This document shows, in pieces, positions 1 to 55,305 of a DNA stretch of 55,305 bases. A program made the translations under genes and the position numbers. The stretch comes from Patescibacteria group bacterium (GTDB lineage Bacteria; Patescibacteriota; Patescibacteriia; Patescibacteriales; UBA12465): contig JAQUWT010000007.1 of the NCBI GenBank assembly GCA_028692765.1, forward strand, positions 1-55,305. The letters are read 5' to 3'. The stretch's first letter is position 1, and every line of letters begins with the position of its first letter. Under the pieces are notes generated by a model. It did no database searches. It saw only the letters and a program-made list of their open reading frames with translations, and had not been told where the DNA came from.

Positions 1-425
1 TGAATTTCTATCTCCGGCACCGTTTCGCCCTCAATAATTGGGACTTGGTCGATGTGACCGTGTATAAGGTCTGGGGCGACTATCTTTTGCGCCATCCGGA
101 AAAAAGAAAGGATTTATACCGCTTTGGCAGGAGCCGGAATCTTTGGGAGCGGCGCTTGGCGGTTGTGGCGACGATGGCGCTAATTAAAGCCGGGCAATTT
201 CAAGAGATTCTTGATTTAAGCGTAATGCTGCTTGATGATAAAGAAGATTTGATGCATAAGGCAGTCGGCTGGATGCTACGGGAGCTAGGGAAGAAAGATA
301 AGGCGACTCTGGTTAATTTTCTTAAAGAATATTCCGCCCGCTTGCCGCGCACCGCTTTGCGTTATGCCATCGAACGTTTTCCGGAGGCAGAAAGAAGGAA
401 ATATTTGAATATAAAAAAAATATAA
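1..425 (+). CDS. DNA alkylation repair protein, AlkD-like (5' end missing)
   Basis: The reading frame is open from base 3 and runs off the left edge, so only about the last 140 residues are seen. The motif NNWDLVD at bases 33-53 matches the signature of the AlkD family, which are HEAT-like alpha-helical DNA glycosylases removing alkylated purines from DNA. The rest is helical and basic (DKATLVNFLKEYS, TALRYAIERFPEAERRKYL), as expected for the C-terminal HEAT repeats. The first in-frame start-like codon inside the window (TTG at 45) lies after the motif and is not the true start. The next gene begins 51 bases downstream on the same strand. The family call is from motif recognition. Confidence 0.85.
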   Translation, partial: NFYLRHRFALNNWDLVDVTVYKVWGDYLLRHPEKRKDLYRFGRSRNLWERRLAVVATMALIKAGQFQEILDLSVMLLDDKEDLMHKAVGWMLRELGKKDKATLVNFLKEYSARLPRTALRYAIERFPEAERRKYLNIKKI

Positions 426-476
426 TTTATCTTTCCCCTTGCTTAATCTAAGGATTATCTCGGGGCTATTACGATT

Positions 477-1247
477 ATGCCCGATATCAATCTATTTAAA
501 AGTGAAGCCGGCGCTAAGGCGAAGCCGGCAATTATCATTGTCGGCCTGGTTTTGCTGGCCGGCATCATTACCGTCGCTCTCTTGCGCGACCGCCTCGTCA
601 ACGTCCAGTATCGGCAAGTGACGGTGATGGGTCAGGGACGGGTCAGCTATAATCCCGATTTGGCGGTGATTAATTTGGGCGTGCAAATCGACAAGGCCAA
701 ACAGGCGGAAGAGGCCTTGAAGCAGTTGAACGAGAAGGTCAACAAGATTATGGCCGCTGTCCAGGCAGAAGGCATTGAGGCGGCTGATATCAGCACTCAG
801 AACTATAATCTATATCCCCAGTATGATTATCAGGATAATATTTCCACCGTCGCCGGCTATAACGCCAACGAGCAGTTAAGCATCAAGGTGAAAGATTATG
901 ATGTTAATCCGGAAAGGCTAAACAAGGTGATAGCGGCCGCTTCTAAGGCCGGAGCCAACCAAATTAACAGCCTGTCTTTTGATTCCTCCTCTCTCAACAC
1001 TTTAAAGCAGCAAGCGCGGGTTTTGGCTTTGCGCGACGCTCAATCGAAGAGCGGGGAATTGATGGCGGCGGCCGGCGTTAAGGTGAAGAATATCGCCGGC
1101 TGGTGGGAGAATGTCGTTTCCTCTCCCTCGACGGCTTATGGGGGCGGTGATTTAGGCAAGGGCGGGGCGGCCGATTATTCCGCCCAAACGCCCAGCGGCA
1201 GCCGGGAAATCGTGATTGAAGTGGGAGTTAATTATAATATTAAATAA
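477..1247 (+). CDS. SIMPL-domain (DUF541) membrane-anchored protein
   Basis: 256 aa. After a short cytoplasmic tail, residues about 19-37 form one hydrophobic segment (IIIVGLVLLAGIITVALL), followed by an extracytoplasmic domain of about 200 residues. That domain has SIMPL/DUF541 features: VTVMGQGRVSYNPDLA at its start, a central QNYNLYPQYDY stretch, GYNANEQLSIKVKD, and an ALRDAQSKSGELMAAAGVKV helix. Family members are surface or periplasmic proteins of poorly defined role, some linked to oxidative stress. A second reading frame starting at 439 overlaps but looks like a shadow. There is no Shine-Dalgarno before the ATG. A terminator follows at 1275-1306. Confidence 0.85.
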   Translation: MPDINLFKSEAGAKAKPAIIIVGLVLLAGIITVALLRDRLVNVQYRQVTVMGQGRVSYNPDLAVINLGVQIDKAKQAEEALKQLNEKVNKIMAAVQAEGIEAADISTQNYNLYPQYDYQDNISTVAGYNANEQLSIKVKDYDVNPERLNKVIAAASKAGANQINSLSFDSSSLNTLKQQARVLALRDAQSKSGELMAAAGVKVKNIAGWWENVVSSPSTAYGGGDLGKGGAADYSAQTPSGSREIVIEVGVNYNIK

Positions 1248-1274
1248 GATCAGTATTGATTTTTTAGCTTTAAT

Positions 1275-1306
1275 AAAAATCCGCTTCTTTGGGGGCGGAT
1301 TTTTTA
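1275..1306 (+). terminator. Rho-independent terminator after the SIMPL gene
   Basis: AAAAATCCGC (1275-1284) pairs with GCGGATTTTT (1295-1304) across a 10-base loop, and the 3' arm runs into the T-tract. Confidence 0.85.
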
Positions 1307-1373
1307 TCCACTTTTTCTAAATTTGATTTTTAATTTTGTCAAGCGCCGATATCAGTCCCAGCCCCTGTATTTA

Positions 1374-1402
1374 TTGGCATAGTTTTTAATGTGTGCTATA
1401 AT
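1374..1402 (+). promoter_or_regulatory. Sigma-70-type promoter for the HU gene
   Basis: TTGGCA (1374-1379), 17-bp spacer, TATAAT (1397-1402), with the extended -10 context TGTGC. It predicts a transcript starting near 1409, giving a leader of about 175 bases before the HU start codon. Confidence 0.8.
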
Positions 1403-1585
1403 ATCCCTGTAAACAAAGGACAATAATTTTTAGTTGATATTTTATCCAATAAATATCGGATTAAAAATCATTTATCTCTGCGTTTACAGATATTTATTTT
1501 TTATTAAATATTTTAATCGGCTCACTTATTACGCCGACTTGCCTTAGCGCCGGTCGCTTCGTAGTAAAGGCCCCATGCAAAGCGT
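1403..1585 (+). ncRNA. Structured 5' leader (or small RNA) upstream of HU
   Basis: CTGTAAAC (1407-1414) is exactly complementary to GTTTACAG (1482-1489), closing a domain that contains a second perfect helix, GATATTT (1436-1442) with AAATATC (1451-1457). A T-rich run follows the outer helix (1490-1505). Further hairpins near the start codon include GCCTT/AAGGC with an inner AGCG/CGCT. No ORF is seen here. It could be an attenuator for HU, an mRNA-stabilising leader, or a separate small RNA. It resembles no RNA family I can name. Confidence 0.45.
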
Positions 1586-1867
1586 ATGTCAAAAATGACT
1601 AAGGCGCAAATCGTCGCCGCCATGTCTGAAGCCACTGGCTTAAGCAAGAAGGATGTCAACGGTTTCTTTGAAACCTTGTCCGAAATGACTTATAAAGAAG
1701 TCAAGAAGAGCGGAGAATGCTTAGTTCCTGGTTTCGGTAAATTGGTAAAGGCGAAGAGGAAAGCGCGCGAAGGCCGCAATCCGGCGACCGGTGAAACCAT
1801 TAAAATTCCGGCTAAGACCGTTGTCAAGTTCCGCTTGGCTAAGGCGGTTAAGGATGCCGTGTTATAA
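1586..1867 (+). CDS. hup: HU-family DNA-binding protein
   Basis: 93 aa, the usual HU length. The N-terminal helices (MTKAQIVAAMSEATGLSKKDV) and the GFGKLVKAKRKAREGRNPATGE segment match the HU/IHF fold, where RNPATGE marks the DNA-bending beta arm that grips the minor groove. It should coat and bend the nucleoid. The start is the ATG at 1586; a second in-frame ATG lies three codons later. It is transcribed alone from the promoter at 1374-1402 and ends at a terminator (1896-1928). There is no clear Shine-Dalgarno (CAAAGCGT precedes the start). One HU gene often suffices in reduced genomes. Confidence 0.97.
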   Translation: MSKMTKAQIVAAMSEATGLSKKDVNGFFETLSEMTYKEVKKSGECLVPGFGKLVKAKRKAREGRNPATGETIKIPAKTVVKFRLAKAVKDAVL

Positions 1868-1895
1868 TCGGTAATTGGTTTTTTACTTCTATATC

Positions 1896-1928
1896 AAAAA
1901 AGCGCCTACGGAATCAGGTGCTTTTTTG
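1896..1928. terminator. Bidirectional terminator between HU and the convergent HTH gene
   Basis: AAAAAAGCGCCT (1896-1907) pairs with AGGTGCTTTTTT (1916-1927), including one G-T pair. It has A/T runs on both sides, so it can serve HU (+) and the HTH gene ending at 1941 (-). Confidence 0.85.
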
Positions 1929-1940
1929 TTCGTTATAATT

Positions 1941-2207
1941 TTATCTTTCTTTTTCTGGTGGCCAGTATTGGCCCAGGCCAAAGTCGCTTAATTTATTCTT
2001 CAGCTTAGTGTTGCGGTGCAGGTAAATTAAGAGGGAAGACAGCTCTATTTGGTAGCGGTTCTTGCTGATTTTAAATTTTAAGCCATCATGCTCGGCTTTG
2101 AGGGCGCGCCTAATCGTTTTATCCGTAACCCCGCCCAGTTTAGCCGCTTCTGATACAGACAGCCAGAGAGGATTTTTAACATGAAGATTATGGAGATAGC
2201 TAAGCAT
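1941..2207 (-). CDS. Small helix-turn-helix regulator (excisionase/MerR-like HTH)
   Basis: 88 aa. The segment LSVSEAAKLGGVTDKTIRRAL is a winged-helix/excisionase-like HTH, followed by a predicted wing (GLKFKISKNRYQI). The C-terminal 35 residues are basic and of unknown role. It stands alone on the reverse strand. The 100 bases upstream of its start hold two perfect inverted repeats of related sequence (2217-2244 and 2277-2308), which are good candidates for its own operators. A third copy of the same palindrome lies at 3355-3380. I infer an autoregulated local repressor; the regulated process is not evident. Confidence 0.75.
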   Translation of the reverse strand: MLSYLHNLHVKNPLWLSVSEAAKLGGVTDKTIRRALKAEHDGLKFKISKNRYQIELSSLLIYLHRNTKLKNKLSDFGLGQYWPPEKER

Positions 2208-2216
2208 TTTATTGAG

Positions 2217-2244
2217 TTTAAGTCTAAATATAGTTAGACTTAAA
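2217..2244. promoter_or_regulatory. Operator-like inverted repeat 1 (AGTCTA/TAGACT)
   Basis: TTTAAGTCTAA (2217-2227) and TTAGACTTAAA (2234-2244) are perfect 11-bp arms around a 6-bp spacer, directly upstream of the reverse-strand HTH gene. Confidence 0.7.
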
Positions 2245-2276
2245 TTGATTATTTATTTAATAAAAGCCTTATTTAT

Positions 2277-2308
2277 AATTTTAGTCTAATATATAATAGA
2301 CTAAAATT
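2277..2308. promoter_or_regulatory. Operator-like inverted repeat 2 (AGTCTA/TAGACT)
   Basis: AATTTTAGTCTA (2277-2288) and TAGACTAAAATT (2297-2308) are perfect 12-bp arms around an 8-bp spacer. The core AGTCTA/TAGACT is shared with the repeats at 2217 and 3355. No Rho-independent T-tract is attached, which favours a protein-binding site. Confidence 0.7.
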
Positions 2309-2533
2309 GTCTTATCTCTCTGATACTATCATTTAATAATAAAAAAGTCAATTGTGGCTGGCGGCGGTCTTTAGGGCCTTTTTCTAAGCTCTTGGGGGAA
2401 GATATTCTCGGTTTCAGCGTAGTATAAAAAGATGCTTTAGCAATAGGGAAAAGGCCATATTTCTGATTATACGCCCGCTTGGCTTTATTGGGATTAGAAT
2501 AGAAAATATAGCTTGAAAATTAGATTTTTCGGC
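2309..2533. other. AT-rich intergenic stretch, no gene seen
   Basis: Together with the operators this is part of a 415-bp gap between the HTH and sigma genes. I see no ORF or RNA signature. The word AGGGCCTT occurs twice (near 2374 and 2543), without obvious meaning. Confidence 0.5.
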
Positions 2534-2561
2534 TTGCTTTTTTAGGGCCTTGTGTTAGAAT
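2534..2561 (+). promoter_or_regulatory. Promoter for the ECF sigma factor gene
   Basis: TTGCTT (2534-2539), 16-bp spacer, TAGAAT (2556-2561) with TGTG just upstream. The distance to the ATG at 2623 is about 55 bases after the expected start site. Confidence 0.55.
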
Positions 2562-2622
2562 AAAAAGGTAAAATTTGTTTTAAGCTGAGAAGGGAAATAC
2601 TCCCTTATTTTTGATTATTATC

Positions 2623-3207
2623 ATGACCCCCCATATAGTAAAAAAATTTAAAGAGAAGCAATTGTTGCAGCAGTTGAAAAGCCAAGATAAGGAGGCCTTT
2701 ATCAAGGTCTATGATGAGTATGTTCAAGACATCTATCGCTTTGTCTATTTTAAAGTCGGTCGGGAAGAAGAGGCCCAGGATTTAACCTCAATGGTTTTTC
2801 TTAAAGCCTGGAATCATATTCAGACGAATTCTTTAAGCGACAGCCGGACCTTGCGCGCTCTTGTCTATAAAATTGCCCGTACCTCGATTATCGACTATTA
2901 CCGCGAGAGCGGCAATAAGCTGGAGGTTTCGCTCGATGATGAAGACAAGCCGATAGAAATCATGGATGAAAATCAAGACATGGCCGCCGATTTGGACCGT
3001 TCGGCTAACCTGGAATTAATCCGCCGCCAGTTGCCCTTGCTTAAAGAAGAATATCGCGAAGTCATCGTCTTGCGCTTCGTTAACGATTTGAACTTGGAAG
3101 AGATTGCGGCCGTTACCGGCAAGAGCCGGGGAAATGTCCGCGTTATCTTACACCGAGCTTTGGCTGCCTTAAAAGGCATGGTGGAAGAAGAAATGGGGAA
3201 AAAATAA
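2623..3207 (+). CDS. ECF-type RNA polymerase sigma factor
   Basis: 194 aa. Region 2 covers residues about 20-90: DKEAFIKVYDEYVQDIYRFVYFKVG, then EEEAQDLTSMVFLKAWNHI, the -10 recognition helix. Region 4 covers about 135-190 (LPLLKEEYREVIVLRFVNDL, then LEEIAAVTGKSRGNVRVILHRAL, the -35 HTH). This is the standard sigma-70 ECF layout. An upstream TTG at 2611 is in frame, but the ATG at 2623 is the natural start. The next gene, separated by a terminator, encodes a single-pass DUF5667 protein that may act as its partner. The target promoters are not visible here. Confidence 0.93.
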   Translation: MTPHIVKKFKEKQLLQQLKSQDKEAFIKVYDEYVQDIYRFVYFKVGREEEAQDLTSMVFLKAWNHIQTNSLSDSRTLRALVYKIARTSIIDYYRESGNKLEVSLDDEDKPIEIMDENQDMAADLDRSANLELIRRQLPLLKEEYREVIVLRFVNDLNLEEIAAVTGKSRGNVRVILHRALAALKGMVEEEMGKK

Positions 3208-3226
3208 CGTAAATAATTTTGTATAA

Positions 3227-3254
3227 AAATAAGCACCCCAAAGGGTGCTTATTT
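3227..3254 (+). terminator. Terminator after the sigma factor gene
   Basis: AAATAAGCACCC (3227-3238), loop CAAA, GGGTGCTTATTT (3243-3254): a perfect 12-bp stem. The T-run after it is interrupted, so efficiency is uncertain. Confidence 0.8.
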
Positions 3255-3354
3255 GTATATTTTTTTCGGAGCTCAACAGTCTTGACTATTATATTTTAGC
3301 ATGCCATTAAATTTTTGCAAATGTATTTATCCTATAAATAAGCTGAAATTTAAT

Positions 3355-3380
3355 ATAAGTCTAGATATTCCTAGACTTAT
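3355..3380. promoter_or_regulatory. Operator-like inverted repeat 3 (AAGTCTAG/CTAGACTT)
   Basis: ATAAGTCTAG (3355-3364) and CTAGACTTAT (3371-3380), perfect 10-bp arms with a 6-bp spacer. It shares the AAGTCTA/TAGACTT core with the repeats beside the HTH gene and lies about 95 bp upstream of the DUF5667 gene, suggesting control by the same regulator. Confidence 0.6.
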
Positions 3381-3472
3381 CTTTAATAAATCGGATAAAT
3401 GCCAATAAATATGGCCTTATTTGCTTTTCAGAGACTGTAACAATTTGGAAATTATTCCGTATATTATGGCGT

Positions 3473-4300
3473 ATGACCGATAATGATTTTTTGAAACAAT
3501 TGAAAGGCTTGAAAAATATCTCCCCGGAGGCCTCTTGGCTAAAGAGCAACCGGGAGATTTTGTTATCCCAAATCGCTAATTCCGGCGCTAAAGAATTAGC
3601 CCCCTATCGCCGCCTGCTTATCGATGTCCGCAGCTTTTTTGCCGTTGCTTCCCAGCCGGCTTTGGCGCTCGGTTCTTTCTTAGTATTATTGGTGGGCGTC
3701 AGCCTCTTCGGTCATTTAGCTTTTAGCCGCACCAAGCCGAACGAATCTTTATATATTGCCCGCATCATTTCCGAGAAGGCGAAATTGACCACCGTTTTTG
3801 ATTCCCAGGAAAGGGAAAAAATGGAAGTACAGTTTGCCGCCAGTCATGCCGAAGCCATTACCGAAGTTTTAGCCGGGACCGATGTTAATGATGAAGCGCA
3901 GGTTGCCAAACTCAATGATAGTTTTAATAAGGAATTAGCCACGGTCCGCACCAAGATTGCCGGCATTAAGAAAGGTGCTCAAGTGGCTCTTGCTCCGACT
4001 GAAGTCGCTCCCTTGGCGGAAGAAGACTTATTATTAACCGCCGGCGACGGCAAGGATGATGCTGGCATGCAGATTGCTTTGAATAATGGCACGGCCCTTG
4101 CCGCCCCTACCGCTTCGGTTTTAGAGGCGGATAAGGCTCCGGCTGAAGTTGCCACTCCGACTGAGGCGGTTACGGTAGCGGAGGAGTCTTCCTCTGATAA
4201 GGCGGAAGAAGCCTTGAACGAAGCCCAGAGTTTGTTTGAGAATAAAGAATATAGCGGCGCGCTTGATAAGCTTAAAGAAGTGAAGGAGATGATTAAATAA
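3473..4300 (+). CDS. DUF5667-domain single-pass membrane protein, possible anti-sigma partner
   Basis: 275 aa. The N-terminal 60 residues are cytoplasmic (FLKQLKGLKNISPEASWLKS) and are followed by one membrane segment at about 63-82 (ALALGSFLVLLVGVSLFGHL). Then comes the DUF5667-like motif NESLYIARIISEKAKL and a helical region (AEAITEVLAGTDVNDEAQVAKL). The C-terminus is an Ala/Pro/Glu-rich linker ending in a TPR-like helix pair (AEEALNEAQSLFENKEYSGAL). DUF5667 proteins often sit next to ECF sigma factors, as here, so an anti-sigma role is plausible but not shown. A TATTAT hexamer ends only 5 bases before the ATG, so the mRNA may be leaderless. Confidence 0.7.
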   Translation: MTDNDFLKQLKGLKNISPEASWLKSNREILLSQIANSGAKELAPYRRLLIDVRSFFAVASQPALALGSFLVLLVGVSLFGHLAFSRTKPNESLYIARIISEKAKLTTVFDSQEREKMEVQFAASHAEAITEVLAGTDVNDEAQVAKLNDSFNKELATVRTKIAGIKKGAQVALAPTEVAPLAEEDLLLTAGDGKDDAGMQIALNNGTALAAPTASVLEADKAPAEVATPTEAVTVAEESSSDKAEEALNEAQSLFENKEYSGALDKLKEVKEMIK

Positions 4301-4376
4301 TTAACAATTAAAAAGTCGCCCGTATCTATTAGTTTGTCTCTGCAGTCGATGCCTTTTTAGAAGATCAGATTCCTGA

Positions 4377-4389
4377 GCTCTTCCGATCT
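4377..4389. other. Illumina-adapter-like string
   Basis: GCTCTTCCGATCT is identical to the 3' end of standard Illumina adapters. AGATCAGA at 4362-4369 resembles the start of the reverse-complement adapter (AGATCGGA, 7 of 8). This suggests an assembly artefact or chimeric join here, although a natural hairpin is possible. Confidence 0.6.
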
Positions 4390-4402
4390 GGATTGCACTC
4401 GG

Positions 4403-4513
4403 AGATAAATTAATAAATCCTGGCGACATCCGACGGCCGCGGATTTATCTGCCACCGCCGGACTAGTCCGGAGAACAGCGAGTCTAGTCAAGGTCGAATC
4501 TTGCGTCAGCAAG
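4403..4513 (+). ncRNA. Candidate structured RNA or leader segment
   Basis: GGATTTATCT (4441-4450) can pair either with ATAAATCC (4413-4420) or with AGATAAAT (4403-4410), giving mutually exclusive helices. A perfect 14-bp palindrome follows (4458-4471, centred on ACTAGT), then CTAGTC (4484-4489), which can compete for GACTAG (4461-4466), and a hairpin CTTGC-GTCA-GCAAG (4500-4513). The density of helices is unlike ordinary spacer. It matches no family I recognise, and its position next to the adapter-like string is a caution. Confidence 0.35.
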
Positions 4514-4935
4514 AGGCCTCGCTCCTTATAAATTCAATATTTTTCGAAAAAATGATTTCTTTTCTTATCTAAGCCCCGCCGATATTTATTTTCAAGATAT
4601 CGGAAAAGGGAAGCGAAAGAGAAGAAAAAAGCGCCCGTAGATTGATTAAGCTTTTCTCCAGCCTCGGCTTTCATGCTTTAGAGGCCGGCAGTTCCTAAAC
4701 AGTTTTGTCAGTCTTTAAAAAGCTTGCTTCAGCCGTTGCGTTGGCGAGGCGGGATTCCGATCAATTTATAACTGCTTTATTTTCTCCAAGCCTGCCGATT
4801 CCCAATCTTGATTAGAGATAAAGGTTAAAGCTTTGAAGGAGGAGAGAAATCGACGAAAGATATTTTCCTTATCATCAGCGTTTTGTTCCGACTACTATTG
4901 TCGGCGACAAGCGCGGGTGATTCTAATTATTACTT

Positions 4936-7900
4936 ATGAAAAAATTACGCAAATTCTTAACTGTCGGCGTAATGGTATTATCAATCATCGCTATGAGCGG
5001 TTTGACTGTTAACACAGCCAAAGCTGCTGCTCAGGCCGGTGATTTGATTAAGATGGATGGCTTGTCCTCCGTTTATTACCTTGGCAACGACGGTAAGAGA
5101 TACGTCTTCCCGAGCGAATCCGTGTACTTCTCTTGGTACAATGATTTCAGCGGCGTGGTAACCATCCCCGCTTCTGAATTGCAGTCCTATCCTTTAGGCG
5201 CTAACGTCACCATGAGACCGGGCACCAAGCTCGTGAAGATTACCACTGATCCTTCCGTTTACGCCGTTACTCCTAATGGCGTTTTACGCAAGATTCAGAG
5301 TGAAGCTGATGCTATCGCCCTCTACGGTTCCAACTGGAACAAGATGGTTGTCGATGTTGCTGATGCTTTCTTCACCAACTACACTATCGGTTCTGCTTTG
5401 ACTTCCGGTATGTACCCTGCTGGCACCTTATTAAAGAATGCCAACAATGCGAGCATCTACTACTATGATGGTACTGATTATCGCATGATTTCCAGCGAAG
5501 CTGCTTTCAATGCTAACCGCTTCAACATGAACAATGTTGTTACTACCAGCATGACTTTGACCGCTTCCGGTTCCGCTATCAGCGGCGCTGAAGATTTAGC
5601 TAAGCCTTATGGTGCTACTAGCGGTCAGGTTGTTACTGGCTCTGGTTTGACTGTAGCTTTGAGTTCCATGACTCCGGCTGCGGCTGCTATCCCGACTGGT
5701 GCTGTAAACGTTCCTTATACCAAGGTTAATGTAACAGCGGCAACTGATGGTGCTATCACTATCAATTCCATCACCTTTACTAGATCGGGTATTGGTTCTG
5801 CTAATGATTTTACTAATGTTTACCTGTATGATGGCGCAACCCGCTTGACTACTGGTCGTTCTGTAAACAGCTCAACCAATAAAGTTACTTTCACTGGTTT
5901 GAACTATACCGTTCCGGCTGGTTCTACCAAGACTTTAACTTTGACCGCTGATATCAACACTTCTGGTAACAATGATGCCTTCGGTATCGTTTCCGCCTCT
6001 GACGTTATGTCCACTGGTGCTACCGTTTCCGGTTCTTTCCCGGTTACCGGTAATACTATGAACATTGTTTCTCAGAGCACTGGTTCTGTTACTATTGCTA
6101 AGACTGGTTCTTTAACCAATCCTAAATTAGGAGAACAGGACGCCAAAGTGGCTGAATTCAATTTAACCGCTGGTTCAGTTGAAGATTTATCAGTTGAAGG
6201 TTTGACTCTTTATCAGCTTGGTAACATTTCTAATGCCAACTTGACCAACTTCACCTTGAAGCAGGCTGGCAGCACTATTGCTACCGCTGCTAGCGTTAAT
6301 TCCAACAACAACATTGTCTTCACTTTCAACTCCGCTTATAATTTAGACAAGGGTACTACTAAGACTTTTGAGGTTTATGCTAACATTGGCTCTTCTGCCC
6401 GTGCTGGTGACACCGTAAAAATTTACTTAGATAATGCTTCTGATTTATTAGCTCGCGGTAAGACCTATGGTTATGGAGTTCAGGTAACCAGAACCGCTTA
6501 TGATAACGGATCTAATGATGGCAGTGATGCTTCTTGGACTTCCGTTGATGCGGGTCAAATCACCATTTCTTATCAGGGTCCTTCTGTAACCGATTATGCG
6601 GTTCAGGATACTGATGTTGAATTATTCCGCTTCACCGTTACTTCTCAGAATAACGTTGAAGTTCGCAATACCCGCTTATTGTTAACTGCTGGTGGTACCG
6701 ATGCTGATGCTGATGCTAACGATGCTGGTGGTTTATTCAATAATACCACTGCTAATTATACCGATGTTAAATTCGTTGATGCTACCACCGGTCAGGTTTT
6801 AGCTGGTCCTAAGGACGTTGCTTATTCCGTAGTTGCAGATGATGCTTCTCAGGTATTAACCTATACTGATACTTGGAATCTCACCGCTGGTGAAACCAAG
6901 ACCATTAAGGTTACTGCTGATATTGCTAATTTCACTCCGGCTGGCAATGAAACTATTAAGGCCACTTTAAATCCGTTCCAATCTAGCGATATCAAGAATC
7001 TTGACAACAATTTGTTTGTACAGACTACTGATATTGTACCGAGTGGTGCGGTCGCTGGTGCTGCTCACAATGTTAAGACTGGTAGCGCTTCCGTTTCTTT
7101 AGCCGGTACTCCTTCTGTTCAAACTTATATCAACGGCGCTGCTGATGTAGCAATGACTGGTATGAATTTGACTGCTGGCACCGGTAAAGATATTAAGGTT
7201 ACTTCTATTAAGTTAACCGCTACTGGTGCACAAAGCTGTGATACAGAATCTGACTGTGTATTAACCGTTAAATTATTTGACGGCTCTACTCAGATTGGTG
7301 AAACTAAGTCTTTATCTGGAACCACTGTTACCTTCAATAATTTAAATTTGGTTGTAACAAAGGGTACTACTAAGACTTTAGTAGCTAAAGCAACCTTAAA
7401 TACCTTATCAACCGTTCTTGCCAACACTACATTACATTTTGATGTAGCTGCTGCAACTGATATTACCGCTCAGGATAATGATGGTAACAGCGTCACTTTA
7501 GCTGGCACCGTCACTGGTCCTACTCACTCCATCTTAGGTAGTGGCACTATTGCCGCCACCTTAGCTCCGGATGAGATTAATTTAACTGAATCTCGCATTG
7601 TTTTGGCGGGTAATACCGATGAAACTTTGGCTAAGTATAAGTTCACTGCTACTAATGAGGACTTAAAATTAACCAAGATGCGCGTACAGTTGTCCGCCAA
7701 CACTTCTGAAGAGGTTGCTTCTTTAGCTTTGTATGACGGTTCTACTAAATTGACTGGTGATGTTGTTCCGACTAACGGCGCAACTATCTATGCTGACTTT
7801 AACTCCTTTACTCAGGACTTTATTGTTCCGAAGGATAGTTCTAAGACTTTGACTGTTAAGGCTAATTTGAACACCGTATCTGCTGGCGCCGCTTCTGGTA

Positions 7901-8607
7901 CCACTATCGCTGCTTCTTTAGTCTTTGACACCAATTTCGAGGTTCGTGGTGTTAACAGCAATACTGTTATCACTTCTGTTGGTGCAGCCAATGTTGATGG
8001 TAGATCTATGACTGTTAGAAAGACCAAGGCTACCTTAGTTGAAAACGCTATTGCCAATACCAATATCGTTAATGGCTCTGAACAGGAAATTTATAATTTC
8101 TCTGTTTCCGCTGATTCTAAGGAAGACGTGGCCATGAAACAGTTGAAATTTGCTGTTTCCTTGACTGATAATGTTGGCACCACTGATAACACCTTAGCTG
8201 CCACTGGTTTGAAGTTATACCGCAATGGTTCTGATATCACTTCTTTAGTTGGCGCTATGGCTAACTTAAGCGAGGCTAGCACCGGTATTACCGTTGCCTT
8301 CACTGGCGAAGAAGTTATTGCCAAGGGTTCTACTAATGTTTACTCCTTGCGTGCTACTTTGACTGGTTATACCACTGGTGCTGATGATGATTCTATTACT
8401 GTTAAGTTAAACAGTGATTCATCTGCCGACCTTGTTAGCGGTACTGCTGGCACTCAGAATACTGTAGCGTTTGCTACTATCGACCAAAACGATAACTTTG
8501 TTTGGTCTGATAATTCTGCCACCAGCCATTCCTTAACATCTTTGGATTGGACCAATGGTTATCAGGTTAAGAACTTACCGTTCTCTGGTAAGACTATGAA
8601 TAACTAA
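4936..8607 (+). CDS. S-layer-like surface protein with six Ig-like repeats
   Basis: 1223 aa with a clear signal peptide (KKLRK, hydrophobic core, cut near AKAAA). Residues about 36-200 carry three short related units (VYYLGNDGKRYVF, VYAVTPNGVLRKI, IYYYDGTDYRMIS), a module frequent in candidate-phyla surface proteins. The remainder is six beta-rich repeats of 140-180 residues, each containing a line of the type VPAGSTKTLTLTADIN; these anchors fall near residues 325, 468, 648, 805, 963 and 1127. There is no sorting motif and no C-terminal membrane helix. Codon use is strongly biased to GCT, GGT, ACT and GTT, unlike the GCC/GGC-rich neighbours, which suggests very high expression. It is probably the main cell-surface lattice protein. 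One repeat has a Cys pair (SCDTESDC). Confidence 0.85.
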   Translation: MKKLRKFLTVGVMVLSIIAMSGLTVNTAKAAAQAGDLIKMDGLSSVYYLGNDGKRYVFPSESVYFSWYNDFSGVVTIPASELQSYPLGANVTMRPGTKLVKITTDPSVYAVTPNGVLRKIQSEADAIALYGSNWNKMVVDVADAFFTNYTIGSALTSGMYPAGTLLKNANNASIYYYDGTDYRMISSEAAFNANRFNMNNVVTTSMTLTASGSAISGAEDLAKPYGATSGQVVTGSGLTVALSSMTPAAAAIPTGAVNVPYTKVNVTAATDGAITINSITFTRSGIGSANDFTNVYLYDGATRLTTGRSVNSSTNKVTFTGLNYTVPAGSTKTLTLTADINTSGNNDAFGIVSASDVMSTGATVSGSFPVTGNTMNIVSQSTGSVTIAKTGSLTNPKLGEQDAKVAEFNLTAGSVEDLSVEGLTLYQLGNISNANLTNFTLKQAGSTIATAASVNSNNNIVFTFNSAYNLDKGTTKTFEVYANIGSSARAGDTVKIYLDNASDLLARGKTYGYGVQVTRTAYDNGSNDGSDASWTSVDAGQITISYQGPSVTDYAVQDTDVELFRFTVTSQNNVEVRNTRLLLTAGGTDADADANDAGGLFNNTTANYTDVKFVDATTGQVLAGPKDVAYSVVADDASQVLTYTDTWNLTAGETKTIKVTADIANFTPAGNETIKATLNPFQSSDIKNLDNNLFVQTTDIVPSGAVAGAAHNVKTGSASVSLAGTPSVQTYINGAADVAMTGMNLTAGTGKDIKVTSIKLTATGAQSCDTESDCVLTVKLFDGSTQIGETKSLSGTTVTFNNLNLVVTKGTTKTLVAKATLNTLSTVLANTTLHFDVAAATDITAQDNDGNSVTLAGTVTGPTHSILGSGTIAATLAPDEINLTESRIVLAGNTDETLAKYKFTATNEDLKLTKMRVQLSANTSEEVASLALYDGSTKLTGDVVPTNGATIYADFNSFTQDFIVPKDSSKTLTVKANLNTVSAGAASGTTIAASLVFDTNFEVRGVNSNTVITSVGAANVDGRSMTVRKTKATLVENAIANTNIVNGSEQEIYNFSVSADSKEDVAMKQLKFAVSLTDNVGTTDNTLAATGLKLYRNGSDITSLVGAMANLSEASTGITVAFTGEEVIAKGSTNVYSLRATLTGYTTGADDDSITVKLNSDSSADLVSGTAGTQNTVAFATIDQNDNFVWSDNSATSHSLTSLDWTNGYQVKNLPFSGKTMNN

Positions 8608-8656
8608 ATTATTTAGTCATTCATCATTCTCCCTTTTTCTTAAAAGGTGAGAAACA

Positions 8657-8686
8657 TAAAACCCTCCCCTTGTGGGGAGGGTTTTT
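8657..8686 (+). terminator. Strong terminator after the S-layer gene
   Basis: AAAACCCTCCCC (8658-8669), loop TTGT, GGGGAGGGTTTT (8674-8685): a perfect 12-bp GC-rich stem ending in T's, fitting a highly transcribed gene. Confidence 0.92.
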
Positions 8687-8738
8687 GTATTGTCTGATTT
8701 ATACTCTTAAGCGCATCTGTTTCTTTGTCTATCTCCTG

Positions 8739-8768
8739 TTGAAGCCTTAAGTCTTTCTGTGCTATAAT
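8739..8768 (+). promoter_or_regulatory. Promoter for the beta-helix protein gene
   Basis: TTGAAG (8739-8744), 18-bp spacer, TATAAT (8763-8768) with the extended context TGTGC. The expected leader is about 18 bases, with no Shine-Dalgarno. Confidence 0.8.
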
Positions 8769-8792
8769 TTAAGCAAATTAATTACAAATCAT

Positions 8793-10901
8793 ATGCTTAA
8801 AAATTTGAAGTATCTTTTTGCTTTGCTGGCCTGCGCTTTAGCCTTGCCTTTGGCCGCTGGCGCGGAAACACAAGTCGGGGGTGGTAGTATTACTAATCCC
8901 GTTTGGACTCCGGAAAGCAGCCCTTATGTCATTTCCGGCACTCTAGAGGTGGCTTCCGGGGCTCTACTTAAGATTATGCCTGGAGCGGAGGTCCGCTTTA
9001 ATGCCGGGGCAAAACTATTGATTAACGGAGAATTGCAGATTTTAGGCACCGCTTCTGACCCGGTGATGATGACTTTAAACACCGCTTCTTCTACTTCCGG
9101 TCTGTGGAGCGGCATTGAGTTCGGTCCCAATTCCGTGGACGCGGTCATGGCTGACGGCGTTTATAAGCAGGGAAGTACCGTGCAGGGAGCGATTATCAAA
9201 TTCAGCGAAGGCATTAAGTTAAACGACGCCAGTCCTTATATCGCCAACAACCAATTTAGCAACAACAGTGTCGGTGTTAATGTTTACGGCACCGCCGGTT
9301 CCGCCGGCGGCTTGGTGCTCGACAGTCTCAGTGCCGGCAGTAATGCCACTAAGATTAAGCCGCTTTATATTGTTAATAATACTTTCAGTGACAATTCTGT
9401 TGGCATTATCATTAATCGCAATAATGGCCGCGATTATGTGGTTACTCCAGTCGGTTATTCTTATATTGGCAACAAAGTTGTGACCTCTTATATCAAAGGC
9501 AATACTATCACCGGCAGTTCCGTCGGCGTGCAAATTACCAACGGCGATAATAATGTCATTGTAGGTAATATTATCCGCTATAATACCGGAGCGGCGATAA
9601 CAGCGGCCGCTGCCAGCCGCGGCAATGTTTTGCAGGGCAACGAGTTGAATAATAATCTTCTGGGAGCGGTGATTTCTTCGGCCGACTCTTATATCGCTCA
9701 AAATAACATCAAGAATAATTCCGATACCGGCTTAATGATTGGCGCCAAGCCTTTATTTCTCTCTTATAATAACTTCTACAATAACAAGAAATATAATTTG
9801 AATAATGGCGTTTATATGCTCTCTGCCGAGAATAATTATTGGGGCAGCTCCGATTCTACGGAAATCGCCGCTACGATGTTGACGCTTAATGCCAGCAGCA
9901 CCTATCCGGTTGATTATGACCCGTTTTTTAAGGAAGAATCTTCAACCAGCAGCTTATTGCCTCCTTTTATCGAGGCGGTCGAGCGCAGTACCACTGCTTC
10001 TTTGGTTTATCTTTCCGGCTTGAAACCGGCGGGGATGGCCGTCTATATCAATGACAGCTTATTGGATGTCGGCCGTGACGAAAATAGCTGGATGTTCAAG
10101 GCTGATTTGAAGTTGGGGGAAAATGATTTTTCAATTTACTATCAGGACGCTAACGGTAATAACAGCAGCCGCCAGAATATCAGCATCCAGCGTTATGATA
10201 CTTTAGCCGCACCGACCGTTAATTCTTATGAGAAGACTACCACTTTAGCCAAGATTACTTTGACCGGCACTAAGCCTGCCGGCAGCAGTCTCTTGCTGGA
10301 TGGACAGGAGATTAAGCCGGCTTCCGATGAGACTGTTTGGACTTATAATTTCGATTTAAGTTTAGGTGATAACGCTTGGTCTTTAACCGCTTATGATGCG
10401 GTGAGCAAGCAGACCAGCCTGGCAGCCGGAATTAAAGTTGTGCGCACCAAAGACACCGTGGCTGAAACCATTGCCGCCGAGAAAGCGGCCACTAAGACCG
10501 TTGACGCTAAACTGGCGGCTAGATTAGCCGGCCGCTTATTACTCCAGGTGGAGAAGGGCGGGGTTATTTGGTATGTTAATCCGGGTGATAATAAGCGTTA
10601 TCTGGTGACGCTTGATAACGCCTTAAGCTTGTTTAGAAGTTTGTCTTTGGGTATTAGCGAAGCTAATTTAGAAAAATTACCGACGCCGGAGAGCAAACAG
10701 AAAGGGGATGCGGCTTTAATGAAGAGATTGGCCGGTAAATTGTTGCTGAGAGTAGAAAAAGCTGGTACCATCTCTTATATCGATTATCAAGGCTACCGCC
10801 ATGATGTTACTAGGGAAAATTTGATGGATTTGTTCCGCAGCCTGTCTTTAGGTATTTCCAACGAGAATATCTATAAGATTGCTATCGGAGAAACAAAGTA
10901 G
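8793..10901 (+). CDS. Secreted right-handed beta-helix protein with Ig-like and paired C-terminal repeats
   Basis: 702 aa. A signal peptide (LKYLFALLACALALPLAAGA) is followed by a parallel beta-helix, residues about 30-385. It is recognised by NosD-like turns rich in Asn and Gly (IANNQFSNNSVGVNVYG, IVNNTFSDNSVGIII, YIKGNTITGSSVGVQI) and ends in ENNYWGSSDSTEI, the usual beta-helix cap. Two similar Ig-like units follow (about 389-470 and 472-552; SGLKPAGMAVYIN and TGTKPAGSSLLLD). The C-terminus has two copies of a roughly 55-residue unit beginning RLAGRLLLQVEKGGVIWYV (from about 571) and RLAGKLLLRVEKAGTISYI (from about 641), each ending LFRSLSLGIS. This C-terminal unit is common in candidate-phyla exported proteins and may mediate surface attachment. 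The substrate is unknown. Confidence 0.85.
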   Translation: MLKNLKYLFALLACALALPLAAGAETQVGGGSITNPVWTPESSPYVISGTLEVASGALLKIMPGAEVRFNAGAKLLINGELQILGTASDPVMMTLNTASSTSGLWSGIEFGPNSVDAVMADGVYKQGSTVQGAIIKFSEGIKLNDASPYIANNQFSNNSVGVNVYGTAGSAGGLVLDSLSAGSNATKIKPLYIVNNTFSDNSVGIIINRNNGRDYVVTPVGYSYIGNKVVTSYIKGNTITGSSVGVQITNGDNNVIVGNIIRYNTGAAITAAAASRGNVLQGNELNNNLLGAVISSADSYIAQNNIKNNSDTGLMIGAKPLFLSYNNFYNNKKYNLNNGVYMLSAENNYWGSSDSTEIAATMLTLNASSTYPVDYDPFFKEESSTSSLLPPFIEAVERSTTASLVYLSGLKPAGMAVYINDSLLDVGRDENSWMFKADLKLGENDFSIYYQDANGNNSSRQNISIQRYDTLAAPTVNSYEKTTTLAKITLTGTKPAGSSLLLDGQEIKPASDETVWTYNFDLSLGDNAWSLTAYDAVSKQTSLAAGIKVVRTKDTVAETIAAEKAATKTVDAKLAARLAGRLLLQVEKGGVIWYVNPGDNKRYLVTLDNALSLFRSLSLGISEANLEKLPTPESKQKGDAALMKRLAGKLLLRVEKAGTISYIDYQGYRHDVTRENLMDLFRSLSLGISNENIYKIAIGETK

Positions 10902-10923
10902 GATTTTTTAAATTTTATATAAT

Positions 10924-10951
10924 AAAAAACCCGCTTAATTGCGGGTTTTTT
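10924..10951 (+). terminator. Terminator after the beta-helix gene
   Basis: AAAAAACCCGC (10924-10934), loop TTAATT, GCGGGTTTTTT (10941-10951), a perfect stem. Confidence 0.92.
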
Positions 10952-10992
10952 GTTAGTAAAAACAGTCTTTTTACTTATCCACAGCCTAACTC

Positions 10993-11021
10993 TTGCCTTT
11001 CGGTTTAGTTTCGGGTATAAT
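10993..11021 (+). promoter_or_regulatory. lexA promoter
   Basis: TTGCCT (10993-10998), 17-bp spacer, TATAAT (11016-11021). It overlaps the in-frame upstream start codons, so it fixes the lexA start at the ATG at 11050. Confidence 0.75.
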
Positions 11022-11049
11022 GATAATATCAATAAATAAGGCCGTAAAT

Positions 11050-11661
11050 ATGAGTATTTTAACGAAAAAACAAAAAGAAGTCTTTGACTTTATTTCTGAA
11101 TACGAAAGCGATAAGGGCTATGCGCCTTCACTCAATGAGATTAAAGAAGCGATTGGCGCTTCCGCCGTTTCCACGGTTCATGAGCATGTCGCTAATTTGA
11201 TTAAGAAGGGGATTATTAAAAGAGTAAAAGGAGCGGCGCGTAGCTTGGAGCTGGCAAAGGTGAAATTCGGTTCCAGTTTGGCGGTGCCTTTAGTCGGTGC
11301 GATTGCTTGCGGCGAACCCTTGGAAGCGATTGAGGTGCCGGATGAAGCGGTTCAGATTCCGGCAGACGGGCGTTTCCGGACGGAAGACTTATATGCTCTT
11401 AGAGCGAAAGGGGATTCCATGATTGGCGACGGCATCTTCAGCGGCGATTATCTTATTATCAAAAAACAGTCTTGGGCAAATAACGGCGATACGGTGGTGG
11501 CAATTATCGATGACAACGAAGCGACCTTGAAGAGATTTTATAAAGAGAAGGATAAAATCAGATTACAACCGGCCAATACCGATTATGAACCGATTTTTCG
11601 CCAGCAAGTGGAAGTCAGAGGGATTGTCGTCAAAGTTATCCGTGATTTGGTTTCTGCTTAA
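11050..11661 (+). CDS. lexA: LexA repressor / S24 autoprotease
   Basis: 203 aa from the ATG at 11050; longer in-frame starts lie inside the promoter. The N-terminal winged helix (LTKKQKEVFDFISEYESDKGYAPSL, then STVHEHVANLIKKGII) binds the SOS operator. The C-terminal S24 domain has the catalytic Ser123 (AKGDSMIGDG) and Lys161 (NEATLKRF). The self-cleavage site, normally Ala-Gly, reads IACGEP here, so the scissile bond would be Cys87-Gly88, as in UmuD. RecA-stimulated cleavage would derepress DNA-repair genes. No obvious palindromic SOS box was found at its own promoter. It is followed by a possible 45-aa ORF and a terminator. Confidence 0.95.
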   Translation: MSILTKKQKEVFDFISEYESDKGYAPSLNEIKEAIGASAVSTVHEHVANLIKKGIIKRVKGAARSLELAKVKFGSSLAVPLVGAIACGEPLEAIEVPDEAVQIPADGRFRTEDLYALRAKGDSMIGDGIFSGDYLIIKKQSWANNGDTVVAIIDDNEATLKRFYKEKDKIRLQPANTDYEPIFRQQVEVRGIVVKVIRDLVSA

Positions 11662-11699
11662 TTTATTTATTTATTTATTTTTTATTAATTTTAAACATA

Positions 11700-11836
11700 T
11701 GATGACTTCAATCTTCTCCACTCAAAAAAGGCTGATAAACATTGTCAGCAAAGATTCTCCCCGCGATCGCCGCTTATTGCGATCCAAATACAATAAGCTG
11801 ATGCAGTCCCGGCAGGTCCTAATCTGGGTCCGATAA
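11700..11836 (+). CDS. Possible 45-aa basic peptide downstream of lexA
   Basis: ATG at 11700 (a second ATG follows at once) opens 45 codons rich in Arg, Lys and Ser (DSPRDRRLLRSKYNKLM) that end 11 bases before a terminator. There is no Shine-Dalgarno and no family resemblance. The position between lexA and a terminator makes it a plausible small gene, but a spurious ORF is equally possible. The 39 bases before it are a TTTA-repeat tract. Confidence 0.3.
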
Positions 11837-11847
11837 GCCCTTCCTCT

Positions 11848-11874
11848 AAAATCCGTCCTCGTGGCGGGTTTTTT
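11848..11874 (+). terminator. Terminator of the lexA unit
   Basis: AAAATCCGTC (11848-11857), loop CTCGT, GGCGGGTTTT (11863-11872), with two G-T pairs, then T's. Confidence 0.8.
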
Positions 11875-11933
11875 GTGTTGATTATTATTTTTTTATTTTG
11901 CCGTTATATAAGTCTTGCTAGGATTATCTTAGA

Positions 11934-11980
11934 TTGACACTTTATTGAGCATGGTGTAATATTATAACATAATTGTTATA
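11934..11980 (+). promoter_or_regulatory. Promoter and operator of the first HigBA-like locus
   Basis: TTGACA (11934-11939), 17-bp spacer, TAATAT (11957-11962). Immediately downstream lies the inverted repeat TATAACA (11963-11969) / TGTTATA (11974-11980) with a 4-bp spacer. An operator covering the start site is the usual arrangement for autoregulated toxin-antitoxin operons. Confidence 0.75.
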
Positions 11981-12002
11981 TTATTTCCCAACTCTTAAAA
12001 TA

Positions 12003-12206
12003 ATGCGGGAAATTCAAGAATATAAGAATAGTCGAGGCGAAGAGCTGGTTTCTGATTATATTGATAATTTATCTAATTGCGGTCGAGCTCCACATGCTCA
12101 ACGCATATTTTCCCAATTAGAATGTCTGCAACAATTCGATTTAAGGCTTTTATTGAGAGATAAGATTGTAAAAAAACTGGAGCCAAATCTTTATGAGTTT
12201 AAATAA
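12003..12206 (+). pseudogene. HigB/RelE-like toxin, C-terminally truncated
   Basis: 67 aa. The N-terminal half fits phage Gp49/HigB-type toxins (REIQEYKNSRGEELVSDYIDNL, then LEPNLYEF). In family members of about 105-120 aa the segment after NLYEF continues as beta strands carrying the catalytic basic residues, but here a stop follows after one more codon. The antitoxin gene begins inside this stop region (overlap 12193-12206). An intact relative with its C-terminal half present lies at 14472. I infer loss of the active half and an inactive toxin; a sequencing deletion is an alternative. Confidence 0.65.
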
Positions 12207-12579
12207 AATTAAAGAAAAATTATTAAAAAATGATAATTTTCGTAAAGAATATTATCGGTCTGATGATTTAGCGGTAAGGGTGGCCGACATGGTCCAGACG
12301 GCTAGATTATCTCAGGGTTTAACCCAGGCTGCTTTAGCTAAGAAATTAAAGACCAAGCAATCTGCTATTTCCCGTTTAGAAAGAGGAGCATCTTCACCCA
12401 GCTTATCTTTTTTGGAAAAGATTGCCGCTGCGCTCGGTTTTAAATTAAGCGCCCCGCAATTTGTTTCTCCGGTTGATTTGTCTTATAGCGGTGGATTTTC
12501 TTGGCAGCTAGGTAATTGCCGCAATCAAAAATTTAAGCCTACAGATATTGTGTTGGAACTTAATAATAAACATCAATAA
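12193..12579 (+). CDS. XRE-family antitoxin, HigA-like
   Basis: 128 aa. The HTH (TARLSQGLTQAALAKKLKTKQSAISRLE, residues about 36-63) is a typical Cro/C1-type DNA-binding domain, followed by SPSLSFLEKIAAALGFKL. The N-terminal 30 residues (IKEKLLKNDNFRKEYYRSDDL) resemble the toxin-facing region of HigA antitoxins. The remainder (VDLSYSGGFSWQLGN) is a tail of unclear role. It overlaps the truncated toxin by 14 bases and is followed 4 bases later by another gene, indicating a three-gene operon. It probably represses the operon through the repeat at 11963-11980. Confidence 0.85.
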   Translation: MSLNKIKEKLLKNDNFRKEYYRSDDLAVRVADMVQTARLSQGLTQAALAKKLKTKQSAISRLERGASSPSLSFLEKIAAALGFKLSAPQFVSPVDLSYSGGFSWQLGNCRNQKFKPTDIVLELNNKHQ

Positions 12580-12583
12580 TCAT

Positions 12584-13015
12584 ATGCAACATCATTGGTC
12601 AATTTTATGCCAGAGTTCAGTGATAGACATCGATAGCAATTTGCTTAGCTTATATGATTGCTTGGAGGAGCTTAATATCAACACCCCTTTAAAGCCGGGC
12701 ATGCCTATTAATCTGCCTATATCTTTTGAAGTAGTAAGTTTTTTAAGCGATGAGCAGTCGCAGGGTAATCGCAAGTTGGAATTGAAAGCTGAACTGCTTG
12801 ACCCCAAGGGGCAGAAGATTAATCAATTCGGGGGTGAATTATTTTTTAAGGAGGGTTCGCGGCGTCTGCGCAGCCGCTTGAAAATTCAGGGATTAACCCT
12901 GAATGACCCCGGGCTCTACCTGATGCGCTTGCATTTTCAAGGCCTGGAGGGCTTAGATTTTCAGGCCGATTGTGATTTACCTTTGGAGGTCAATATTAGT
13001 TACAAGATTCTTTAA
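12584..13015 (+). CDS. Uncharacterised beta-rich protein in the HigBA operon
   Basis: 143 aa from the ATG at 12584. The pattern (ILCQSSVIDIDSNLLSLYDCLEELNI, later LELKAELLDPKGQ and DPGLYLMRLHFQGL) suggests a small beta-sandwich, reminiscent of DUF6941-type proteins; this is a weak resemblance. No signal peptide or membrane segment. It starts 4 bases after the antitoxin, so it is co-transcribed and translationally close. Third genes in HigBA operons are sometimes chaperones (SecB-like, in TAC systems), but SecB motifs are not evident. It may be an accessory of the locus or simply a passenger. Confidence 0.55.
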   Translation: MQHHWSILCQSSVIDIDSNLLSLYDCLEELNINTPLKPGMPINLPISFEVVSFLSDEQSQGNRKLELKAELLDPKGQKINQFGGELFFKEGSRRLRSRLKIQGLTLNDPGLYLMRLHFQGLEGLDFQADCDLPLEVNISYKIL

Positions 13016-13035
13016 ATTGTTTTTTGATTTAAATT

Positions 13036-13068
13036 TAAAAACCCGTCGCTTTTAGGCGCCGGGTTTTT
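13036..13068 (+). terminator. Terminator of the HigA operon
   Basis: AAAAACCCG and CGGGTTTTTT form the base of a hairpin around GCGCC-type pairing (13037-13067), ending in a T-run. Confidence 0.8.
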
Positions 13069-13128
13069 TGTTAGGCTAATTTTAACTTATGTTTGATATT
13101 ATAAATATGTACATTAATCTATTTATTT

Positions 13129-13590
13129 ATGAATATCGAGAAAGAAGAGTTTAATAAATTAAAAATCGAGGTTGAGTCCAGATACAAGGCTATTGGTAGT
13201 ATTTTTAGCCCAGCCTTAGAGGCTAGTATATTTTTCAATGCTAACGGTTGGCATCATTTGCGTTATGACAATAATCGATCAGAAAGAAGTAAGGCAGTCC
13301 AAAAAAATAAACTAATTTTTTTAAATGACGCCTTAAGAGTTTTGCGGCAAGCCACTACCATTCAAGAGTATAGACGTACTTTATTATTGGACAATAATAA
13401 TAATCCTCATATTACCGAATGGTTTGCTTTTTGGGCTATAGTAAGTTTTATGAGAAAGATTAGGATTAAAATAATAATCAGAAGAGTGGGTGGTAATAAT
13501 AGTTTTTATCATTTTTGGAGTGTAATGCCTTATTGGTCTTTAAGAGGTAGGGAAAAATTAATTGCTTCCAGTAAAATAGAGGATGAATAA
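13129..13590 (+). CDS. Possible RelE/BECR-fold nuclease (toxin-like), unassigned
   Basis: 153 aa, AT-rich codons, alone between two terminators. Notable residues are GWHHLRYDNNRSERSK in the middle of the N-terminal half and, near the end, IKIIIRRVGGNNSFYHFWSVMPYW. The order conserved His, Arg-rich segment, then RR...HFWSVxPxW resembles phage-type nucleases of the barnase-EndoU-colicin-RelE (BECR) superfamily, where His, Arg and Ser/Thr form the RNase site. This is a pattern match only. No antitoxin gene is adjacent. Context (TA loci on both sides) favours a mobile toxin-like element. Confidence 0.45.
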   Translation: MNIEKEEFNKLKIEVESRYKAIGSIFSPALEASIFFNANGWHHLRYDNNRSERSKAVQKNKLIFLNDALRVLRQATTIQEYRRTLLLDNNNNPHITEWFAFWAIVSFMRKIRIKIIIRRVGGNNSFYHFWSVMPYWSLRGREKLIASSKIEDE

Positions 13591-13591
13591 A

Positions 13592-13622
13592 CAAAAAACC
13601 CTTATTCTGATAAGAGTTTTTT
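13592..13622 (+). terminator. Terminator after the nuclease-like gene
   Basis: AAAAACCCTTAT / ATAAGAGTTTTT hairpin with loop TCTG (about 13594-13621), one C-A mismatch, T-rich end. Confidence 0.8.
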
Positions 13623-13748
13623 GCCTGTGCTTGCCTTCGGCTTATAGTCCTTTGCAGGATTTAGCCGAACGGAGTTTGCACTCACAAGCACTTTATTATT
13701 ATAGCAGATTAAATATTTTAAAGCAAAATTAAATATCCAATTATTAGC

Positions 13749-13777
13749 TTAACAGGACTATAATTTTGTGCTATAAT
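13749..13777 (+). promoter_or_regulatory. Ferritin promoter
   Basis: TTAACA (13749-13754), 17-bp spacer, TATAAT (13772-13777) with TGTGC upstream. No Fur-like palindrome is obvious. Confidence 0.82.
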
Positions 13778-13816
13778 ACTCTTTACCCTTAATTAAAAGG
13801 GAATAATTATAATAAT

Positions 13817-14338
13817 ATGACTGATAAGATAAAAAACATTTTAAATGAACAAATTCGCGAGGAAATGTATTCTTCCAATCTCTATTTAGCCTTGGCCGGC
13901 CGTTTAGAGTCTTGGAATTTGAAGGGAATGGCCAACTGGATGCAGATTCAAGCCAAGGAAGAGCATAATCATGCTTTAGGTTTCTTTTTCTTTCTGCTTA
14001 GCCGCGGCCAGGAGCCGGTTTTAAGCGCTATTGCTCAACCCGATTTGCAGGGGATAGATAAGCCGGCCGATGTTTTTGCCGCCGCTTTAAAGCACGAACA
14101 GCACATCACCGCTTGCATTAATGCTATCTATGAGGCCGCCAAAGAAGAGAAAGATTATGCTTTAGAATCATTTATTCGCTGGTATATCGATGAGCAGGTG
14201 GAAGAAGAAGCTAATGCCACGGAAATAAGTGATAAATTAAAGATGATTGGCTCTGAAGGCCCGGCGGTTTATATGATTGATAATGAGCTCGGTGCTCGTA
14301 CTTTTACCGAATTTATCCCCGGTAAAACTGCCGCTTAA
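13817..14338 (+). CDS. Ferritin (non-haem iron storage)
   Basis: 173 aa, typical for bacterial FtnA. The four-helix ferritin fold is evident. The first helix carries REEMYSSNLYLALAGRLE with Glu16, the second QAKEEHNHALGFF with Glu49 and His52, matching ferroxidase residues Glu17, Glu50 and His53 of E. coli FtnA. Later helices carry ALKHEQHITACI and FIRWYIDEQVEEE. It should assemble into a 24-mer that oxidises Fe(II) and stores the mineral. It has its own promoter and a terminator at 14361-14387. It is flanked by toxin-antitoxin genes but has the host-like codon mix. Confidence 0.95.
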   Translation: MTDKIKNILNEQIREEMYSSNLYLALAGRLESWNLKGMANWMQIQAKEEHNHALGFFFFLLSRGQEPVLSAIAQPDLQGIDKPADVFAAALKHEQHITACINAIYEAAKEEKDYALESFIRWYIDEQVEEEANATEISDKLKMIGSEGPAVYMIDNELGARTFTEFIPGKTAA

Positions 14339-14360
14339 ATTAATCTAAAAATTGAAATTT

Positions 14361-14387
14361 AAAAACCCAGATAAGTTCTGGGTTTTT
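14361..14387 (+). terminator. Ferritin terminator
   Basis: AAAAACCCAG (14361-14370) pairs with CTGGGTTTTT (14378-14387) across a 7-base loop. Confidence 0.9.
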
Positions 14388-14471
14388 ATTATTAGTTTAA
14401 CTTATATTCATCATCTATTCTTTATAATATCAAAGAGGTGTTTTAATTTATTGTTTGACTACATATCGTAT

Positions 14472-14846
14472 ATGATATATAATAAAGAAGAGTATAAAAT
14501 TAAGTTTTATAAAAATAGTTTTACCCAAAAGGAGCCGGTTTTAGATTATTTGCGTCGGGTTGATATTAAGATTAAACAAAAAATTAATAAATATTTAGAT
14601 TTTTTACGTTCGCACGGAGGCTATATTGATGAGCCTTATGGTCGCCACATTCAAGGCAAGATAAGGGAATTAAGAGTTGATTTTTCGAATAGTCATCATC
14701 GCTTATTATATTTTAGTTTTGTTAATAAAAATATTGTAATGCTAAGCATTTTTATTAAAAAGTCAAACAAAACACCAAGTAGAGAAATAAAAATAGCACA
14801 AAAGCGTTACGAGGGTGTAATTAATAATCCCCAATTATATGATTAA
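14472..14846 (+). CDS. HigB-like toxin (Gp49/RelE superfamily), apparently intact
   Basis: 124 aa from the ATG at 14472. The upstream extension of the frame is hydrophobic and overlaps the ferritin terminator, so it is unlikely to be coding. Motifs follow phage-derived Gp49-like/HigB toxins: IKFYKNSFTQKEPVLDYL, IQGKIRELRVDF, RLLYFSFVNKNIVMLSIFIKKSNKTPSREI. The last block, with its Lys-rich KKSNKTP, is the part missing from the copy at 12003. Members cleave ribosome-bound mRNA. The antitoxin gene overlaps its last 8 bases. A TTGACT-17-TATAAT pair (14455-14483) straddles the start codon, so either the start or that promoter is misjudged. Confidence 0.85.
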   Translation: MIYNKEEYKIKFYKNSFTQKEPVLDYLRRVDIKIKQKINKYLDFLRSHGGYIDEPYGRHIQGKIRELRVDFSNSHHRLLYFSFVNKNIVMLSIFIKKSNKTPSREIKIAQKRYEGVINNPQLYD

Positions 14847-15141
14847 AAAAAATAAATTATTAGATAAAGCTACCGACTTCTCCGATTATTTAGCCGAGGA
14901 ATTAAAAGATCCGCGCAATAAGGCTTTATTTGATGAATATGGCCGGCAATTGGAAATTGCTTATCAAATTTTGCAATTGCGCAAGCGGCAGCAGATGAGC
15001 CAAAAGGCCTTAGCGAAAAAAATCGGCACTACGCAGAGCAATGTCGCCCGCATGGAAAGCGGCAATCAAAATTTTAGCATCAAGTTATTGGATAAAGTCG
15101 CTCTGGCTTTGGGGGCTAAGTTAAGTATTAAATTATCTTAA
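14839..15141 (+). CDS. XRE-family antitoxin, HigA-like
   Basis: 100 aa. The N-terminal half (DFSDYLAEELKDPRNKALFDEYGRQLEIAYQI) is the usual toxin-binding region of this antitoxin type. The C-terminal half is a Cro/C1 HTH (LRKRQQMSQKALAKKIGTTQSNVARMESG) and ends LDKVALALGAKLSIKL. It overlaps the toxin stop by 8 bases, so the pair is translationally coupled, toxin first as in higBA. A terminator follows at 15161-15193. It should neutralise the toxin and repress the operon. Confidence 0.92.
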   Translation: MIKKNKLLDKATDFSDYLAEELKDPRNKALFDEYGRQLEIAYQILQLRKRQQMSQKALAKKIGTTQSNVARMESGNQNFSIKLLDKVALALGAKLSIKLS

Positions 15142-15160
15142 ATTTTTAGAGCGGAGATAT

Positions 15161-15193
15161 AAAAAGACCCCCAGTGATGCCGAGGGTCTTTTT
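15161..15193 (+). terminator. Terminator of the second HigBA locus
   Basis: AAAAAGACCC (15161-15170) pairs with GGGTCTTTTT (15184-15193) across a 13-base loop. Confidence 0.85.
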
Positions 15194-15204
15194 GAGAATG
15201 TCCG

Positions 15205-15233
15205 TTGTCGTTTTACTTTTTCTATTATATAAT
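15205..15233 (+). promoter_or_regulatory. Promoter of the O-antigen-ligase-like gene
   Basis: TTGTCG (15205-15210), 17-bp spacer, TATAAT (15228-15233). It lies inside the longest version of the downstream frame and supports a start at 15268. Confidence 0.7.
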
Positions 15234-15267
15234 AATTTTAGCGATTTTATTTTTAAATTTAAGCTTT

Positions 15268-17502
15268 ATGTCTGCAAAAATCTATCAACGCATTCTTCAA
15301 GTCGGAGTATTTGTTTCTTTGGGGGTAATCTTTCTTTTATTTGGCAATTTGTTATTTCCTTACATTTCCTCCAAGCAGCTGGTTTTTAACGCTTTAATTG
15401 AATTATTATTGCCTTTTTGGTTGGTCTTAGTTTGGAAATTTCCTGATTTTCGTCCGCAAAAATCCTTGATTACTTGGGGCTTAATCGCTTATCTGGCTGC
15501 CATTCTTCTGTCCGCTTTCACTGGCGTTGATTTTAACCTTAGTTTTTGGGGCGATGTCGAACGCTTGCTCGGCGTTTTCCATGTTTTTCATTTTTTCATC
15601 TTTTACCTGTATTTAATTACCGCTTTTAGGAATAGGGAAGATTGGTATTGGCTGTTGAGCGCTTCCGTGTTAGCGGCTACGGTCGAGGCGATTATTATCG
15701 TTCGAGGCGCCGCCATCGGTACTATCGGTAATACCGCTTATGTCAGCGGCTACATGCTGTTTAATCTTTATTTTGCCGTTATTCTGCTCTTGCGGACCCA
15801 TTGGAAATGGCAATGGCCTTTTTATGGGGCGATTATTTTAATGCTGATTGCTTTTTTCAAAGCCGATACTTCCGGGGCGATTGTCGGTCTGGCGGGAAGT
15901 CTGGCTTTACTCTTGCTGCTTTTCGGCCTTTTGGCTTTAAAAAAGGGGGTCAGGCGTTTTTCCTGGCTAGCCTTGATTGTTGCGGTTACCGGAGTTATCG
16001 TTCTATTCTCTCAATATCAGCAGCCGTGGTTTAAAGCCAACCCCATTCTTCATGATTTGAGTTTTAACAAGAATACTTTTCAGACTAGGCGTTTGTCTTG
16101 GGAAGGGGCGGCCAGAGATTTTCATCTCCATCCTTGGCTGGGCACCGGTTTTGGTAATTATGCCATTATTTTCGACCGTCAATTTGACCCCAGCTTCTTT
16201 AATTATGCTTTAACGGAAACTTATTTTGATAGGGCACACAATAATCTTATCGATATCGTTTCCACTGCCGGTTTAATCGGCTTACTGGCCTATCTTGCCA
16301 TTTTTATTGCCGCCGCTTGGGATTGGTATGCGACTTTAAGGCGCCGCGGCGGCCGTATTCTGCCAGGCAAAGACGGCATGCCGGTGAGAGAATTACTGGT
16401 TGTTGCCGCTCTTTTAGCCGCTTATTTCGTTCAAAATCTGGCCGTGTTCGATTCTTTGGCCACTTATATGGGGCTGATGATAGCTTTGGCTTATCTGGTG
16501 TTTTCCGCCCAGACCGAAAAGGATATGGATACCGACGCTCCTGTCCGCTTATCATCTTTTGGTGAAGGCAGTGTTTTGCTTTTAAGTATGATTTTAATGG
16601 TAATATCCGTTATTTTATTTACGGTGCGTCCTTGGCAGATGCTTAATCGCGTAATTTCTGGATATTCATATATTGCCCAAAATCAGGTTAGTTCCGGTTT
16701 TCTAGCCTATCGCCAGGCTTTTGCCGCCGCTACGCCCTTAGATCGCGATGGCCGGACGACTTTAATTAATATTATCGTGAATAATCCGACTATTTTCACG
16801 AAACTGCCCGACGAGCAAGTCCAGCCGGCTTTGGAATTTGCCGCCTCTATGGCGGAAAAGAATTTAGCCTATAATCCCGATGATAGTCTGGCGCAGATGC
16901 AGGCGGCTCAGCTTTATGATATTATCTCCCGCTATTATTCGAATGAGCCCTCGGTCTTTAAAGATTATTCTGATAAAGCCTTGGCGGCTATCCAGCATTC
17001 TTTGGCTTCCAGTCCGCGCCGCATCCCCGTCTATTTTATCTTGGCCCAGGTGCAGGCCAATCGCGGCGATTTGCCGGCCGTGGAACAGGCCTTGCGCACG
17101 GCCGAATCTTTGAATCCGGATTATATTGAAACTGCCTGCCAGCTGGGTAATTATTATTTTCTAGTGGAGAATAGTGTTTATCAAGAATATATCGACCGTT
17201 GTTTGGATAAGGGGGGTAACAGCGCCATGCCTAATGTTTTACAAGCTGCCATTGAGCATTATTTGGCTGATAACGACAGCGCGCGCTTATTGTCGGCCTA
17301 TCGTCTGCTAGCTCAAAAAGGCAGCACCGATGCGCTTATGTATGTCAATTTAGCTAAAGCGGAATTAGCCGCCGGCAATATTCAGGCCGCACTCCAAGCC
17401 GCTATCCAAGCCGCCGATATCGACTCGTCTTTGCGTCCGGCTGTCCAAGCTTTTTTGAAAGGAATTTCTAGCAACGCCAGCACTAGCCCTGTTTTGGAGT
17501 AA
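15268..17502 (+). CDS. O-antigen ligase/polymerase-like membrane protein with TPR tail
   Basis: 744 aa from the ATG at 15268. About ten hydrophobic helices occupy residues 1-470, with the Wzy_C-type loop of O-antigen ligases (HPWLGTGFGNYAIIF, then FDRAHNNLIDIVSTAGLIGLLAY), where conserved Arg and His act on lipid-linked glycan. The last 250 residues are helical TPR-like repeats (IPVYFILAQVQANRGDLPAVEQALRTAESLNPDY; LMYVNLAKAELAAGNIQAAL), as often found in this family in candidate phyla. It probably polymerises or transfers surface glycan, or glycosylates surface proteins. It is monocistronic: own promoter and terminator (17529-17556). The exact acceptor cannot be told from sequence. Confidence 0.85.
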   Translation: MSAKIYQRILQVGVFVSLGVIFLLFGNLLFPYISSKQLVFNALIELLLPFWLVLVWKFPDFRPQKSLITWGLIAYLAAILLSAFTGVDFNLSFWGDVERLLGVFHVFHFFIFYLYLITAFRNREDWYWLLSASVLAATVEAIIIVRGAAIGTIGNTAYVSGYMLFNLYFAVILLLRTHWKWQWPFYGAIILMLIAFFKADTSGAIVGLAGSLALLLLLFGLLALKKGVRRFSWLALIVAVTGVIVLFSQYQQPWFKANPILHDLSFNKNTFQTRRLSWEGAARDFHLHPWLGTGFGNYAIIFDRQFDPSFFNYALTETYFDRAHNNLIDIVSTAGLIGLLAYLAIFIAAAWDWYATLRRRGGRILPGKDGMPVRELLVVAALLAAYFVQNLAVFDSLATYMGLMIALAYLVFSAQTEKDMDTDAPVRLSSFGEGSVLLLSMILMVISVILFTVRPWQMLNRVISGYSYIAQNQVSSGFLAYRQAFAAATPLDRDGRTTLINIIVNNPTIFTKLPDEQVQPALEFAASMAEKNLAYNPDDSLAQMQAAQLYDIISRYYSNEPSVFKDYSDKALAAIQHSLASSPRRIPVYFILAQVQANRGDLPAVEQALRTAESLNPDYIETACQLGNYYFLVENSVYQEYIDRCLDKGGNSAMPNVLQAAIEHYLADNDSARLLSAYRLLAQKGSTDALMYVNLAKAELAAGNIQAALQAAIQAADIDSSLRPAVQAFLKGISSNASTSPVLE

Positions 17503-17528
17503 TTTTTTTTAATTAGATTTCGACAGAG

Positions 17529-17556
17529 AAACACCCGTTTTTACGGGTGTTTTTTA
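17529..17556 (+). terminator. Terminator of the O-antigen-ligase-like gene
   Basis: AAACACCCG (17529-17537), loop TTTTTA, CGGGTGTTT (17544-17552), then more T's. Confidence 0.9.
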
Positions 17557-17640
17557 ATTGATATCGTTCAGTTATTTTTCATTTTATTCTTTAAGGAGTT
17601 TCAGGGTGCTTTTGCTATGCTTAATTCCGGCGCTCTTAAT

Positions 17641-17695
17641 GCCGGTGATGATTTCGCTCCCGATTAACGCGCCAGTCGGGAGCGGAATCGCCGGC
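17641..17695 (+). promoter_or_regulatory. Long stem-loop upstream of the HEAT-like gene
   Basis: GCCGGTGAT (17641-17649) pairs with ATCGCCGGC (17687-17695), one G-T pair, and GCTCCCGA (17656-17663) pairs perfectly with TCGGGAGC (17676-17683), separated by a small internal loop. CCGGC near 17624 could pair with the GCCGG at 17641 instead, giving an alternative fold. No T-tract follows. Ten bases later the gene starts. Confidence 0.45.
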
Positions 17696-17705
17696 GCCTA
17701 TTTTT

Positions 17706-18665
17706 ATGTTAATGCCCTTGAATTTAAACAAGAAGAAAGAGAAGCAAAGCCTTCGTTTTCTGAAACGTTATTGGCTTTATTTGAGTCTGGGCTCTTTGTT
17801 GCTCTTGATTTTTTTACTCTTGTCGCCCTATCTTTTCCGCTCCTGGACAAGATATCCGGCAGCTTTGCGCGCTGAAATTGCTTGGCGCCACTTTCGCGCC
17901 ACGTTCGCAGGCTCCTGCCGAGACGACTGCTTGGCTAAGCGCCAGGCCTATGCTGCCATCTGGCGACCCTACTACCAAAAATATCCTGATTTAGCTACGG
18001 CTAATTTGGCGGAAGCTTTGGCGGAAGGTTCGGAAGAACTGCAGGCGGCGATTATAAAAATTATGGCGGCGGATAAGCAGGCTGATTCTTTGCCGCCAGT
18101 TTTGGCGCAGATTATCGCCAATCAAAGCGCGAACGCGGAGATAAAGCGCTTAATCGTCCGCTCTTTTCCTGAGGCTTTCGAGGATGAGGCTTGGCAGGAG
18201 CGGTTAAGGGTAGTGATGGCTGATAAAGAGATGGCTTTAGAGGAGCGTTTTTATGCAATTGAATTGTTGGCCTCTTTTCCGGATAAAACTAATCTTATCG
18301 CTTTGAAGTCTTTGATTTTAGCCAATGTGCCGGAAGCAATATTGACGGCGGCGAGCCGCGCGCTGGCCGCTTGGCCGGACGCGGAGATAGACTGGTCGGA
18401 GTCGGAAGCCGATATTTTATCCGCTTTGATTAGCGAGGCGGAAACAGGGGCGGCACGCTGGCGGCGTCTTTGGCTTTTAATTTCTTTAATTGAAAAATAT
18501 CCGGAAAAAATTCGCGCGCTTTTGTCCGCTTTAGCCTCTAACAGCCGCTTGGACGCAATCAGCCGCGGCTTAGCCGGCGAGGCTTTGCGCTTACATTTTA
18601 AAATAAATATAGAAACGCCAAGCCCTTCGGCGCGGGAATGGCAGGAATTTTATGAAGCTTTATAG
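17706..18665 (+). CDS. Membrane-anchored HEAT-like helical protein
   Basis: 319 aa. The first 24 residues are basic (LNLNKKKEKQSLRFLKRYW), followed by one membrane segment (LYLSLGSLLLLIFLLLSPYLF). The remainder is alpha-helical with repeated patterns suggesting HEAT-type repeats (IKRLIVRSFPEAFEDEAW, ERFYAIELLASFPDKTNL, ILTAASRALAAWPDAEI). Two Cys sit in SCRDDC. The start is ATG 17706 or 17712. Its last 14 bases overlap the start of the secreted protein at 18652, so they form an operon and the protein may serve its export or anchoring. No enzymatic motif is recognised. Confidence 0.6.
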   Translation: MLMPLNLNKKKEKQSLRFLKRYWLYLSLGSLLLLIFLLLSPYLFRSWTRYPAALRAEIAWRHFRATFAGSCRDDCLAKRQAYAAIWRPYYQKYPDLATANLAEALAEGSEELQAAIIKIMAADKQADSLPPVLAQIIANQSANAEIKRLIVRSFPEAFEDEAWQERLRVVMADKEMALEERFYAIELLASFPDKTNLIALKSLILANVPEAILTAASRALAAWPDAEIDWSESEADILSALISEAETGAARWRRLWLLISLIEKYPEKIRALLSALASNSRLDAISRGLAGEALRLHFKINIETPSPSAREWQEFYEAL

Positions 18666-21600
18666 ATTTAAATTTATTATCCCCGCCTTTTTATTATCTT
18701 TGGCTGTTATTTTTATTCCCTCTGCTCGGGCGATGGAACCGGGCACGCTTTTGTTCCGCACTTCCGGCCAAGGCAAAATGTACGGCTATAGCAGCCAGGA
18801 TTTGTTGGCGGAAAAATTCGGTATTATCAATCATATTTATCCCGGCCATGCTGCTATTTATATCGGCCAGGAAGACGGAGTCGATTATATCGTGGAAGCG
18901 CTTAGTACCGGCATTGTCAAGACTCCGGCTAAGTATTTTATCAATGAAGCCGAAGGGGAAGAATTGGTGGCAGCCAAATTGCCCGTGGCTGCCACGCCTT
19001 GGCAGAGAGCGCGGGCGGTGGCTCTGGCGAAATATTTGGCCAGCGCCGATTTAGCCTATGATTTTGATTTTTCCGCCCAGAAAGGACCCTGGAGCGGCGA
19101 CTGGACTTGCGTCGGTTTGACCGAGAAAGTCTATGAGAGCGCCAATGCCAATAATCCCGAACGCCTGGGTGCTTTAGAATATAACCCTAGTTATTATGCC
19201 GTCGATATCACGCCTGACGGTTATGACAAGGACAGTTTGTATAACGATGAAGGCGACTGCTTTTCTACGCGCCGGGAATTCTCTAAAATTGCCAGGCGCA
19301 AAAGCACAATTTTACCGGCACCGGAAATTATTGGCTATAATGCCGGCAAAGAATATGGGGTGGAACGCTATATTTTTTTGCCCTATACTCAAGCCTCTCA
19401 ATCCAGTCTTAAAGACGTCCCAGTCGATATAAAGATAAGCAGCAGTTTTCCGGATGAAGCGGTAAGGGGTAAGGTTAATAATGTCGGCCTTATTTTAAAG
19501 TGGAGTTTGATTAATAATCCGGTATCAAGCGTCAAAAAAATCGCCAGCGCGGTCGGTAAAGGTTTAAGTTCTCTATTAAACGGCAAAGACGAGTCCAGTG
19601 CTTTAGTTTGGGATGATGCGGCGGGGAGTAAAGAAATCGATAACGCTGGTTCCAGCCCTGAAAAAGAAAAATCGGTTTCTGGTCCTCTCTCGGTTGTGAG
19701 CAATCCAAATATGGCCGATAATCAAATCGGCACCAAGACGGAAACAAAGCCGGTAAGAGGCCAGGAAGATGAGGAGAAAACGGCGCCGGCTCAGCAATCG
19801 GTTGCCGATGATGTGTTCGGCGCGCTGAGGCTGTCTGCCGCTTCCGACAGTGCCGAAAATTCGGAGCCTAAAAAGGAAACCATGGGGAGCGATGTTAAAA
19901 TCAGCAACGCTACCGCCACCAGCGCCAGCTCTAAGAAAACTAACGTCGCCTTGTGGTCGCCGGTCGTACATAATTTAAACAAAACAGCCAGTAGCAGCGC
20001 GACCGGCACTCCTGCTTTGAGTAATAATAATGGAGACAAGGAAGCCGAGCCCGAGGAGGACAAGCCTTTGACTCTGCTTATCAGCCGCCTTCATACCGAA
20101 GGCAATGATGACTGGCTGGAAATTTGGAATTACGGCGACCAAGATATCGATTTAGCGGCGCAGAAAATTCGTTTGGAAAAAAGCCGGACAGCCCTTGATC
20201 CCGGGATTATCTTGCGCTTTGACGCCGCCGCTGACGGCGAATTTCCGGGCGGAACGATTATTCGCGCCGGCGCCCCTTATCGTATTGTCCGCGATGATGC
20301 CGCCCCGGACTTAAAAGCGGCCGCTTCGGCTATTGCTTTGCGCCCCGACTTTACTCTGATGGATGACGGCTACACCATTTATTTGGCCAGCGGGGCGGTC
20401 AGCAGTCCCGATGATGCCGATATTATCGATATCCTCGCTTACGGCGAAGCTAAGTATTTTGACGGCAGCGGTCCGGCCCCGGCTCTATCAAGCGGGTATT
20501 TGTTAAGGCGCAAGGCTTTGGCTACAACTGTGCTCGCGGATATTTTAAATATCGGAGAACAAGCGAACTGGCCGCCGATTTATGATAACGACGATAATGC
20601 CCATGATTTTTTGTTATGGCCTTTGGGCGGAGTCATGCCTAATGCAGAAGAGGAAGAAGGGGAAGATGATAATCAAAATGATAACGAGGAAGAAGGTAAC
20701 GGCGGAAACGAATCGGAAAATGGCAATAATGATAATCAAGAGGAGGGAGGTGATTCCTCTAATCAGCCCTTTACTTTGCAAGCAGGCATAGATAGTCCCG
20801 GCTTGCAATACTTATGGTCTTTTTCTGAATGCGAAGGCAGTAGCACGGCCGATATGATTAGCCACCATAGTTCCTCCGCTTTAAACGGGGGTGGCCAGTG
20901 GATGATTGGGCGCTGGGGTTGCGGCCGCCGTATTTCCTATAACGGCGCGGAAAACTTCCAGGCGGATTTATCGCCGGCTCTTAGCGGCTCTAATTTTAGC
21001 TTTGCTTTCCAGTATAAGGGCGACGGCGAATACGGCCACCCTTATTTTGTCTTTAGCAATACTGAGGACAATGTCGGTTTGCGCTTCGAGATTTTTGCCA
21101 CTATGTTTTCTTTTACGGGTTTCCCGGGTTTAGATGGCCGCTATGATGCCAACGGTTATATGGATAACAAGTGGCATCAAGGGGTTTTAGTTTGGAATGC
21201 GGCCGGCGGCTACTGGGCGCTCTACATTGACGGCCAAGAAATGTTTTTTCAAAATTTCAGCGGCCTTGCTCCTGATTTTGATAATCTGCAAATCGGCGCT
21301 TATGCCGGTGTGGTAATTATCGACGATATCGCTTTATGGAATCGGGCTTTAAGTCCGGAGGAAGTTATGGCTGTTACCAATGCCAATCAGCCCTTTAACC
21401 CCCAAATAGGCCGACAAGCGCCTCCCAGTGTAAATTTATTGCACTCTTGGCAATTTGATGAAGCTAGCGGCAACATCGCTCATGACAGTGTGGGTAATCT
21501 TAATTGGGATTTGCCGGAAGGGGCTTTGGTCTACAATGGTTTATCCGGCAAGGCTCTGTCATTTCCTCCCATCGGTAAGGCCTATAATTTAGAGGTGCCG

Positions 21601-22041
21601 GCAATCAACATTAATAATTTTTCTGCTTCTTGGTGGTGGCAGAATAATGCAGTTTTGCCCTATAGCGGCCGTTTGCATCTTGATTTTAATCAAGGAGAAG
21701 AAAAATTAGCGAGCCTCGCTCTTGATAATTGGCAACAACGTCTTTGGACGGAAAGGGAAGAAGAATTTTTCACGGAAGGGCATGAAGTTTTGCCGGAAGA
21801 CAATCTTTGGCATCATTTAGCTTTAGTTTATGATGATTATCGCTACCTCTGGCAGTTGTTCGTAGATGGAGAGTTGAAACTTGATTTAGAGCGCCTGCCT
21901 TTGCCGGCAGGGGCGAAAATAGATAATTTAAGTTTTCGGAGTTCGGTGGGTGATTATATGATTGATAATTTTAAGTTATGGCAGGGAAGTTTGAGCGCGG
22001 ATAAGGTTGGGGAAGAGTATGCGGCCGAGAAGCCGGAATAA
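18652..22041 (+). CDS. Secreted permuted-papain (YiiX/NlpC-like) protein with LTD and two LamG domains
   Basis: 1129 aa. A signal peptide (FIIPAFLLSLAVIFIPSARA) is followed by an N-terminal papain-like domain. His66 lies in YPGHAAIYIG and Cys153 in GDWTCVGLTEKVYE; His before Cys is the circularly permuted order of YiiX-type NlpC/P60 relatives, which act as amidases or thioesterases. A long Ser/Thr/Ala-rich linker spans about 290-475. Next comes a lamin-tail (LTD) domain (about 478-660: LLISRLHTEGNDDWLEIWNYG), then an acidic Asn/Glu linker, then two LamG/concanavalin-like domains (from about 715, LQYLWSFSECEG, and from about 925, LLHSWQFDEASGN, each with a WHxxxLVxD-type strand). It likely works on or binds the cell envelope or another cell. 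Confidence 0.8.
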   Translation: MKLYRFKFIIPAFLLSLAVIFIPSARAMEPGTLLFRTSGQGKMYGYSSQDLLAEKFGIINHIYPGHAAIYIGQEDGVDYIVEALSTGIVKTPAKYFINEAEGEELVAAKLPVAATPWQRARAVALAKYLASADLAYDFDFSAQKGPWSGDWTCVGLTEKVYESANANNPERLGALEYNPSYYAVDITPDGYDKDSLYNDEGDCFSTRREFSKIARRKSTILPAPEIIGYNAGKEYGVERYIFLPYTQASQSSLKDVPVDIKISSSFPDEAVRGKVNNVGLILKWSLINNPVSSVKKIASAVGKGLSSLLNGKDESSALVWDDAAGSKEIDNAGSSPEKEKSVSGPLSVVSNPNMADNQIGTKTETKPVRGQEDEEKTAPAQQSVADDVFGALRLSAASDSAENSEPKKETMGSDVKISNATATSASSKKTNVALWSPVVHNLNKTASSSATGTPALSNNNGDKEAEPEEDKPLTLLISRLHTEGNDDWLEIWNYGDQDIDLAAQKIRLEKSRTALDPGIILRFDAAADGEFPGGTIIRAGAPYRIVRDDAAPDLKAAASAIALRPDFTLMDDGYTIYLASGAVSSPDDADIIDILAYGEAKYFDGSGPAPALSSGYLLRRKALATTVLADILNIGEQANWPPIYDNDDNAHDFLLWPLGGVMPNAEEEEGEDDNQNDNEEEGNGGNESENGNNDNQEEGGDSSNQPFTLQAGIDSPGLQYLWSFSECEGSSTADMISHHSSSALNGGGQWMIGRWGCGRRISYNGAENFQADLSPALSGSNFSFAFQYKGDGEYGHPYFVFSNTEDNVGLRFEIFATMFSFTGFPGLDGRYDANGYMDNKWHQGVLVWNAAGGYWALYIDGQEMFFQNFSGLAPDFDNLQIGAYAGVVIIDDIALWNRALSPEEVMAVTNANQPFNPQIGRQAPPSVNLLHSWQFDEASGNIAHDSVGNLNWDLPEGALVYNGLSGKALSFPPIGKAYNLEVPAININNFSASWWWQNNAVLPYSGRLHLDFNQGEEKLASLALDNWQQRLWTEREEEFFTEGHEVLPEDNLWHHLALVYDDYRYLWQLFVDGELKLDLERLPLPAGAKIDNLSFRSSVGDYMIDNFKLWQGSLSADKVGEEYAAEKPE

Positions 22042-22044
22042 GAA

Positions 22045-22074
22045 AAAAGCGGGAGCATTCAAGCTCCCGCTTTT
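22045..22074 (+). terminator. Terminator of the 17706-22041 operon
   Basis: AAAAGCGGGAGC (22045-22056), loop ATTCAA, GCTCCCGCTTTT (22063-22074), a perfect 12-bp stem. Confidence 0.93.
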
Positions 22075-22085
22075 GATTTGAGGAT

Positions 22086-22126
22086 AAAAAAAGACCAGCT
22101 TACTATCTTATGATAGGGCTGGTCTT
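22086..22126 (-). terminator. Terminator of the reverse-strand membrane protein gene
   Basis: AAGACCAGC (22091-22099) pairs with GCTGGTCTT (22118-22126), with an inner CTATC/GATAG helix. On the reverse strand the stem is followed by a T-run (the A's at 22086-22092). Confidence 0.85.
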
Positions 22127-22149
22127 GGAACAAAATTTTTAGATTATCT

Positions 22150-23229
22150 CTATTTTATTTCGAGATTAATCTCTCCCTGCTTCCCGTCAATATTATAATT
22201 GAGGGTGAGTTTTTTTGTTCCTTGCGGCATCATTTCCCTGACCTTTGTTAACATATCAGTGAGTTCTGTGGTTGGAGTCGGGACCGGTGTCTGGACCTGT
22301 GTCAAGGAGGCGCTTGCTTCATCTGTTGTCGGAACATATTCAGCTTCTTTTACAAAGCGCCATCCAAGGGGTAATACGATGTTTCCATTCTCATCGCGGT
22401 TCAGCGTGTTGATTTTTCCCGAAGAAATAACGGGGCCGGTTTTGTTGCCGCAGTGGTTGCGGTACAATTCCTGGATAGTATTTGAGCCATTGGTTCTCAA
22501 TGTAACCAAGACAAAAACTTCTCCAGATTTGATATCAACATCGCGTTTTATATTATCCCCAAATTCCATTTCTACCCTCAACGTTTGAGGTCCGGATTCT
22601 CTTACCAAAACAACCCGCTCGGTTCTCACTACATTGTTGTTGGTAGCGATTTGGCTTGTTGCTTCTTCAAGGTTGCGACTGAGACCTCCCTGTATTACCG
22701 GGGGATGGCTGTCAGGATTGCGGTGCATTTTGTTTTGACTCCTTAATACCAAGTAGAGAAAACCAAGTACAAATAAGGCGAGAATTGGCCATGCCCACCA
22801 GGGGATACTTTCTTTTTCCTGTGGACTTGCTGGATCCAGCTGAGGTTCGGGCTGAGGTTCAACAACGGGTTTATTCGGTTGGGTTGGCAACTGATACACA
22901 AGATATCTTTCGGCAAGCCTCCAGATACAATCGTGCTTACCGTCATGTGTCGACGGAGCGTCTGCAATCCAGTATTCTATATCCCCATCGACGGTGCGGG
23001 CAGGGAACAAAATTGTATCTCCTATCTGGATTTTGCTCACATCATCAAAACGACGGTGGTTGAGTTGCACGGCTGACGTGTATACGTCCATGAAATTCTG
23101 GGGGTCAAATTTTACATTCTCGAACCATCCATTTTTGGGGTTCAAGGTAAATGATTGGGCCGAAGCCTGGTTGCTCAGAAAGAGCGCAGCGGTCATAATG
23201 ACCGTAAAAATGAAAATCTGCTTTCTCAT
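22150..23229 (-). CDS. Uncharacterised secreted/membrane protein with LysM-like region
   Basis: 359 aa. A signal peptide (QIFIFTVIMTAALFLSNQASA) is followed by an outer segment with a LysM-like stretch (VSKIQIGDTILFPARTVDG), a Pro-rich linker (QPEPQLDPASPQEKE) and one membrane helix at about 143-161 (WWAWPILALFVLGFLYLVL). The C-terminal 190 residues are presumably cytoplasmic and match nothing I know (VVLVRESGPQTLRVEMEFGDNIKRDV; GKINTLNRDENGNIVLPLGW). Its codons and base composition differ from the neighbours, and it is the only reverse-strand gene between 2207 and 38130, so it may have been acquired. It has a consensus promoter and its own terminator. A palindromic hairpin (GAGCAT/ATGCTC, 23253-23281) lies in its leader. 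Confidence 0.6.
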   Translation of the reverse strand: MRKQIFIFTVIMTAALFLSNQASAQSFTLNPKNGWFENVKFDPQNFMDVYTSAVQLNHRRFDDVSKIQIGDTILFPARTVDGDIEYWIADAPSTHDGKHDCIWRLAERYLVYQLPTQPNKPVVEPQPEPQLDPASPQEKESIPWWAWPILALFVLGFLYLVLRSQNKMHRNPDSHPPVIQGGLSRNLEEATSQIATNNNVVRTERVVLVRESGPQTLRVEMEFGDNIKRDVDIKSGEVFVLVTLRTNGSNTIQELYRNHCGNKTGPVISSGKINTLNRDENGNIVLPLGWRFVKEAEYVPTTDEASASLTQVQTPVPTPTTELTDMLTKVREMMPQGTKKLTLNYNIDGKQGEINLEIK

Positions 23230-23290
23230 CGTTTTATTATTTTGTTTTTAAAGAGCATTTTGCCGGAAACTTCCGATGCTCATGTTGATA

Positions 23291-23319
23291 ATAATAGCAC
23301 TTTTTATATTAAATGTCAA
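23291..23319 (-). promoter_or_regulatory. Promoter of the reverse-strand membrane protein gene
   Basis: Read on the reverse strand: TTGACA (23319-23314), 17-bp spacer, TATTAT (23296-23291) with TGC before it. A second TTGACA lies ten bases further upstream. Confidence 0.8.
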
Positions 23320-23355
23320 TACCTTGTCAATAATCCTTAAATATTGTGCTAAAAT

Positions 23356-23384
23356 TTGATTTTTTTTGGTATTTTTAGTACGAT
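23356..23384 (+). promoter_or_regulatory. Possible rnpB promoter
   Basis: TTGATT (23356-23361), 17-bp spacer, TACGAT (23379-23384), placing the start just ahead of the RNA's 5' end near 23398. An alternative is the TGTGCTAAAAT element at 23345-23355. Confidence 0.4.
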
Positions 23385-23397
23385 AAAGGTGTTAATC

Positions 23398-23744
23398 GGG
23401 GCAAGTAAGCGGCCGCTTTTTTGCGCTATTTGGCGCCAAGAAGAGGAAAGTCCGGACTTCTCAAAAATGGCAGCGGATAACGTCCGCCAAGAGTAATCTT
23501 AGGGAAAGTGCCACAGAGACAATACTATCCATTTTCGGATGGAGAAAGGTGAAAAGTCGCTTGAGGTCCTTTGGGGCCACAGGCTTCGGCCGCCGGTAAC
23601 GGCGTGTCCGCGGTAAACCCTGCCTGAAGCAAGAGCAAAGCTATTCTTTATTGAATAGTAAAAAGTAGCTCGCTTGACTCAATCGGCGACGGTTGGGCTA
23701 GATAAATGGCCGCTCACGACAGAATCCGGCTTATCGCTTGCCCC
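23398..23744 (+). ncRNA. rnpB: RNase P RNA, class A
   Basis: About 347 nt. The ends GGGGCAAG (23398-23405) and CTTGCCCC (23737-23744) pair as helix P1. Conserved blocks appear in order: GAGGAAAGTCCGGACTTC (CR-I), AGGGAAAGTGCCACAGAGACAA (CR-II region, about 23501-23522), GGTAAACCCTGCC, AGATAAATGGCCGC, and ACAGAATCCGGCTTA (CR-V). This is the bacterial A-type catalytic RNA that removes 5' leaders from pre-tRNAs. The limits come from the P1 pairing. It sits 59 bases before the sugar transferase gene, with no clear terminator between them. Confidence 0.97.
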
Positions 23745-23803
23745 TTTAACAATATTTTAAATAACCGGATTAAGACCCTGCTTAATTTGGTTTCAATATT
23801 AAT

Positions 23804-25219
23804 ATGAAAAAACCGGAACTATTTTTTAGTTTCTTGCTCGTGCCTTTAGACTATGCCCTTGTGGTTCTGGCGGCAATTTCCGCCTATCATCTGCGTTTTT
23901 CCAGTCTTTCTACCGATATCAGGCCGGTAATCTTCAATTTGCCCTTTGACAGGTATCTGGAACTCGTGGCTATTATCGCTTTAGCCTGGATTTTAGTATT
24001 TGCTTTTTCCGGACTTTACAGCATCCGCCGCCCCGCCAATGTCGCCCGGGAATTGGCGCGGGTAATTCTCGCTTGTTCTACCGGCCTGGCTTTGATTGCT
24101 ATTTATATTTTTTTCCGCCGGGAATTATTTGATTCCCGCTTTATCGTGATTGCCGCTTGGTTTTTATCGATAATTTATGTCAGTTTCGGCCATTTGCTGG
24201 TACGCTGGCTGAGGCGTTTGCTTTTCCGCTACGGCGTCGGCACCCGCAATTTAGTGCTGGTCGGCAACAGCAAAACTACGGATAAGCTGCTGTCTGAATT
24301 TGCTTCCACTCCGCAATTAGGCTATCGCGTCGTCAAGCGCTTGCGCGATTTTTCTTTAGAAAGCGCTCAGGAATTAACGGAAATAATGCAGGCCCAAAGA
24401 GTGGACGATATTATGCAGAGCGATCCCAATTTAAGTAAGGCGGAAGCTTTGCGCCTGTATGATTTTGCTTCCGAGCATCATCTTGTCTATAAATATGTAG
24501 CCGATTTATTGGAGGTAAAGGTCTTGCGCACCGAGGTGAGCGATTTGGCCGGCATCCCGATTGTGGAGGTGAAGAAAACGACTTTGGACGGCTGGGGGCG
24601 CATTTGGAAAAGATTGTTTGATATTTTCGGTTCCGCCATTCTCATTATCCTATTTTCTCCGATTTTGTTATTAGTAGCCCTAGCCATCAAGCTTGATTCC
24701 CGTGGTCCGATTTTTTTCTCCCGCCGCGATGACGGCTCTTTCGTGACTAGAGTTGGTGAAGGCGGCCAGCCTTTCAATTATTTTAAATTCCGCTCCATGA
24801 TTGTTAATTCCGACAGCATGCGCTACAAGGAATTGGCTGATAAGAATTTGCGCACGGATGGGCCTTTGGTAAAGATTAAGGATGATCCGCGGGTGACCGG
24901 CGTGGGCAAACTTATCCGCCGCTGGTCTTTGGATGAATTGCCGGAATTATTCCTGGTGTTTATCGGCAAGATGAGCCTAGTCGGTCCGCGGCCGCATTTA
25001 CCGGAAGAAGTGGCGAAATATGAGCATCACCATAAGAAAACTTTAACGGTGAAGCCTGGTATTACGGGCATGGCTCAGGTTTCCGGACGCAGCGACTTAT
25101 TATTTGAAGAAGAGGTTAAGCTGGATGTCTATTATTTGGAGAACTGGTCTTTGCTTTTGGATATTTCTATCCTTCTAAAAACCCCTTTGGCGGTCTTGAA
25201 ACATCGCCAAGCGGAATAA
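23804..25219 (+). CDS. Polyprenyl-phosphate sugar-1-phosphate transferase (WcaJ/WbaP type)
   Basis: 471 aa. Four or five N-terminal membrane helices (to about residue 140) lead into a Rossmann-like segment (TRNLVLVGNSKTTDKLLSEF). The C-terminal catalytic domain is typical of the bacterial sugar transferase family: KRLFDIFGSAILIILFSP, FFSRRDDG, FKFRSM, KDDPRVTGVGKLIRRWSLDELPEL, MSLVGPRPHLP, and KPGITGMAQVSGRS. It transfers a sugar phosphate from a nucleotide sugar to undecaprenyl phosphate at the inner membrane, the first step of glycan assembly. The sugar is not predictable. Two glycosyltransferase genes follow with gaps of 12 and 8 bases, so this is the head of a glycan operon. Confidence 0.95.
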   Translation: MKKPELFFSFLLVPLDYALVVLAAISAYHLRFSSLSTDIRPVIFNLPFDRYLELVAIIALAWILVFAFSGLYSIRRPANVARELARVILACSTGLALIAIYIFFRRELFDSRFIVIAAWFLSIIYVSFGHLLVRWLRRLLFRYGVGTRNLVLVGNSKTTDKLLSEFASTPQLGYRVVKRLRDFSLESAQELTEIMQAQRVDDIMQSDPNLSKAEALRLYDFASEHHLVYKYVADLLEVKVLRTEVSDLAGIPIVEVKKTTLDGWGRIWKRLFDIFGSAILIILFSPILLLVALAIKLDSRGPIFFSRRDDGSFVTRVGEGGQPFNYFKFRSMIVNSDSMRYKELADKNLRTDGPLVKIKDDPRVTGVGKLIRRWSLDELPELFLVFIGKMSLVGPRPHLPEEVAKYEHHHKKTLTVKPGITGMAQVSGRSDLLFEEEVKLDVYYLENWSLLLDISILLKTPLAVLKHRQAE

Positions 25220-25231
25220 TATTTAAAAAAG

Positions 25232-26368
25232 ATGAAAGTAGCCCTTATCCACGACCACCTGGCGCAAGCGGGCGGGGCGGAAAAAGTGTTAAAAGTGCTG
25301 ACGGAAATGTTTCCCGAAGCGCCGATTTATACTTTGCTGTACGAAAAGAAGAATGTCGACAAGAATTTTGCCGGCCGCCACATTGAGACCTCTGTTATTC
25401 AGCGCTTGCCCGGAGGCGTCAAGCACTATAAATGGTATTTGTTTTTTATGCCGATGGCGGTGGAGTTTTTTGATTTGCGCGATTTTGATTTGGTAATTTC
25501 CGATGCCAGCGCTTTTGCCAAAGGCGTCATCACTTCTCCCGATACTTTGCACATCTGCTATTGCCATACGCCCACGCGCTATCTTTGGAGCGATGCTCAT
25601 CAGTATCTGAATGAGTTGAAGTATAATAAGTGGATTAAGAAAATTATTTCTTTGACTTTGGGGCGTCTGCGCCTATGGGATTATGCCGCCGCCCAGCGGG
25701 TTGATTATTTTATCGCCAATTCCGCGACTGTCCAAAAAAGAATCAGTAAATACTACCGTCGGGATTCGGAAATAATCTATCCGCCGGTAGAAACCGATAA
25801 ATTCAAGATTGCCGATTTAAGCCGCCAGAGCCGGCAGGAAAGGTATTTCCTTTTAGGCTGCCGTCTGGCCCCCTATAAGCGCGCCGATATCGTGGTCCAA
25901 GCTTTTAAAGCTTTGGGCGACGGTTTTAATTTGAAAATTTTCGGCGATGGCCTGGATTTGCCGCGCTTGCGCCGTTTGGCGGGCGGAGCTTCTAATATTG
26001 AATTTTTAGGACGCGTTGATGAAGATAAGAAGGCCGAGCTTTATGCCAATGCTTTAGCCTTTATCAATCCCCAAGAAGAAGACTTCGGTATCACCGCCGT
26101 GGAGGCGATGGCTGCCGGCCGGCCCGTTTTAGCCTATCGCCGCGGCGGAGCGACGGAAACCGTGATTGAAGATAAGACCGGTTTATTTTTTGACGAACAG
26201 ACGCCGGCGGCTTTGATGCTCCTGGTCCGTAATTTTTTAGCAGATTTAGACAGCGGCCGGAAAAACTGGAATAGCCAGGATATCAAAGAGCATGCCGCGT
26301 TTTATTCCGTCGCCGAATTCAAACGCCAATTGTCCGCTTTTATCAAATCTAAACAAGGCTTGGCCTAA
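25232..26368 (+). CDS. Glycosyltransferase, GT4 family
   Basis: 378 aa with a GT-B fold. The N-terminal domain begins VALIHDHLAQAGGAEKVL, with the Gly-rich donor loop. The C-terminal domain holds LGCRLAPYKRADIVVQAF, the FGDGLDLPRL turn, IEFLGRVDEDKKAELY, and the EDFGITAVEAMAAGRPVLAY nucleotide-sugar-binding motif with its E-x7-E. It adds a sugar to the lipid-linked intermediate started by the upstream transferase. No membrane helix, so it works at the cytoplasmic face. The ATG at 25232 follows the preceding stop by 12 bases. Confidence 0.93.
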   Translation: MKVALIHDHLAQAGGAEKVLKVLTEMFPEAPIYTLLYEKKNVDKNFAGRHIETSVIQRLPGGVKHYKWYLFFMPMAVEFFDLRDFDLVISDASAFAKGVITSPDTLHICYCHTPTRYLWSDAHQYLNELKYNKWIKKIISLTLGRLRLWDYAAAQRVDYFIANSATVQKRISKYYRRDSEIIYPPVETDKFKIADLSRQSRQERYFLLGCRLAPYKRADIVVQAFKALGDGFNLKIFGDGLDLPRLRRLAGGASNIEFLGRVDEDKKAELYANALAFINPQEEDFGITAVEAMAAGRPVLAYRRGGATETVIEDKTGLFFDEQTPAALMLLVRNFLADLDSGRKNWNSQDIKEHAAFYSVAEFKRQLSAFIKSKQGLA

Positions 26369-26376
26369 ATGTGCTT

Positions 26377-27519
26377 ATGAAGATAGGAGTCGACATCCGG
26401 GCTTTAATGGATAAGCAGTACAGCGGCGTTTCCGAATATACTTCGATATTGTTGCGTACGCTGCTGCGCCTTGATAACGATAATGAATATCGCCTTTTTT
26501 ATAATTCTTTCCGCGATGTCCGTTCTCGCATCGGTAATTTTGAACACCCTAATTTGGAAGTGAAGCGCAGCCATTATCCTAATAAATTTTTCAATTATTG
26601 CTTGCAGAAAAGCTTGGCCTGGCCGAAGCTTGACCGTTTGGCGGGCGGAGTTGATGTTTTTTGGTCGCCGCATATTAACTTCAGCAATTTTTCTAAGGAG
26701 ACCAAGCATGTCTTGACTATCCATGACATTTCCTTTCTGCATTATCCTGAATTTTTCAGCTATCGCAAAAATTTTTGGCATCGGGCTTTGGCTTTGAAAA
26801 AATTAGCTTCCGAATGCGCCGCGATTGTGGCTGTTTCTGAAAATACTCGCCAAGATATCATTGAATTGCTTAAAATCGAGCCGGAAAAAGTCCATACGAT
26901 TTATTCCGGAGTCAATCCGGGCGTGCCCATGCCCGGGCCGGAAGAAGAGCGCAATTTTTTCCGCCGCCATGAGTTAAAAAAGCGTTTTATCTTATATTTA
27001 GGCACGATTGAGCCGCGCAAGAATATTGCCGGCCTTATCTATGCCTATAATCGCTTGCGGGATGAAAATGTCAATTTGGTTGATTTGCAATTAGTTTTGG
27101 CCGGCGGCAGTGGCTGGCGCAACCGCCTGATTTATCGCGCTTGGGAGGAATCACCCTATCGTCGCGATATTAAATTTTTAGGATATGTATCGGCCCGTGA
27201 AAAGGAACTTTTGTATCAGCGGGCGGAAGTTTTTATTTACCCTTCGTATTATGAAGGTTTTGGCTTGCCGCCGCTTGAAGCAATGGCCCGCAATTTGCCG
27301 GTGATTACCAGTAATGTTTCCAGTTTGCCGGAGGTCGTCGGCCCGGCCGCGTTGACGGTTAATCCCCATGATATCAACGAAATTGCCAAAGCTTTGGAGC
27401 TGGTGGTCACCGATAGCCAAGTGCGGACGCGGCTGATTAAAGCCGGGCAAGAACAAATTCATAATTTTTCTTGGGAAAAGACGGCGAAGCGTTATTTGGA
27501 ATTATTTAACAGCCTATGA
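26377..27519 (+). CDS. Glycosyltransferase, GT4 family
   Basis: 380 aa from the ATG at 26377; a GTG two codons earlier is less likely. Features are [20 protein letters not shown] at the N-terminus (acceptor domain), [29 protein letters not shown], then the donor domain [34 protein letters not shown] and [16 protein letters not shown], the E-x7-E motif. This is a mannosyltransferase-like GT4 sequence, though the actual sugar is uncertain. Its stop codon overlaps the dtd start in an ATGA junction (27516-27519), so glycan genes and the tRNA quality genes are transcribed together. Confidence 0.93.
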
Positions 27520-27953
27520 GAGCAGTGATACAAAGAGTCCGCCGGGTCTCAGTGAGCGTCGCCGGCAAGGAAATAAGCCGGATTGAGGCCGGCTTTTTGG
27601 TGTTAGTGGCGGTAAAAGTCGGTGATGGCGAAGAACAGGCGCATAAGCTGGCGGAAAAAATCAGTAAGTTGCGCATCATTGTTGATGAGGAAGAAAAAAT
27701 GAATCTGTCTTTACTGGATAAAAAGGAGAGCGTGATGCTTGTTTCCCAATTTACTCTCTACGGCGATACCAGCCGCGGCAATCGCCCCAGTTTTATCGAT
27801 TCGGCCCGGCCGGGGCAGGCAAGGCCTTTATTTGAAATCCTGGCTGCAGATTTGCGCGCTTTGGGCCTGTCGGTCGCTCTTGGGGCTTTTGGCGAGCATA
27901 TGGCGATTGAATTGATAAATGACGGACCGACGACGATTATCCTCGATGTCTAA
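27516..27953 (+). CDS. dtd: D-aminoacyl-tRNA deacylase
   Basis: 145 aa, normal DTD length. The start is [20 protein letters not shown]. The active-site motif SQFTLYGDTSRGNRPSF and the C-terminal NDGPTTI (the family's NxGPVT, with Thr for Val) are both present; the Gly-Pro pair forms the chirality-proofreading pocket. It hydrolyses D-amino acids from mischarged tRNAs, and glycine from tRNA-Ala, in the cytosol as a dimer. It overlaps the glycosyltransferase by 4 bases and is followed directly by mnmA. Confidence 0.97.
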   Translation: MRAVIQRVRRVSVSVAGKEISRIEAGFLVLVAVKVGDGEEQAHKLAEKISKLRIIVDEEEKMNLSLLDKKESVMLVSQFTLYGDTSRGNRPSFIDSARPGQARPLFEILAADLRALGLSVALGAFGEHMAIELINDGPTTIILDV

Positions 27954-27957
27954 ATTT

Positions 27958-29040
27958 ATGAAAAAAAAGAAATTGAAAATATTGGTGGCCATGTCCGGAG
28001 GAGTCGACTCCTCGGTGACGGCGCAATTATTGAAAAATCAGGGGCATGATGTTAGCGGTGTTTTTTTAAATTTTTGGAAAGACAAGACTGATCCGGATAA
28101 AAGCGAGAATAAATGCTGTTCTTTGGAGTCTCTGCTCGATGCTAGAAAAGTGGCGGCAAAAGTAGGTATTCCTTTTTTTACTTTAAACTTTGCCCCTGAA
28201 TTTAAGAAAGCGGTGGTTGATTATTTCCTGTCCGAATACGAAGCCGGACGGACTCCCAACCCTTGTATTGCTTGCAATAAGCAGATTAAAATCGGCTTGC
28301 TTTTGCGCAAGGCTTTGTCTTTGGGCTATGACGGCGTTGCCAGCGGCCACTATCTCAAGCGGTTGGACAGAGGCGGAGAAACCAAAGTCTATATGGCTAA
28401 AGACAGCAATAAGGATCAGTCGTATTTTCTCTATACTTTCAGCCAGGCGGAAATCAGGCATTTATATTTTCCCTTAGGCAATTACACTAAACCGGAGGTG
28501 CGCGCTTTGGCCGCTAAATACGGCCTGCCCACTGCCAGTAAAGTGGAAAGCCAAGATATCTGTTTCCTCAACGGTCCGCATAATAATTTCTTAAAAAGAC
28601 ATTTGCGCTTAAAGCCCGGCCCCATTAAAAGACAGGAGGACGGCCAAATTATCGGTGAGCATCTCGGCCTGCCTCTTTATACCATCGGGCAGAGAAGGTG
28701 CATAGAAATCGGCGGCACCGGCCCTTATTACGTGGCGGCTAAAGATCAAAAAAATAATATTTTGTGGGTAGTGCGCACTTGGAACGACAATCTTCTGTAT
28801 CGTCGGGAGTTTATTGTAAAACAGGCGACTTGGATGGATAAGAACAAGCCCTTATTGCCTTTGTCCTGTAAAACAGTTATTCGCTATCGACATGAGGCTT
28901 TACCTTGCAAGCTTGAGGCCGGCAAGAAAAAGGGCGAGTTGACAGTCAAATTGAGAAAGGCGACGCGGGCGGTAACGCCGGGGCAGAGCGCGGTTTTCTA
29001 TCAAGGCCGCCGTCTCTTGGGCGGAGGCATTATCCAATAG
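27958..29040 (+). CDS. mnmA: tRNA-specific 2-thiouridylase
   Basis: 360 aa from the ATG at 27958; an in-frame ATG at 27946 would overlap dtd by 8 bases. The PP-loop is ILVAMSGGVDSSVTA, which binds ATP. The two catalytic cysteines lie in TPNPCIACN and in VESQDICFLNG. Other conserved pieces are ASGHYLKRL, KDQSYFLYTF and the C-terminal LPLYTIGQRRCIEIGG and RYRHEALP beta domains. It thiolates U34 of the Lys, Glu and Gln tRNAs by relay from a sulfur donor. A tRNA-Gln and lysS are elsewhere in this window. It ends the operon at the terminator 29064-29087. Confidence 0.97.
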   Translation: MKKKKLKILVAMSGGVDSSVTAQLLKNQGHDVSGVFLNFWKDKTDPDKSENKCCSLESLLDARKVAAKVGIPFFTLNFAPEFKKAVVDYFLSEYEAGRTPNPCIACNKQIKIGLLLRKALSLGYDGVASGHYLKRLDRGGETKVYMAKDSNKDQSYFLYTFSQAEIRHLYFPLGNYTKPEVRALAAKYGLPTASKVESQDICFLNGPHNNFLKRHLRLKPGPIKRQEDGQIIGEHLGLPLYTIGQRRCIEIGGTGPYYVAAKDQKNNILWVVRTWNDNLLYRREFIVKQATWMDKNKPLLPLSCKTVIRYRHEALPCKLEAGKKKGELTVKLRKATRAVTPGQSAVFYQGRRLLGGGIIQ

Positions 29041-29063
29041 TTGCTTAGCTTTATTCCATTTAT

Positions 29064-29087
29064 AAAATCGCCTAGGGGCGATTTTTT
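29064..29087 (+). terminator. Terminator of the glycan-dtd-mnmA operon
   Basis: AAAATCGCC (29064-29072), loop TAGG, GGCGATTTT (29077-29085), then T's. Confidence 0.88.
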
Positions 29088-29106
29088 GATGATTAAAAAT
29101 TAATTT

Positions 29107-29134
29107 TTGTCTTTGCGCTTATTCGTGTTATAAT
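29107..29134 (+). promoter_or_regulatory. Promoter of the coiled-coil protein gene
   Basis: TTGTCT (29107-29112), 16-bp spacer, TATAAT (29129-29134) preceded by GTGT. Confidence 0.75.
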
Positions 29135-29181
29135 TTTGCCGGCGCCTCTTTGGTGTTTTTATTATTTATTTTTTTAGTCAT

Positions 29182-29535
29182 ATGTCTCAATTGAACGAAG
29201 TGTTTAAACGTCTGCAAGAACAGCAGAAAACCCAGCGGGAGTTGAAAAAAATGTATCGCGAAGCTTTGGCGGTCAATGCCGGCTATCACGAAGCAGTAGA
29301 GGAATTGGAGGCTTTAAAAGTAAAGAAAAAACAGATTGAAGCCGGTGTAAAAGCGGATTTGAAAGAAGAATTTGATAAGTTGGAAGGCTTAAAATTGAAT
29401 ATTGCCGGCGACAAGCAGATGTTAAGCGACATCGCTTTGACTCAGTTGACCAAAGGGGAAGCGGTGAAAGTGATTGATGAAAATCAAGTGGAATATGAGC
29501 CTTTATTTACCGTTAGATTCCAGAAGATAAGGTAG
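29182..29535 (+). CDS. Small coiled-coil protein of unknown function
   Basis: 117 aa, no signal peptide or membrane helix. Residues about 5-75 are heptad-like and charged (LQEQQKTQRELKKMYREAL; EELEALKVKKKQIEAGV; LKEEFDKLEGLKL), predicting a long helical hairpin. The C-terminal 40 residues form a short beta end (GEAVKVIDENQVEYEPLFTVRF). It has its own promoter and does not share an operon with the TA genes downstream. I recognise no family. The arrangement resembles small scaffold proteins, but the role cannot be told. Confidence 0.6.
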   Translation: MSQLNEVFKRLQEQQKTQRELKKMYREALAVNAGYHEAVEELEALKVKKKQIEAGVKADLKEEFDKLEGLKLNIAGDKQMLSDIALTQLTKGEAVKVIDENQVEYEPLFTVRFQKIR

Positions 29536-29552
29536 TTTTAACCCTTGACTCA

Positions 29553-29594
29553 AAGTTTATCTTTAGTTATACCAAAGATAAACTTATTTATAAT
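29553..29594 (+). promoter_or_regulatory. Promoter-operator of the Phd/RelE locus
   Basis: AAGTTTATCTTT (29553-29564) and AAAGATAAACTT (29574-29585) are perfect 12-bp inverted arms with a 9-bp spacer. They span a promoter with TTATAC (29567-29572), 16-bp spacer and TATAAT (29589-29594). Such a site is a natural target for an autorepressing Phd/YefM antitoxin. Confidence 0.75.
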
Positions 29595-29603
29595 CTAAGC
29601 CGT

Positions 29604-29819
29604 ATGTCTAATATTATTGCGTTAAAAGATTTACGCCTTCATATGGATAAATATATCCAGGAGCTAAAGTCTGGACAATCTTTTGTAATAGTTAAGCAAA
29701 GTAAGCCAATTTTTAGAATTTCCCCCTTAGAAGAGGATAATCGCTGGGAAGAAGTGGCTGATTTTACCAAAGTAAAAAAAGGCGGAGTGGATATTGACGA
29801 TATCTTAAAACGTCTTTAA
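29604..29819 (+). CDS. Phd/YefM-family antitoxin
   Basis: 71 aa. IIALKDLRLHMDKYIQELKSGQSFVIVKQSKPIFRISP matches the DNA-binding Phd/YefM fold (SVTELRxNLxxYLxxVKxGExFxVTxxGKPVARL pattern). The remainder (KKGGVDIDDILKRL) is the flexible toxin-binding tail. The start at 29604 follows the -10 by 10 bases, so the leader is nearly absent. A RelE-like fragment follows 21 bases later. The perfect palindrome at 29553-29585 suggests it still represses its promoter even if the toxin is gone. Confidence 0.85.
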   Translation: MSNIIALKDLRLHMDKYIQELKSGQSFVIVKQSKPIFRISPLEEDNRWEEVADFTKVKKGGVDIDDILKRL

Positions 29820-29840
29820 ATTCAATGGACAAATATAAAA

Positions 29841-30002
29841 ATGGGAAAATTTGATGATTTGGATGTGAAAAAATTAAAAGGTAAAATTAATATTTTTCGA
29901 GTACGTAAGGGTAAATTTAGAATTATTTATCATATAATGAAAAATAGCATCAGTATTATCTCGTTAGAAAAACGCAGCGACCACACTTATAATTTAAAAT
30001 AA
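29841..30002 (+). pseudogene. RelE-like toxin fragment, N-terminally truncated
   Basis: 53 codons from the ATG at 29841. DVKKLKGKINIFRVRKGKFRIIYH and ISIISLEKRSDHTY match the core and C-terminal part of RelE/ParE toxins (KLxGxxxxYRxRxGxYRIIYxI...KRxxxY), including the basic residues. About 30 N-terminal residues (first helical hairpin) are missing: only 21 bases separate it from the antitoxin stop, and the upstream ATG at 29825 leads to a stop after nine codons. I infer a decayed toxin, though expression of the short form cannot be excluded. Confidence 0.7.
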
Positions 30003-30020
30003 TTTTATATATAAGATATC

Positions 30021-30048
30021 AAAAAAGACTCCGTAAAGAGTCTTTTTT
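30021..30048. terminator. Bidirectional terminator between the RelE fragment and tRNA-Leu
   Basis: AAAAAAGACTC and GAGTCTTTTTT (30021-30048) form a stem around CGTAAA. It ends transcription of the TA locus on + and of tRNA-Leu on -. Confidence 0.88.
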
Positions 30049-30051
30049 ATG

Positions 30052-30135
30052 TGCCGCGAGAGGGAATCGAACCCTCACGGAGTCTCCCCCACACGAGTTT
30101 GAGTCGTGCGCGTCTACCAGTTCCGCCACCGCGGC
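30052..30135 (-). tRNA. tRNA-Leu (anticodon CAA)
   Basis: 84 nt on the reverse strand. Acceptor GCCGCGG pairs with TCGCGGC (last pair G-T). The D arm contains TGGTAGACGC. The anticodon arm CACGA-CTCAAAC-TCGTG places CAA in the loop, reading UUG. A long variable arm, typical of class II Leu tRNA, precedes the T arm GAGGG-TTCGATT-CCCTC. The CCA end is not encoded. It is preceded by a full consensus promoter shared in part with parA and followed by a terminator. Confidence 0.97.
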
Positions 30136-30163
30136 CTTTGCGACTTTGGCGATTATGGATTTA

Positions 30164-30192
30164 AGTATAATAAATAAATTTTTGATTGTCAA
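30164..30192 (-). promoter_or_regulatory. tRNA-Leu promoter
   Basis: Reverse strand: TTGACA (30192-30187), 17-bp spacer, TATACT (30169-30164). Its -35 shares bases with the -35 of the divergent parA promoter. Confidence 0.85.
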
Positions 30193-30214
30193 AGGCTTCC
30201 ATTTACGATATAAT
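30186..30214 (+). promoter_or_regulatory. parA operon promoter
   Basis: TTGTCA (30186-30191), 17-bp spacer, TATAAT (30209-30214). It points away from the tRNA-Leu promoter with overlapping -35 hexamers. Confidence 0.85.
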
Positions 30215-30268
30215 GAGAAAGAACTAATCGATATTTTCTCTTTTTTTACTAAAATTGCTGTTTTTAGT

Positions 30269-31042
30269 ATGGCTAAGATTATTGCTATCGTCAATCAAAA
30301 AGGCGGGGTGGGTAAAACTACTACCACCGTTAATTTAGGGGCCTATTTAGCGGCGGCTGGCAAGTCGGTTTTGCTGCTTGATTTAGATCCGCAGGCGAAT
30401 GCGACTTCCGGTCTCGGCATTGAGCATGCCCAGCTTGAAGCCGGAATTTATGAGGCTTTGCTGGGACAGAAAAGTTTGCGGGAAGTCATCAAAAAGACAG
30501 AGCAAGACCGGTATAGCGTCGCTCCGGCTACCGTGTCTTTAGCCGGCGCCGGAATTGAAATGGTGTCTTTAGAAAACCGCGAATTCCGTTTGGCCTTGCT
30601 GTTAGAGGAAGTTAGGGGCGATTACGATTATATTATTATTGATGGTCCGCCTTCTTTGGGATTATTGACGGTCAACAGCCTGGTGGCGGCCGACTCCATC
30701 CTTATTCCCATGCAAAGCGAGTATTATGCTTTGGAAGGCTTGGGCCAATTATTGGAAACTATCAATTTAGTTAAGGAAAATTTAAAGCCGAATTTGGAAA
30801 TTATGGGGGCGGTGGTTACGATGTTTGATCGGCGCAATAAATTATCAGGAGCGGTCTTGGAAGAATTAAATAAATTTTTCCCAGGCAAGATTTTTAAATC
30901 CGTGATTCCGCGCAGCGTCAAGCTCGCTGAAGCGCCGAGTTACGGCCGTAGCATTCTCCATTACGACCCGAAATCAAGGGGTGCTAAGGCCTACGAAGAT
31001 TTAGCCCAAGAAGTGATAGCTTTAGAGTCCGGGGCGCTTTAA
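30269..31042 (+). CDS. parA: ParA/Soj chromosome partitioning ATPase
   Basis: 257 aa from the ATG at 30269; the longer in-frame extension overlaps the promoter and the tRNA region. The deviant Walker A motif is NQKGGVGKTTTTVN. Walker B-like residues lie in YDYIIIDGPPSLG, and LLDLDPQANATSGLG is the switch region of Soj-type ParA. It binds DNA nonspecifically and, with ParB, moves the replication origins. The operon continues with rdgB (2-base gap) and parB. No parS-like palindrome was recognised in the window. Confidence 0.96.
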   Translation: MAKIIAIVNQKGGVGKTTTTVNLGAYLAAAGKSVLLLDLDPQANATSGLGIEHAQLEAGIYEALLGQKSLREVIKKTEQDRYSVAPATVSLAGAGIEMVSLENREFRLALLLEEVRGDYDYIIIDGPPSLGLLTVNSLVAADSILIPMQSEYYALEGLGQLLETINLVKENLKPNLEIMGAVVTMFDRRNKLSGAVLEELNKFFPGKIFKSVIPRSVKLAEAPSYGRSILHYDPKSRGAKAYEDLAQEVIALESGAL

Positions 31043-31044
31043 CT

Positions 31045-31656
31045 ATGGAAGATATTCTCATTGCCACCGCCAATAGAGGTAAGGCTCAGGAAATTTCAGA
31101 GATTTTTAGAAACTCCGGTTTTAATTTGCATTTTTTGTTCGAATATCCGGAATTAATGAAAATTAATATTCAGGAAAATGCCAGCAGTTTTGAGGGTAAC
31201 GCTTTGATTAAAGCTCTGCTTATCGGCCAAGCCGCCGGCATGCTCACTTTAGCCGATGACAGCGGTTTATGTGTTGACGCCCTTAAGGGTGCTCCCGGCG
31301 TCCTGTCTGCCCGCTATTCCGCCGAAAAGACCGATATTGCCAATAATCTCAAATTGTTAGATGCTTTATCCGCCGTGCCTATGTCTGAGCGCGATTGCCA
31401 TTATCATTGCAGTGTCGCTATTTATAATCCGCAAGATAATTTCATCGATACCGTGGCGGCTGTCTGGCGGGGTAAAGTGGCTTTAGAGATGCGCGGAGAT
31501 AAAAGCTTCGGCTATGCTCCAATTTTTTTAGCCGGAGATTTCAATTATGAAAAAAGCAATGCCGAATGCGAACCGGAAGAACTGGTAGTCATTAACCATC
31601 GCGGGCAGGCATTTAAGCAAGCTTTAAAAATATTAATATCTAGATACTCAATATAA
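31045..31656 (+). CDS. rdgB: Non-canonical purine NTP pyrophosphatase (RdgB/HAM1)
   Basis: 203 aa. ILIATANRGKAQEI at the start is the SxNxxK-type triphosphate site. TLADDSGLCVDALKGAPGVLSARYS and the later SFGYAPIFL are the other HAM1 signatures. It hydrolyses (d)ITP and XTP to monophosphates, keeping deaminated purines out of DNA and RNA. It lies between parA (2-base gap) and parB (5-base gap), so it is co-expressed with the segregation proteins, an uncommon position. Confidence 0.95.
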   Translation: MEDILIATANRGKAQEISEIFRNSGFNLHFLFEYPELMKINIQENASSFEGNALIKALLIGQAAGMLTLADDSGLCVDALKGAPGVLSARYSAEKTDIANNLKLLDALSAVPMSERDCHYHCSVAIYNPQDNFIDTVAAVWRGKVALEMRGDKSFGYAPIFLAGDFNYEKSNAECEPEELVVINHRGQAFKQALKILISRYSI

Positions 31657-31661
31657 ATTAT

Positions 31662-32537
31662 ATGGCGCAAGCTTTGGGCCGGGGCCTAGGCTCCCTTATT
31701 CCTAAAAAAACTTTTGAAGCCGCTGTTTCCGATGAGCAGAAGGAGCCGGCGGCGGCCTTATCCGATGCGGACAGGGTTTTTCGCGTAAATCCAGATAGCA
31801 TCGTGATGAACCCTTATCAGCCCCGCCATAATTTCAGCGAGATTTCTTTGCAGGAATTAATTGATTCAATTAGAGAGCACGGTATCCTTCAGCCCTTAGT
31901 GGTGACGCGCCAGGGCGATAACTACGAATTAATCGCTGGAGAAAGGCGTTGGCGCAGCGCTAAGGCTTTAGGTCTGAAAGAAGTGCCGGTAATCATCAGA
32001 GAGGCCAGCGAACAGAAAAAATTAGAGTTAGCTTTGATTGAAAATGTCCAGCGCCAGGATTTAGATTTGATTGAGACTGCCCGCGCCTACCGCCGCTTAA
32101 TGGATGAATTCAATCTCACCCAGGAAGAGACCGCTAAAAAAGCCGGCAAGGCGCGTTCTAGCGTCGCCAATACCCTCCGTTTACTGGATTTGCCTGAAGA
32201 AATTCAGCGCGCTCTCAGTTCCGGACGCATCAGCGAGGCGCATGCTAAATATTTATTGGGCATTGCCAGCCCGGGTCAGCAGATGGTTTTATTTAAAAAA
32301 ATTGTTAATCAAAACTTGACGGTCGCCCAAACCAGCGAAGAGACAAAACGCTTAGGCGGCACCAAGGCGGCGCGAATTACTATTAATTATGCCGACCAAG
32401 ACAAGGAGGCGCAGTTGCGTTCCTTCTTCGGCACCAAGGCGCGGATTATCCGTTCCCGCCGCGGCGGCCGGGTGGTCTTAGATTTTTATAGCGAGGAAGA
32501 GTTGGGCAACATCCTTGACAAGATAGAGAATATATAG
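31662..32537 (+). CDS. parB: ParB/Spo0J chromosome partitioning protein
   Basis: 291 aa. LGRGLGSLIP at the N-terminus is the ParA-interaction motif. The CTPase/ParB-N domain includes NPYQPRHNF, LQELIDSIREHGILQPLVV, and YELIAGERRWRSAKALG (CTP-binding GERR). The central HTH is FNLTQEETAKKAGKARSSVANTLRLL. The C-terminal part is basic, for dimerisation. It should load on parS as a CTP-dependent clamp. The promoter of the next small gene lies in its last 23 bases. Confidence 0.96.
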   Translation: MAQALGRGLGSLIPKKTFEAAVSDEQKEPAAALSDADRVFRVNPDSIVMNPYQPRHNFSEISLQELIDSIREHGILQPLVVTRQGDNYELIAGERRWRSAKALGLKEVPVIIREASEQKKLELALIENVQRQDLDLIETARAYRRLMDEFNLTQEETAKKAGKARSSVANTLRLLDLPEEIQRALSSGRISEAHAKYLLGIASPGQQMVLFKKIVNQNLTVAQTSEETKRLGGTKAARITINYADQDKEAQLRSFFGTKARIIRSRRGGRVVLDFYSEEELGNILDKIENI

Positions 32538-32543
32538 TATACT
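32515..32543 (+). promoter_or_regulatory. Consensus promoter for the 37-aa membrane peptide
   Basis: TTGACA (32515-32520), 17-bp spacer, TATACT (32538-32543), located across the end of parB. Confidence 0.82.
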
Positions 32544-32573
32544 GATAATCAGTTAATTTTAAAATTATTTGAC

Positions 32574-32687
32574 ATGCAAGATATTATTATTGGGGCATTA
32601 ATTGTCTTTACGGCAATTTTTGCCGCTTCAGCTTTTTTTGAAAAGCCTCAGGGCCAGGGTCGGCCCGAAGTAACAGATGTCGATTAA
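32574..32687 (+). CDS. 37-aa single-span membrane peptide
   Basis: ATG at 32574, stop at 32685-32687. Residues about 4-22 (IIIGALIVFTAIFAASAFF) form one membrane helix, followed by a short polar tail (EKPQGQGRPEVTDVD). It is too short for usual ORF cut-offs. Evidence that it is real: a near-perfect promoter (32515-32543) about 30 bases upstream, no other product in this transcript, and a terminator 43 bases after the stop. There is no Shine-Dalgarno, as is common here. Function unknown; small single-span proteins often regulate a membrane complex. Confidence 0.6.
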   Translation: MQDIIIGALIVFTAIFAASAFFEKPQGQGRPEVTDVD

Positions 32688-32729
32688 GACATCGAAGACA
32701 CTTAAAAAATTATAAAAAAATATAAACCT

Positions 32730-32757
32730 AGAGACCAAAAAATCGGTCTCTTTTTAT
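32730..32757 (+). terminator. Terminator of the small peptide gene
   Basis: AGAGACC (32730-32736), 8-base loop, GGTCTCT (32745-32751), then a long T-rich run. Confidence 0.85.
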
Positions 32758-32790
32758 TTTTTTAGACAAGATTTTGCCTCTTTGGCAAGA

Positions 32791-32819
32791 TTGCTGGCTC
32801 CCCTTAAAATTGCTATAGT
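32791..32819 (+). promoter_or_regulatory. dnaE promoter
   Basis: TTGCTG (32791-32796), 17-bp spacer, TATAGT (32814-32819) preceded by TGC. Confidence 0.65.
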
Positions 32820-32852
32820 TTAAAGATGAAAAAGGCTTAATTTTTTGTTCAA

Positions 32853-35800
32853 ATGTTTGTCCACCTCCACAATCATACCCATTATTCTCTCCTGGACGGC
32901 CTGACTAAAATCGATGAATTAGTCGGACGCGCCAAAGAAGAAGGTTCTAACGCCGTCGCCATTACCGACCACGGCGTGCTTTATGGTGCTATTGAATTTT
33001 ATCAGAAGTGCAAGAAAGCGGGAGTAAAGCCGATTATCGGCTATGAAGCCTATTTGGCGCCGGCTTCCCGGCATGATAAAAACACGCGTGCCGATGGTCG
33101 CAGCTATCATCTGGTTTTGCTGGCTAAGAATGAAGTTGGCTATAAGAATTTAATCAAACTGGTGTCTTTGGCTCATTTGGAGGGTTTTTATTACAAGCCG
33201 CGCATCGATTGGGAGCTTTTGACTCAACACCATGACGGCCTCATCGCTTTAAGCGCCTGTCTGGGCGGAGAGATTTCCCAGCATATTTTAAACGGCGATT
33301 TGGAAAAGGCCAAAAAGAGAATTAGAGAATATAGTGAATTATTCGGGCCAGATAATTATTATTTGGAAATAATGGACCATCCGGAATTGGATGGCCAGGA
33401 GAAGGTTAATAAGCAATTAATCGCATTTTCGAAAGAATTGGGCGTGCCACTGGTGGCGACTAACGATGTCCATTATTTTAAGCCGGAAGACGCGGAGGCG
33501 CAGGATATTCTATTGTGCTTGCAGAACAAGAAAAAAATCGATGACACCGATCGGATGCGGATGATTGGCCATGGCGATTATTCGATGCGGCCGGCTTCGG
33601 AAATGGAAAAAGTCTTTGCCCATGTTCCGGAAGCGATTGCCAATACTGTAAAAATCGCGGAAATGTGCAATTTGGAGATACCCTTAGGAGAAATCCAGCT
33701 GCCTTTTTTCGAAGTGCCCGAGGGGCATGACGGCAATTCCTATTTGCGTTTTCTCTGCGAAAGGGGATTGGAAAAAAAATACGCTTTAATCAAATCGGGC
33801 GATTCTTATGTTCTAAAAGCAGGCGCGTCTTTGCCCGGTGATTTGAATTTGGCAAAAATATTGGAACGCCTTGATTACGAATTATCCATTGTCGCCAAAA
33901 TGGGCTGGCCCGCTTACTTTTTAATTGTGGCTGATTTCGTTAATTGGGCAAAGGATAATAAAATCGTGGTCGGACCGGGCCGCGGCAGCGCCGCCGGTTC
34001 CTTGGTTTGTTATCTGACCGGAATTACTAATCTCGATCCTTTGCATTATGATTTATTATTTGAGCGCTTCTTGAATCCGGACCGCATTTCCATGCCTGAT
34101 ATCGATATGGATTTTGCCGATGCCCGCCGCGGTGATGTTTTAGATTATGTGGGGAGAAAATACGGGCATGACCACGTGGCTCAGATTATTACTTTTGGAA
34201 CCATGGCGGCCAGGGCGGCGGTGCGCGATGTCGGCCGGGTACTGGGCGCGCCCTATGATTATTGCGACAAGATTTCCAAGAGCATTCCGATGTTCACCTC
34301 TTTGAGCAAGGCTTTATCTGAAGTGCCGGAAGTGAAGGAAATGTATCAGAATGAGCCGGAAGCTAAGCGCATTTTAGATTACGCCAAGCGCCTGGAAGGC
34401 GTGGCTCGCCATAGCTCCACTCATGCTTGCGGCGTTTTGATTACGCCCAAGCCTTTAACCGAATATGTGCCCATCCAGTATGCCTCGGCTTCTGATAAGA
34501 GCATTATTTCCCAATATTCCTTGCATCCGGTGGAAGATTTAGGCTTATTGAAGATGGACTTTTTAGGCTTGAAAAACCTAACCATTATCGAATCGGCCTT
34601 GCGCATTATTAAAAAGACCAGAGGCTTGGAAATTGATATTGATAAACTACCCTTAGATGACGAATCAGCCTATCGCCTCTTCCAACAGGGTGAGACAACA
34701 GGTGTGTTTCAGTTTGAATCTTCGGGGATGAAGCGCTACTTGCGCGAGCTGAAACCGACGGAATTTGAAGATATAATTGCTATGGTCGCTTTATATCGTC
34801 CCGGGCCGATGGAGTGGATTCCCGATTATATCAGCGGCAAGCATGGCGACAAGAAAGTTTCTTATTTGCATCCCAAGCTAGAACCGATTTTAGCCAGAAC
34901 TTACGGCGTGGCCATTTATCAGGAACAGGTGATGCAGATTTCCCGCGCCTTGGCCGGCTTTACTCCGGGCGAAGCGGATGTTTTGCGCAAGGCCATGGGT
35001 AAGAAGATTCCCGCTCTCTTAGCCGAACAGAAAGAGAAATTTATCGATGGCTGCGTGAAGAATGGTATCTATAAAGAATTGGCGGAAAAAGTCTTTTCTT
35101 TCATCGAGCCTTTTGCCGGCTATGGCTTTAATCGCAGCCATGCCGCCTGTTATGCGATGATTGGCTATCAAACCGCTTATTTAAAGGCTCACTGGCCGGT
35201 GGAATTCATGGCGGCTCTACTTACTTCCGACCAGCATGACAGCGATCGGGTGGCGATTGAAATCGAAGAGTGCCGGAGTATGGGCATTAAGGTGATGCCC
35301 CCCGACATCAATGAATCATTCGATTCTTTTACGGTTGTTACCGCCGGTACCAAAGAGAACAAAACCGCCGCCGTTAATGAAAAAGTTGACACTATCAGGT
35401 TCGGTCTCAATGCGATTAAAAATGTGGGCGAACACATCGTTGAGGTTATTATTGCCGAACGCAAAGAGCATGGTCCTTATCAGGATATTTTTGATTTATT
35501 GGAAAGGGTAAATGATAAAGATTTGAATAAAAAGTCATTGGAGAGTCTGATTAAAAGTGGCTCTTTGGACAGCTTCGGGGAATTAGGCTTCTTGTTGTCC
35601 AATTTAGAAAGATTGCTGCTGTTCAATAAGGAAAACAGCAAGCAGCAAGAAAGCCGCCAAGCCAGTCTCTTTGCTGCCGCTCCTCAGTTTATCAACCTTT
35701 CCCGACCCCAATTGCTGGCAGCGGAGCCAATCGCTTCGATTGACCGGCTGTCTTGGGAAAAAGAATTGCTTGGGCTTTATATCAGTGACAATCCTTTATC

Positions 35801-36509
35801 GATGTTTGCTCATTATTTATCCGGCTTCAGCTTGCCTTTAGCGCGTTTAAAGCATCATCGCGGGGATGATTATTTGGTGGTGGCCGGCGTGATTACCGCG
35901 TTAAAAAAAATAATTACCCGTAAAGGCGAATCAATGCTGTTTGCCAAGATAGAAGATCAAAGCGGCAGTGTGGAATTGTTAATTTTTCCCAGTCTTTTAA
36001 AGAGCACTAGCAGTTTATGGCAGGACGGCGGCTTGATTATTGCGCGTGGCCGCTTATCGGAAAAAGATTCAGATGTAAAAATATTGGTCGATCAGGCCGG
36101 CTCTTTATCGCCGGCTTCGCCGCAAGCTTCTATTGATGAATTCAAAAGGGCTTTATTAACCGCTAAGGCAGAGAATCGTTGGCGCAAAAAAAATACCGGA
36201 GACTGGAATAAAAGCCAGTCCCAATCTGCTCCGACTATTTCTCCGGCGCCAGTCCGTCTCGATGCTGATTTTGAACCGGCTCTCCGCCTAGCTTTCAAGC
36301 AGGCGCCGGATGCCGGCAAGCAGGCGGCACTGAAGGAATTGCTAGCCCGCTATCCGGGCAATAATCAGGTATATTTCCGCATTCCCCAGGGCAAGCAAGA
36401 CAATGTTTTAAAAATTGCCGCGACAGTGGATAATTCCGAAGAATTACGGCGGGAATTACGAGCGGCTTTGGGCTCTTTTGCCCAAGTGGTGGAACCGGAA
36501 AGCGAGTGA
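32853..36509 (+). CDS. dnaE: DNA polymerase III alpha subunit
   Basis: 1218 aa, slightly longer than the usual 1150-1170. The N-terminal PHP domain begins FVHLHNHTHYSLLDGL. The palm domain has VVGPGRGSAAGSLVCYL and the catalytic PDIDMDFADARR (three Asp residues). Then come the fingers (GVFQFESSGMKRYLRELKP; ALYRPGPMEWI), the helix-hairpin-helix region (PYQDIFDLLERVN) and an OB fold (VVAGVITALKKIITRKGESMLFAKIEDQSGSVELLIF). A linker near 1110-1150 and a short ending domain (VYFRIPQG) explain the extra length. This is the replicative DNA polymerase, DnaE1 type, with no fused exonuclease. It ends in TGA. Confidence 0.97.
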   Translation: MFVHLHNHTHYSLLDGLTKIDELVGRAKEEGSNAVAITDHGVLYGAIEFYQKCKKAGVKPIIGYEAYLAPASRHDKNTRADGRSYHLVLLAKNEVGYKNLIKLVSLAHLEGFYYKPRIDWELLTQHHDGLIALSACLGGEISQHILNGDLEKAKKRIREYSELFGPDNYYLEIMDHPELDGQEKVNKQLIAFSKELGVPLVATNDVHYFKPEDAEAQDILLCLQNKKKIDDTDRMRMIGHGDYSMRPASEMEKVFAHVPEAIANTVKIAEMCNLEIPLGEIQLPFFEVPEGHDGNSYLRFLCERGLEKKYALIKSGDSYVLKAGASLPGDLNLAKILERLDYELSIVAKMGWPAYFLIVADFVNWAKDNKIVVGPGRGSAAGSLVCYLTGITNLDPLHYDLLFERFLNPDRISMPDIDMDFADARRGDVLDYVGRKYGHDHVAQIITFGTMAARAAVRDVGRVLGAPYDYCDKISKSIPMFTSLSKALSEVPEVKEMYQNEPEAKRILDYAKRLEGVARHSSTHACGVLITPKPLTEYVPIQYASASDKSIISQYSLHPVEDLGLLKMDFLGLKNLTIIESALRIIKKTRGLEIDIDKLPLDDESAYRLFQQGETTGVFQFESSGMKRYLRELKPTEFEDIIAMVALYRPGPMEWIPDYISGKHGDKKVSYLHPKLEPILARTYGVAIYQEQVMQISRALAGFTPGEADVLRKAMGKKIPALLAEQKEKFIDGCVKNGIYKELAEKVFSFIEPFAGYGFNRSHAACYAMIGYQTAYLKAHWPVEFMAALLTSDQHDSDRVAIEIEECRSMGIKVMPPDINESFDSFTVVTAGTKENKTAAVNEKVDTIRFGLNAIKNVGEHIVEVIIAERKEHGPYQDIFDLLERVNDKDLNKKSLESLIKSGSLDSFGELGFLLSNLERLLLFNKENSKQQESRQASLFAAAPQFINLSRPQLLAAEPIASIDRLSWEKELLGLYISDNPLSMFAHYLSGFSLPLARLKHHRGDDYLVVAGVITALKKIITRKGESMLFAKIEDQSGSVELLIFPSLLKSTSSLWQDGGLIIARGRLSEKDSDVKILVDQAGSLSPASPQASIDEFKRALLTAKAENRWRKKNTGDWNKSQSQSAPTISPAPVRLDADFEPALRLAFKQAPDAGKQAALKELLARYPGNNQVYFRIPQGKQDNVLKIAATVDNSEELRRELRAALGSFAQVVEPESE

Positions 36510-36533
36510 AGTAGCCATATTATTTTTTCCTGA

Positions 36534-36562
36534 TTGTGAGCTCAAAAAAAATTTGATATAAT
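36534..36562 (+). promoter_or_regulatory. Promoter of the baseplate-J-like gene
   Basis: TTGTGA (36534-36539), 17-bp spacer, TATAAT (36557-36562). Confidence 0.8.
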
Positions 36563-36614
36563 AAAAAATATAGATTGGCCCTTAATCGGGTCGGCATCAT
36601 TATTTTTTAAACCG

Positions 36615-36635
36615 GCTTGTCCGGAGGAAACAAGC
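36615..36635 (+). promoter_or_regulatory. Hairpin presenting a Shine-Dalgarno in its loop
   Basis: GCTTGT (36615-36620) pairs with ACAAGC (36630-36635). The 9-base loop CCGGAGGAA contains GGAGG, 10 bases from the ATG at 36638. This is one of the few clear ribosome-binding sites in the window. Confidence 0.5.
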
Positions 36636-36637
36636 TT

Positions 36638-38077
36638 ATGCCTAAATTAAAAAAAGAAGCCGATAAAAAAACGGCCGTTAAGAAACCGCGCGCTAAACGC
36701 GTTATTAAAAAAGAGAAGCCATTGCCTAAAGCCAAGCCTATCACGATTGATGTTATTGCCGATGATGAGGATATTTTAACTCGGCATCCGGCCGAGGCTT
36801 TGCCGGCCGATAATATCGAAGAAAGAGAAAATCTGGATGTCCAGAAAAAATTCTTTTCTGATTTAGTGGCGGAAATGAAGGACAAGAAGCATTCTCCAAA
36901 TCTCTCCGCTCCTTTGCCTGATAATAAAGATTTGCCAAGCCGAGGCCGCAAGTCTTTGCATCTTTACCGCCGTATCGCTTTTCAATTTATCGCCTTAACC
37001 GCGATTTTCCTGGTAATCGTGGCTTATTTTTTTCTTCCCAGTCTAAAGATTTCCTTGCATCCCAGCGCTGAAGCTGTCTCTGACTCAATGTCTTTCAATA
37101 TTGTTCCCAGCCTTGACGATCAAGCGCCGGCAGTCGCTAACAGCCGCAGTCTGGTCGGCCATATTCAGAATGTTCCCTTGAGCGCGGAAAAAATATATGA
37201 AGCCAGCGGGGAAGAGATATTGGGGGAAGAGGTTAGCGGGGAAGTCACCCTGCATAATGAATATAGTAAAGCCCAGCCCTTGGTAGCTAACACCCGGCTG
37301 CTCAGTCCCGATAACAAGCTTTTCCGCTTAAAAGAAGCGGTGAATATCCCGGCCGGAGGGACGGTGAAGGCGCAAATATATGCAGATAAGGTTTCGCCGG
37401 AAATGGCTATCGGTCCGACTCGTTTTACTATTCCCGGTTTGTGGCTTGGTTTGCAAGACCAGATTTATGCTAGCAGCGATGAGGCTTTCGAATATAGCCA
37501 TAAAATAAAAAGATACGTTAAGCAGCGCGATTTGGATCAGGCTATTAATGATATCAAATCAACTTTAGCGGCTAAAGTAGACAATAGTATTACCGCTTTT
37601 TATAACGATGGCGAGGCTTTAGCTTATTCGCTTGATGATAGTAGCGCCAAAATCGATTTAGGGGCTAAATTAGGAGAAGAGGTGGCGGAATTTAATGTTG
37701 CCGCCGCTAATAATCTCACTCTGGTCTCTTTTTCGAAGGAGCAGGCGGAAACTCTAGTGAAAGCGAAATTAGCCTTCCTTTTGCCTGATGATAAGAAGCT
37801 TTCCGCTTTTGACGGCAAGGATATTGCCTATCGCCTGGACGCTTTTGACGCTGATAAGGGAACGGCAACGGTGACCGCCAGTTTTAAAGGTTCAATGTCT
37901 CTGCGGACTGATGCCAATATTATTGACCGCCGGCAATTGGTTAACTTGAATCAGGCGCAAATTGCCGATTATCTACATTCCTTCCCGGAAATTGAATCTT
38001 ATGAATTGAAGTTTTTTCCAGCCTTTATCAAGCGTGCGCCCAGTTTAGCCGATCGAATTAAAGTTAGTGTTGATTAA
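36638..38077 (+). CDS. Single-pass membrane protein with baseplate-J-like region
   Basis: 479 aa from the ATG at 36638. The first 110 residues are a Lys/Pro-rich cytoplasmic tail (KKPRAKRVIKKEKPLPKAKP). One membrane helix lies near 120-140 (FQFIALTAIFLVIVAYFFLP). The extracellular part has the pattern GEVTLHNEYSKAQPLVANTRLLSPDNKLFRL, then VNIPAGGTVKAQIYAD and GPTRFTIPG, which recurs in candidate-phyla proteins annotated as baseplate-J-like. A phage-tail relation is inference from that pattern. It may be part of a surface or secretion structure. Convergent with the aldolase; they share a terminator. Confidence 0.6.
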   Translation: MPKLKKEADKKTAVKKPRAKRVIKKEKPLPKAKPITIDVIADDEDILTRHPAEALPADNIEERENLDVQKKFFSDLVAEMKDKKHSPNLSAPLPDNKDLPSRGRKSLHLYRRIAFQFIALTAIFLVIVAYFFLPSLKISLHPSAEAVSDSMSFNIVPSLDDQAPAVANSRSLVGHIQNVPLSAEKIYEASGEEILGEEVSGEVTLHNEYSKAQPLVANTRLLSPDNKLFRLKEAVNIPAGGTVKAQIYADKVSPEMAIGPTRFTIPGLWLGLQDQIYASSDEAFEYSHKIKRYVKQRDLDQAINDIKSTLAAKVDNSITAFYNDGEALAYSLDDSSAKIDLGAKLGEEVAEFNVAAANNLTLVSFSKEQAETLVKAKLAFLLPDDKKLSAFDGKDIAYRLDAFDADKGTATVTASFKGSMSLRTDANIIDRRQLVNLNQAQIADYLHSFPEIESYELKFFPAFIKRAPSLADRIKVSVD

Positions 38078-38089
38078 AATTTTTCTATC

Positions 38090-38122
38090 AAAAAAGACGC
38101 TATCTTCGGAAGCGTCTTTTTT
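38090..38122. terminator. Bidirectional terminator between the baseplate-J-like and aldolase genes
   Basis: AAAAAAGACGCT (38090-38101), loop ATCTTCGGA, AGCGTCTTTTTT (38111-38122), a perfect 12-bp stem with T-runs on both strands. Confidence 0.92.
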
Positions 38123-38129
38123 AATCGCT

Positions 38130-39089
38130 TTAAAATAGTCCTAAAATTTTGTGGTTTTTTGTCTTTTTCTTAGCTGATGCCGGTTCTTTCTTTAACATCG
38201 CTAGAGCTTGGCTGAGACTAATGTTGTCGTGGAGCAAGGCGCTGATAGCTCTGCCTAAAGCGGCCGCTTCTTTAAGGGGGCGCTGGTGGAGATTGCGTCC
38301 AATAGCCATGCCGGAAGAACCGTTTTTTAGTTGTCGGGAAAGATGCTTTAATAAATCTTCCGCTTTTTGCCGGCTGCCGCCGACGCAAATCACTTTCGTT
38401 TTGCCGGCCGCCATCACTACTTCTTTAAAAGCGCCGGCCTTGGCTTCCGTTGTCGCGGTCTTGTAGGGATATTTTACTTTGACGAAGTCTGCCCCCAGGC
38501 AAGCGGCAACACCTGCGCCGCCGGCGATTAAATGAAGGTCATCCTCGTTTTTTATTTGCGGATGGCGGGGATACATCCAAATAATTGCCAATAAGCCGGC
38601 TTGATGGGCGCTCTGAATCATAGCGGCCGCCTCTTTCAGCATTTGCGCTTCTTGGCTGCTGCCGAGATAGACGGTGTAGCCCAGGCCCACTATTTTTAAA
38701 GCACTTTGTTTTTGGAAACGGATAATATCGTCGTTGGCTAACCAGGCGCCGCTATAGAGATTGTCTTGAGTGCCTGAAAGCGGGCTTTTACCGTTTATCT
38801 TCAGAATATAAGGCAGGTTTTTATATTGTTCGCCATAAGTGGAGAGCAAGCCGATATGAGCCGCTAAAACAGCTCCGGGAATTTGGCTGGCGATTTTAAA
38901 CAGGTGTTCCGGAGAAGCATCTTCGGGAGTAATGCCCGCTCCATAGAAATCGGCGTTTAAATGTTCAACCTTCTGGTCGCCGGCAAACAGAAAAAGGCGG
39001 CCGCTGCCACGAGTGGCTAGTTTAAGATTTTTTAGATAATTGTTGCGTTGTTGTTTGGGAACTGACAAGGGAACGCTAAATTTAGCCAT
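38130..39089 (-). CDS. fbaB: Class I fructose-bisphosphate aldolase (FbaB/DeoC-like)
   Basis: 319 aa, single reverse-strand gene. The FbaB/archaeal-type class I aldolase pattern is present: FLFAGDQKVEHLN near the start, AAHIGLL, GLGYTVYLGSS, GLLAIIWMYPRH, and GADFVKVKYPY, where the second Lys of VKVK is the expected Schiff-base residue. VICVGGSRQKAEDLL and GSSGMAIGRNLHQR form the phosphate site. It cleaves or makes fructose 1,6-bisphosphate in glycolysis or gluconeogenesis. The Lys-rich C-terminus (SAKKKTKNHK) is an extra tail. It is divergent from the membrane protein at 39156. Confidence 0.88.
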   Translation of the reverse strand: MAKFSVPLSVPKQQRNNYLKNLKLATRGSGRLFLFAGDQKVEHLNADFYGAGITPEDASPEHLFKIASQIPGAVLAAHIGLLSTYGEQYKNLPYILKINGKSPLSGTQDNLYSGAWLANDDIIRFQKQSALKIVGLGYTVYLGSSQEAQMLKEAAAMIQSAHQAGLLAIIWMYPRHPQIKNEDDLHLIAGGAGVAACLGADFVKVKYPYKTATTEAKAGAFKEVVMAAGKTKVICVGGSRQKAEDLLKHLSRQLKNGSSGMAIGRNLHQRPLKEAAALGRAISALLHDNISLSQALAMLKKEPASAKKKTKNHKILGLF

Positions 39090-39099
39090 ATGATTTTTA

Positions 39100-39128
39100 T
39101 TTAAAAACTGAAATGATTATGCTATAAT
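39100..39128 (+). promoter_or_regulatory. Promoter of the 39156 operon
   Basis: Weak TTTAAA (39100-39105), 17-bp spacer, TATAAT (39123-39128) with an extended TATGC context. Confidence 0.6.
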
Positions 39129-39155
39129 CAAAATATTCTTAATTATAACATATTT

Positions 39156-40076
39156 ATGAACAAGAAGCCTAGAGATAACAAAGAGACCGATTTAAAAAAT
39201 TATGAAGATTTAGAAGGTTTGACTTTGCAAAAGATGAATATCGGCTTATGGCTGTCGCTGCATCGCCGCAAAATAACGCGCATCGTCATTATTATCTTGA
39301 TAATTATCGCGGCCATTTCTTTTGCCTATTCCGCTTACAGCTATATTTATTATTTTCTATACGGACGTCAGGCGGATACCGAGTTGCTGCAGAATTTAAC
39401 CGACAATCAAATTGATAGCCAGGCCTATCGCGATCTCAATGCTCCTAAAAATCTCATTATCGGCGATGTTTCCGTTTTTTCGGTGCAGGGAAAATATGAT
39501 TTTTTGATACCTCTGGAAAATCCCAATGCGCGCCATTATAGCAATTTCCGGTATTGCTTGGAAAATAGCGCTGGCGTCCAAGTGCTCTGCGGCGATTCTT
39601 TTATTCTCCCGGGCGCCAAGAAATATCTTTTGTTGCTCGGTCAAGAATTGGAAGAAAATCCGGGCACCCTTCGCTTGGTCGCAATTAACATGGCTTGGCA
39701 GCGTTTAAATGCTCATGATATCCCCGATTGGAATAATTATTTGGCAAACCGAGCGGATGTGCAAGTATTGGATAATAAATATAGTGTCTTGGAGAGCGGC
39801 GGTAAAAATCCTTTCCACTCCCTGCAATTTACCGTCAAAAATAATACGCCCTATCATTTTGCCGCTTTGCCGGTCGACATTATTTTATGGAACGGTACGA
39901 GGATAGTCGGGGCCAATGCCTATAATTTAGCCAATTTATTATCCGCGGAAACACGCTCCGTTAATTTGTCCTGGCCTTCGGGCGGGGAGCGCGTTAATAA
40001 AGTGGAAATTATTCCTGATGTCAATATCTTAAATCAAGACGTCTATCTGCCTTATCGCGGCGAGCTTAATCCCTAA
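39156..40076 (+). CDS. Single-pass membrane protein of unknown function
   Basis: 306 aa. A polar N-terminus (NKKPRDNKETDLKNYEDLEGL) is followed by one membrane helix at about 43-62 (IVIIILIIIAAISFAYSAYSYI). The outer domain (about 80-306) is beta-rich, with GDVSVFSVQGKYDFLIPLENPN and LQFTVKNNTPYHFAALPVDIILWNG, a pattern of two FxxxIxNPN-type strands seen in LEA/Ig-like envelope proteins. Cys residues in FRYCLENSAGVQVLCGDSF could form a disulfide. It is followed 3 bases later by an FtsW/RodA gene, suggesting a role in wall synthesis or division, but this rests on position only. Confidence 0.6.
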   Translation: MNKKPRDNKETDLKNYEDLEGLTLQKMNIGLWLSLHRRKITRIVIIILIIIAAISFAYSAYSYIYYFLYGRQADTELLQNLTDNQIDSQAYRDLNAPKNLIIGDVSVFSVQGKYDFLIPLENPNARHYSNFRYCLENSAGVQVLCGDSFILPGAKKYLLLLGQELEENPGTLRLVAINMAWQRLNAHDIPDWNNYLANRADVQVLDNKYSVLESGGKNPFHSLQFTVKNNTPYHFAALPVDIILWNGTRIVGANAYNLANLLSAETRSVNLSWPSGGERVNKVEIIPDVNILNQDVYLPYRGELNP

Positions 40077-40079
40077 TGT

Positions 40080-41186
40080 ATGTGGTTGAGAATCAGACTG
40101 TATTTAAAAGAAATGGATTGGCTTTTGCTGGCGGCAGTGGTGCTCTTGGCTTCTTTTGGCTTAATGGAAATATATAGCGTCGCTTTGGGTCAAGGCAGCG
40201 TGAACCTCCTTAATTTTTACAAGCAGTTAGGTTTTGTCGCCATCGGTTTGGCGCTTTTATTTTTTTTCGCTTTTGTCGATTATCGTTTTTTAAAAAGTCT
40301 GCGCCGCTATCTCTATTTTTTCGGCGCGACGGTGTTAGCGGCGGTCTTAATCTTCGGTTCCAGTATCCGCGGTACGCGTGGCTGGTTTTATGTCGCCGGT
40401 TTCGGCATTCAGCCGGTAGAAATTATCAAGATAATCCTTCTTATTTTTTTAGCCGGTTATTTTGCCGATTTGGCGACGAAAGTCAAGACTTTGCGCCATT
40501 TTATCGTCTCCGCTATCTCGGCGGCCTTTTTGATGTTCCTAGTTCTTCTTCAGCCTGACTTCGGTTCCGCTTTAATGTTAGGAGCGATTTGGCTGATAAT
40601 GGTTATTTTGGCAGGTTTTCCTAAGAAATATTTGTTGGCTATTTTTGTTTCCTCTTTGTTGGTGTTTATTCTTGCCTGGTCTTTTTTCTTTAAAGACTAT
40701 CAGCGCCAACGTATTTTGACCTTCTTGAATCCGGGGGACAATTCTTTAGTTGAGGGCTATAATATCTCTCAAGCGATTATCGCGGTTGGTTCTGGTTCTT
40801 GGCACGGCAAAGGTGTCGGTCTGGGTTCGCAATCCCAGTTGAAGTTTCTACCGGAAGCGCAAAATGATTTTATCTTTTCGGTTATCGCCGAGGAATTGGG
40901 CTTTTTTGGCGTCGCGGTCGTACTTTTGCTTTTCTCTCTGTTTTTTAGCCGTTGCTTGGCGGCCGTCAGGCGCCTGCCCAACGATTTCAGCATTTATTTC
41001 GTTTTAGGGGCGGCGGGCTTGATTTTTATTCAAATGTTTATTAATATTGGTATGAATATTGGCATTATGCCGGTGGTTGGCTTGTCGCTTCCTTTTATTA
41101 GTTATGGCGGCAGCTCTATCTTCTCCTTATTTATCCTTACCGGTATTATTGAAAATATTATTATTAAATCAAAAATTAATTATTAG
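40080..41186 (+). CDS. FtsW/RodA/SpoVE-family peptidoglycan glycosyltransferase
   Basis: 368 aa with about ten membrane helices, the usual SEDS layout. Family motifs are IRGTRGWFYVAGFGIQPVEI (the catalytic-loop region), QPDFGSALMLGAIWL, VGSGSWHGKGVGLGSQSQLKFLPEAQNDFIFSVIAEELGFFG and GLSLPFISYGGSS. It polymerises lipid II into glycan strands together with a class B PBP. RodA or FtsW cannot be decided from sequence alone; the lack of mreBCD or fts genes here leaves it open. It follows the membrane protein at 39156 by 3 bases. Confidence 0.95.
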   Translation: MWLRIRLYLKEMDWLLLAAVVLLASFGLMEIYSVALGQGSVNLLNFYKQLGFVAIGLALLFFFAFVDYRFLKSLRRYLYFFGATVLAAVLIFGSSIRGTRGWFYVAGFGIQPVEIIKIILLIFLAGYFADLATKVKTLRHFIVSAISAAFLMFLVLLQPDFGSALMLGAIWLIMVILAGFPKKYLLAIFVSSLLVFILAWSFFFKDYQRQRILTFLNPGDNSLVEGYNISQAIIAVGSGSWHGKGVGLGSQSQLKFLPEAQNDFIFSVIAEELGFFGVAVVLLLFSLFFSRCLAAVRRLPNDFSIYFVLGAAGLIFIQMFINIGMNIGIMPVVGLSLPFISYGGSSIFSLFILTGIIENIIIKSKINY

Positions 41187-41234
41187 CCGCCGCTGGCTGA
41201 CAGAAAGCGTAGCTAAGGCGAGTTAAATGCAAGT

Positions 41235-41861
41235 ATGGAATTTAAATTATCAGCTGAAATTAGGGTAAAAAATGAAAAGTTGGGTCAAGATGACCTGGCT
41301 GCTGTTTTGTATGGCCGGGGCTTGGAAAGCGCGGTTTTAAAATTAAATTATAATGCTTTCGCCAAAGTTTTTGCCGAAGCCGGCGAATCGAACTTAATTA
41401 CTTTAGAGCTTGATAAGCAAGAATTTCCAGTATTAGTCAAGGCTGTTCAAAAAGATGTCTTAAAAGGCAAGTATTTACATATTGATTTTTATAAAGTTGA
41501 TATGAAAGCTAAAGTGAAAGCGGAAATTCCTTTGGAATTTGTGGGCGAATCCAAAGCGGTAAAAGAGCTTGGCGGTATTTTCTTGGCCAATATCAATGAG
41601 GTGGCGGTCGAGTGTCTGCCGGCTAATTTGGTTGACCATATCGATGTTGATATCTCCGGTTTGAATGAATTTGGCGATGCTATCCATTTGCAAGACGTTA
41701 AATTGCCGGCAGGGATTGAATTAATGCATGAAGGCAACGAGGTTGTTTGTATAGTTGAGGAACCAAAGAAAGTAGAAGAAGAGGCTCCGGCTGTTGAAAC
41801 TCCGGCGGCGGAAGCGGCGGCCACCAAGGAAAGTGAAACGAAGGCAGAAGATAAAAAATAG
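41235..41861 (+). CDS. rplY: 50S ribosomal protein bL25 (CTC type)
   Basis: 208 aa, the long TL5/CTC form with two domains. The N-terminal 5S rRNA-binding domain is residues about 1-95 (LAAVLYGRGLESAVLKLNYN; VLKGKYLHIDFYKV). The C-terminal beta domain follows (KVKAEIPLEFVGESKAVKELGGI; HIDVDISGLNEFGDAIHL). The last 30 residues are an Ala/Glu-rich tail (EEAPAVETPAAEAAATKE). It binds 5S rRNA in the large subunit. It begins 49 bases after the FtsW/RodA stop, and a helix-rich stretch (CGCC...GGCG) precedes it, with no Shine-Dalgarno. Confidence 0.95.
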   Translation: MEFKLSAEIRVKNEKLGQDDLAAVLYGRGLESAVLKLNYNAFAKVFAEAGESNLITLELDKQEFPVLVKAVQKDVLKGKYLHIDFYKVDMKAKVKAEIPLEFVGESKAVKELGGIFLANINEVAVECLPANLVDHIDVDISGLNEFGDAIHLQDVKLPAGIELMHEGNEVVCIVEEPKKVEEEAPAVETPAAEAAATKESETKAEDKK

Positions 41862-41879
41862 AATTCGATTTTTGCATCT

Positions 41880-42983
41880 ATGGAGGATAGGAGCAGAAAA
41901 TATTTATCAAAAAAGGGCAGGGCGATTCTTATCACCGCCCTTTTTATATTGGCTTTTTCGGGCTTGGGTTTATATTATCTCGTTTTTTCTCCTGATTGGC
42001 AGTGGCCTTCCTTTATGCGCCCCTCACTGCAGCCAAGCGGAGACATGAATCAGTTGTCCGCGGATGAGACGGTGGCCGAAGATGACGGCGCTTGCGCCGA
42101 TTGTCCGCGCAGCTGGCTCAATGGTTTGCCGGTAGCCGACGAGGAAGAAGCCTTAGCTTTTCCTGTGGCGGTAGTAATCGATAATGACGTATTGGCCCGG
42201 CCCCAGGATTCTCTCAGCCAAGCTTCCTTGGTTTATGAAGCCCCGGTTGAGGGCGGTATGACGCGTTATTTGGCAATTTTTCCTGCCAGCATCGATGTCA
42301 GCGCCGTCGGCCCAGTCAGGAGCGCCCGTCCTTATTTCGTAGCCTGGGCGGAAGAGCTAAAAGCCCTATTTATCCATTGCGGCGGCAGTCCCGAAGCCTT
42401 AAAGCTTTTGAAATCGGCCGATGTCTATGATTTGAATGAATTTTATAATGCTAATTATTTCTGGCGGGACGCTTCGTCTGTAAGAGTGGCGCCGCATAAT
42501 GTATTAACCAGCGGCGATAATTGGCGCTCTTATTTAAGCAAGCGCGGCTTAGGAGAAAAAAAGGCTGATGCTTGGCTTTTTAAGAAGGAAAATAAGCCGG
42601 AAACGCCGCCGGAAGCAAAAGATATATCTTTGCGTTTCAGCGCTAATTTCCAAGCTTTATGGCGTTATTTGCCTGAATCTAACAGTTATCAACGTTATTT
42701 TAACGGTGTAGAAAGCCGTGATGCTGCCGGTTTGATTCAGGCGAAGAATGTCATTATCCAAGAAGTTGAGAGCCAAGTTTTAGATGTTGCCGGTCGTTTG
42801 GCTTTAGATTTGGCGGGCGAAGGCAAGGCGGAGATTTGCCTGGACGGACTTTGTCGTTCCGCTTCTTGGCGCCAGCGCCAGGGCGAACGCACTCGTTATT
42901 ATTATGATGACGGCACGGAGATACAATTAAATCCAGGTATTACCTGGATTGAAGTCGCTGACAGCAATACTTATATTGAATAA
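41880..42983 (+). CDS. DUF3048 (YerB-like) membrane-anchored protein
   Basis: 367 aa. One N-terminal membrane helix (ILITALFILAFSGLGLYYLVF) is followed by a short linker with a CADC pair, then the DUF3048 domain. Key pieces are FPVAVVIDNDVLARPQDSLSQASLVYEAPVEGGMTRYLAIF, VGPVRSARPYFVAWA, LFIHCGGSPEAL, APHNVLTSGDNW and the C-terminal half with IQAKNVIIQEV and YYYDDGTEIQLNPGITWIEV. The function of YerB proteins is unknown; in Bacillus it is a lipoprotein. It starts 18 bases after bL25 and is convergent with prmC. Confidence 0.9.
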   Translation: MEDRSRKYLSKKGRAILITALFILAFSGLGLYYLVFSPDWQWPSFMRPSLQPSGDMNQLSADETVAEDDGACADCPRSWLNGLPVADEEEALAFPVAVVIDNDVLARPQDSLSQASLVYEAPVEGGMTRYLAIFPASIDVSAVGPVRSARPYFVAWAEELKALFIHCGGSPEALKLLKSADVYDLNEFYNANYFWRDASSVRVAPHNVLTSGDNWRSYLSKRGLGEKKADAWLFKKENKPETPPEAKDISLRFSANFQALWRYLPESNSYQRYFNGVESRDAAGLIQAKNVIIQEVESQVLDVAGRLALDLAGEGKAEICLDGLCRSASWRQRQGERTRYYYDDGTEIQLNPGITWIEVADSNTYIE

Positions 42984-42985
42984 TT

Positions 42986-43852
42986 TTAGGATTTGTTGAT
43001 AATGATAAATCTGGTCCGGCCGCTCAGGTCGGATTTTTTTTGGATATATTCCGGCCGCCAATATTTTTTTGCTTCTTTGATTAGAGAGGGGGCTTGGCGG
43101 GGATTAATTTCCATCATTAGAAATAGGGGGCCGGACATTTTAAGGGAAGCCAACTGTTCCAGAAGCCGGCGGTATAGTTCCAAACCGTCTCTGCCGCCGA
43201 TAAGAGCTAATTTTGGTTCGTAGGCGATACTGGCTTCTTGTGCTTGTTCTTTTGGTGTTAAATAGGGGAGATTGGCGGCGATAAATAGGGGAGAGTGGCG
43301 ATTAATTTGCAAGTATCGGCGCCAAGGCAAAAGCAGGTCGCCGCGGCGAAAAGAAATTTTTGATTTTAGACGCTGTTTCCTAGCATTAATTTCCGCTACT
43401 TTTAAAGCGGCGGCAGAAATGTCACTGGCGCCGAAATAGCAACAGCTATTTTTAGAAATTTCTTGGTTGTTGATATGGCCGGCAATGGAGATAATTAAAG
43501 CTCCGGAGCCGGTGCCGAGGTCGAGAAATATTTGCTGGCGGTAGTGTTTTTTTTGATGATATTCCAGAGCGGCCTCCACTATCATTTCGCTTTCCGGTCG
43601 AGGAATGAGAACGGCCGGGCTCACTGTGAAAGAATGTTTATAGAAATTTTTTTCTTCCAAGAGATAAGCTAAAGGCCAGCCTGATTTTAGTTGAGAGAGT
43701 TTTTTGGCGAATAATCTGCTTTCTTTGTTGTCTAGTTTATATTCGGGATGGGCGATTACCCAGCTGGCATCGCGTCTGCAAACAAAAGCCAGGAGGCTAA
43801 GAGCTTCCCGGCGGAAAGATTCGGCGGTCGATAGGTTTTGCCCGATGGTCAT
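42986..43852 (-). CDS. prmC: Peptide chain release factor glutamine N5-methyltransferase
   Basis: 288 aa. The N-terminal helical domain (ALSLLAFVCRRDASWVIAHPEYKL) recruits the release factor. The SAM-binding Rossmann domain has VLIPRPESEMIV, FLDLGTGSGALIISIA, FGASDISAAALKVAEINA and the substrate motif AANLPYLT, where the family normally has NPPY; Leu for the first Pro is unusual but still keeps the Asn and second Pro. It methylates the Gln of the GGQ motif in release factors. It lies 4 bases downstream of prfA on the same strand, the usual pairing. Confidence 0.93.
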   Translation of the reverse strand: MTIGQNLSTAESFRREALSLLAFVCRRDASWVIAHPEYKLDNKESRLFAKKLSQLKSGWPLAYLLEEKNFYKHSFTVSPAVLIPRPESEMIVEAALEYHQKKHYRQQIFLDLGTGSGALIISIAGHINNQEISKNSCCYFGASDISAAALKVAEINARKQRLKSKISFRRGDLLLPWRRYLQINRHSPLFIAANLPYLTPKEQAQEASIAYEPKLALIGGRDGLELYRRLLEQLASLKMSGPLFLMMEINPRQAPSLIKEAKKYWRPEYIQKKSDLSGRTRFIIINKS

Positions 43853-43856
43853 ATTT

Positions 43857-44894
43857 TTATCCGCGCATGGCTTTTTTTACGGTTTTTATTACCTCTTCCA
43901 GGTCTCCGTCCATAATGCCGTTTAGATTATGCCATGATTGGCCGACGCGATGATCAGTCATCCGGTCTTGGGGAAAATTATAGGTTCTGATTTTATCGCT
44001 GCGGTCGCCGGCGCCCACTTGGTCTTTGCGGGCGCTGGAGTTGGCGGCCATCTGTTCCTCTTCCTGACGCGCTAAAAGGCGGGAGCGAAGAACTTGAAGG
44101 GCTTTTTCTTTATTTTGATGCTGTGATTTTTGGTCTTGGCAGCTGACAATTAAACCGGTGGGCAAATGAAGGATGCGGATGGCGGAATAAGTAGTGTTGA
44201 CGCTTTGGCCGCCGGGGCCGCTGGAGCAGAAAGTATCTACCCGGATATCGGCCGCTTTGATTTCAATATCAACCTCTTCCGCTTCCGGCAAGACAACGAC
44301 GGTGGCGGTAGAAGTATGGATGCGTCCTTGTTTTTCTGTTTCCGGCACGCGCTGAACTCGGTGGGTGCCGGCCTCGTATTTTAGAAAACCGAAAGCCCCT
44401 TGCCCCTTGACCGTAAAAATTATTTCTTTGAAGCCGCCGATGCCGATAGCGCTGGAATCAATCATTTCCGTTTTCCAACCGCGGCGTTCGCAGAAGCGGA
44501 CATACATGCGGAATAGGTCGCCGGCGAAGAGAGCGGCTTCATCGCCGCCGGTGCCGGCTCTGATTTCGATAATGGCATTTTTGTGGTCATTCGGTCCCTG
44601 CGGGTGGCGCTCTTCTTCAATCTCTTCTTTTACTTTAGCCAACTGTTCGCTAAAATCGGCCAATTCAGCCGTTGCCAAATCTTTCAAGTCGCCATCAGCT
44701 TCCTGATTGATAATATCATTATTAGCGGCAATCTCTTTACTCAAGCGCTCTTCTTCTTTGATGAGGTGGATTAAATGCTTCATGGCGGCGTGTTCTTGGG
44801 AAATCTTAATCATGGCCTGGTGATCTTTTATCATTTCCGGGTCGGATAATTTTTGCTCTATTGCTGCAAATTTTTCTTTAATTTCTTCGTACAT
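43857..44894 (-). CDS. prfA: Peptide chain release factor 1
   Basis: 345 aa. The GGQ motif ([18 protein letters not shown]) acts in the peptidyl transferase centre. The stop-recognition PxT tripeptide reads PET within [25 protein letters not shown], as in RF1 rather than RF2 (SPF). [23 protein letters not shown] is the domain 2 signature, and the N-terminal coiled coil (residues 1-110) is intact. It reads UAA and UAG. RF2 is not in the window, but TGA is used as a stop here, so prfB should be elsewhere. Operon order is rpmE (separate), prfA, prmC. Confidence 0.97.
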
Positions 44895-44906
44895 AGCCGC
44901 TTAAAC

Positions 44907-44962
44907 AATCAGCTCCCGATTATCTTGCCTAAAAAATTAAGCTGGATAAGCAGGAGCTGATT
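44907..44962 (-). terminator. Long hairpin between rpmE and prfA
   Basis: AATCAGCTCC (44907-44916) pairs perfectly with GGAGCTGATT (44953-44962), and the inner TTATC/GATAA adds a second helix. It could be the rpmE terminator or a processing/regulatory site ahead of prfA. The T-rich tail is poor on the reverse strand, which weakens the terminator reading. Confidence 0.45.
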
Positions 44963-44979
44963 ATCTTATTTAAAATTCC

Positions 44980-45321
44980 TTATTTTTTCTTGGCATTCAG
45001 GGTCACCTGAGCAATCTTCTTAATGTCTTTAGTCTTGACCACCACTTCTTTGCTGGCCTTAGCTTCAGCTCTAGCCGCTTTCTTTACTTTCTTGCCTTTC
45101 TTGCCGGCGGCGACGCTGGTTTTAGCCGCTACTTTGGCGCTGAATTTTTCTACGCGGCGAGCGGTGTCTACCAATTTCTGCTTACCGGTATAGAAAGGAT
45201 GGCAAGCCGAACAAAGCTCTACCTTGATTTCAGGAACGGTGGAACCGGTTTCAAAGCTATTGCCGCAGACGCAAGTGACTACGCAATTTTTGTGATATTG
45301 AGGATGGATGTCTTTTTTCAT
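44980..45321 (-). CDS. rpmE: 50S ribosomal protein bL31 with basic C-terminal extension
   Basis: 113 aa, where bL31 normally has 66-80. The first 65 residues are standard: [23 protein letters not shown], then [26 protein letters not shown]. Cys17, Cys19, Cys37 and Cys40 give the zinc-binding (C+) form. The remaining 50 residues are a Lys/Ala-rich tail ([22 protein letters not shown]) that presumably lies on rRNA. The leader contains a small hairpin (TTTGCG/CGCAAA at 45381-45363 on the reverse strand) that might be an autoregulatory site. Confidence 0.95.
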
Positions 45322-45426
45322 ATAAATTAAGGGGGCTGGAATTGCCTCGCATGTTTTCCAAATTTGCGGTAAAGGCGCAAAAAAAGAAAATCAATTTTTT
45401 CTTTAGTATTTCCACAATATCATAAC

Positions 45427-45455
45427 TTTAAAAATTAATCAATACCTGTTATACT
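45427..45455 (+). promoter_or_regulatory. Promoter of the second glycan cluster
   Basis: TTTAAA (45427-45432), 17-bp spacer, TATACT (45450-45455). A hairpin AGGATA/TATCCT (about 45462-45477) followed by a T-rich run lies between it and the start codon, which could attenuate transcription. Confidence 0.55.
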
Positions 45456-45489
45456 GAGGACAGGATATTTATATCCTTTTATCTTTTTT

Positions 45490-46920
45490 ATGAATAAAGT
45501 AGCTAATATTGCTAAAAATACTTCTTATTTGACGCTCGCCTTGATTATCCAGAAATTTATTTCTTTTTTTTATTTTATCCTGTTGGCGCGCTTTTTGGGT
45601 CTTCATGCTTTGGGCCAGTATTATACAGCTATTTCTTTTACCACTATCTTTGCAATTTTAATTGATTTCGGCTTTAATAATGTTTTAACTAGAGAAGTGG
45701 CTAAAGATAAGAGTAAGGCTTCCGATTGGCTCCAGAGCGTTTTGAGCATGAAATTGTGGCTAGCGCTGGGCACTTTTATTTTTGCCTTAATCATCGCTCT
45801 GTTTGCTTATGACCAGACTTTATTTATCTTAATTCTTATTTCCGCCTGTTCAATGGTGCTCGACTCTTTTACCAGCACTTTTTTCTCGGTTGTCCGCGGC
45901 TTCCATAATTTAAAATATGAGAGTATTGCTTCCGTTGTCTTTCAGTTGATTGTTCTTGTCTTCGGCTATTTGGCCTTGCTGGCCGCTTGGCCGCTGTGGA
46001 TTTTATTATCCGCTCTCGTGGCCGCCAGTTTGTTCAATTTCGCTTATTCGGCTTTTATTATCACGCGCCGCTTTAAGCTCAGCATTAAGCCTCATTGGGA
46101 TGCGGCCAAAGTAAAGCTGATATTTTTAATCAGCTGGCCCTTCGCTCTCTATAATGCCTTGCAGAGGCTTTTTACTTATCTTGATTCTTTACTTTTGGGC
46201 TTTATCGCCGGTTATGCTCAGGTTGGTTTGTATCAGATTGCCTTTAAATTGATTTTTGCCTTACAGTTTTTACCCATGGCTTTTACCGCTTCTTTATATC
46301 CGGCTATGAGCGCTTATTGGCAGGATAATCGGGAACAGTTGAGAATTTCTTTTGAACGGGCAATTAACTATTTGATTATTATTTCTTTGCCGATTATTTT
46401 CGGTATTTTTGCTTTAGCCGACAAGCTTGTCCCTCTTTTTAAGGCCGGCCCGGAGGCGATTTGGCCCTTGCGCCTTTCTATCGCCGCTCTCTTTTTTATC
46501 TTCCTTAATTTCCCTGTAGGTTCTCTGTTGAATGCTTGCGACCGCCAGCGGCGCAATACCGCTAATATGGCGATTGTCACGGCTATCAGTGTAGCTTTAA
46601 ATCTTATCTTAATTCCGCGCTGGGGCGCTGTGGGGGCCAGTTTCACCGTTTTGTTTAGCAATGCTTTAATGCTTAGCTTGGGCGCCTGGTCAATGCGCGG
46701 CTTGATTGTCTATCGGCCACGGAGAAATATCAATATTCTTTGGCGCTCTTTCCTGGCGGCCGGCTTGATGGCATTCATTATTTGGCAGGGAAAAGCATAT
46801 GTTCACGTCTTTTTGGCCGTCGCCGGCGGCGCGCTGGTCTATTTTTCCGCTCTAATGGCCTTAGGGGCCTTAAAGAAGGCGGATATAAACAGCATCATTA
46901 ATTCTTTTCGCCGTTCCTAG
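45490..46920 (+). CDS. Polysaccharide flippase (Wzx/MATE-like, MVF family)
   Basis: 476 aa with 12-14 membrane helices. Characteristic stretches of the polysaccharide biosynthesis (PST/Wzx) family are ILLARFLGLHALGQYYTAISF, GFNNVLTREVAKDKSKA, LLGFIAGYAQVGLYQIAFKLIFALQFLPMAF, SLYPAMSAYW and the NMAIVTAISVALNLILIPRWGAVGASFTVLFS segment. It moves lipid-linked oligosaccharide across the inner membrane. It heads a five-gene cluster with gaps of 3-5 bases or overlaps, containing two glycosyltransferases and a second O-antigen polymerase-like protein. Confidence 0.93.
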   Translation: MNKVANIAKNTSYLTLALIIQKFISFFYFILLARFLGLHALGQYYTAISFTTIFAILIDFGFNNVLTREVAKDKSKASDWLQSVLSMKLWLALGTFIFALIIALFAYDQTLFILILISACSMVLDSFTSTFFSVVRGFHNLKYESIASVVFQLIVLVFGYLALLAAWPLWILLSALVAASLFNFAYSAFIITRRFKLSIKPHWDAAKVKLIFLISWPFALYNALQRLFTYLDSLLLGFIAGYAQVGLYQIAFKLIFALQFLPMAFTASLYPAMSAYWQDNREQLRISFERAINYLIIISLPIIFGIFALADKLVPLFKAGPEAIWPLRLSIAALFFIFLNFPVGSLLNACDRQRRNTANMAIVTAISVALNLILIPRWGAVGASFTVLFSNALMLSLGAWSMRGLIVYRPRRNINILWRSFLAAGLMAFIIWQGKAYVHVFLAVAGGALVYFSALMALGALKKADINSIINSFRRS

Positions 46921-46923
46921 CTT

Positions 46924-48000
46924 ATGAAACTATTATTAGCCACTCTTGAATATCCTCCCCAAATCGGCGGCGTTGCCAGCTATTATGGCCCGCTTATCCA
47001 AGCTTGGCCGACCGACGATGTTTGGCAAGTTATTGATAATTCCCAAAATTTACTGCTGGCTCCTCGGGGATTCTTTCCTTGGCGGCGCGCCGTCTCAACT
47101 TTGCGAAGGGCAATAAATGAAGACAGGCCTGATTTTTTATTTCTTGGACAAATTCTGCCTTTAGGAAGCGCGGCTTGGATTTTAAACTGCTTCAAGCCTT
47201 TGCCTTACGGTATTTTTTTACACGGCATGGATTTAAGCTTTGCTTTGCGCTCCTGGCGCAAACGTCTTTTAACTCGTTTGATTTTGCGAAAAGCGCGTCT
47301 CATCGTCTGCGCTAATTCTCGCGTGAAAGCAATATTGCTGGATTTTTATCCCGCAGCGGCGCAGAAGGCGGTTTTAATTAATCCGGGCGCTACCGCCGGC
47401 CAGCCGCTTCAAGAGGTGAAAGATAAATTAATTCAAAAATACGGCTTGGCCGATAAAAAAATTATTTTTTCCATGGGGCGCCTGGTCAAGCGCAAAGGTT
47501 TTGATCAAGTGATTGCTTCTTTAGCGCAAGTGCCGGGAGATAATTGGCGCTATCTTCTCGCCGGCGACGGTCCGGAAAAAGAAGCTTTGCAAGCCTTGGC
47601 TCAGGCCAGCCCACAAAGCCAAAAAATTATCTTTTTAGGCTCCTTGAGCGAGGAAGAAAAATGGTCTTGTTTGGACTTATGTGATATATTTATAATGACT
47701 TCCCGGGATTTGGCGGGAGATTTTGAGGGTTTCGGCATCGTTTATTTGGAAGCTAATTTAATGGGCAAGCCGGTAATTGCCGGCAATAGCGGCGGGGTCG
47801 GCGATGCAGTTGTTGATATGCTCAACGGACTGCTGGTAAATGCCGACAATCGAGAGGAAATAGCGGCGGCTCTTGCGCAGTTGCTTAACTCGGAAGATTT
47901 AAGGAAAAAGCTGGGGGCGCAAGGGCAGCTAAGAGCGCAAAGAGAATTTTCTTGGCCCCAGCAGGCGAAAACGCTGCGCCGGTATTTATCTTCTCTATAA
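46924..48000 (+). CDS. Glycosyltransferase, GT4 family
   Basis: 358 aa, GT-B fold. LLATLEYPPQIGGVASYYGPL is the N-terminal donor-face loop, FLGQILPLGSAAWIL and YGIFLHGMDLSFALRS follow. The donor domain has FSMGRLVKRKGFDQVIASLAQV, LLAGDGPEKEAL, FLGSLSEEEK, and EGFGIVYLEANLMGKPVIAG (E-x7-E). It starts 3 bases after the flippase stop. It acts in the cytosol on a lipid-linked acceptor. Confidence 0.93.
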   Translation: MKLLLATLEYPPQIGGVASYYGPLIQAWPTDDVWQVIDNSQNLLLAPRGFFPWRRAVSTLRRAINEDRPDFLFLGQILPLGSAAWILNCFKPLPYGIFLHGMDLSFALRSWRKRLLTRLILRKARLIVCANSRVKAILLDFYPAAAQKAVLINPGATAGQPLQEVKDKLIQKYGLADKKIIFSMGRLVKRKGFDQVIASLAQVPGDNWRYLLAGDGPEKEALQALAQASPQSQKIIFLGSLSEEEKWSCLDLCDIFIMTSRDLAGDFEGFGIVYLEANLMGKPVIAGNSGGVGDAVVDMLNGLLVNADNREEIAAALAQLLNSEDLRKKLGAQGQLRAQREFSWPQQAKTLRRYLSSL

Positions 48001-48005
48001 AATTT

Positions 48006-48707
48006 ATGATTTCCATTATCATTCCTGTTTATAATCAAGCTAAAAAATTATCTTTGACCTTGGCAAGCATCGCTTCTCAATCGCTTAGAGACTGGGAAGT
48101 GATTGTGGTTAATGACGGGTCTAATGATAATCCGGAAGCAGTTTTTGCTGATTTTTGCGCGCAGACCAAGATTGACAACCGTTTTCTTTTTTTAAGTCAG
48201 GAAAATCAAGGCGCGCCGGCCGCGCGTAACCGCGGCTACCAAGAAGCGGCGGGCGAATATTTGTTTTTCTGCGATGCGGATGCCGATTTGCAGCCAGACG
48301 CTTTGGAGATTATGCTTCAGACTTTAAATGATAATCCCGATGCCAGTTATGCCTATCCTTCATTTTTATGGGGCAAGAAGTTATTTAAAGTCGGTCCTTT
48401 CGATGTTAAACGCCTGCAAGCCGGCCCTTATATCCACACCATGGCACTGATTAGAAGGAGCGACTTTCCTGCCGGCGGCTGGGATGAAAGCATCCGTAAA
48501 TTTCAAGATTGGGATTTATGGCTGACCATGATGGAGGCGGGGAAGAAGGGAGTCTGGATTGATAGGGTGCTGTTTAAAATTGCTCCCGGAGGCAGCATCA
48601 GCTCTTGGTTGCCGTCTTTTGCTTATAAACTATTGCCTTTCTTGCCGGCCGTAAAAAAGTATAGGCAGGCGCTGGCAATAATCAAGAAAAAACATGTTTT
48701 GGCATAG
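48006..48707 (+). CDS. Glycosyltransferase, GT2 family
   Basis: 233 aa from the ATG at 48006, short for the family. ISIIIPVYNQAKKLSLTLASI and WEVIVVNDGSNDN are the nucleotide-binding segments. GAPAARNRGYQEAAGEYLFFCDADADLQPD has the DxD-like metal site. The acceptor part is IRRSDFPAGGWDESIRKFQDWDLWLTM with the EDxD-like FQDWD motif. No C-terminal membrane helix. The last 14 bases overlap the DUF192 gene. It should add one sugar in the same pathway. Confidence 0.93.
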   Translation: MISIIIPVYNQAKKLSLTLASIASQSLRDWEVIVVNDGSNDNPEAVFADFCAQTKIDNRFLFLSQENQGAPAARNRGYQEAAGEYLFFCDADADLQPDALEIMLQTLNDNPDASYAYPSFLWGKKLFKVGPFDVKRLQAGPYIHTMALIRRSDFPAGGWDESIRKFQDWDLWLTMMEAGKKGVWIDRVLFKIAPGGSISSWLPSFAYKLLPFLPAVKKYRQALAIIKKKHVLA

Positions 48708-49161
48708 ATTTTCATTTCCTAAAAAATATTTTTATTTAGCTTTGCTATTGTTGGCTTTGCTGCTGGCTTTTTTGATTTGGCGTTTTTTTGTTCCCGGCAA
48801 ATATAGCCACCTGCAAGTTAAGGCGGGCGATTGCCTGTTTACGGTTGAAGCCGCGCTCGAACCCGCTCAGCAATATCGGGGATTATCCGATCGACCCTCT
48901 TTAGACGCAGATAAAGGCATGTTATTTTTATTTTCTCCGGCCGCCGACGAAACTTTTGTGATGAGAAAAATGAATTTTCCTTTGGATATTATTTTTATCC
49001 GCGATTATCGCGTGGTCAATTTGTATCATGACGCCGTTCCGGAAGGAAAAAATCCGGAAACTTCCTATCACAGCGGCGTTCCCGTCGATGCTGTCTTGGA
49101 AGTTAAGGCCGGCCGCAGTCGCGATTGCCGCTTGGGCGTCGGCTCGGAAATAACCTGGTAA
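48694..49161 (+). CDS. DUF192-domain protein with N-terminal membrane anchor
   Basis: 155 aa. One N-terminal membrane helix (FYLALLLLALLLAFLIWRFF) precedes the DUF192 fold: LQVKAGDCLFTVEAALEPAQQYRGLSDRPSL, GMLFLFSPAADETFVMRKMNFPLDIIFI, VNLYHDAVPEGKNPETSYHSGVPVDAVLEV, and the C-terminal DCRLGVG. The DUF192 role is unknown, and its placement inside a glycan operon is not explained. Its start overlaps the GT2 gene (14 bases), and 3 bases separate it from the polymerase. Confidence 0.92.
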   Translation: MFWHRFSFPKKYFYLALLLLALLLAFLIWRFFVPGKYSHLQVKAGDCLFTVEAALEPAQQYRGLSDRPSLDADKGMLFLFSPAADETFVMRKMNFPLDIIFIRDYRVVNLYHDAVPEGKNPETSYHSGVPVDAVLEVKAGRSRDCRLGVGSEITW

Positions 49162-49164
49162 GCC

Positions 49165-50634
49165 ATGAATTTATTTAAAATAAAACATCAATATTTTTTT
49201 GTCTTCAGCTTGATAGTGCTGATTGAGCTCTTATCTTTTGCCGCTTATTTTCTGCCGCAACTGCAGCTATATCTGCTGGCCGCCGCTTTTTTAGCGGTTT
49301 TTTTCTTAAGTTTATATTCTTTAGAATTCGGCCTCTTGGCGGCTTTGGCGGAATTGGTCATCGGCTCGAAGGGCCATCTTTTTTCCGCCTCTTTTTTCGG
49401 CTTGCCTCTATCTTTGCGCTTGGCAGTTTGGTCGGCTTTGATGCTAGCCGCCTGCATTTTCGTGATTCGCCGCGGATTTCGTCAAATTTGGCGAAGCAAG
49501 CTGCTTAATTTTCCTTATTGGCCCCTGGTTTTAGCTTTGGCGGCTTTTATCGTCTTAGCTTTTATCCGCGGCTATGTGCGCGGCAATGTCGCCGGCGACA
49601 TTTTTGCCGATGGCAACGCTTGGTTCTATCTCGGACTTTTATTTCCTGCCATTTTGGCTTATTCCCAGCCCGACCCTAAGCAGGAACAACGCTTGCGTTT
49701 GGTTTTTTGGGTCTCTATTTTTTGGCTGAGTTTGAAAACCTTGATATTGCTTTTTATCTTTTCACACAACATCAGCATCATGCCCGATGTTTATCTTTGG
49801 ATTAGGCGCAGCGGCGTCGGTGAAATTACGGCCATGGGCGGCGGCTGGCATCGGATTTTTATCCAGTCGCAAATATACGCACCTATCGCTTTTTTCCTTT
49901 TGCTCTGGCCCTCTTTAAAGGAAAAAAGTAAAAAAGTTCCCTATCGTTTAATTATAAGCCTCGCCGTTTTATTATCGGTTATTATTATCAGCATGTCGCG
50001 GAGTTTCTGGCTGGCTTTTGCCGTTGCGGCAGTGATTATGGCGGTGTTGAGTTTCAAGAAGAGGATAGCTTTATACCTTAAAGCTTTAGCCTATGCCGCC
50101 GCCGCTTTTGGCTTGTCTCTGCTGTTGATTTTGGTGATAGTAAAATTTCCATATCCGAATCCTCAGGCCGGCTTGTCTGCCGCCGCTTTAAGCGCCCGCT
50201 TGGATTTTAGCGCCAATGAAGCGGCCGTATCTTCCCGCTGGTCGCTTTTACCGAATTTATGGCAGAGTATTGGCGACTCTGTTTTTTTTGGCCGAGGCTT
50301 CGGGGCCAGTGTTTCTTATTTTTCCCAAGACCCGCGCGTGCTCTCTCTTAATCCCAGCGGCTGGTATACAACCTATGCCTTTGAATGGGCCTATCTTGAT
50401 ACTTGGTTAAAGCTGGGACTTTTTGGTTTGCTGGCCTATTTTGCCTGGCTCCTAGTTCTGATTATCGATTTATTCAAAAAAATGCAAGCCAATGGCAATA
50501 TGCTGTCGGGGGCAATTTTGGCCGGACTGATATTTTTAATGGTGGTCAATATTTTTACCCCCTATCTCAATCATCCTCTGGGTCTGGGCTTTCTCATATT
50601 TTCCTCTTGTTTTATCAAAAAAAATCCTTTATAA
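49165..50634 (+). CDS. O-antigen ligase/polymerase-like membrane protein
   Basis: 489 aa with about eleven membrane helices and no TPR tail, unlike the one at 15268. Family loop motifs are RGYVRGNVAGDIFADGNAWFYLGLLFP, the periplasmic RWSLLPNLWQSIGDSVFFGRGFGASVSYFS and WYTTYAFEWAYLDTWLKLGLFGLLAYF. These are the Wzy_C-type region of O-antigen polymerases/ligases. It probably joins glycan repeats exported by the flippase at 45490. Near its end lies the greA promoter (50607-50635), so transcription of the next unit starts inside this gene. Confidence 0.9.
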   Translation: MNLFKIKHQYFFVFSLIVLIELLSFAAYFLPQLQLYLLAAAFLAVFFLSLYSLEFGLLAALAELVIGSKGHLFSASFFGLPLSLRLAVWSALMLAACIFVIRRGFRQIWRSKLLNFPYWPLVLALAAFIVLAFIRGYVRGNVAGDIFADGNAWFYLGLLFPAILAYSQPDPKQEQRLRLVFWVSIFWLSLKTLILLFIFSHNISIMPDVYLWIRRSGVGEITAMGGGWHRIFIQSQIYAPIAFFLLLWPSLKEKSKKVPYRLIISLAVLLSVIIISMSRSFWLAFAVAAVIMAVLSFKKRIALYLKALAYAAAAFGLSLLLILVIVKFPYPNPQAGLSAAALSARLDFSANEAAVSSRWSLLPNLWQSIGDSVFFGRGFGASVSYFSQDPRVLSLNPSGWYTTYAFEWAYLDTWLKLGLFGLLAYFAWLLVLIIDLFKKMQANGNMLSGAILAGLIFLMVVNIFTPYLNHPLGLGFLIFSSCFIKKNPL

Positions 50635-50635
50635 T
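50607..50635 (+). promoter_or_regulatory. greA-lysS promoter
   Basis: TTGTTT (50607-50612), 17-bp spacer, TATAAT (50630-50635). The leader to the ATG at 50700 is about 58 bases and contains the hairpin GCGTC/GACGC (about 50648-50675). Confidence 0.75.
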
Positions 50636-50699
50636 TCATACTAATTGTCGCGTCCGGCCTCATTTGTCCCGAGACGCCTTAATCTTTAATCTTTAATTT

Positions 50700-51158
50700 A
50701 TGTCTGAACAAATCATCACTCAAGAAGGTTATGATAAATTACAGGATGAGCTCAATTATTTAAGCCTCACTAAGCGTCGAGAAATTGCCGAGAGGATTGA
50801 GCGCGCTAAGGATTTGGGCGATTTAAGTGAAAATGCGGAATATAGCGAAGCTAAAGACGCTCAAGCCTTGAATGAAGGTAGAATTTTAGAACTGACCAAT
50901 ATTCTCAAAAACGTCACCGTGGTCAATAATGAAGGCGGGAAGGAAGAGGTGGCTATGGGCTCCTGCGTTACCGTCAAATGCGACGGCAAAGAAAAAAAAT
51001 ATACGATTGTCAGCTTCAATGAAGCCGATCCGATTAACGGCAAGATTTCCAATGAATCGCCTCTGGGGGTGGCATTTTTAGGCAAAAAGAAGGGAACTAT
51101 GGTGCAGGTGGAAACGCCCCGCGGTTTGGTGGAGTATAAGATTGTCAAAATAGATTAA
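50700..51158 (+). CDS. greA: Transcription elongation factor GreA
   Basis: 152 aa. The N-terminal coiled coil (EGYDKLQDELNYLSLTKRREIAERIERAKDLGDLSENAEY) carries the acidic tip residues DLSENAEYSEAKD, which reach the RNA polymerase active site and stimulate cleavage of backtracked RNA. The C-terminal domain is IVSFNEADPINGKISNESPLGVAFLGKKKGTMVQVETPRG. It is followed by lysS 8 bases later. Confidence 0.97.
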   Translation: MSEQIITQEGYDKLQDELNYLSLTKRREIAERIERAKDLGDLSENAEYSEAKDAQALNEGRILELTNILKNVTVVNNEGGKEEVAMGSCVTVKCDGKEKKYTIVSFNEADPINGKISNESPLGVAFLGKKKGTMVQVETPRGLVEYKIVKID

Positions 51159-51166
51159 ATAAATAT

Positions 51167-52681
51167 ATGTCCTTGGAAAAAAATCAGGCTCCCGGCAGCG
51201 AAAAAGAAGAACGCCTGAAAAAATTAGAGGCTTTAAAAGCGGCCGGCATCAATCCCTATCCGGCAGAAAGCAAGCGCGACCATAATATCGCCCAAGTTTT
51301 TGCCGAGATTGAAAAATTGGAAGCCGACCAGACAAAAGTGATAGTCGCCGGGCGTTTGCGCGGGGTGCGCGGGCATGGCAACTTGACTTTTGCCCATCTT
51401 GAAGATGCTTCCGGTCGCATCCAATTAGCTTTTTCCAAGAAAGAATTAGGCGACGAAAGCTATAAGAGATTCGTGAAGTTAATCGATAGCGGCGATTTTA
51501 TCGAAGCTGCCGGCGCCATCTTTAGCACCCATAGCGGCGAAAAAAGCATAATGGTGGCTGATTGGACGCTTTTAAGCAAAGCCATTGCGCCTATTCCTGA
51601 TTCTTGGTACGGCCTAAAAGACGAAGACGAGCGCTATCGCCGCCGTTATTTGGATATTTTGCTCAATCCGGAAACTAGGGATATTTTCTATAAAAAAGCT
51701 TTATTTTGGGAAGTGACCCGTGATTTTATGAAACGCCACGGTTTCTTCGAAGTCGAAACTCCGACTTTGGAAACTACCACCGGCGGAGCCGAAGCCAACC
51801 CTTTCCGCACGCATCACGACGACTTTGATTTGGATGTCTTTTTGCGTATTTCCGTGGGCGAACTCTGGCAGAAAAGATTAATGGCCGCCGGCTTTGAAAA
51901 AGTTTTTGAAATCGGCCGCGTCTATCGCAATGAAGGCTCAAGCCCCGATCATCTGCAGGAATTTACCAACATGGAATTCTATTGGGCTTATGCCAATTAT
52001 GAAATGGGCATGAAGTTTACTCAGGAATTATATCAGGAGATTGCTTTAAAGGTTTTTGGTAAGACAAAATTCAGCACCAAGGGAATGGAATATGATTTGG
52101 CCGGCGAGTGGTCAAAGCTTGATTATCGGGAGGCGGTCTTAGCCAAGACAGGCATTGATGTTCTTCAGGCCAGCGAAGCGGAAATGAAAAAGAAATTGGA
52201 TGAGTTAAAGGTCAAATATGAAGGCGATAATCGTGAACGCTTGATGGATACTCTTTGGAAATATTGCCGCCGCAGTATTGCCGGTCCGGTTTTTTTAGTT
52301 AATCATCCGAAATTAGTTTCTCCACTATCCAAAGCCAAGCCGGAAAATTCAGAATTGACGGAACGTTTTCAGATTATTATCGCCGGCAGCGAAGTCGGCA
52401 ACGGTTTTTCCGAGTTAAATGACCCCGTTGATCAGCGCCAGCGTTTTAAATTGCAGCAGAAACTGATAGAAAGAGGCGATAAAGAAGCGATGATGCCCGA
52501 TTGGGAATTTGTGGAAATGCTGGAACACGGTATGCCGCCGACTTGCGGTTTCGGTTTCGGCGAGCGCTTATTCGCTTTTATGGTGGACAAACCGGTGAGA
52601 GAAACGACGTTGTTTCCTCTTATGAGGCCAAAAAGAGAAGACACAGAGAAGAAAGAAACGCCCTTGAAAAAAAATAAGTAA
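51167..52681 (+). CDS. lysS: Lysyl-tRNA synthetase, class II
   Basis: 504 aa. The N-terminal OB domain (KVIVAGRLRGVRGHGNLTFAHLEDASGRIQLAF) binds the anticodon. The class II catalytic core has motif 1 (FMKRHGFFEVETPTLE), motif 2 (EIGRVYRNEGSSPDHLQEFTNMEFYWAY), and motif 3 (GFGFGERLFAFMV, in place of the usual GLGIGIDRL). In motif 3 the Arg is retained but the Asp before it is replaced by Glu. FLVNHPKLVSPLSK is the Lys-pocket region. The C-terminus is Lys-rich. It attaches Lys to its tRNA. The promoter of tRNA-Gln lies over its last codons. Confidence 0.95.
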   Translation: MSLEKNQAPGSEKEERLKKLEALKAAGINPYPAESKRDHNIAQVFAEIEKLEADQTKVIVAGRLRGVRGHGNLTFAHLEDASGRIQLAFSKKELGDESYKRFVKLIDSGDFIEAAGAIFSTHSGEKSIMVADWTLLSKAIAPIPDSWYGLKDEDERYRRRYLDILLNPETRDIFYKKALFWEVTRDFMKRHGFFEVETPTLETTTGGAEANPFRTHHDDFDLDVFLRISVGELWQKRLMAAGFEKVFEIGRVYRNEGSSPDHLQEFTNMEFYWAYANYEMGMKFTQELYQEIALKVFGKTKFSTKGMEYDLAGEWSKLDYREAVLAKTGIDVLQASEAEMKKKLDELKVKYEGDNRERLMDTLWKYCRRSIAGPVFLVNHPKLVSPLSKAKPENSELTERFQIIIAGSEVGNGFSELNDPVDQRQRFKLQQKLIERGDKEAMMPDWEFVEMLEHGMPPTCGFGFGERLFAFMVDKPVRETTLFPLMRPKREDTEKKETPLKKNK

Positions 52682-52691
52682 TTGATATAAT
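52664..52691 (+). promoter_or_regulatory. tRNA-Gln promoter
   Basis: TTGAAA (52664-52669), 16-bp spacer, TATAAT (52686-52691), overlapping the end of lysS. Confidence 0.8.
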
Positions 52692-52735
52692 AGCCGTATC
52701 ATTAAAATGGCTTTAAGTAATTGGGCCATTTTTAT

Positions 52736-52806
52736 TCGGGGATCGTCTAATGGTAGGACAACAGGTTCTGGTCCTGTTTATCGGGGTTCGAATCCCTGTC
52801 CCCGAG
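52736..52806 (+). tRNA. tRNA-Gln (anticodon CTG)
   Basis: 71 nt. Acceptor TCGGGGA (52736-52742) pairs with TCCCCGA (52799-52805), discriminator G. The D arm has TCTAATGGTAGGA, and the anticodon arm ACAGG-TTCTGGT-CCTGT reads CAG codons (anticodon CUG). The T arm is CGGGG-TTCGAAT-CCCTG. CCA is not encoded. Copies of its 3' end recur downstream at 53737-53764 and 54537-54564. Confidence 0.97.
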
Positions 52807-52928
52807 CATAATTCGAAAATGAGCCGAAAGGCTCATTTTTGTTAGGCATAGAGTTCCAAAGTAAATAGCTATATTTTAAAGATTTTAGCAAATATATTGT
52901 TTTTATTAAGGAAAATTTGTTCCAATCC
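52786..52928 (+). repeat. tRNA-Gln 3'-end junction, copy A
   Basis: From the T-arm GTTCGAAT of tRNA-Gln (52786) through CCGAGCA (52802-52808), the terminator (52816-52841), GTTAGGCAT and GTTCCAAAG (52841-52860) to the decamer GTTCCAATCC (52919-52928). Copy B at 53737-53883 follows the same order with high similarity. Confidence 0.7.
52816..52841 (+). terminator. tRNA-Gln terminator
   Basis: AAAATGAGCC, loop GAAA, GGCTCATTTT (52816-52825 and 52830-52839), T-run after it. The duplicate at 53771 has a compensated base pair. Confidence 0.9.
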
Positions 52929-53039
52929 TTAATTAGCTCTTTGGTTTTTGAATAAAATTTTCGATATTGCAAAAAAACACTTAATATGATACATTTTTTT
53001 ATTACATTAACAATTTAATTAAATATAGGAGAAAGAACC
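52929..53039. other. AT-rich leader of the 213-aa gene
   Basis: The gap between tRNA-Gln and the next gene is 233 bases. Beyond the repeat unit and terminator it holds AT-rich sequence, and just before the gene a clear Shine-Dalgarno (AGGAGAAAG, 53027-53035). No other structure was seen. Confidence 0.5.
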
Positions 53040-53681
53040 ATGGAAATAACTGAAGAATTGAAAACCGTGAATTTTTACCGTTTGCACATGCTCATGTCCC
53101 CTAAAATAGAGGACATGCCGACATTGGAAGATGCTGATGAACATAAATTGCCGGCAATAAATCGCCTACTGATTAAAATGTTTGAGTTTAATCGTGAAAT
53201 GAATTCCGTCGGGCTGTCTTTGCAGGAAGAAAAAGGTGATCATTATCACCAAAAAAAGCTATACGAATTAACAGACACGCGGTTCAAAGGCCCGGGCGTT
53301 TTGAGAATATCTATCACATCTAAGTGGTTTGACCCTAAATACGGGATTGCTTTGCATGGCGGATTTAAATTTCATCTCTACATTGATCAGAGAATTCATC
53401 CGGAAATTTCTGATTGGTTAAGGATTGATATTTGTCATCTCAACACTACGCCAATATCTTTTGTGTCCGCCAGGGAATATGACAGATATTTAACTCCACC
53501 CTTTTATCACGGCAAGCATTTTTTCGATGGTATCGAAGTTGGGCCTAAGGAGCGAAATTTCGCGACTATCAACGACGGGCTCACATTCAAAATAACAACT
53601 TTCAATCAATGCGTCGCCGATGCCTGTGCGGTGATGCAAGCATTGATTATTTCCAAGGATAGCTTAGTCGCTATTCCGTAA
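53040..53681 (+). CDS. Uncharacterised 213-aa protein (accessory region)
   Basis: 213 aa, no signal peptide or membrane helix. Mixed alpha/beta with features such as RLHMLMSPKIEDMPTLEDADEHKLP, DPKYGIALHGGFKFHLYID, WLRIDICHLNTTPI and TINDGLTFKITTFNQCVADACAVMQAL. I recognise no family and no clear catalytic motif. It has a strong Shine-Dalgarno, unlike most genes here, and a GC-poor composition, and it lies between two tRNA-Gln 3'-end-like repeats with its own terminator (53694-53722). Together these signs suggest transfer. Confidence 0.7.
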   Translation: MEITEELKTVNFYRLHMLMSPKIEDMPTLEDADEHKLPAINRLLIKMFEFNREMNSVGLSLQEEKGDHYHQKKLYELTDTRFKGPGVLRISITSKWFDPKYGIALHGGFKFHLYIDQRIHPEISDWLRIDICHLNTTPISFVSAREYDRYLTPPFYHGKHFFDGIEVGPKERNFATINDGLTFKITTFNQCVADACAVMQALIISKDSLVAIP

Positions 53682-53693
53682 AATCTGATAATT

Positions 53694-53722
53694 AAAGGGG
53701 CGAAGCCAATCGCTCCTTTTTT
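53694..53722 (+). terminator. Terminator of the 213-aa gene
   Basis: AAAGGGGCGA (53694-53703), loop AGCCAA, TCGCTCCTTT (53710-53719), one G-T pair, T-run. Confidence 0.85.
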
Positions 53723-53736
53723 ATTTACTCAAAACC

Positions 53737-53883
53737 GTTCCAATTATATCCCAAACTCCGAGCATAATTCAAAAACGAGCCGAAAGGCTCGTTTTTGTTA
53801 GGCAAGAAGTTCCAAAGTTTTTGCTATATTTTTAGTATTCTAGCAAATAATTAGTTTTTGCCATAAAAAATTAGTTCAAATCC
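53737..53883 (+). repeat. tRNA-Gln 3'-end-like junction, copy B
   Basis: GTTCCAATTATATCCC then AAACTCCGAGCA (53737-53764) resembles the T-arm and acceptor end of tRNA-Gln. It continues with a second terminator-like hairpin (53771-53796), GTTAGGCAAGAAGTTCCAAAG (53797-53817) and the decamer GTTCAAATCC (53874-53883), as in copy A. Confidence 0.7.
53771..53796 (+). terminator. Duplicate tRNA-Gln-type terminator hairpin
   Basis: AAAAACGAGCC, loop GAAA, GGCTCGTTTTT. Compared with copy A one stem pair has changed from T-A to C-G on both arms. It does not directly follow a gene. Confidence 0.8.
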
Positions 53884-53967
53884 TTGGAAGGTTATTTAAT
53901 ACGCCTAAATATGATATAATTTATATTGTTGATTGATTGCATTTTAGTATATAAGAAAAGGAAATTT

Positions 53968-54501
53968 ATGAAATGGATTGGTATTAGCGGCGGCTGGCGT
54001 CATGTTAATAAAAAAATTGAAGATGATGTCCGGCGAGTTGTAGCGGAGATTATGCAACGCGGAGATGGCATTGTCTCTGGCGGTGCTTTAAATGTCGATT
54101 CAATTTCTCTTGATGAGGCTGTAAAGTATGATCATTTCTGTGAGCGGATTAGAGTTTTTCTACCCACTACTCTGAATAAATATATTGAACATTATCGCAA
54201 ACATGCCGAGCTTGGAGATATTACTACTGACCAGGCAGAAGCTCTTATTAACCAACTAACCGAATTAAAAAGAATTAATTCAATGGCATTAATTGAAAAT
54301 CCTGATGCCAATTTTACCGAAGATAATAAACTTAAGCGTTATTATGATAGGAATTCTGATATTGTCGAGGCGTCCGACGGGCTCGTTGCGTTTCGAGTTA
54401 AAACTAAAGATAGTGAAGGATTAGGAACGGCTGATACTATTGAAAAAGCGAAGGCTAAAGGTATTCCGGTTGATTTGCATTTTTATGACTTAAGCCTTTA
54501 A
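53968..54501 (+). CDS. SLOG-like (DprA/LOG-type Rossmann) protein
   Basis: 177 aa from the ATG at 53968; the upstream extension is unlikely. WIGISGGWRHVNKKIEDDVRRVV, then GDGIVSGGALNVDSISLDEAV and RIRVFLPTTLNKYI resemble the glycine-rich nucleotide-binding fold of SLOG proteins (LOG, DprA and TIR/STALD relatives). Near the end DIVEASDGLVAFRVKTKDSEGLGTADTIEKAKAKGIPV matches the family's GTxxTIxxAxxxGIPV element. SLOG domains are often sensors or effectors in conflict systems, but this single-domain form has no fused effector. It has a weak Shine-Dalgarno (AAAGGAAA) and lies between repeats B and C. Confidence 0.75.
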   Translation: MKWIGISGGWRHVNKKIEDDVRRVVAEIMQRGDGIVSGGALNVDSISLDEAVKYDHFCERIRVFLPTTLNKYIEHYRKHAELGDITTDQAEALINQLTELKRINSMALIENPDANFTEDNKLKRYYDRNSDIVEASDGLVAFRVKTKDSEGLGTADTIEKAKAKGIPVDLHFYDLSL

Positions 54502-54536
54502 TCTTTGGTTTTTACTATATAAGTTTATCTAAAGTC

Positions 54537-54703
54537 GTTCCAACTATATCCCAGACTCCGAGCATTGACAAAAATAGTGTTTTGTGACCGATATAAAGCA
54601 CTAATTTTAGCCAAAAACAAAAGAACTCAGTTTATGCTGAGTTCTTTTGTTGGTGTCAAGTCCAGAAAATAGACTTATATTAGTATGTTTTTAGTTCGAA
54701 TCC
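54537..54703 (+). repeat. tRNA-Gln 3'-end-like junction, copy C
   Basis: GTTCCAACTATATCCC then AGACTCCGAGCA (54537-54564) matches copy B at 26 of 28 positions, exactly 800 bases further on. It is followed by a different hairpin (54616-54651) and ends with GTTCGAATCC (54694-54703), the exact T-arm decamer of tRNA-Gln. Confidence 0.7.
54616..54651. terminator. Strong bidirectional hairpin before the S51 gene
   Basis: A perfect 15-bp stem: ACAAAAGAACTCAG (54617-54630), loop TTTATG, CTGAGTTCTTTTGT (54637-54650), plus an A-T pair outside. Likely terminator of the SLOG-like gene. Confidence 0.85.
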
Positions 54704-54731
54704 AGGCTCTGTTTTTAGAAATATTGTATGC

Positions 54732-54737
54732 TATAAT
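54732..54737 (+). promoter_or_regulatory. -10 element of the S51 peptidase gene
   Basis: TATAAT preceded by TATGC, with only 6 bases between it and the ATG at 54744, so the mRNA may begin at the start codon. No clear -35 was found. Confidence 0.6.
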
Positions 54738-54743
54738 GAATAT

Positions 54744-55305
54744 ATGACAAAATATATTTTGCATGGAGGGAACACTGGAATCCCTAATAAAAATAATAAA
54801 GCGTTTTATCAAGAATGGATAAAAGACTTTAAACCTAACTTTACACCCAATATTTTATTGGTATATTTTTCTCGTCCAGTTGAGCAGTGGGAAACGTTAA
54901 AGAATCAGGACAAGAAGAGATTGGAAGAACATACAAATGGTCGATTAGCTAACATGACAGTGGCAGACATGGATAAGAATAGGTTTATTGAACAAGTTAA
55001 GACCGCTGATGTTATTTATGCTCGGGGCGGAGAAAATCTGGACAATTTGATGATTATGTTAGAATCAGTTAAAAATGAGTTGCTACCCGCTCTGAACAAT
55101 AAAATTTTTGCCGGCTCTTCGGCTGGCGTTATGGTGCTGTCTCACTTTACAAGAAGCGACACTACTGATTGGGAAGAAGGATTAGGACTTTTACCAATTA
55201 ATTCTTTTGTGCATTATTCCGAGACATGGAAAGATAATCTGGATAAATTCATAAGTGATCATCCAGAAAATAAACTAGAGTATTTGCTTATTCCCGAAAG
55301 TGAAT
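54744..55305 (+). CDS. S51 peptidase (dipeptidase E / cyanophycinase-like), 3' end cut off
   Basis: 187 codons visible; the frame is open at the right edge. It begins TKYILHGGNTGIPNKN. TADVIYARGGENLDNLM corresponds to the family's GGNxxxLL segment. KIFAGSSAGVMVLS holds the nucleophile, Ser126 in GSSAG, matching the GxSAG elbow of peptidase E. IPESE at the cut end should be followed by the C-terminal part with its His. Family members cleave Asp-X dipeptides or related bonds in the cytosol. It lies directly downstream of repeat C, so it is probably another cargo of the tRNA-Gln region. Confidence 0.88.
   Translation, partial: MTKYILHGGNTGIPNKNNKAFYQEWIKDFKPNFTPNILLVYFSRPVEQWETLKNQDKKRLEEHTNGRLANMTVADMDKNRFIEQVKTADVIYARGGENLDNLMIMLESVKNELLPALNNKIFAGSSAGVMVLSHFTRSDTTDWEEGLGLLPINSFVHYSETWKDNLDKFISDHPENKLEYLLIPESE

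Follow-up and report, generated by a model that had tools for sequence, protein, structure and literature searches.

Which protein recognises the three perfect palindromes that lie around a small helix-turn-helix (HTH) gene of a Patescibacteria group bacterium, and which genes are controlled through them? The window, i.e., the whole 55,305-nt stretch of DNA analysed here, carries the gene for an 88-aa HTH protein (1941..2207, minus strand), an extracytoplasmic function (ECF) sigma factor gene (2623..3207, plus strand), and a gene for a membrane protein (3473..4300, plus strand). An earlier note had described this gene context, had labelled the membrane protein DUF5667, and had proposed that the HTH protein governs a three-site regulon consisting of itself and the sigma-linked membrane protein. 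The context stands; the DUF5667 label is weak. Overall, it is very probable that the 88-aa protein is an autoregulating winged-HTH repressor with a small regulon, comprising its own leader, the DUF5667-like gene, a structured RNA, and a trxB-like operon.

The coordinates and lengths reported for the three inverted repeats were borne out (arms of 11, 12, and 10 bp, with spacers of 6, 8, and 6). Predicted operator A (2217..2244, TTTAAGTCTAA-N6-TTAGACTTAAA) adjoins the HTH start codon on its 5′ side, and an equivalent start-codon-proximal site is present in most HTH orthologues. Predicted operator B (2277..2308, AATTTTAGTCTA-N8-TAGACTAAAATT) lies 62 bp from operator A, start to start, and predicted operator C (3355..3380, ATAAGTCTAG-N6-CTAGACTTAT) lies 5′ of the DUF5667-like gene; none of the three is assigned a strand. 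AGTCTA and TAGACT are indeed common to all of them, in a single register, AGTCTA-N8-TAGACT, and the register AGTCTA-N6-TAGACT showed no excess in the window. The exact matches in the window are the three reported repeats; with up to three mismatches allowed there are 21 matches, compared to 13.05 ± 3.52 in shuffled sequence, a count reached in 0 of 100 shuffles. The 880-kb genome contains four exact matches, the three in the window and a fourth on another contig (C2:43034). A palindrome with one mismatch at C6:43196 is intergenic, and no conserved counterpart of it was identified. In 39 family genomes, TWAGTCYA-N8-TRGACTWA occurred 93 times (summed over the per-genome table) and the reversed control 0 times; on these counts, the palindrome is not randomly scattered. 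Two of the sites (L098 and L105) lie within long ORFs and are probably chance matches. Flanking TT/AA, which was not part of the search pattern, is kept at 94–96% in 84 HTH-leader sites, indicating that the element reaches beyond the searched letters, with a half-site of approximately AYTTWAGTCYA.

The proposal that the regulator controls itself is strongly supported. The minus strand carries a predicted HTH promoter, TTGACT-N17-TAGTAT with an extended -10 (TGA), at 2323..2351; the start of operator B comes 20 nt past its -10 hexamer. The arrangement is repeated in relatives, many of which have TTGACT-N16-18-TAnnnT followed by the first site about 3–21 nt on. Of the 31 family orthologues, 28 have the palindrome 5′ of the gene, usually in two copies, and a wider set of HTH loci on named Falkowbacteria/Parcubacteria contigs has at least one leader copy at 39 of 44 loci and at least two at 34 of 44. 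Adjacent leader copies are most often 61–62 bp apart (13 of 49 pairs). Predicted operators lie at the promoter of the regulator's own gene and are conserved in relatives, as in autoregulated repressors. With its first copy just downstream of the predicted promoter, the layout is the usual one for an autorepressor, and judging from it the HTH protein appears to switch off its own gene via the palindrome; because the first site lies just after the -10 element, its occupancy would stop transcription at initiation or in early elongation. Some leaders depart from this pattern. The copy in G026 is a near-match whose spacer measures 9 nt, and genus g4 (G007, G008) has the HTH gene with no leader site, the site being present only at the DUF5667 gene. 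In a single lineage, site and protein co-vary: a divergent HTH orthologue (L210 of G018) is accompanied by AGTCAA-N8-TTGACT in three of its four operator copies.

The window protein matches HTH_17 weakly (PF12728; E 1.3e-4 and 22.6 bits, under the gathering cut-off of 27) over a region, 15–66, that covers nearly the whole profile, and HTH_17 was matched by 28 of 39 orthologues at E ≤ 0.01 (best E 5.7e-9). The MerR domain scored 15.6 bits, below its cut-off of 28.2, and the protein, only 88 aa long, is not assigned to the MerR family. In an AlphaFold2 model built with 39 sequences (pLDDT 86), a winged HTH is followed by two helices; the succession E15-17, H18-25, H29-37, E45-48, E51-55, H56-64 is that of the winged-HTH topology, and pLDDT is mostly about 90 there. 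The best Foldseek neighbours of the model include phage Xis and BldC chains (4j2n, 6ama), with TM-scores by target of 0.69–0.78, weak E-values (0.03–0.3, the best being 0.03), and about 20% identity. A PDB sequence search with the HTH profile yielded chance-like matches only, for the most part designed repeat proteins. The protein is like HTH_17/excisionase-type and MerR-like winged-HTH proteins (PF12728, TIGR01764, PF00376) in its HTH_17 alignment and winged-HTH topology, but its C-terminal part (KLKNK...GLGQY) is specific to the family, and a MerR effector domain is absent. Its size and fold resemble those of BldC, a single-domain MerR-like protein of Streptomyces, and of Xis from mycobacteriophage Pukovnik. 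BldC binds direct repeats, whereas the sites described here are symmetric palindromes. The window protein has no cysteines, which makes direct thiol sensing unlikely.

The sigma gene is divergent from the HTH gene and is co-located with it in the family. Its product has the Sigma70_r2 and r4_2 domains, scoring 44.3 bits for PF04542 (cut-off 24), 55.2 for PF08281 (25.7), and 90.1 for TIGR02937 (42.9), as expected of an ECF sigma factor. A predicted promoter, TTGCTT-N16-TAGAAT with a TG extension (2534..2561, plus strand), is similar in relatives, and no palindrome is present near it in the window. Right before the sigma start codon, at 2590-2606, a short GGGA/TCCC hairpin is followed by TTATTTTTG, and most relatives have similar leaders; single-sequence folding of this hairpin was not significant (z -0.9), and it possibly serves attenuation. 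The gene ends at a terminator-like hairpin (3222..3259, plus strand, z -5.8), beyond which lie site C and the DUF5667-like gene. The latter encodes a membrane protein with a short N-terminal stretch, one hydrophobic segment, and a long C-terminal part, a candidate partner of the sigma factor that matches DUF5667 (PF18915) with E 0.027 and 15.3 bits, below the gathering cut-off of 27. It is preceded by an ECF-type promoter, TGTAAC-N16-CGTAT (3436..3462, plus strand), which recurs family-wide as TGTAAC-N16/17-CGTATA and has two matches in the whole genome; the second, at C8:50662, was rejected as it has no convincing gene downstream. The sigma and DUF5667-like genes are adjacent in most genera and separated in the window's genus, in the window by the strong hairpin.

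The -35 element of the DUF5667-like promoter is about 65 bp downstream of site C, which, being situated between the sigma terminator and this promoter, should act on DNA and not on RNA. In all six checkable genomes of the window's genus the palindrome is located about 95 nt 5′ of the DUF5667-like start, and it recurs in g4. Where 0.7–1.1 kb of extra DNA parts the DUF5667-like gene from the HTH and sigma genes (G010, G011), the palindrome stays with the DUF5667-like gene. This conservation despite insertions, together with the recurrence in a second genus, supports the suggestion that the HTH protein controls the sigma-linked membrane protein. Since the gene has both its own palindrome and a family-wide ECF-type promoter, the adjacent sigma factor probably drives it, with the HTH protein as a second input. 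The pair is like SigM/SigW-type systems (TIGR02937 superfamily; closest model TIGR02952, BldN family) in that a sigma gene stands beside a membrane-protein gene with an ECF-type promoter. Unlike in those systems, the partner has no recognised anti-sigma domain, only the weak DUF5667 match, and the circuit includes an HTH regulator as well.

The window does hold three sites, as the idea of a three-site regulon requires, but the list is not complete: the motif is also found at an RNA beside tRNA-Cys and ychF and, in relatives, at a trxB-like operon, and these two conserved places account for most sites away from the HTH locus. In 21 genomes, the interval from tRNA-Cys to ychF contains the palindrome. 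A conserved promoter (TTGAC/TTGC...TGCTATAAT) is found about 100–130 bp downstream of it, followed by a noncoding region of about 340–370 nt with a terminator at its end. In the window genome (G000), this structured noncoding RNA occupies L006:7167-7534, about 43.2–43.5 kb of contig C2, on the plus strand. RNAalifold together with an explicit pair count gave 33 pairs, 21 of them with changes on both sides; 94% of alignment cells were paired, compared to 83% in shuffles, and none of 500 shuffles attained the covariation score of 0.433 (0.226 in shuffles). The signal was abolished when the partners were slid, a comparison in which the structure is favoured over its slid versions, having been derived from the same alignment. 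With a model of the 3′ end, the RNA was found in 29 of 39 family genomes, nearly always in one copy. No Rfam family matched the locus at gathering score, and no credible sub-threshold match was seen; 6S RNA was rejected as an identity for the target, as the genome has no RF00013 match. In G027 the site and the RNA remain with tRNA-Cys while ychF is not adjacent, making the RNA a likelier target than ychF. The other conserved place is the operon of a pyridine-nucleotide-disulphide oxidoreductase (TrxB-like), which has a site 5′ of it in seven genomes and 5′ of its next gene in an eighth. At these non-HTH targets, the site is often 65–130 bp upstream of a recognisable promoter.

Several other features accompany the tRNA-Cys loci. 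At L006:6991-7023 and other tRNA-Cys loci, the operator has TGTGGATAACTTGTG, a sequence with a DnaA-box core, on its 5′ side in nearly every genome. On the 3′ side of the operator, CTAATATTAAATAA-like sequence is present at many RNA loci and, in several relatives, at the trxB operon. The terminator-like hairpin of tRNA-Cys (L006:6924-6964) is itself an operator match with one mismatch, and G020–G022 have operators and T-runs in this position; one element may serve both roles.

Of 39 family genomes (Candidatus Falkowbacteria), 31 have an HTH orthologue, one per genome, and a scan of named genomes gave 43 HTH loci, labelled mostly Candidatus Falkowbacteria or Parcubacteria/Patescibacteria. A recurrent gene order in the family is HU gene, HTH gene, palindromes, divergent ECF sigma gene, DUF5667-like gene, and S-layer-type gene. 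The HU-family DNA-binding protein of the window (1586..1867, plus strand; PF00216, E 2.5e-27) is encoded beside the HTH gene, on the side away from the sigma gene, and in most genomes an HU-family gene lies 0.3–3 kb from the HTH gene. The expectation that HTH gene and sites are conserved together held for 28 of 31 orthologues, but sites without the gene, a refuting case named in the note, do occur. The HTH gene was not found, even by profile search, in 8 of 39 family genomes, five of which keep sites (G024, G025, G031, G037, G038). All 8 also miss the sigma orthologue, having distant paralogues or nothing left, which suggests that the whole block was lost or unassembled; the S-layer-type orthologue is missing in seven of the 8 and in four of the five with sites. 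In G037, 857 nt separate the start of the S-layer-type gene from a contig end, at which the HTH block would be expected, so an assembly gap is likely there. For HTH-less genomes with sites, an assembly gap or block loss is as good an explanation as sites that are independent of the HTH gene.

These genomes bear directly on whether a different protein, present in every genome, binds the sites and has the HTH gene as one of its targets. Conserved sites in the five genomes without a detected HTH gene, the two genomes with the gene and no leader sites, and the conserved proximity of the HU-family gene would suit such a binder, be it the HU-family protein or some other regulator. HU-type proteins bind with little sequence specificity, however, and AGTC is fixed in the sites. 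Moreover, the HTH gene adjoins most sites and has the most copies, a classical mark of an autoregulator; the operator diverges along with the HTH protein in G018; and the HTH-less genomes are without the whole block, which in G037 ends at a contig edge with a possible assembly gap. Another binder is thus unlikely. Close to both the sigma gene and a predicted sigma target, the palindromes could also be promoter elements of the ECF sigma factor instead of repressor operators, a view that we regard as barely tenable: ECF promoters are not palindromic, and the separate, asymmetric TGTAAC-N16/17-CGTATA, present only twice in the genome, is highly conserved directly before the DUF5667-like gene family-wide.

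Function at the RNA level, as transcription terminators or leader hairpins, has in its favour the placement of operators A and B within the HTH leader, the near-match in the terminator-like hairpin with T-runs by tRNA-Cys of the window genome, and the copies with T-runs after tRNA-Cys in G020–G022. It is nevertheless very improbable, given that most sites have no T-run, that their arms are AT-rich, and that the gene's recognised promoter is downstream of site C and of most RNA-locus sites; the letters of the palindrome are fixed and do not co-vary, pointing to recognition of DNA sequence. An equally slim chance attaches to the RNA-locus palindrome being part of a replication-linked element with a DnaA-type box, with the HTH protein as a chromosome-organisation factor. 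The DnaA-box core that precedes the site in essentially every genome and the CTAATATTAAATAA-like sequence 3′ at many loci would fit this, but there is a single box and no cluster, and the HTH-leader and DUF5667 sites would be left unexplained. GC skew does not support the tRNA-Cys/ychF locus as a replication origin, either in G028, where the switch from negative to positive lies at about 735–745 kb and the locus at 790 kb, or on contig C2 of the window genome, where the locus is about 20 kb from the switch.

In the autorepressor reading, the 88-aa protein would be a small winged-HTH repressor, probably acting as a dimer on AYTTWAGTCYA-N8-TRGACTWAART; binding to the palindrome, dimerisation, and repression of its own promoter are what we infer from sequence. 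It would limit its own expression by binding two operators (sometimes three in relatives) in its leader, the first of them placed at the transcription start or just past it, and the 61–62 bp spacing, about six helical turns, would suit cooperative binding. Single operators would be bound upstream of the DUF5667-like gene, the structured RNA, and, in relatives, the TrxB-like operon. The adjacent sigma factor would probably have the DUF5667-like membrane protein, whose gene has its own ECF-type promoter, as its partner and target. A more tentative proposal, which we consider possible but short of probable, is that a Falkowbacteria-specific regulator makes one small circuit of three parts: a new class of structured regulatory RNA of about 340–370 nt, an ECF sigma/membrane pair beside an S-layer-type protein, and a thioredoxin-reductase operon. 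In bacteria with very few known regulators, such a circuit would be a switch for envelope or thiol stress.

Few regulons are described for Patescibacteria in the open-licence PMC literature, in which we found no paper linking Falkowbacteria to a sigma factor or transcription-factor motif. A LexA regulon in Patescibacteria was reportedly reconstructed by comparative genomics (work of Sanchez-Osuna et al. from 2017, reference 52 in PMC7739468). LexA-like autoregulated repressors share the logic proposed here, with operators at the repressor's own start and a small regulon drawn from comparative genomics; the 88-aa protein differs in having no LexA-type protease domain and a different regulon. 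The kind of system is familiar, while its members, operator, and RNA target appear undescribed in the open-licence PMC literature, and Rfam has no match for the covarying RNA among its targets. With its regulator, its defined operator, its candidate promoters, and a short list of targets common to dozens of species, the system can be tested in vitro, with no need for culturing.

Two further observations concern the surroundings of the HTH locus. In the single-contig genomes G028 (C1:255-256 kb) and G017 (C1:403 kb), the HTH/sigma/S-layer cluster lies near the switch in GC skew at the replication terminus. In the window, GCTCTTCCGATCT, expected 0 times in shuffles, is present at 4377-4389 in the noncoding DNA that separates the DUF5667-like gene from the S-layer-type gene; we take it to be the end of a common Illumina adapter, and an adapter remnant or misjoin is possible at this position.
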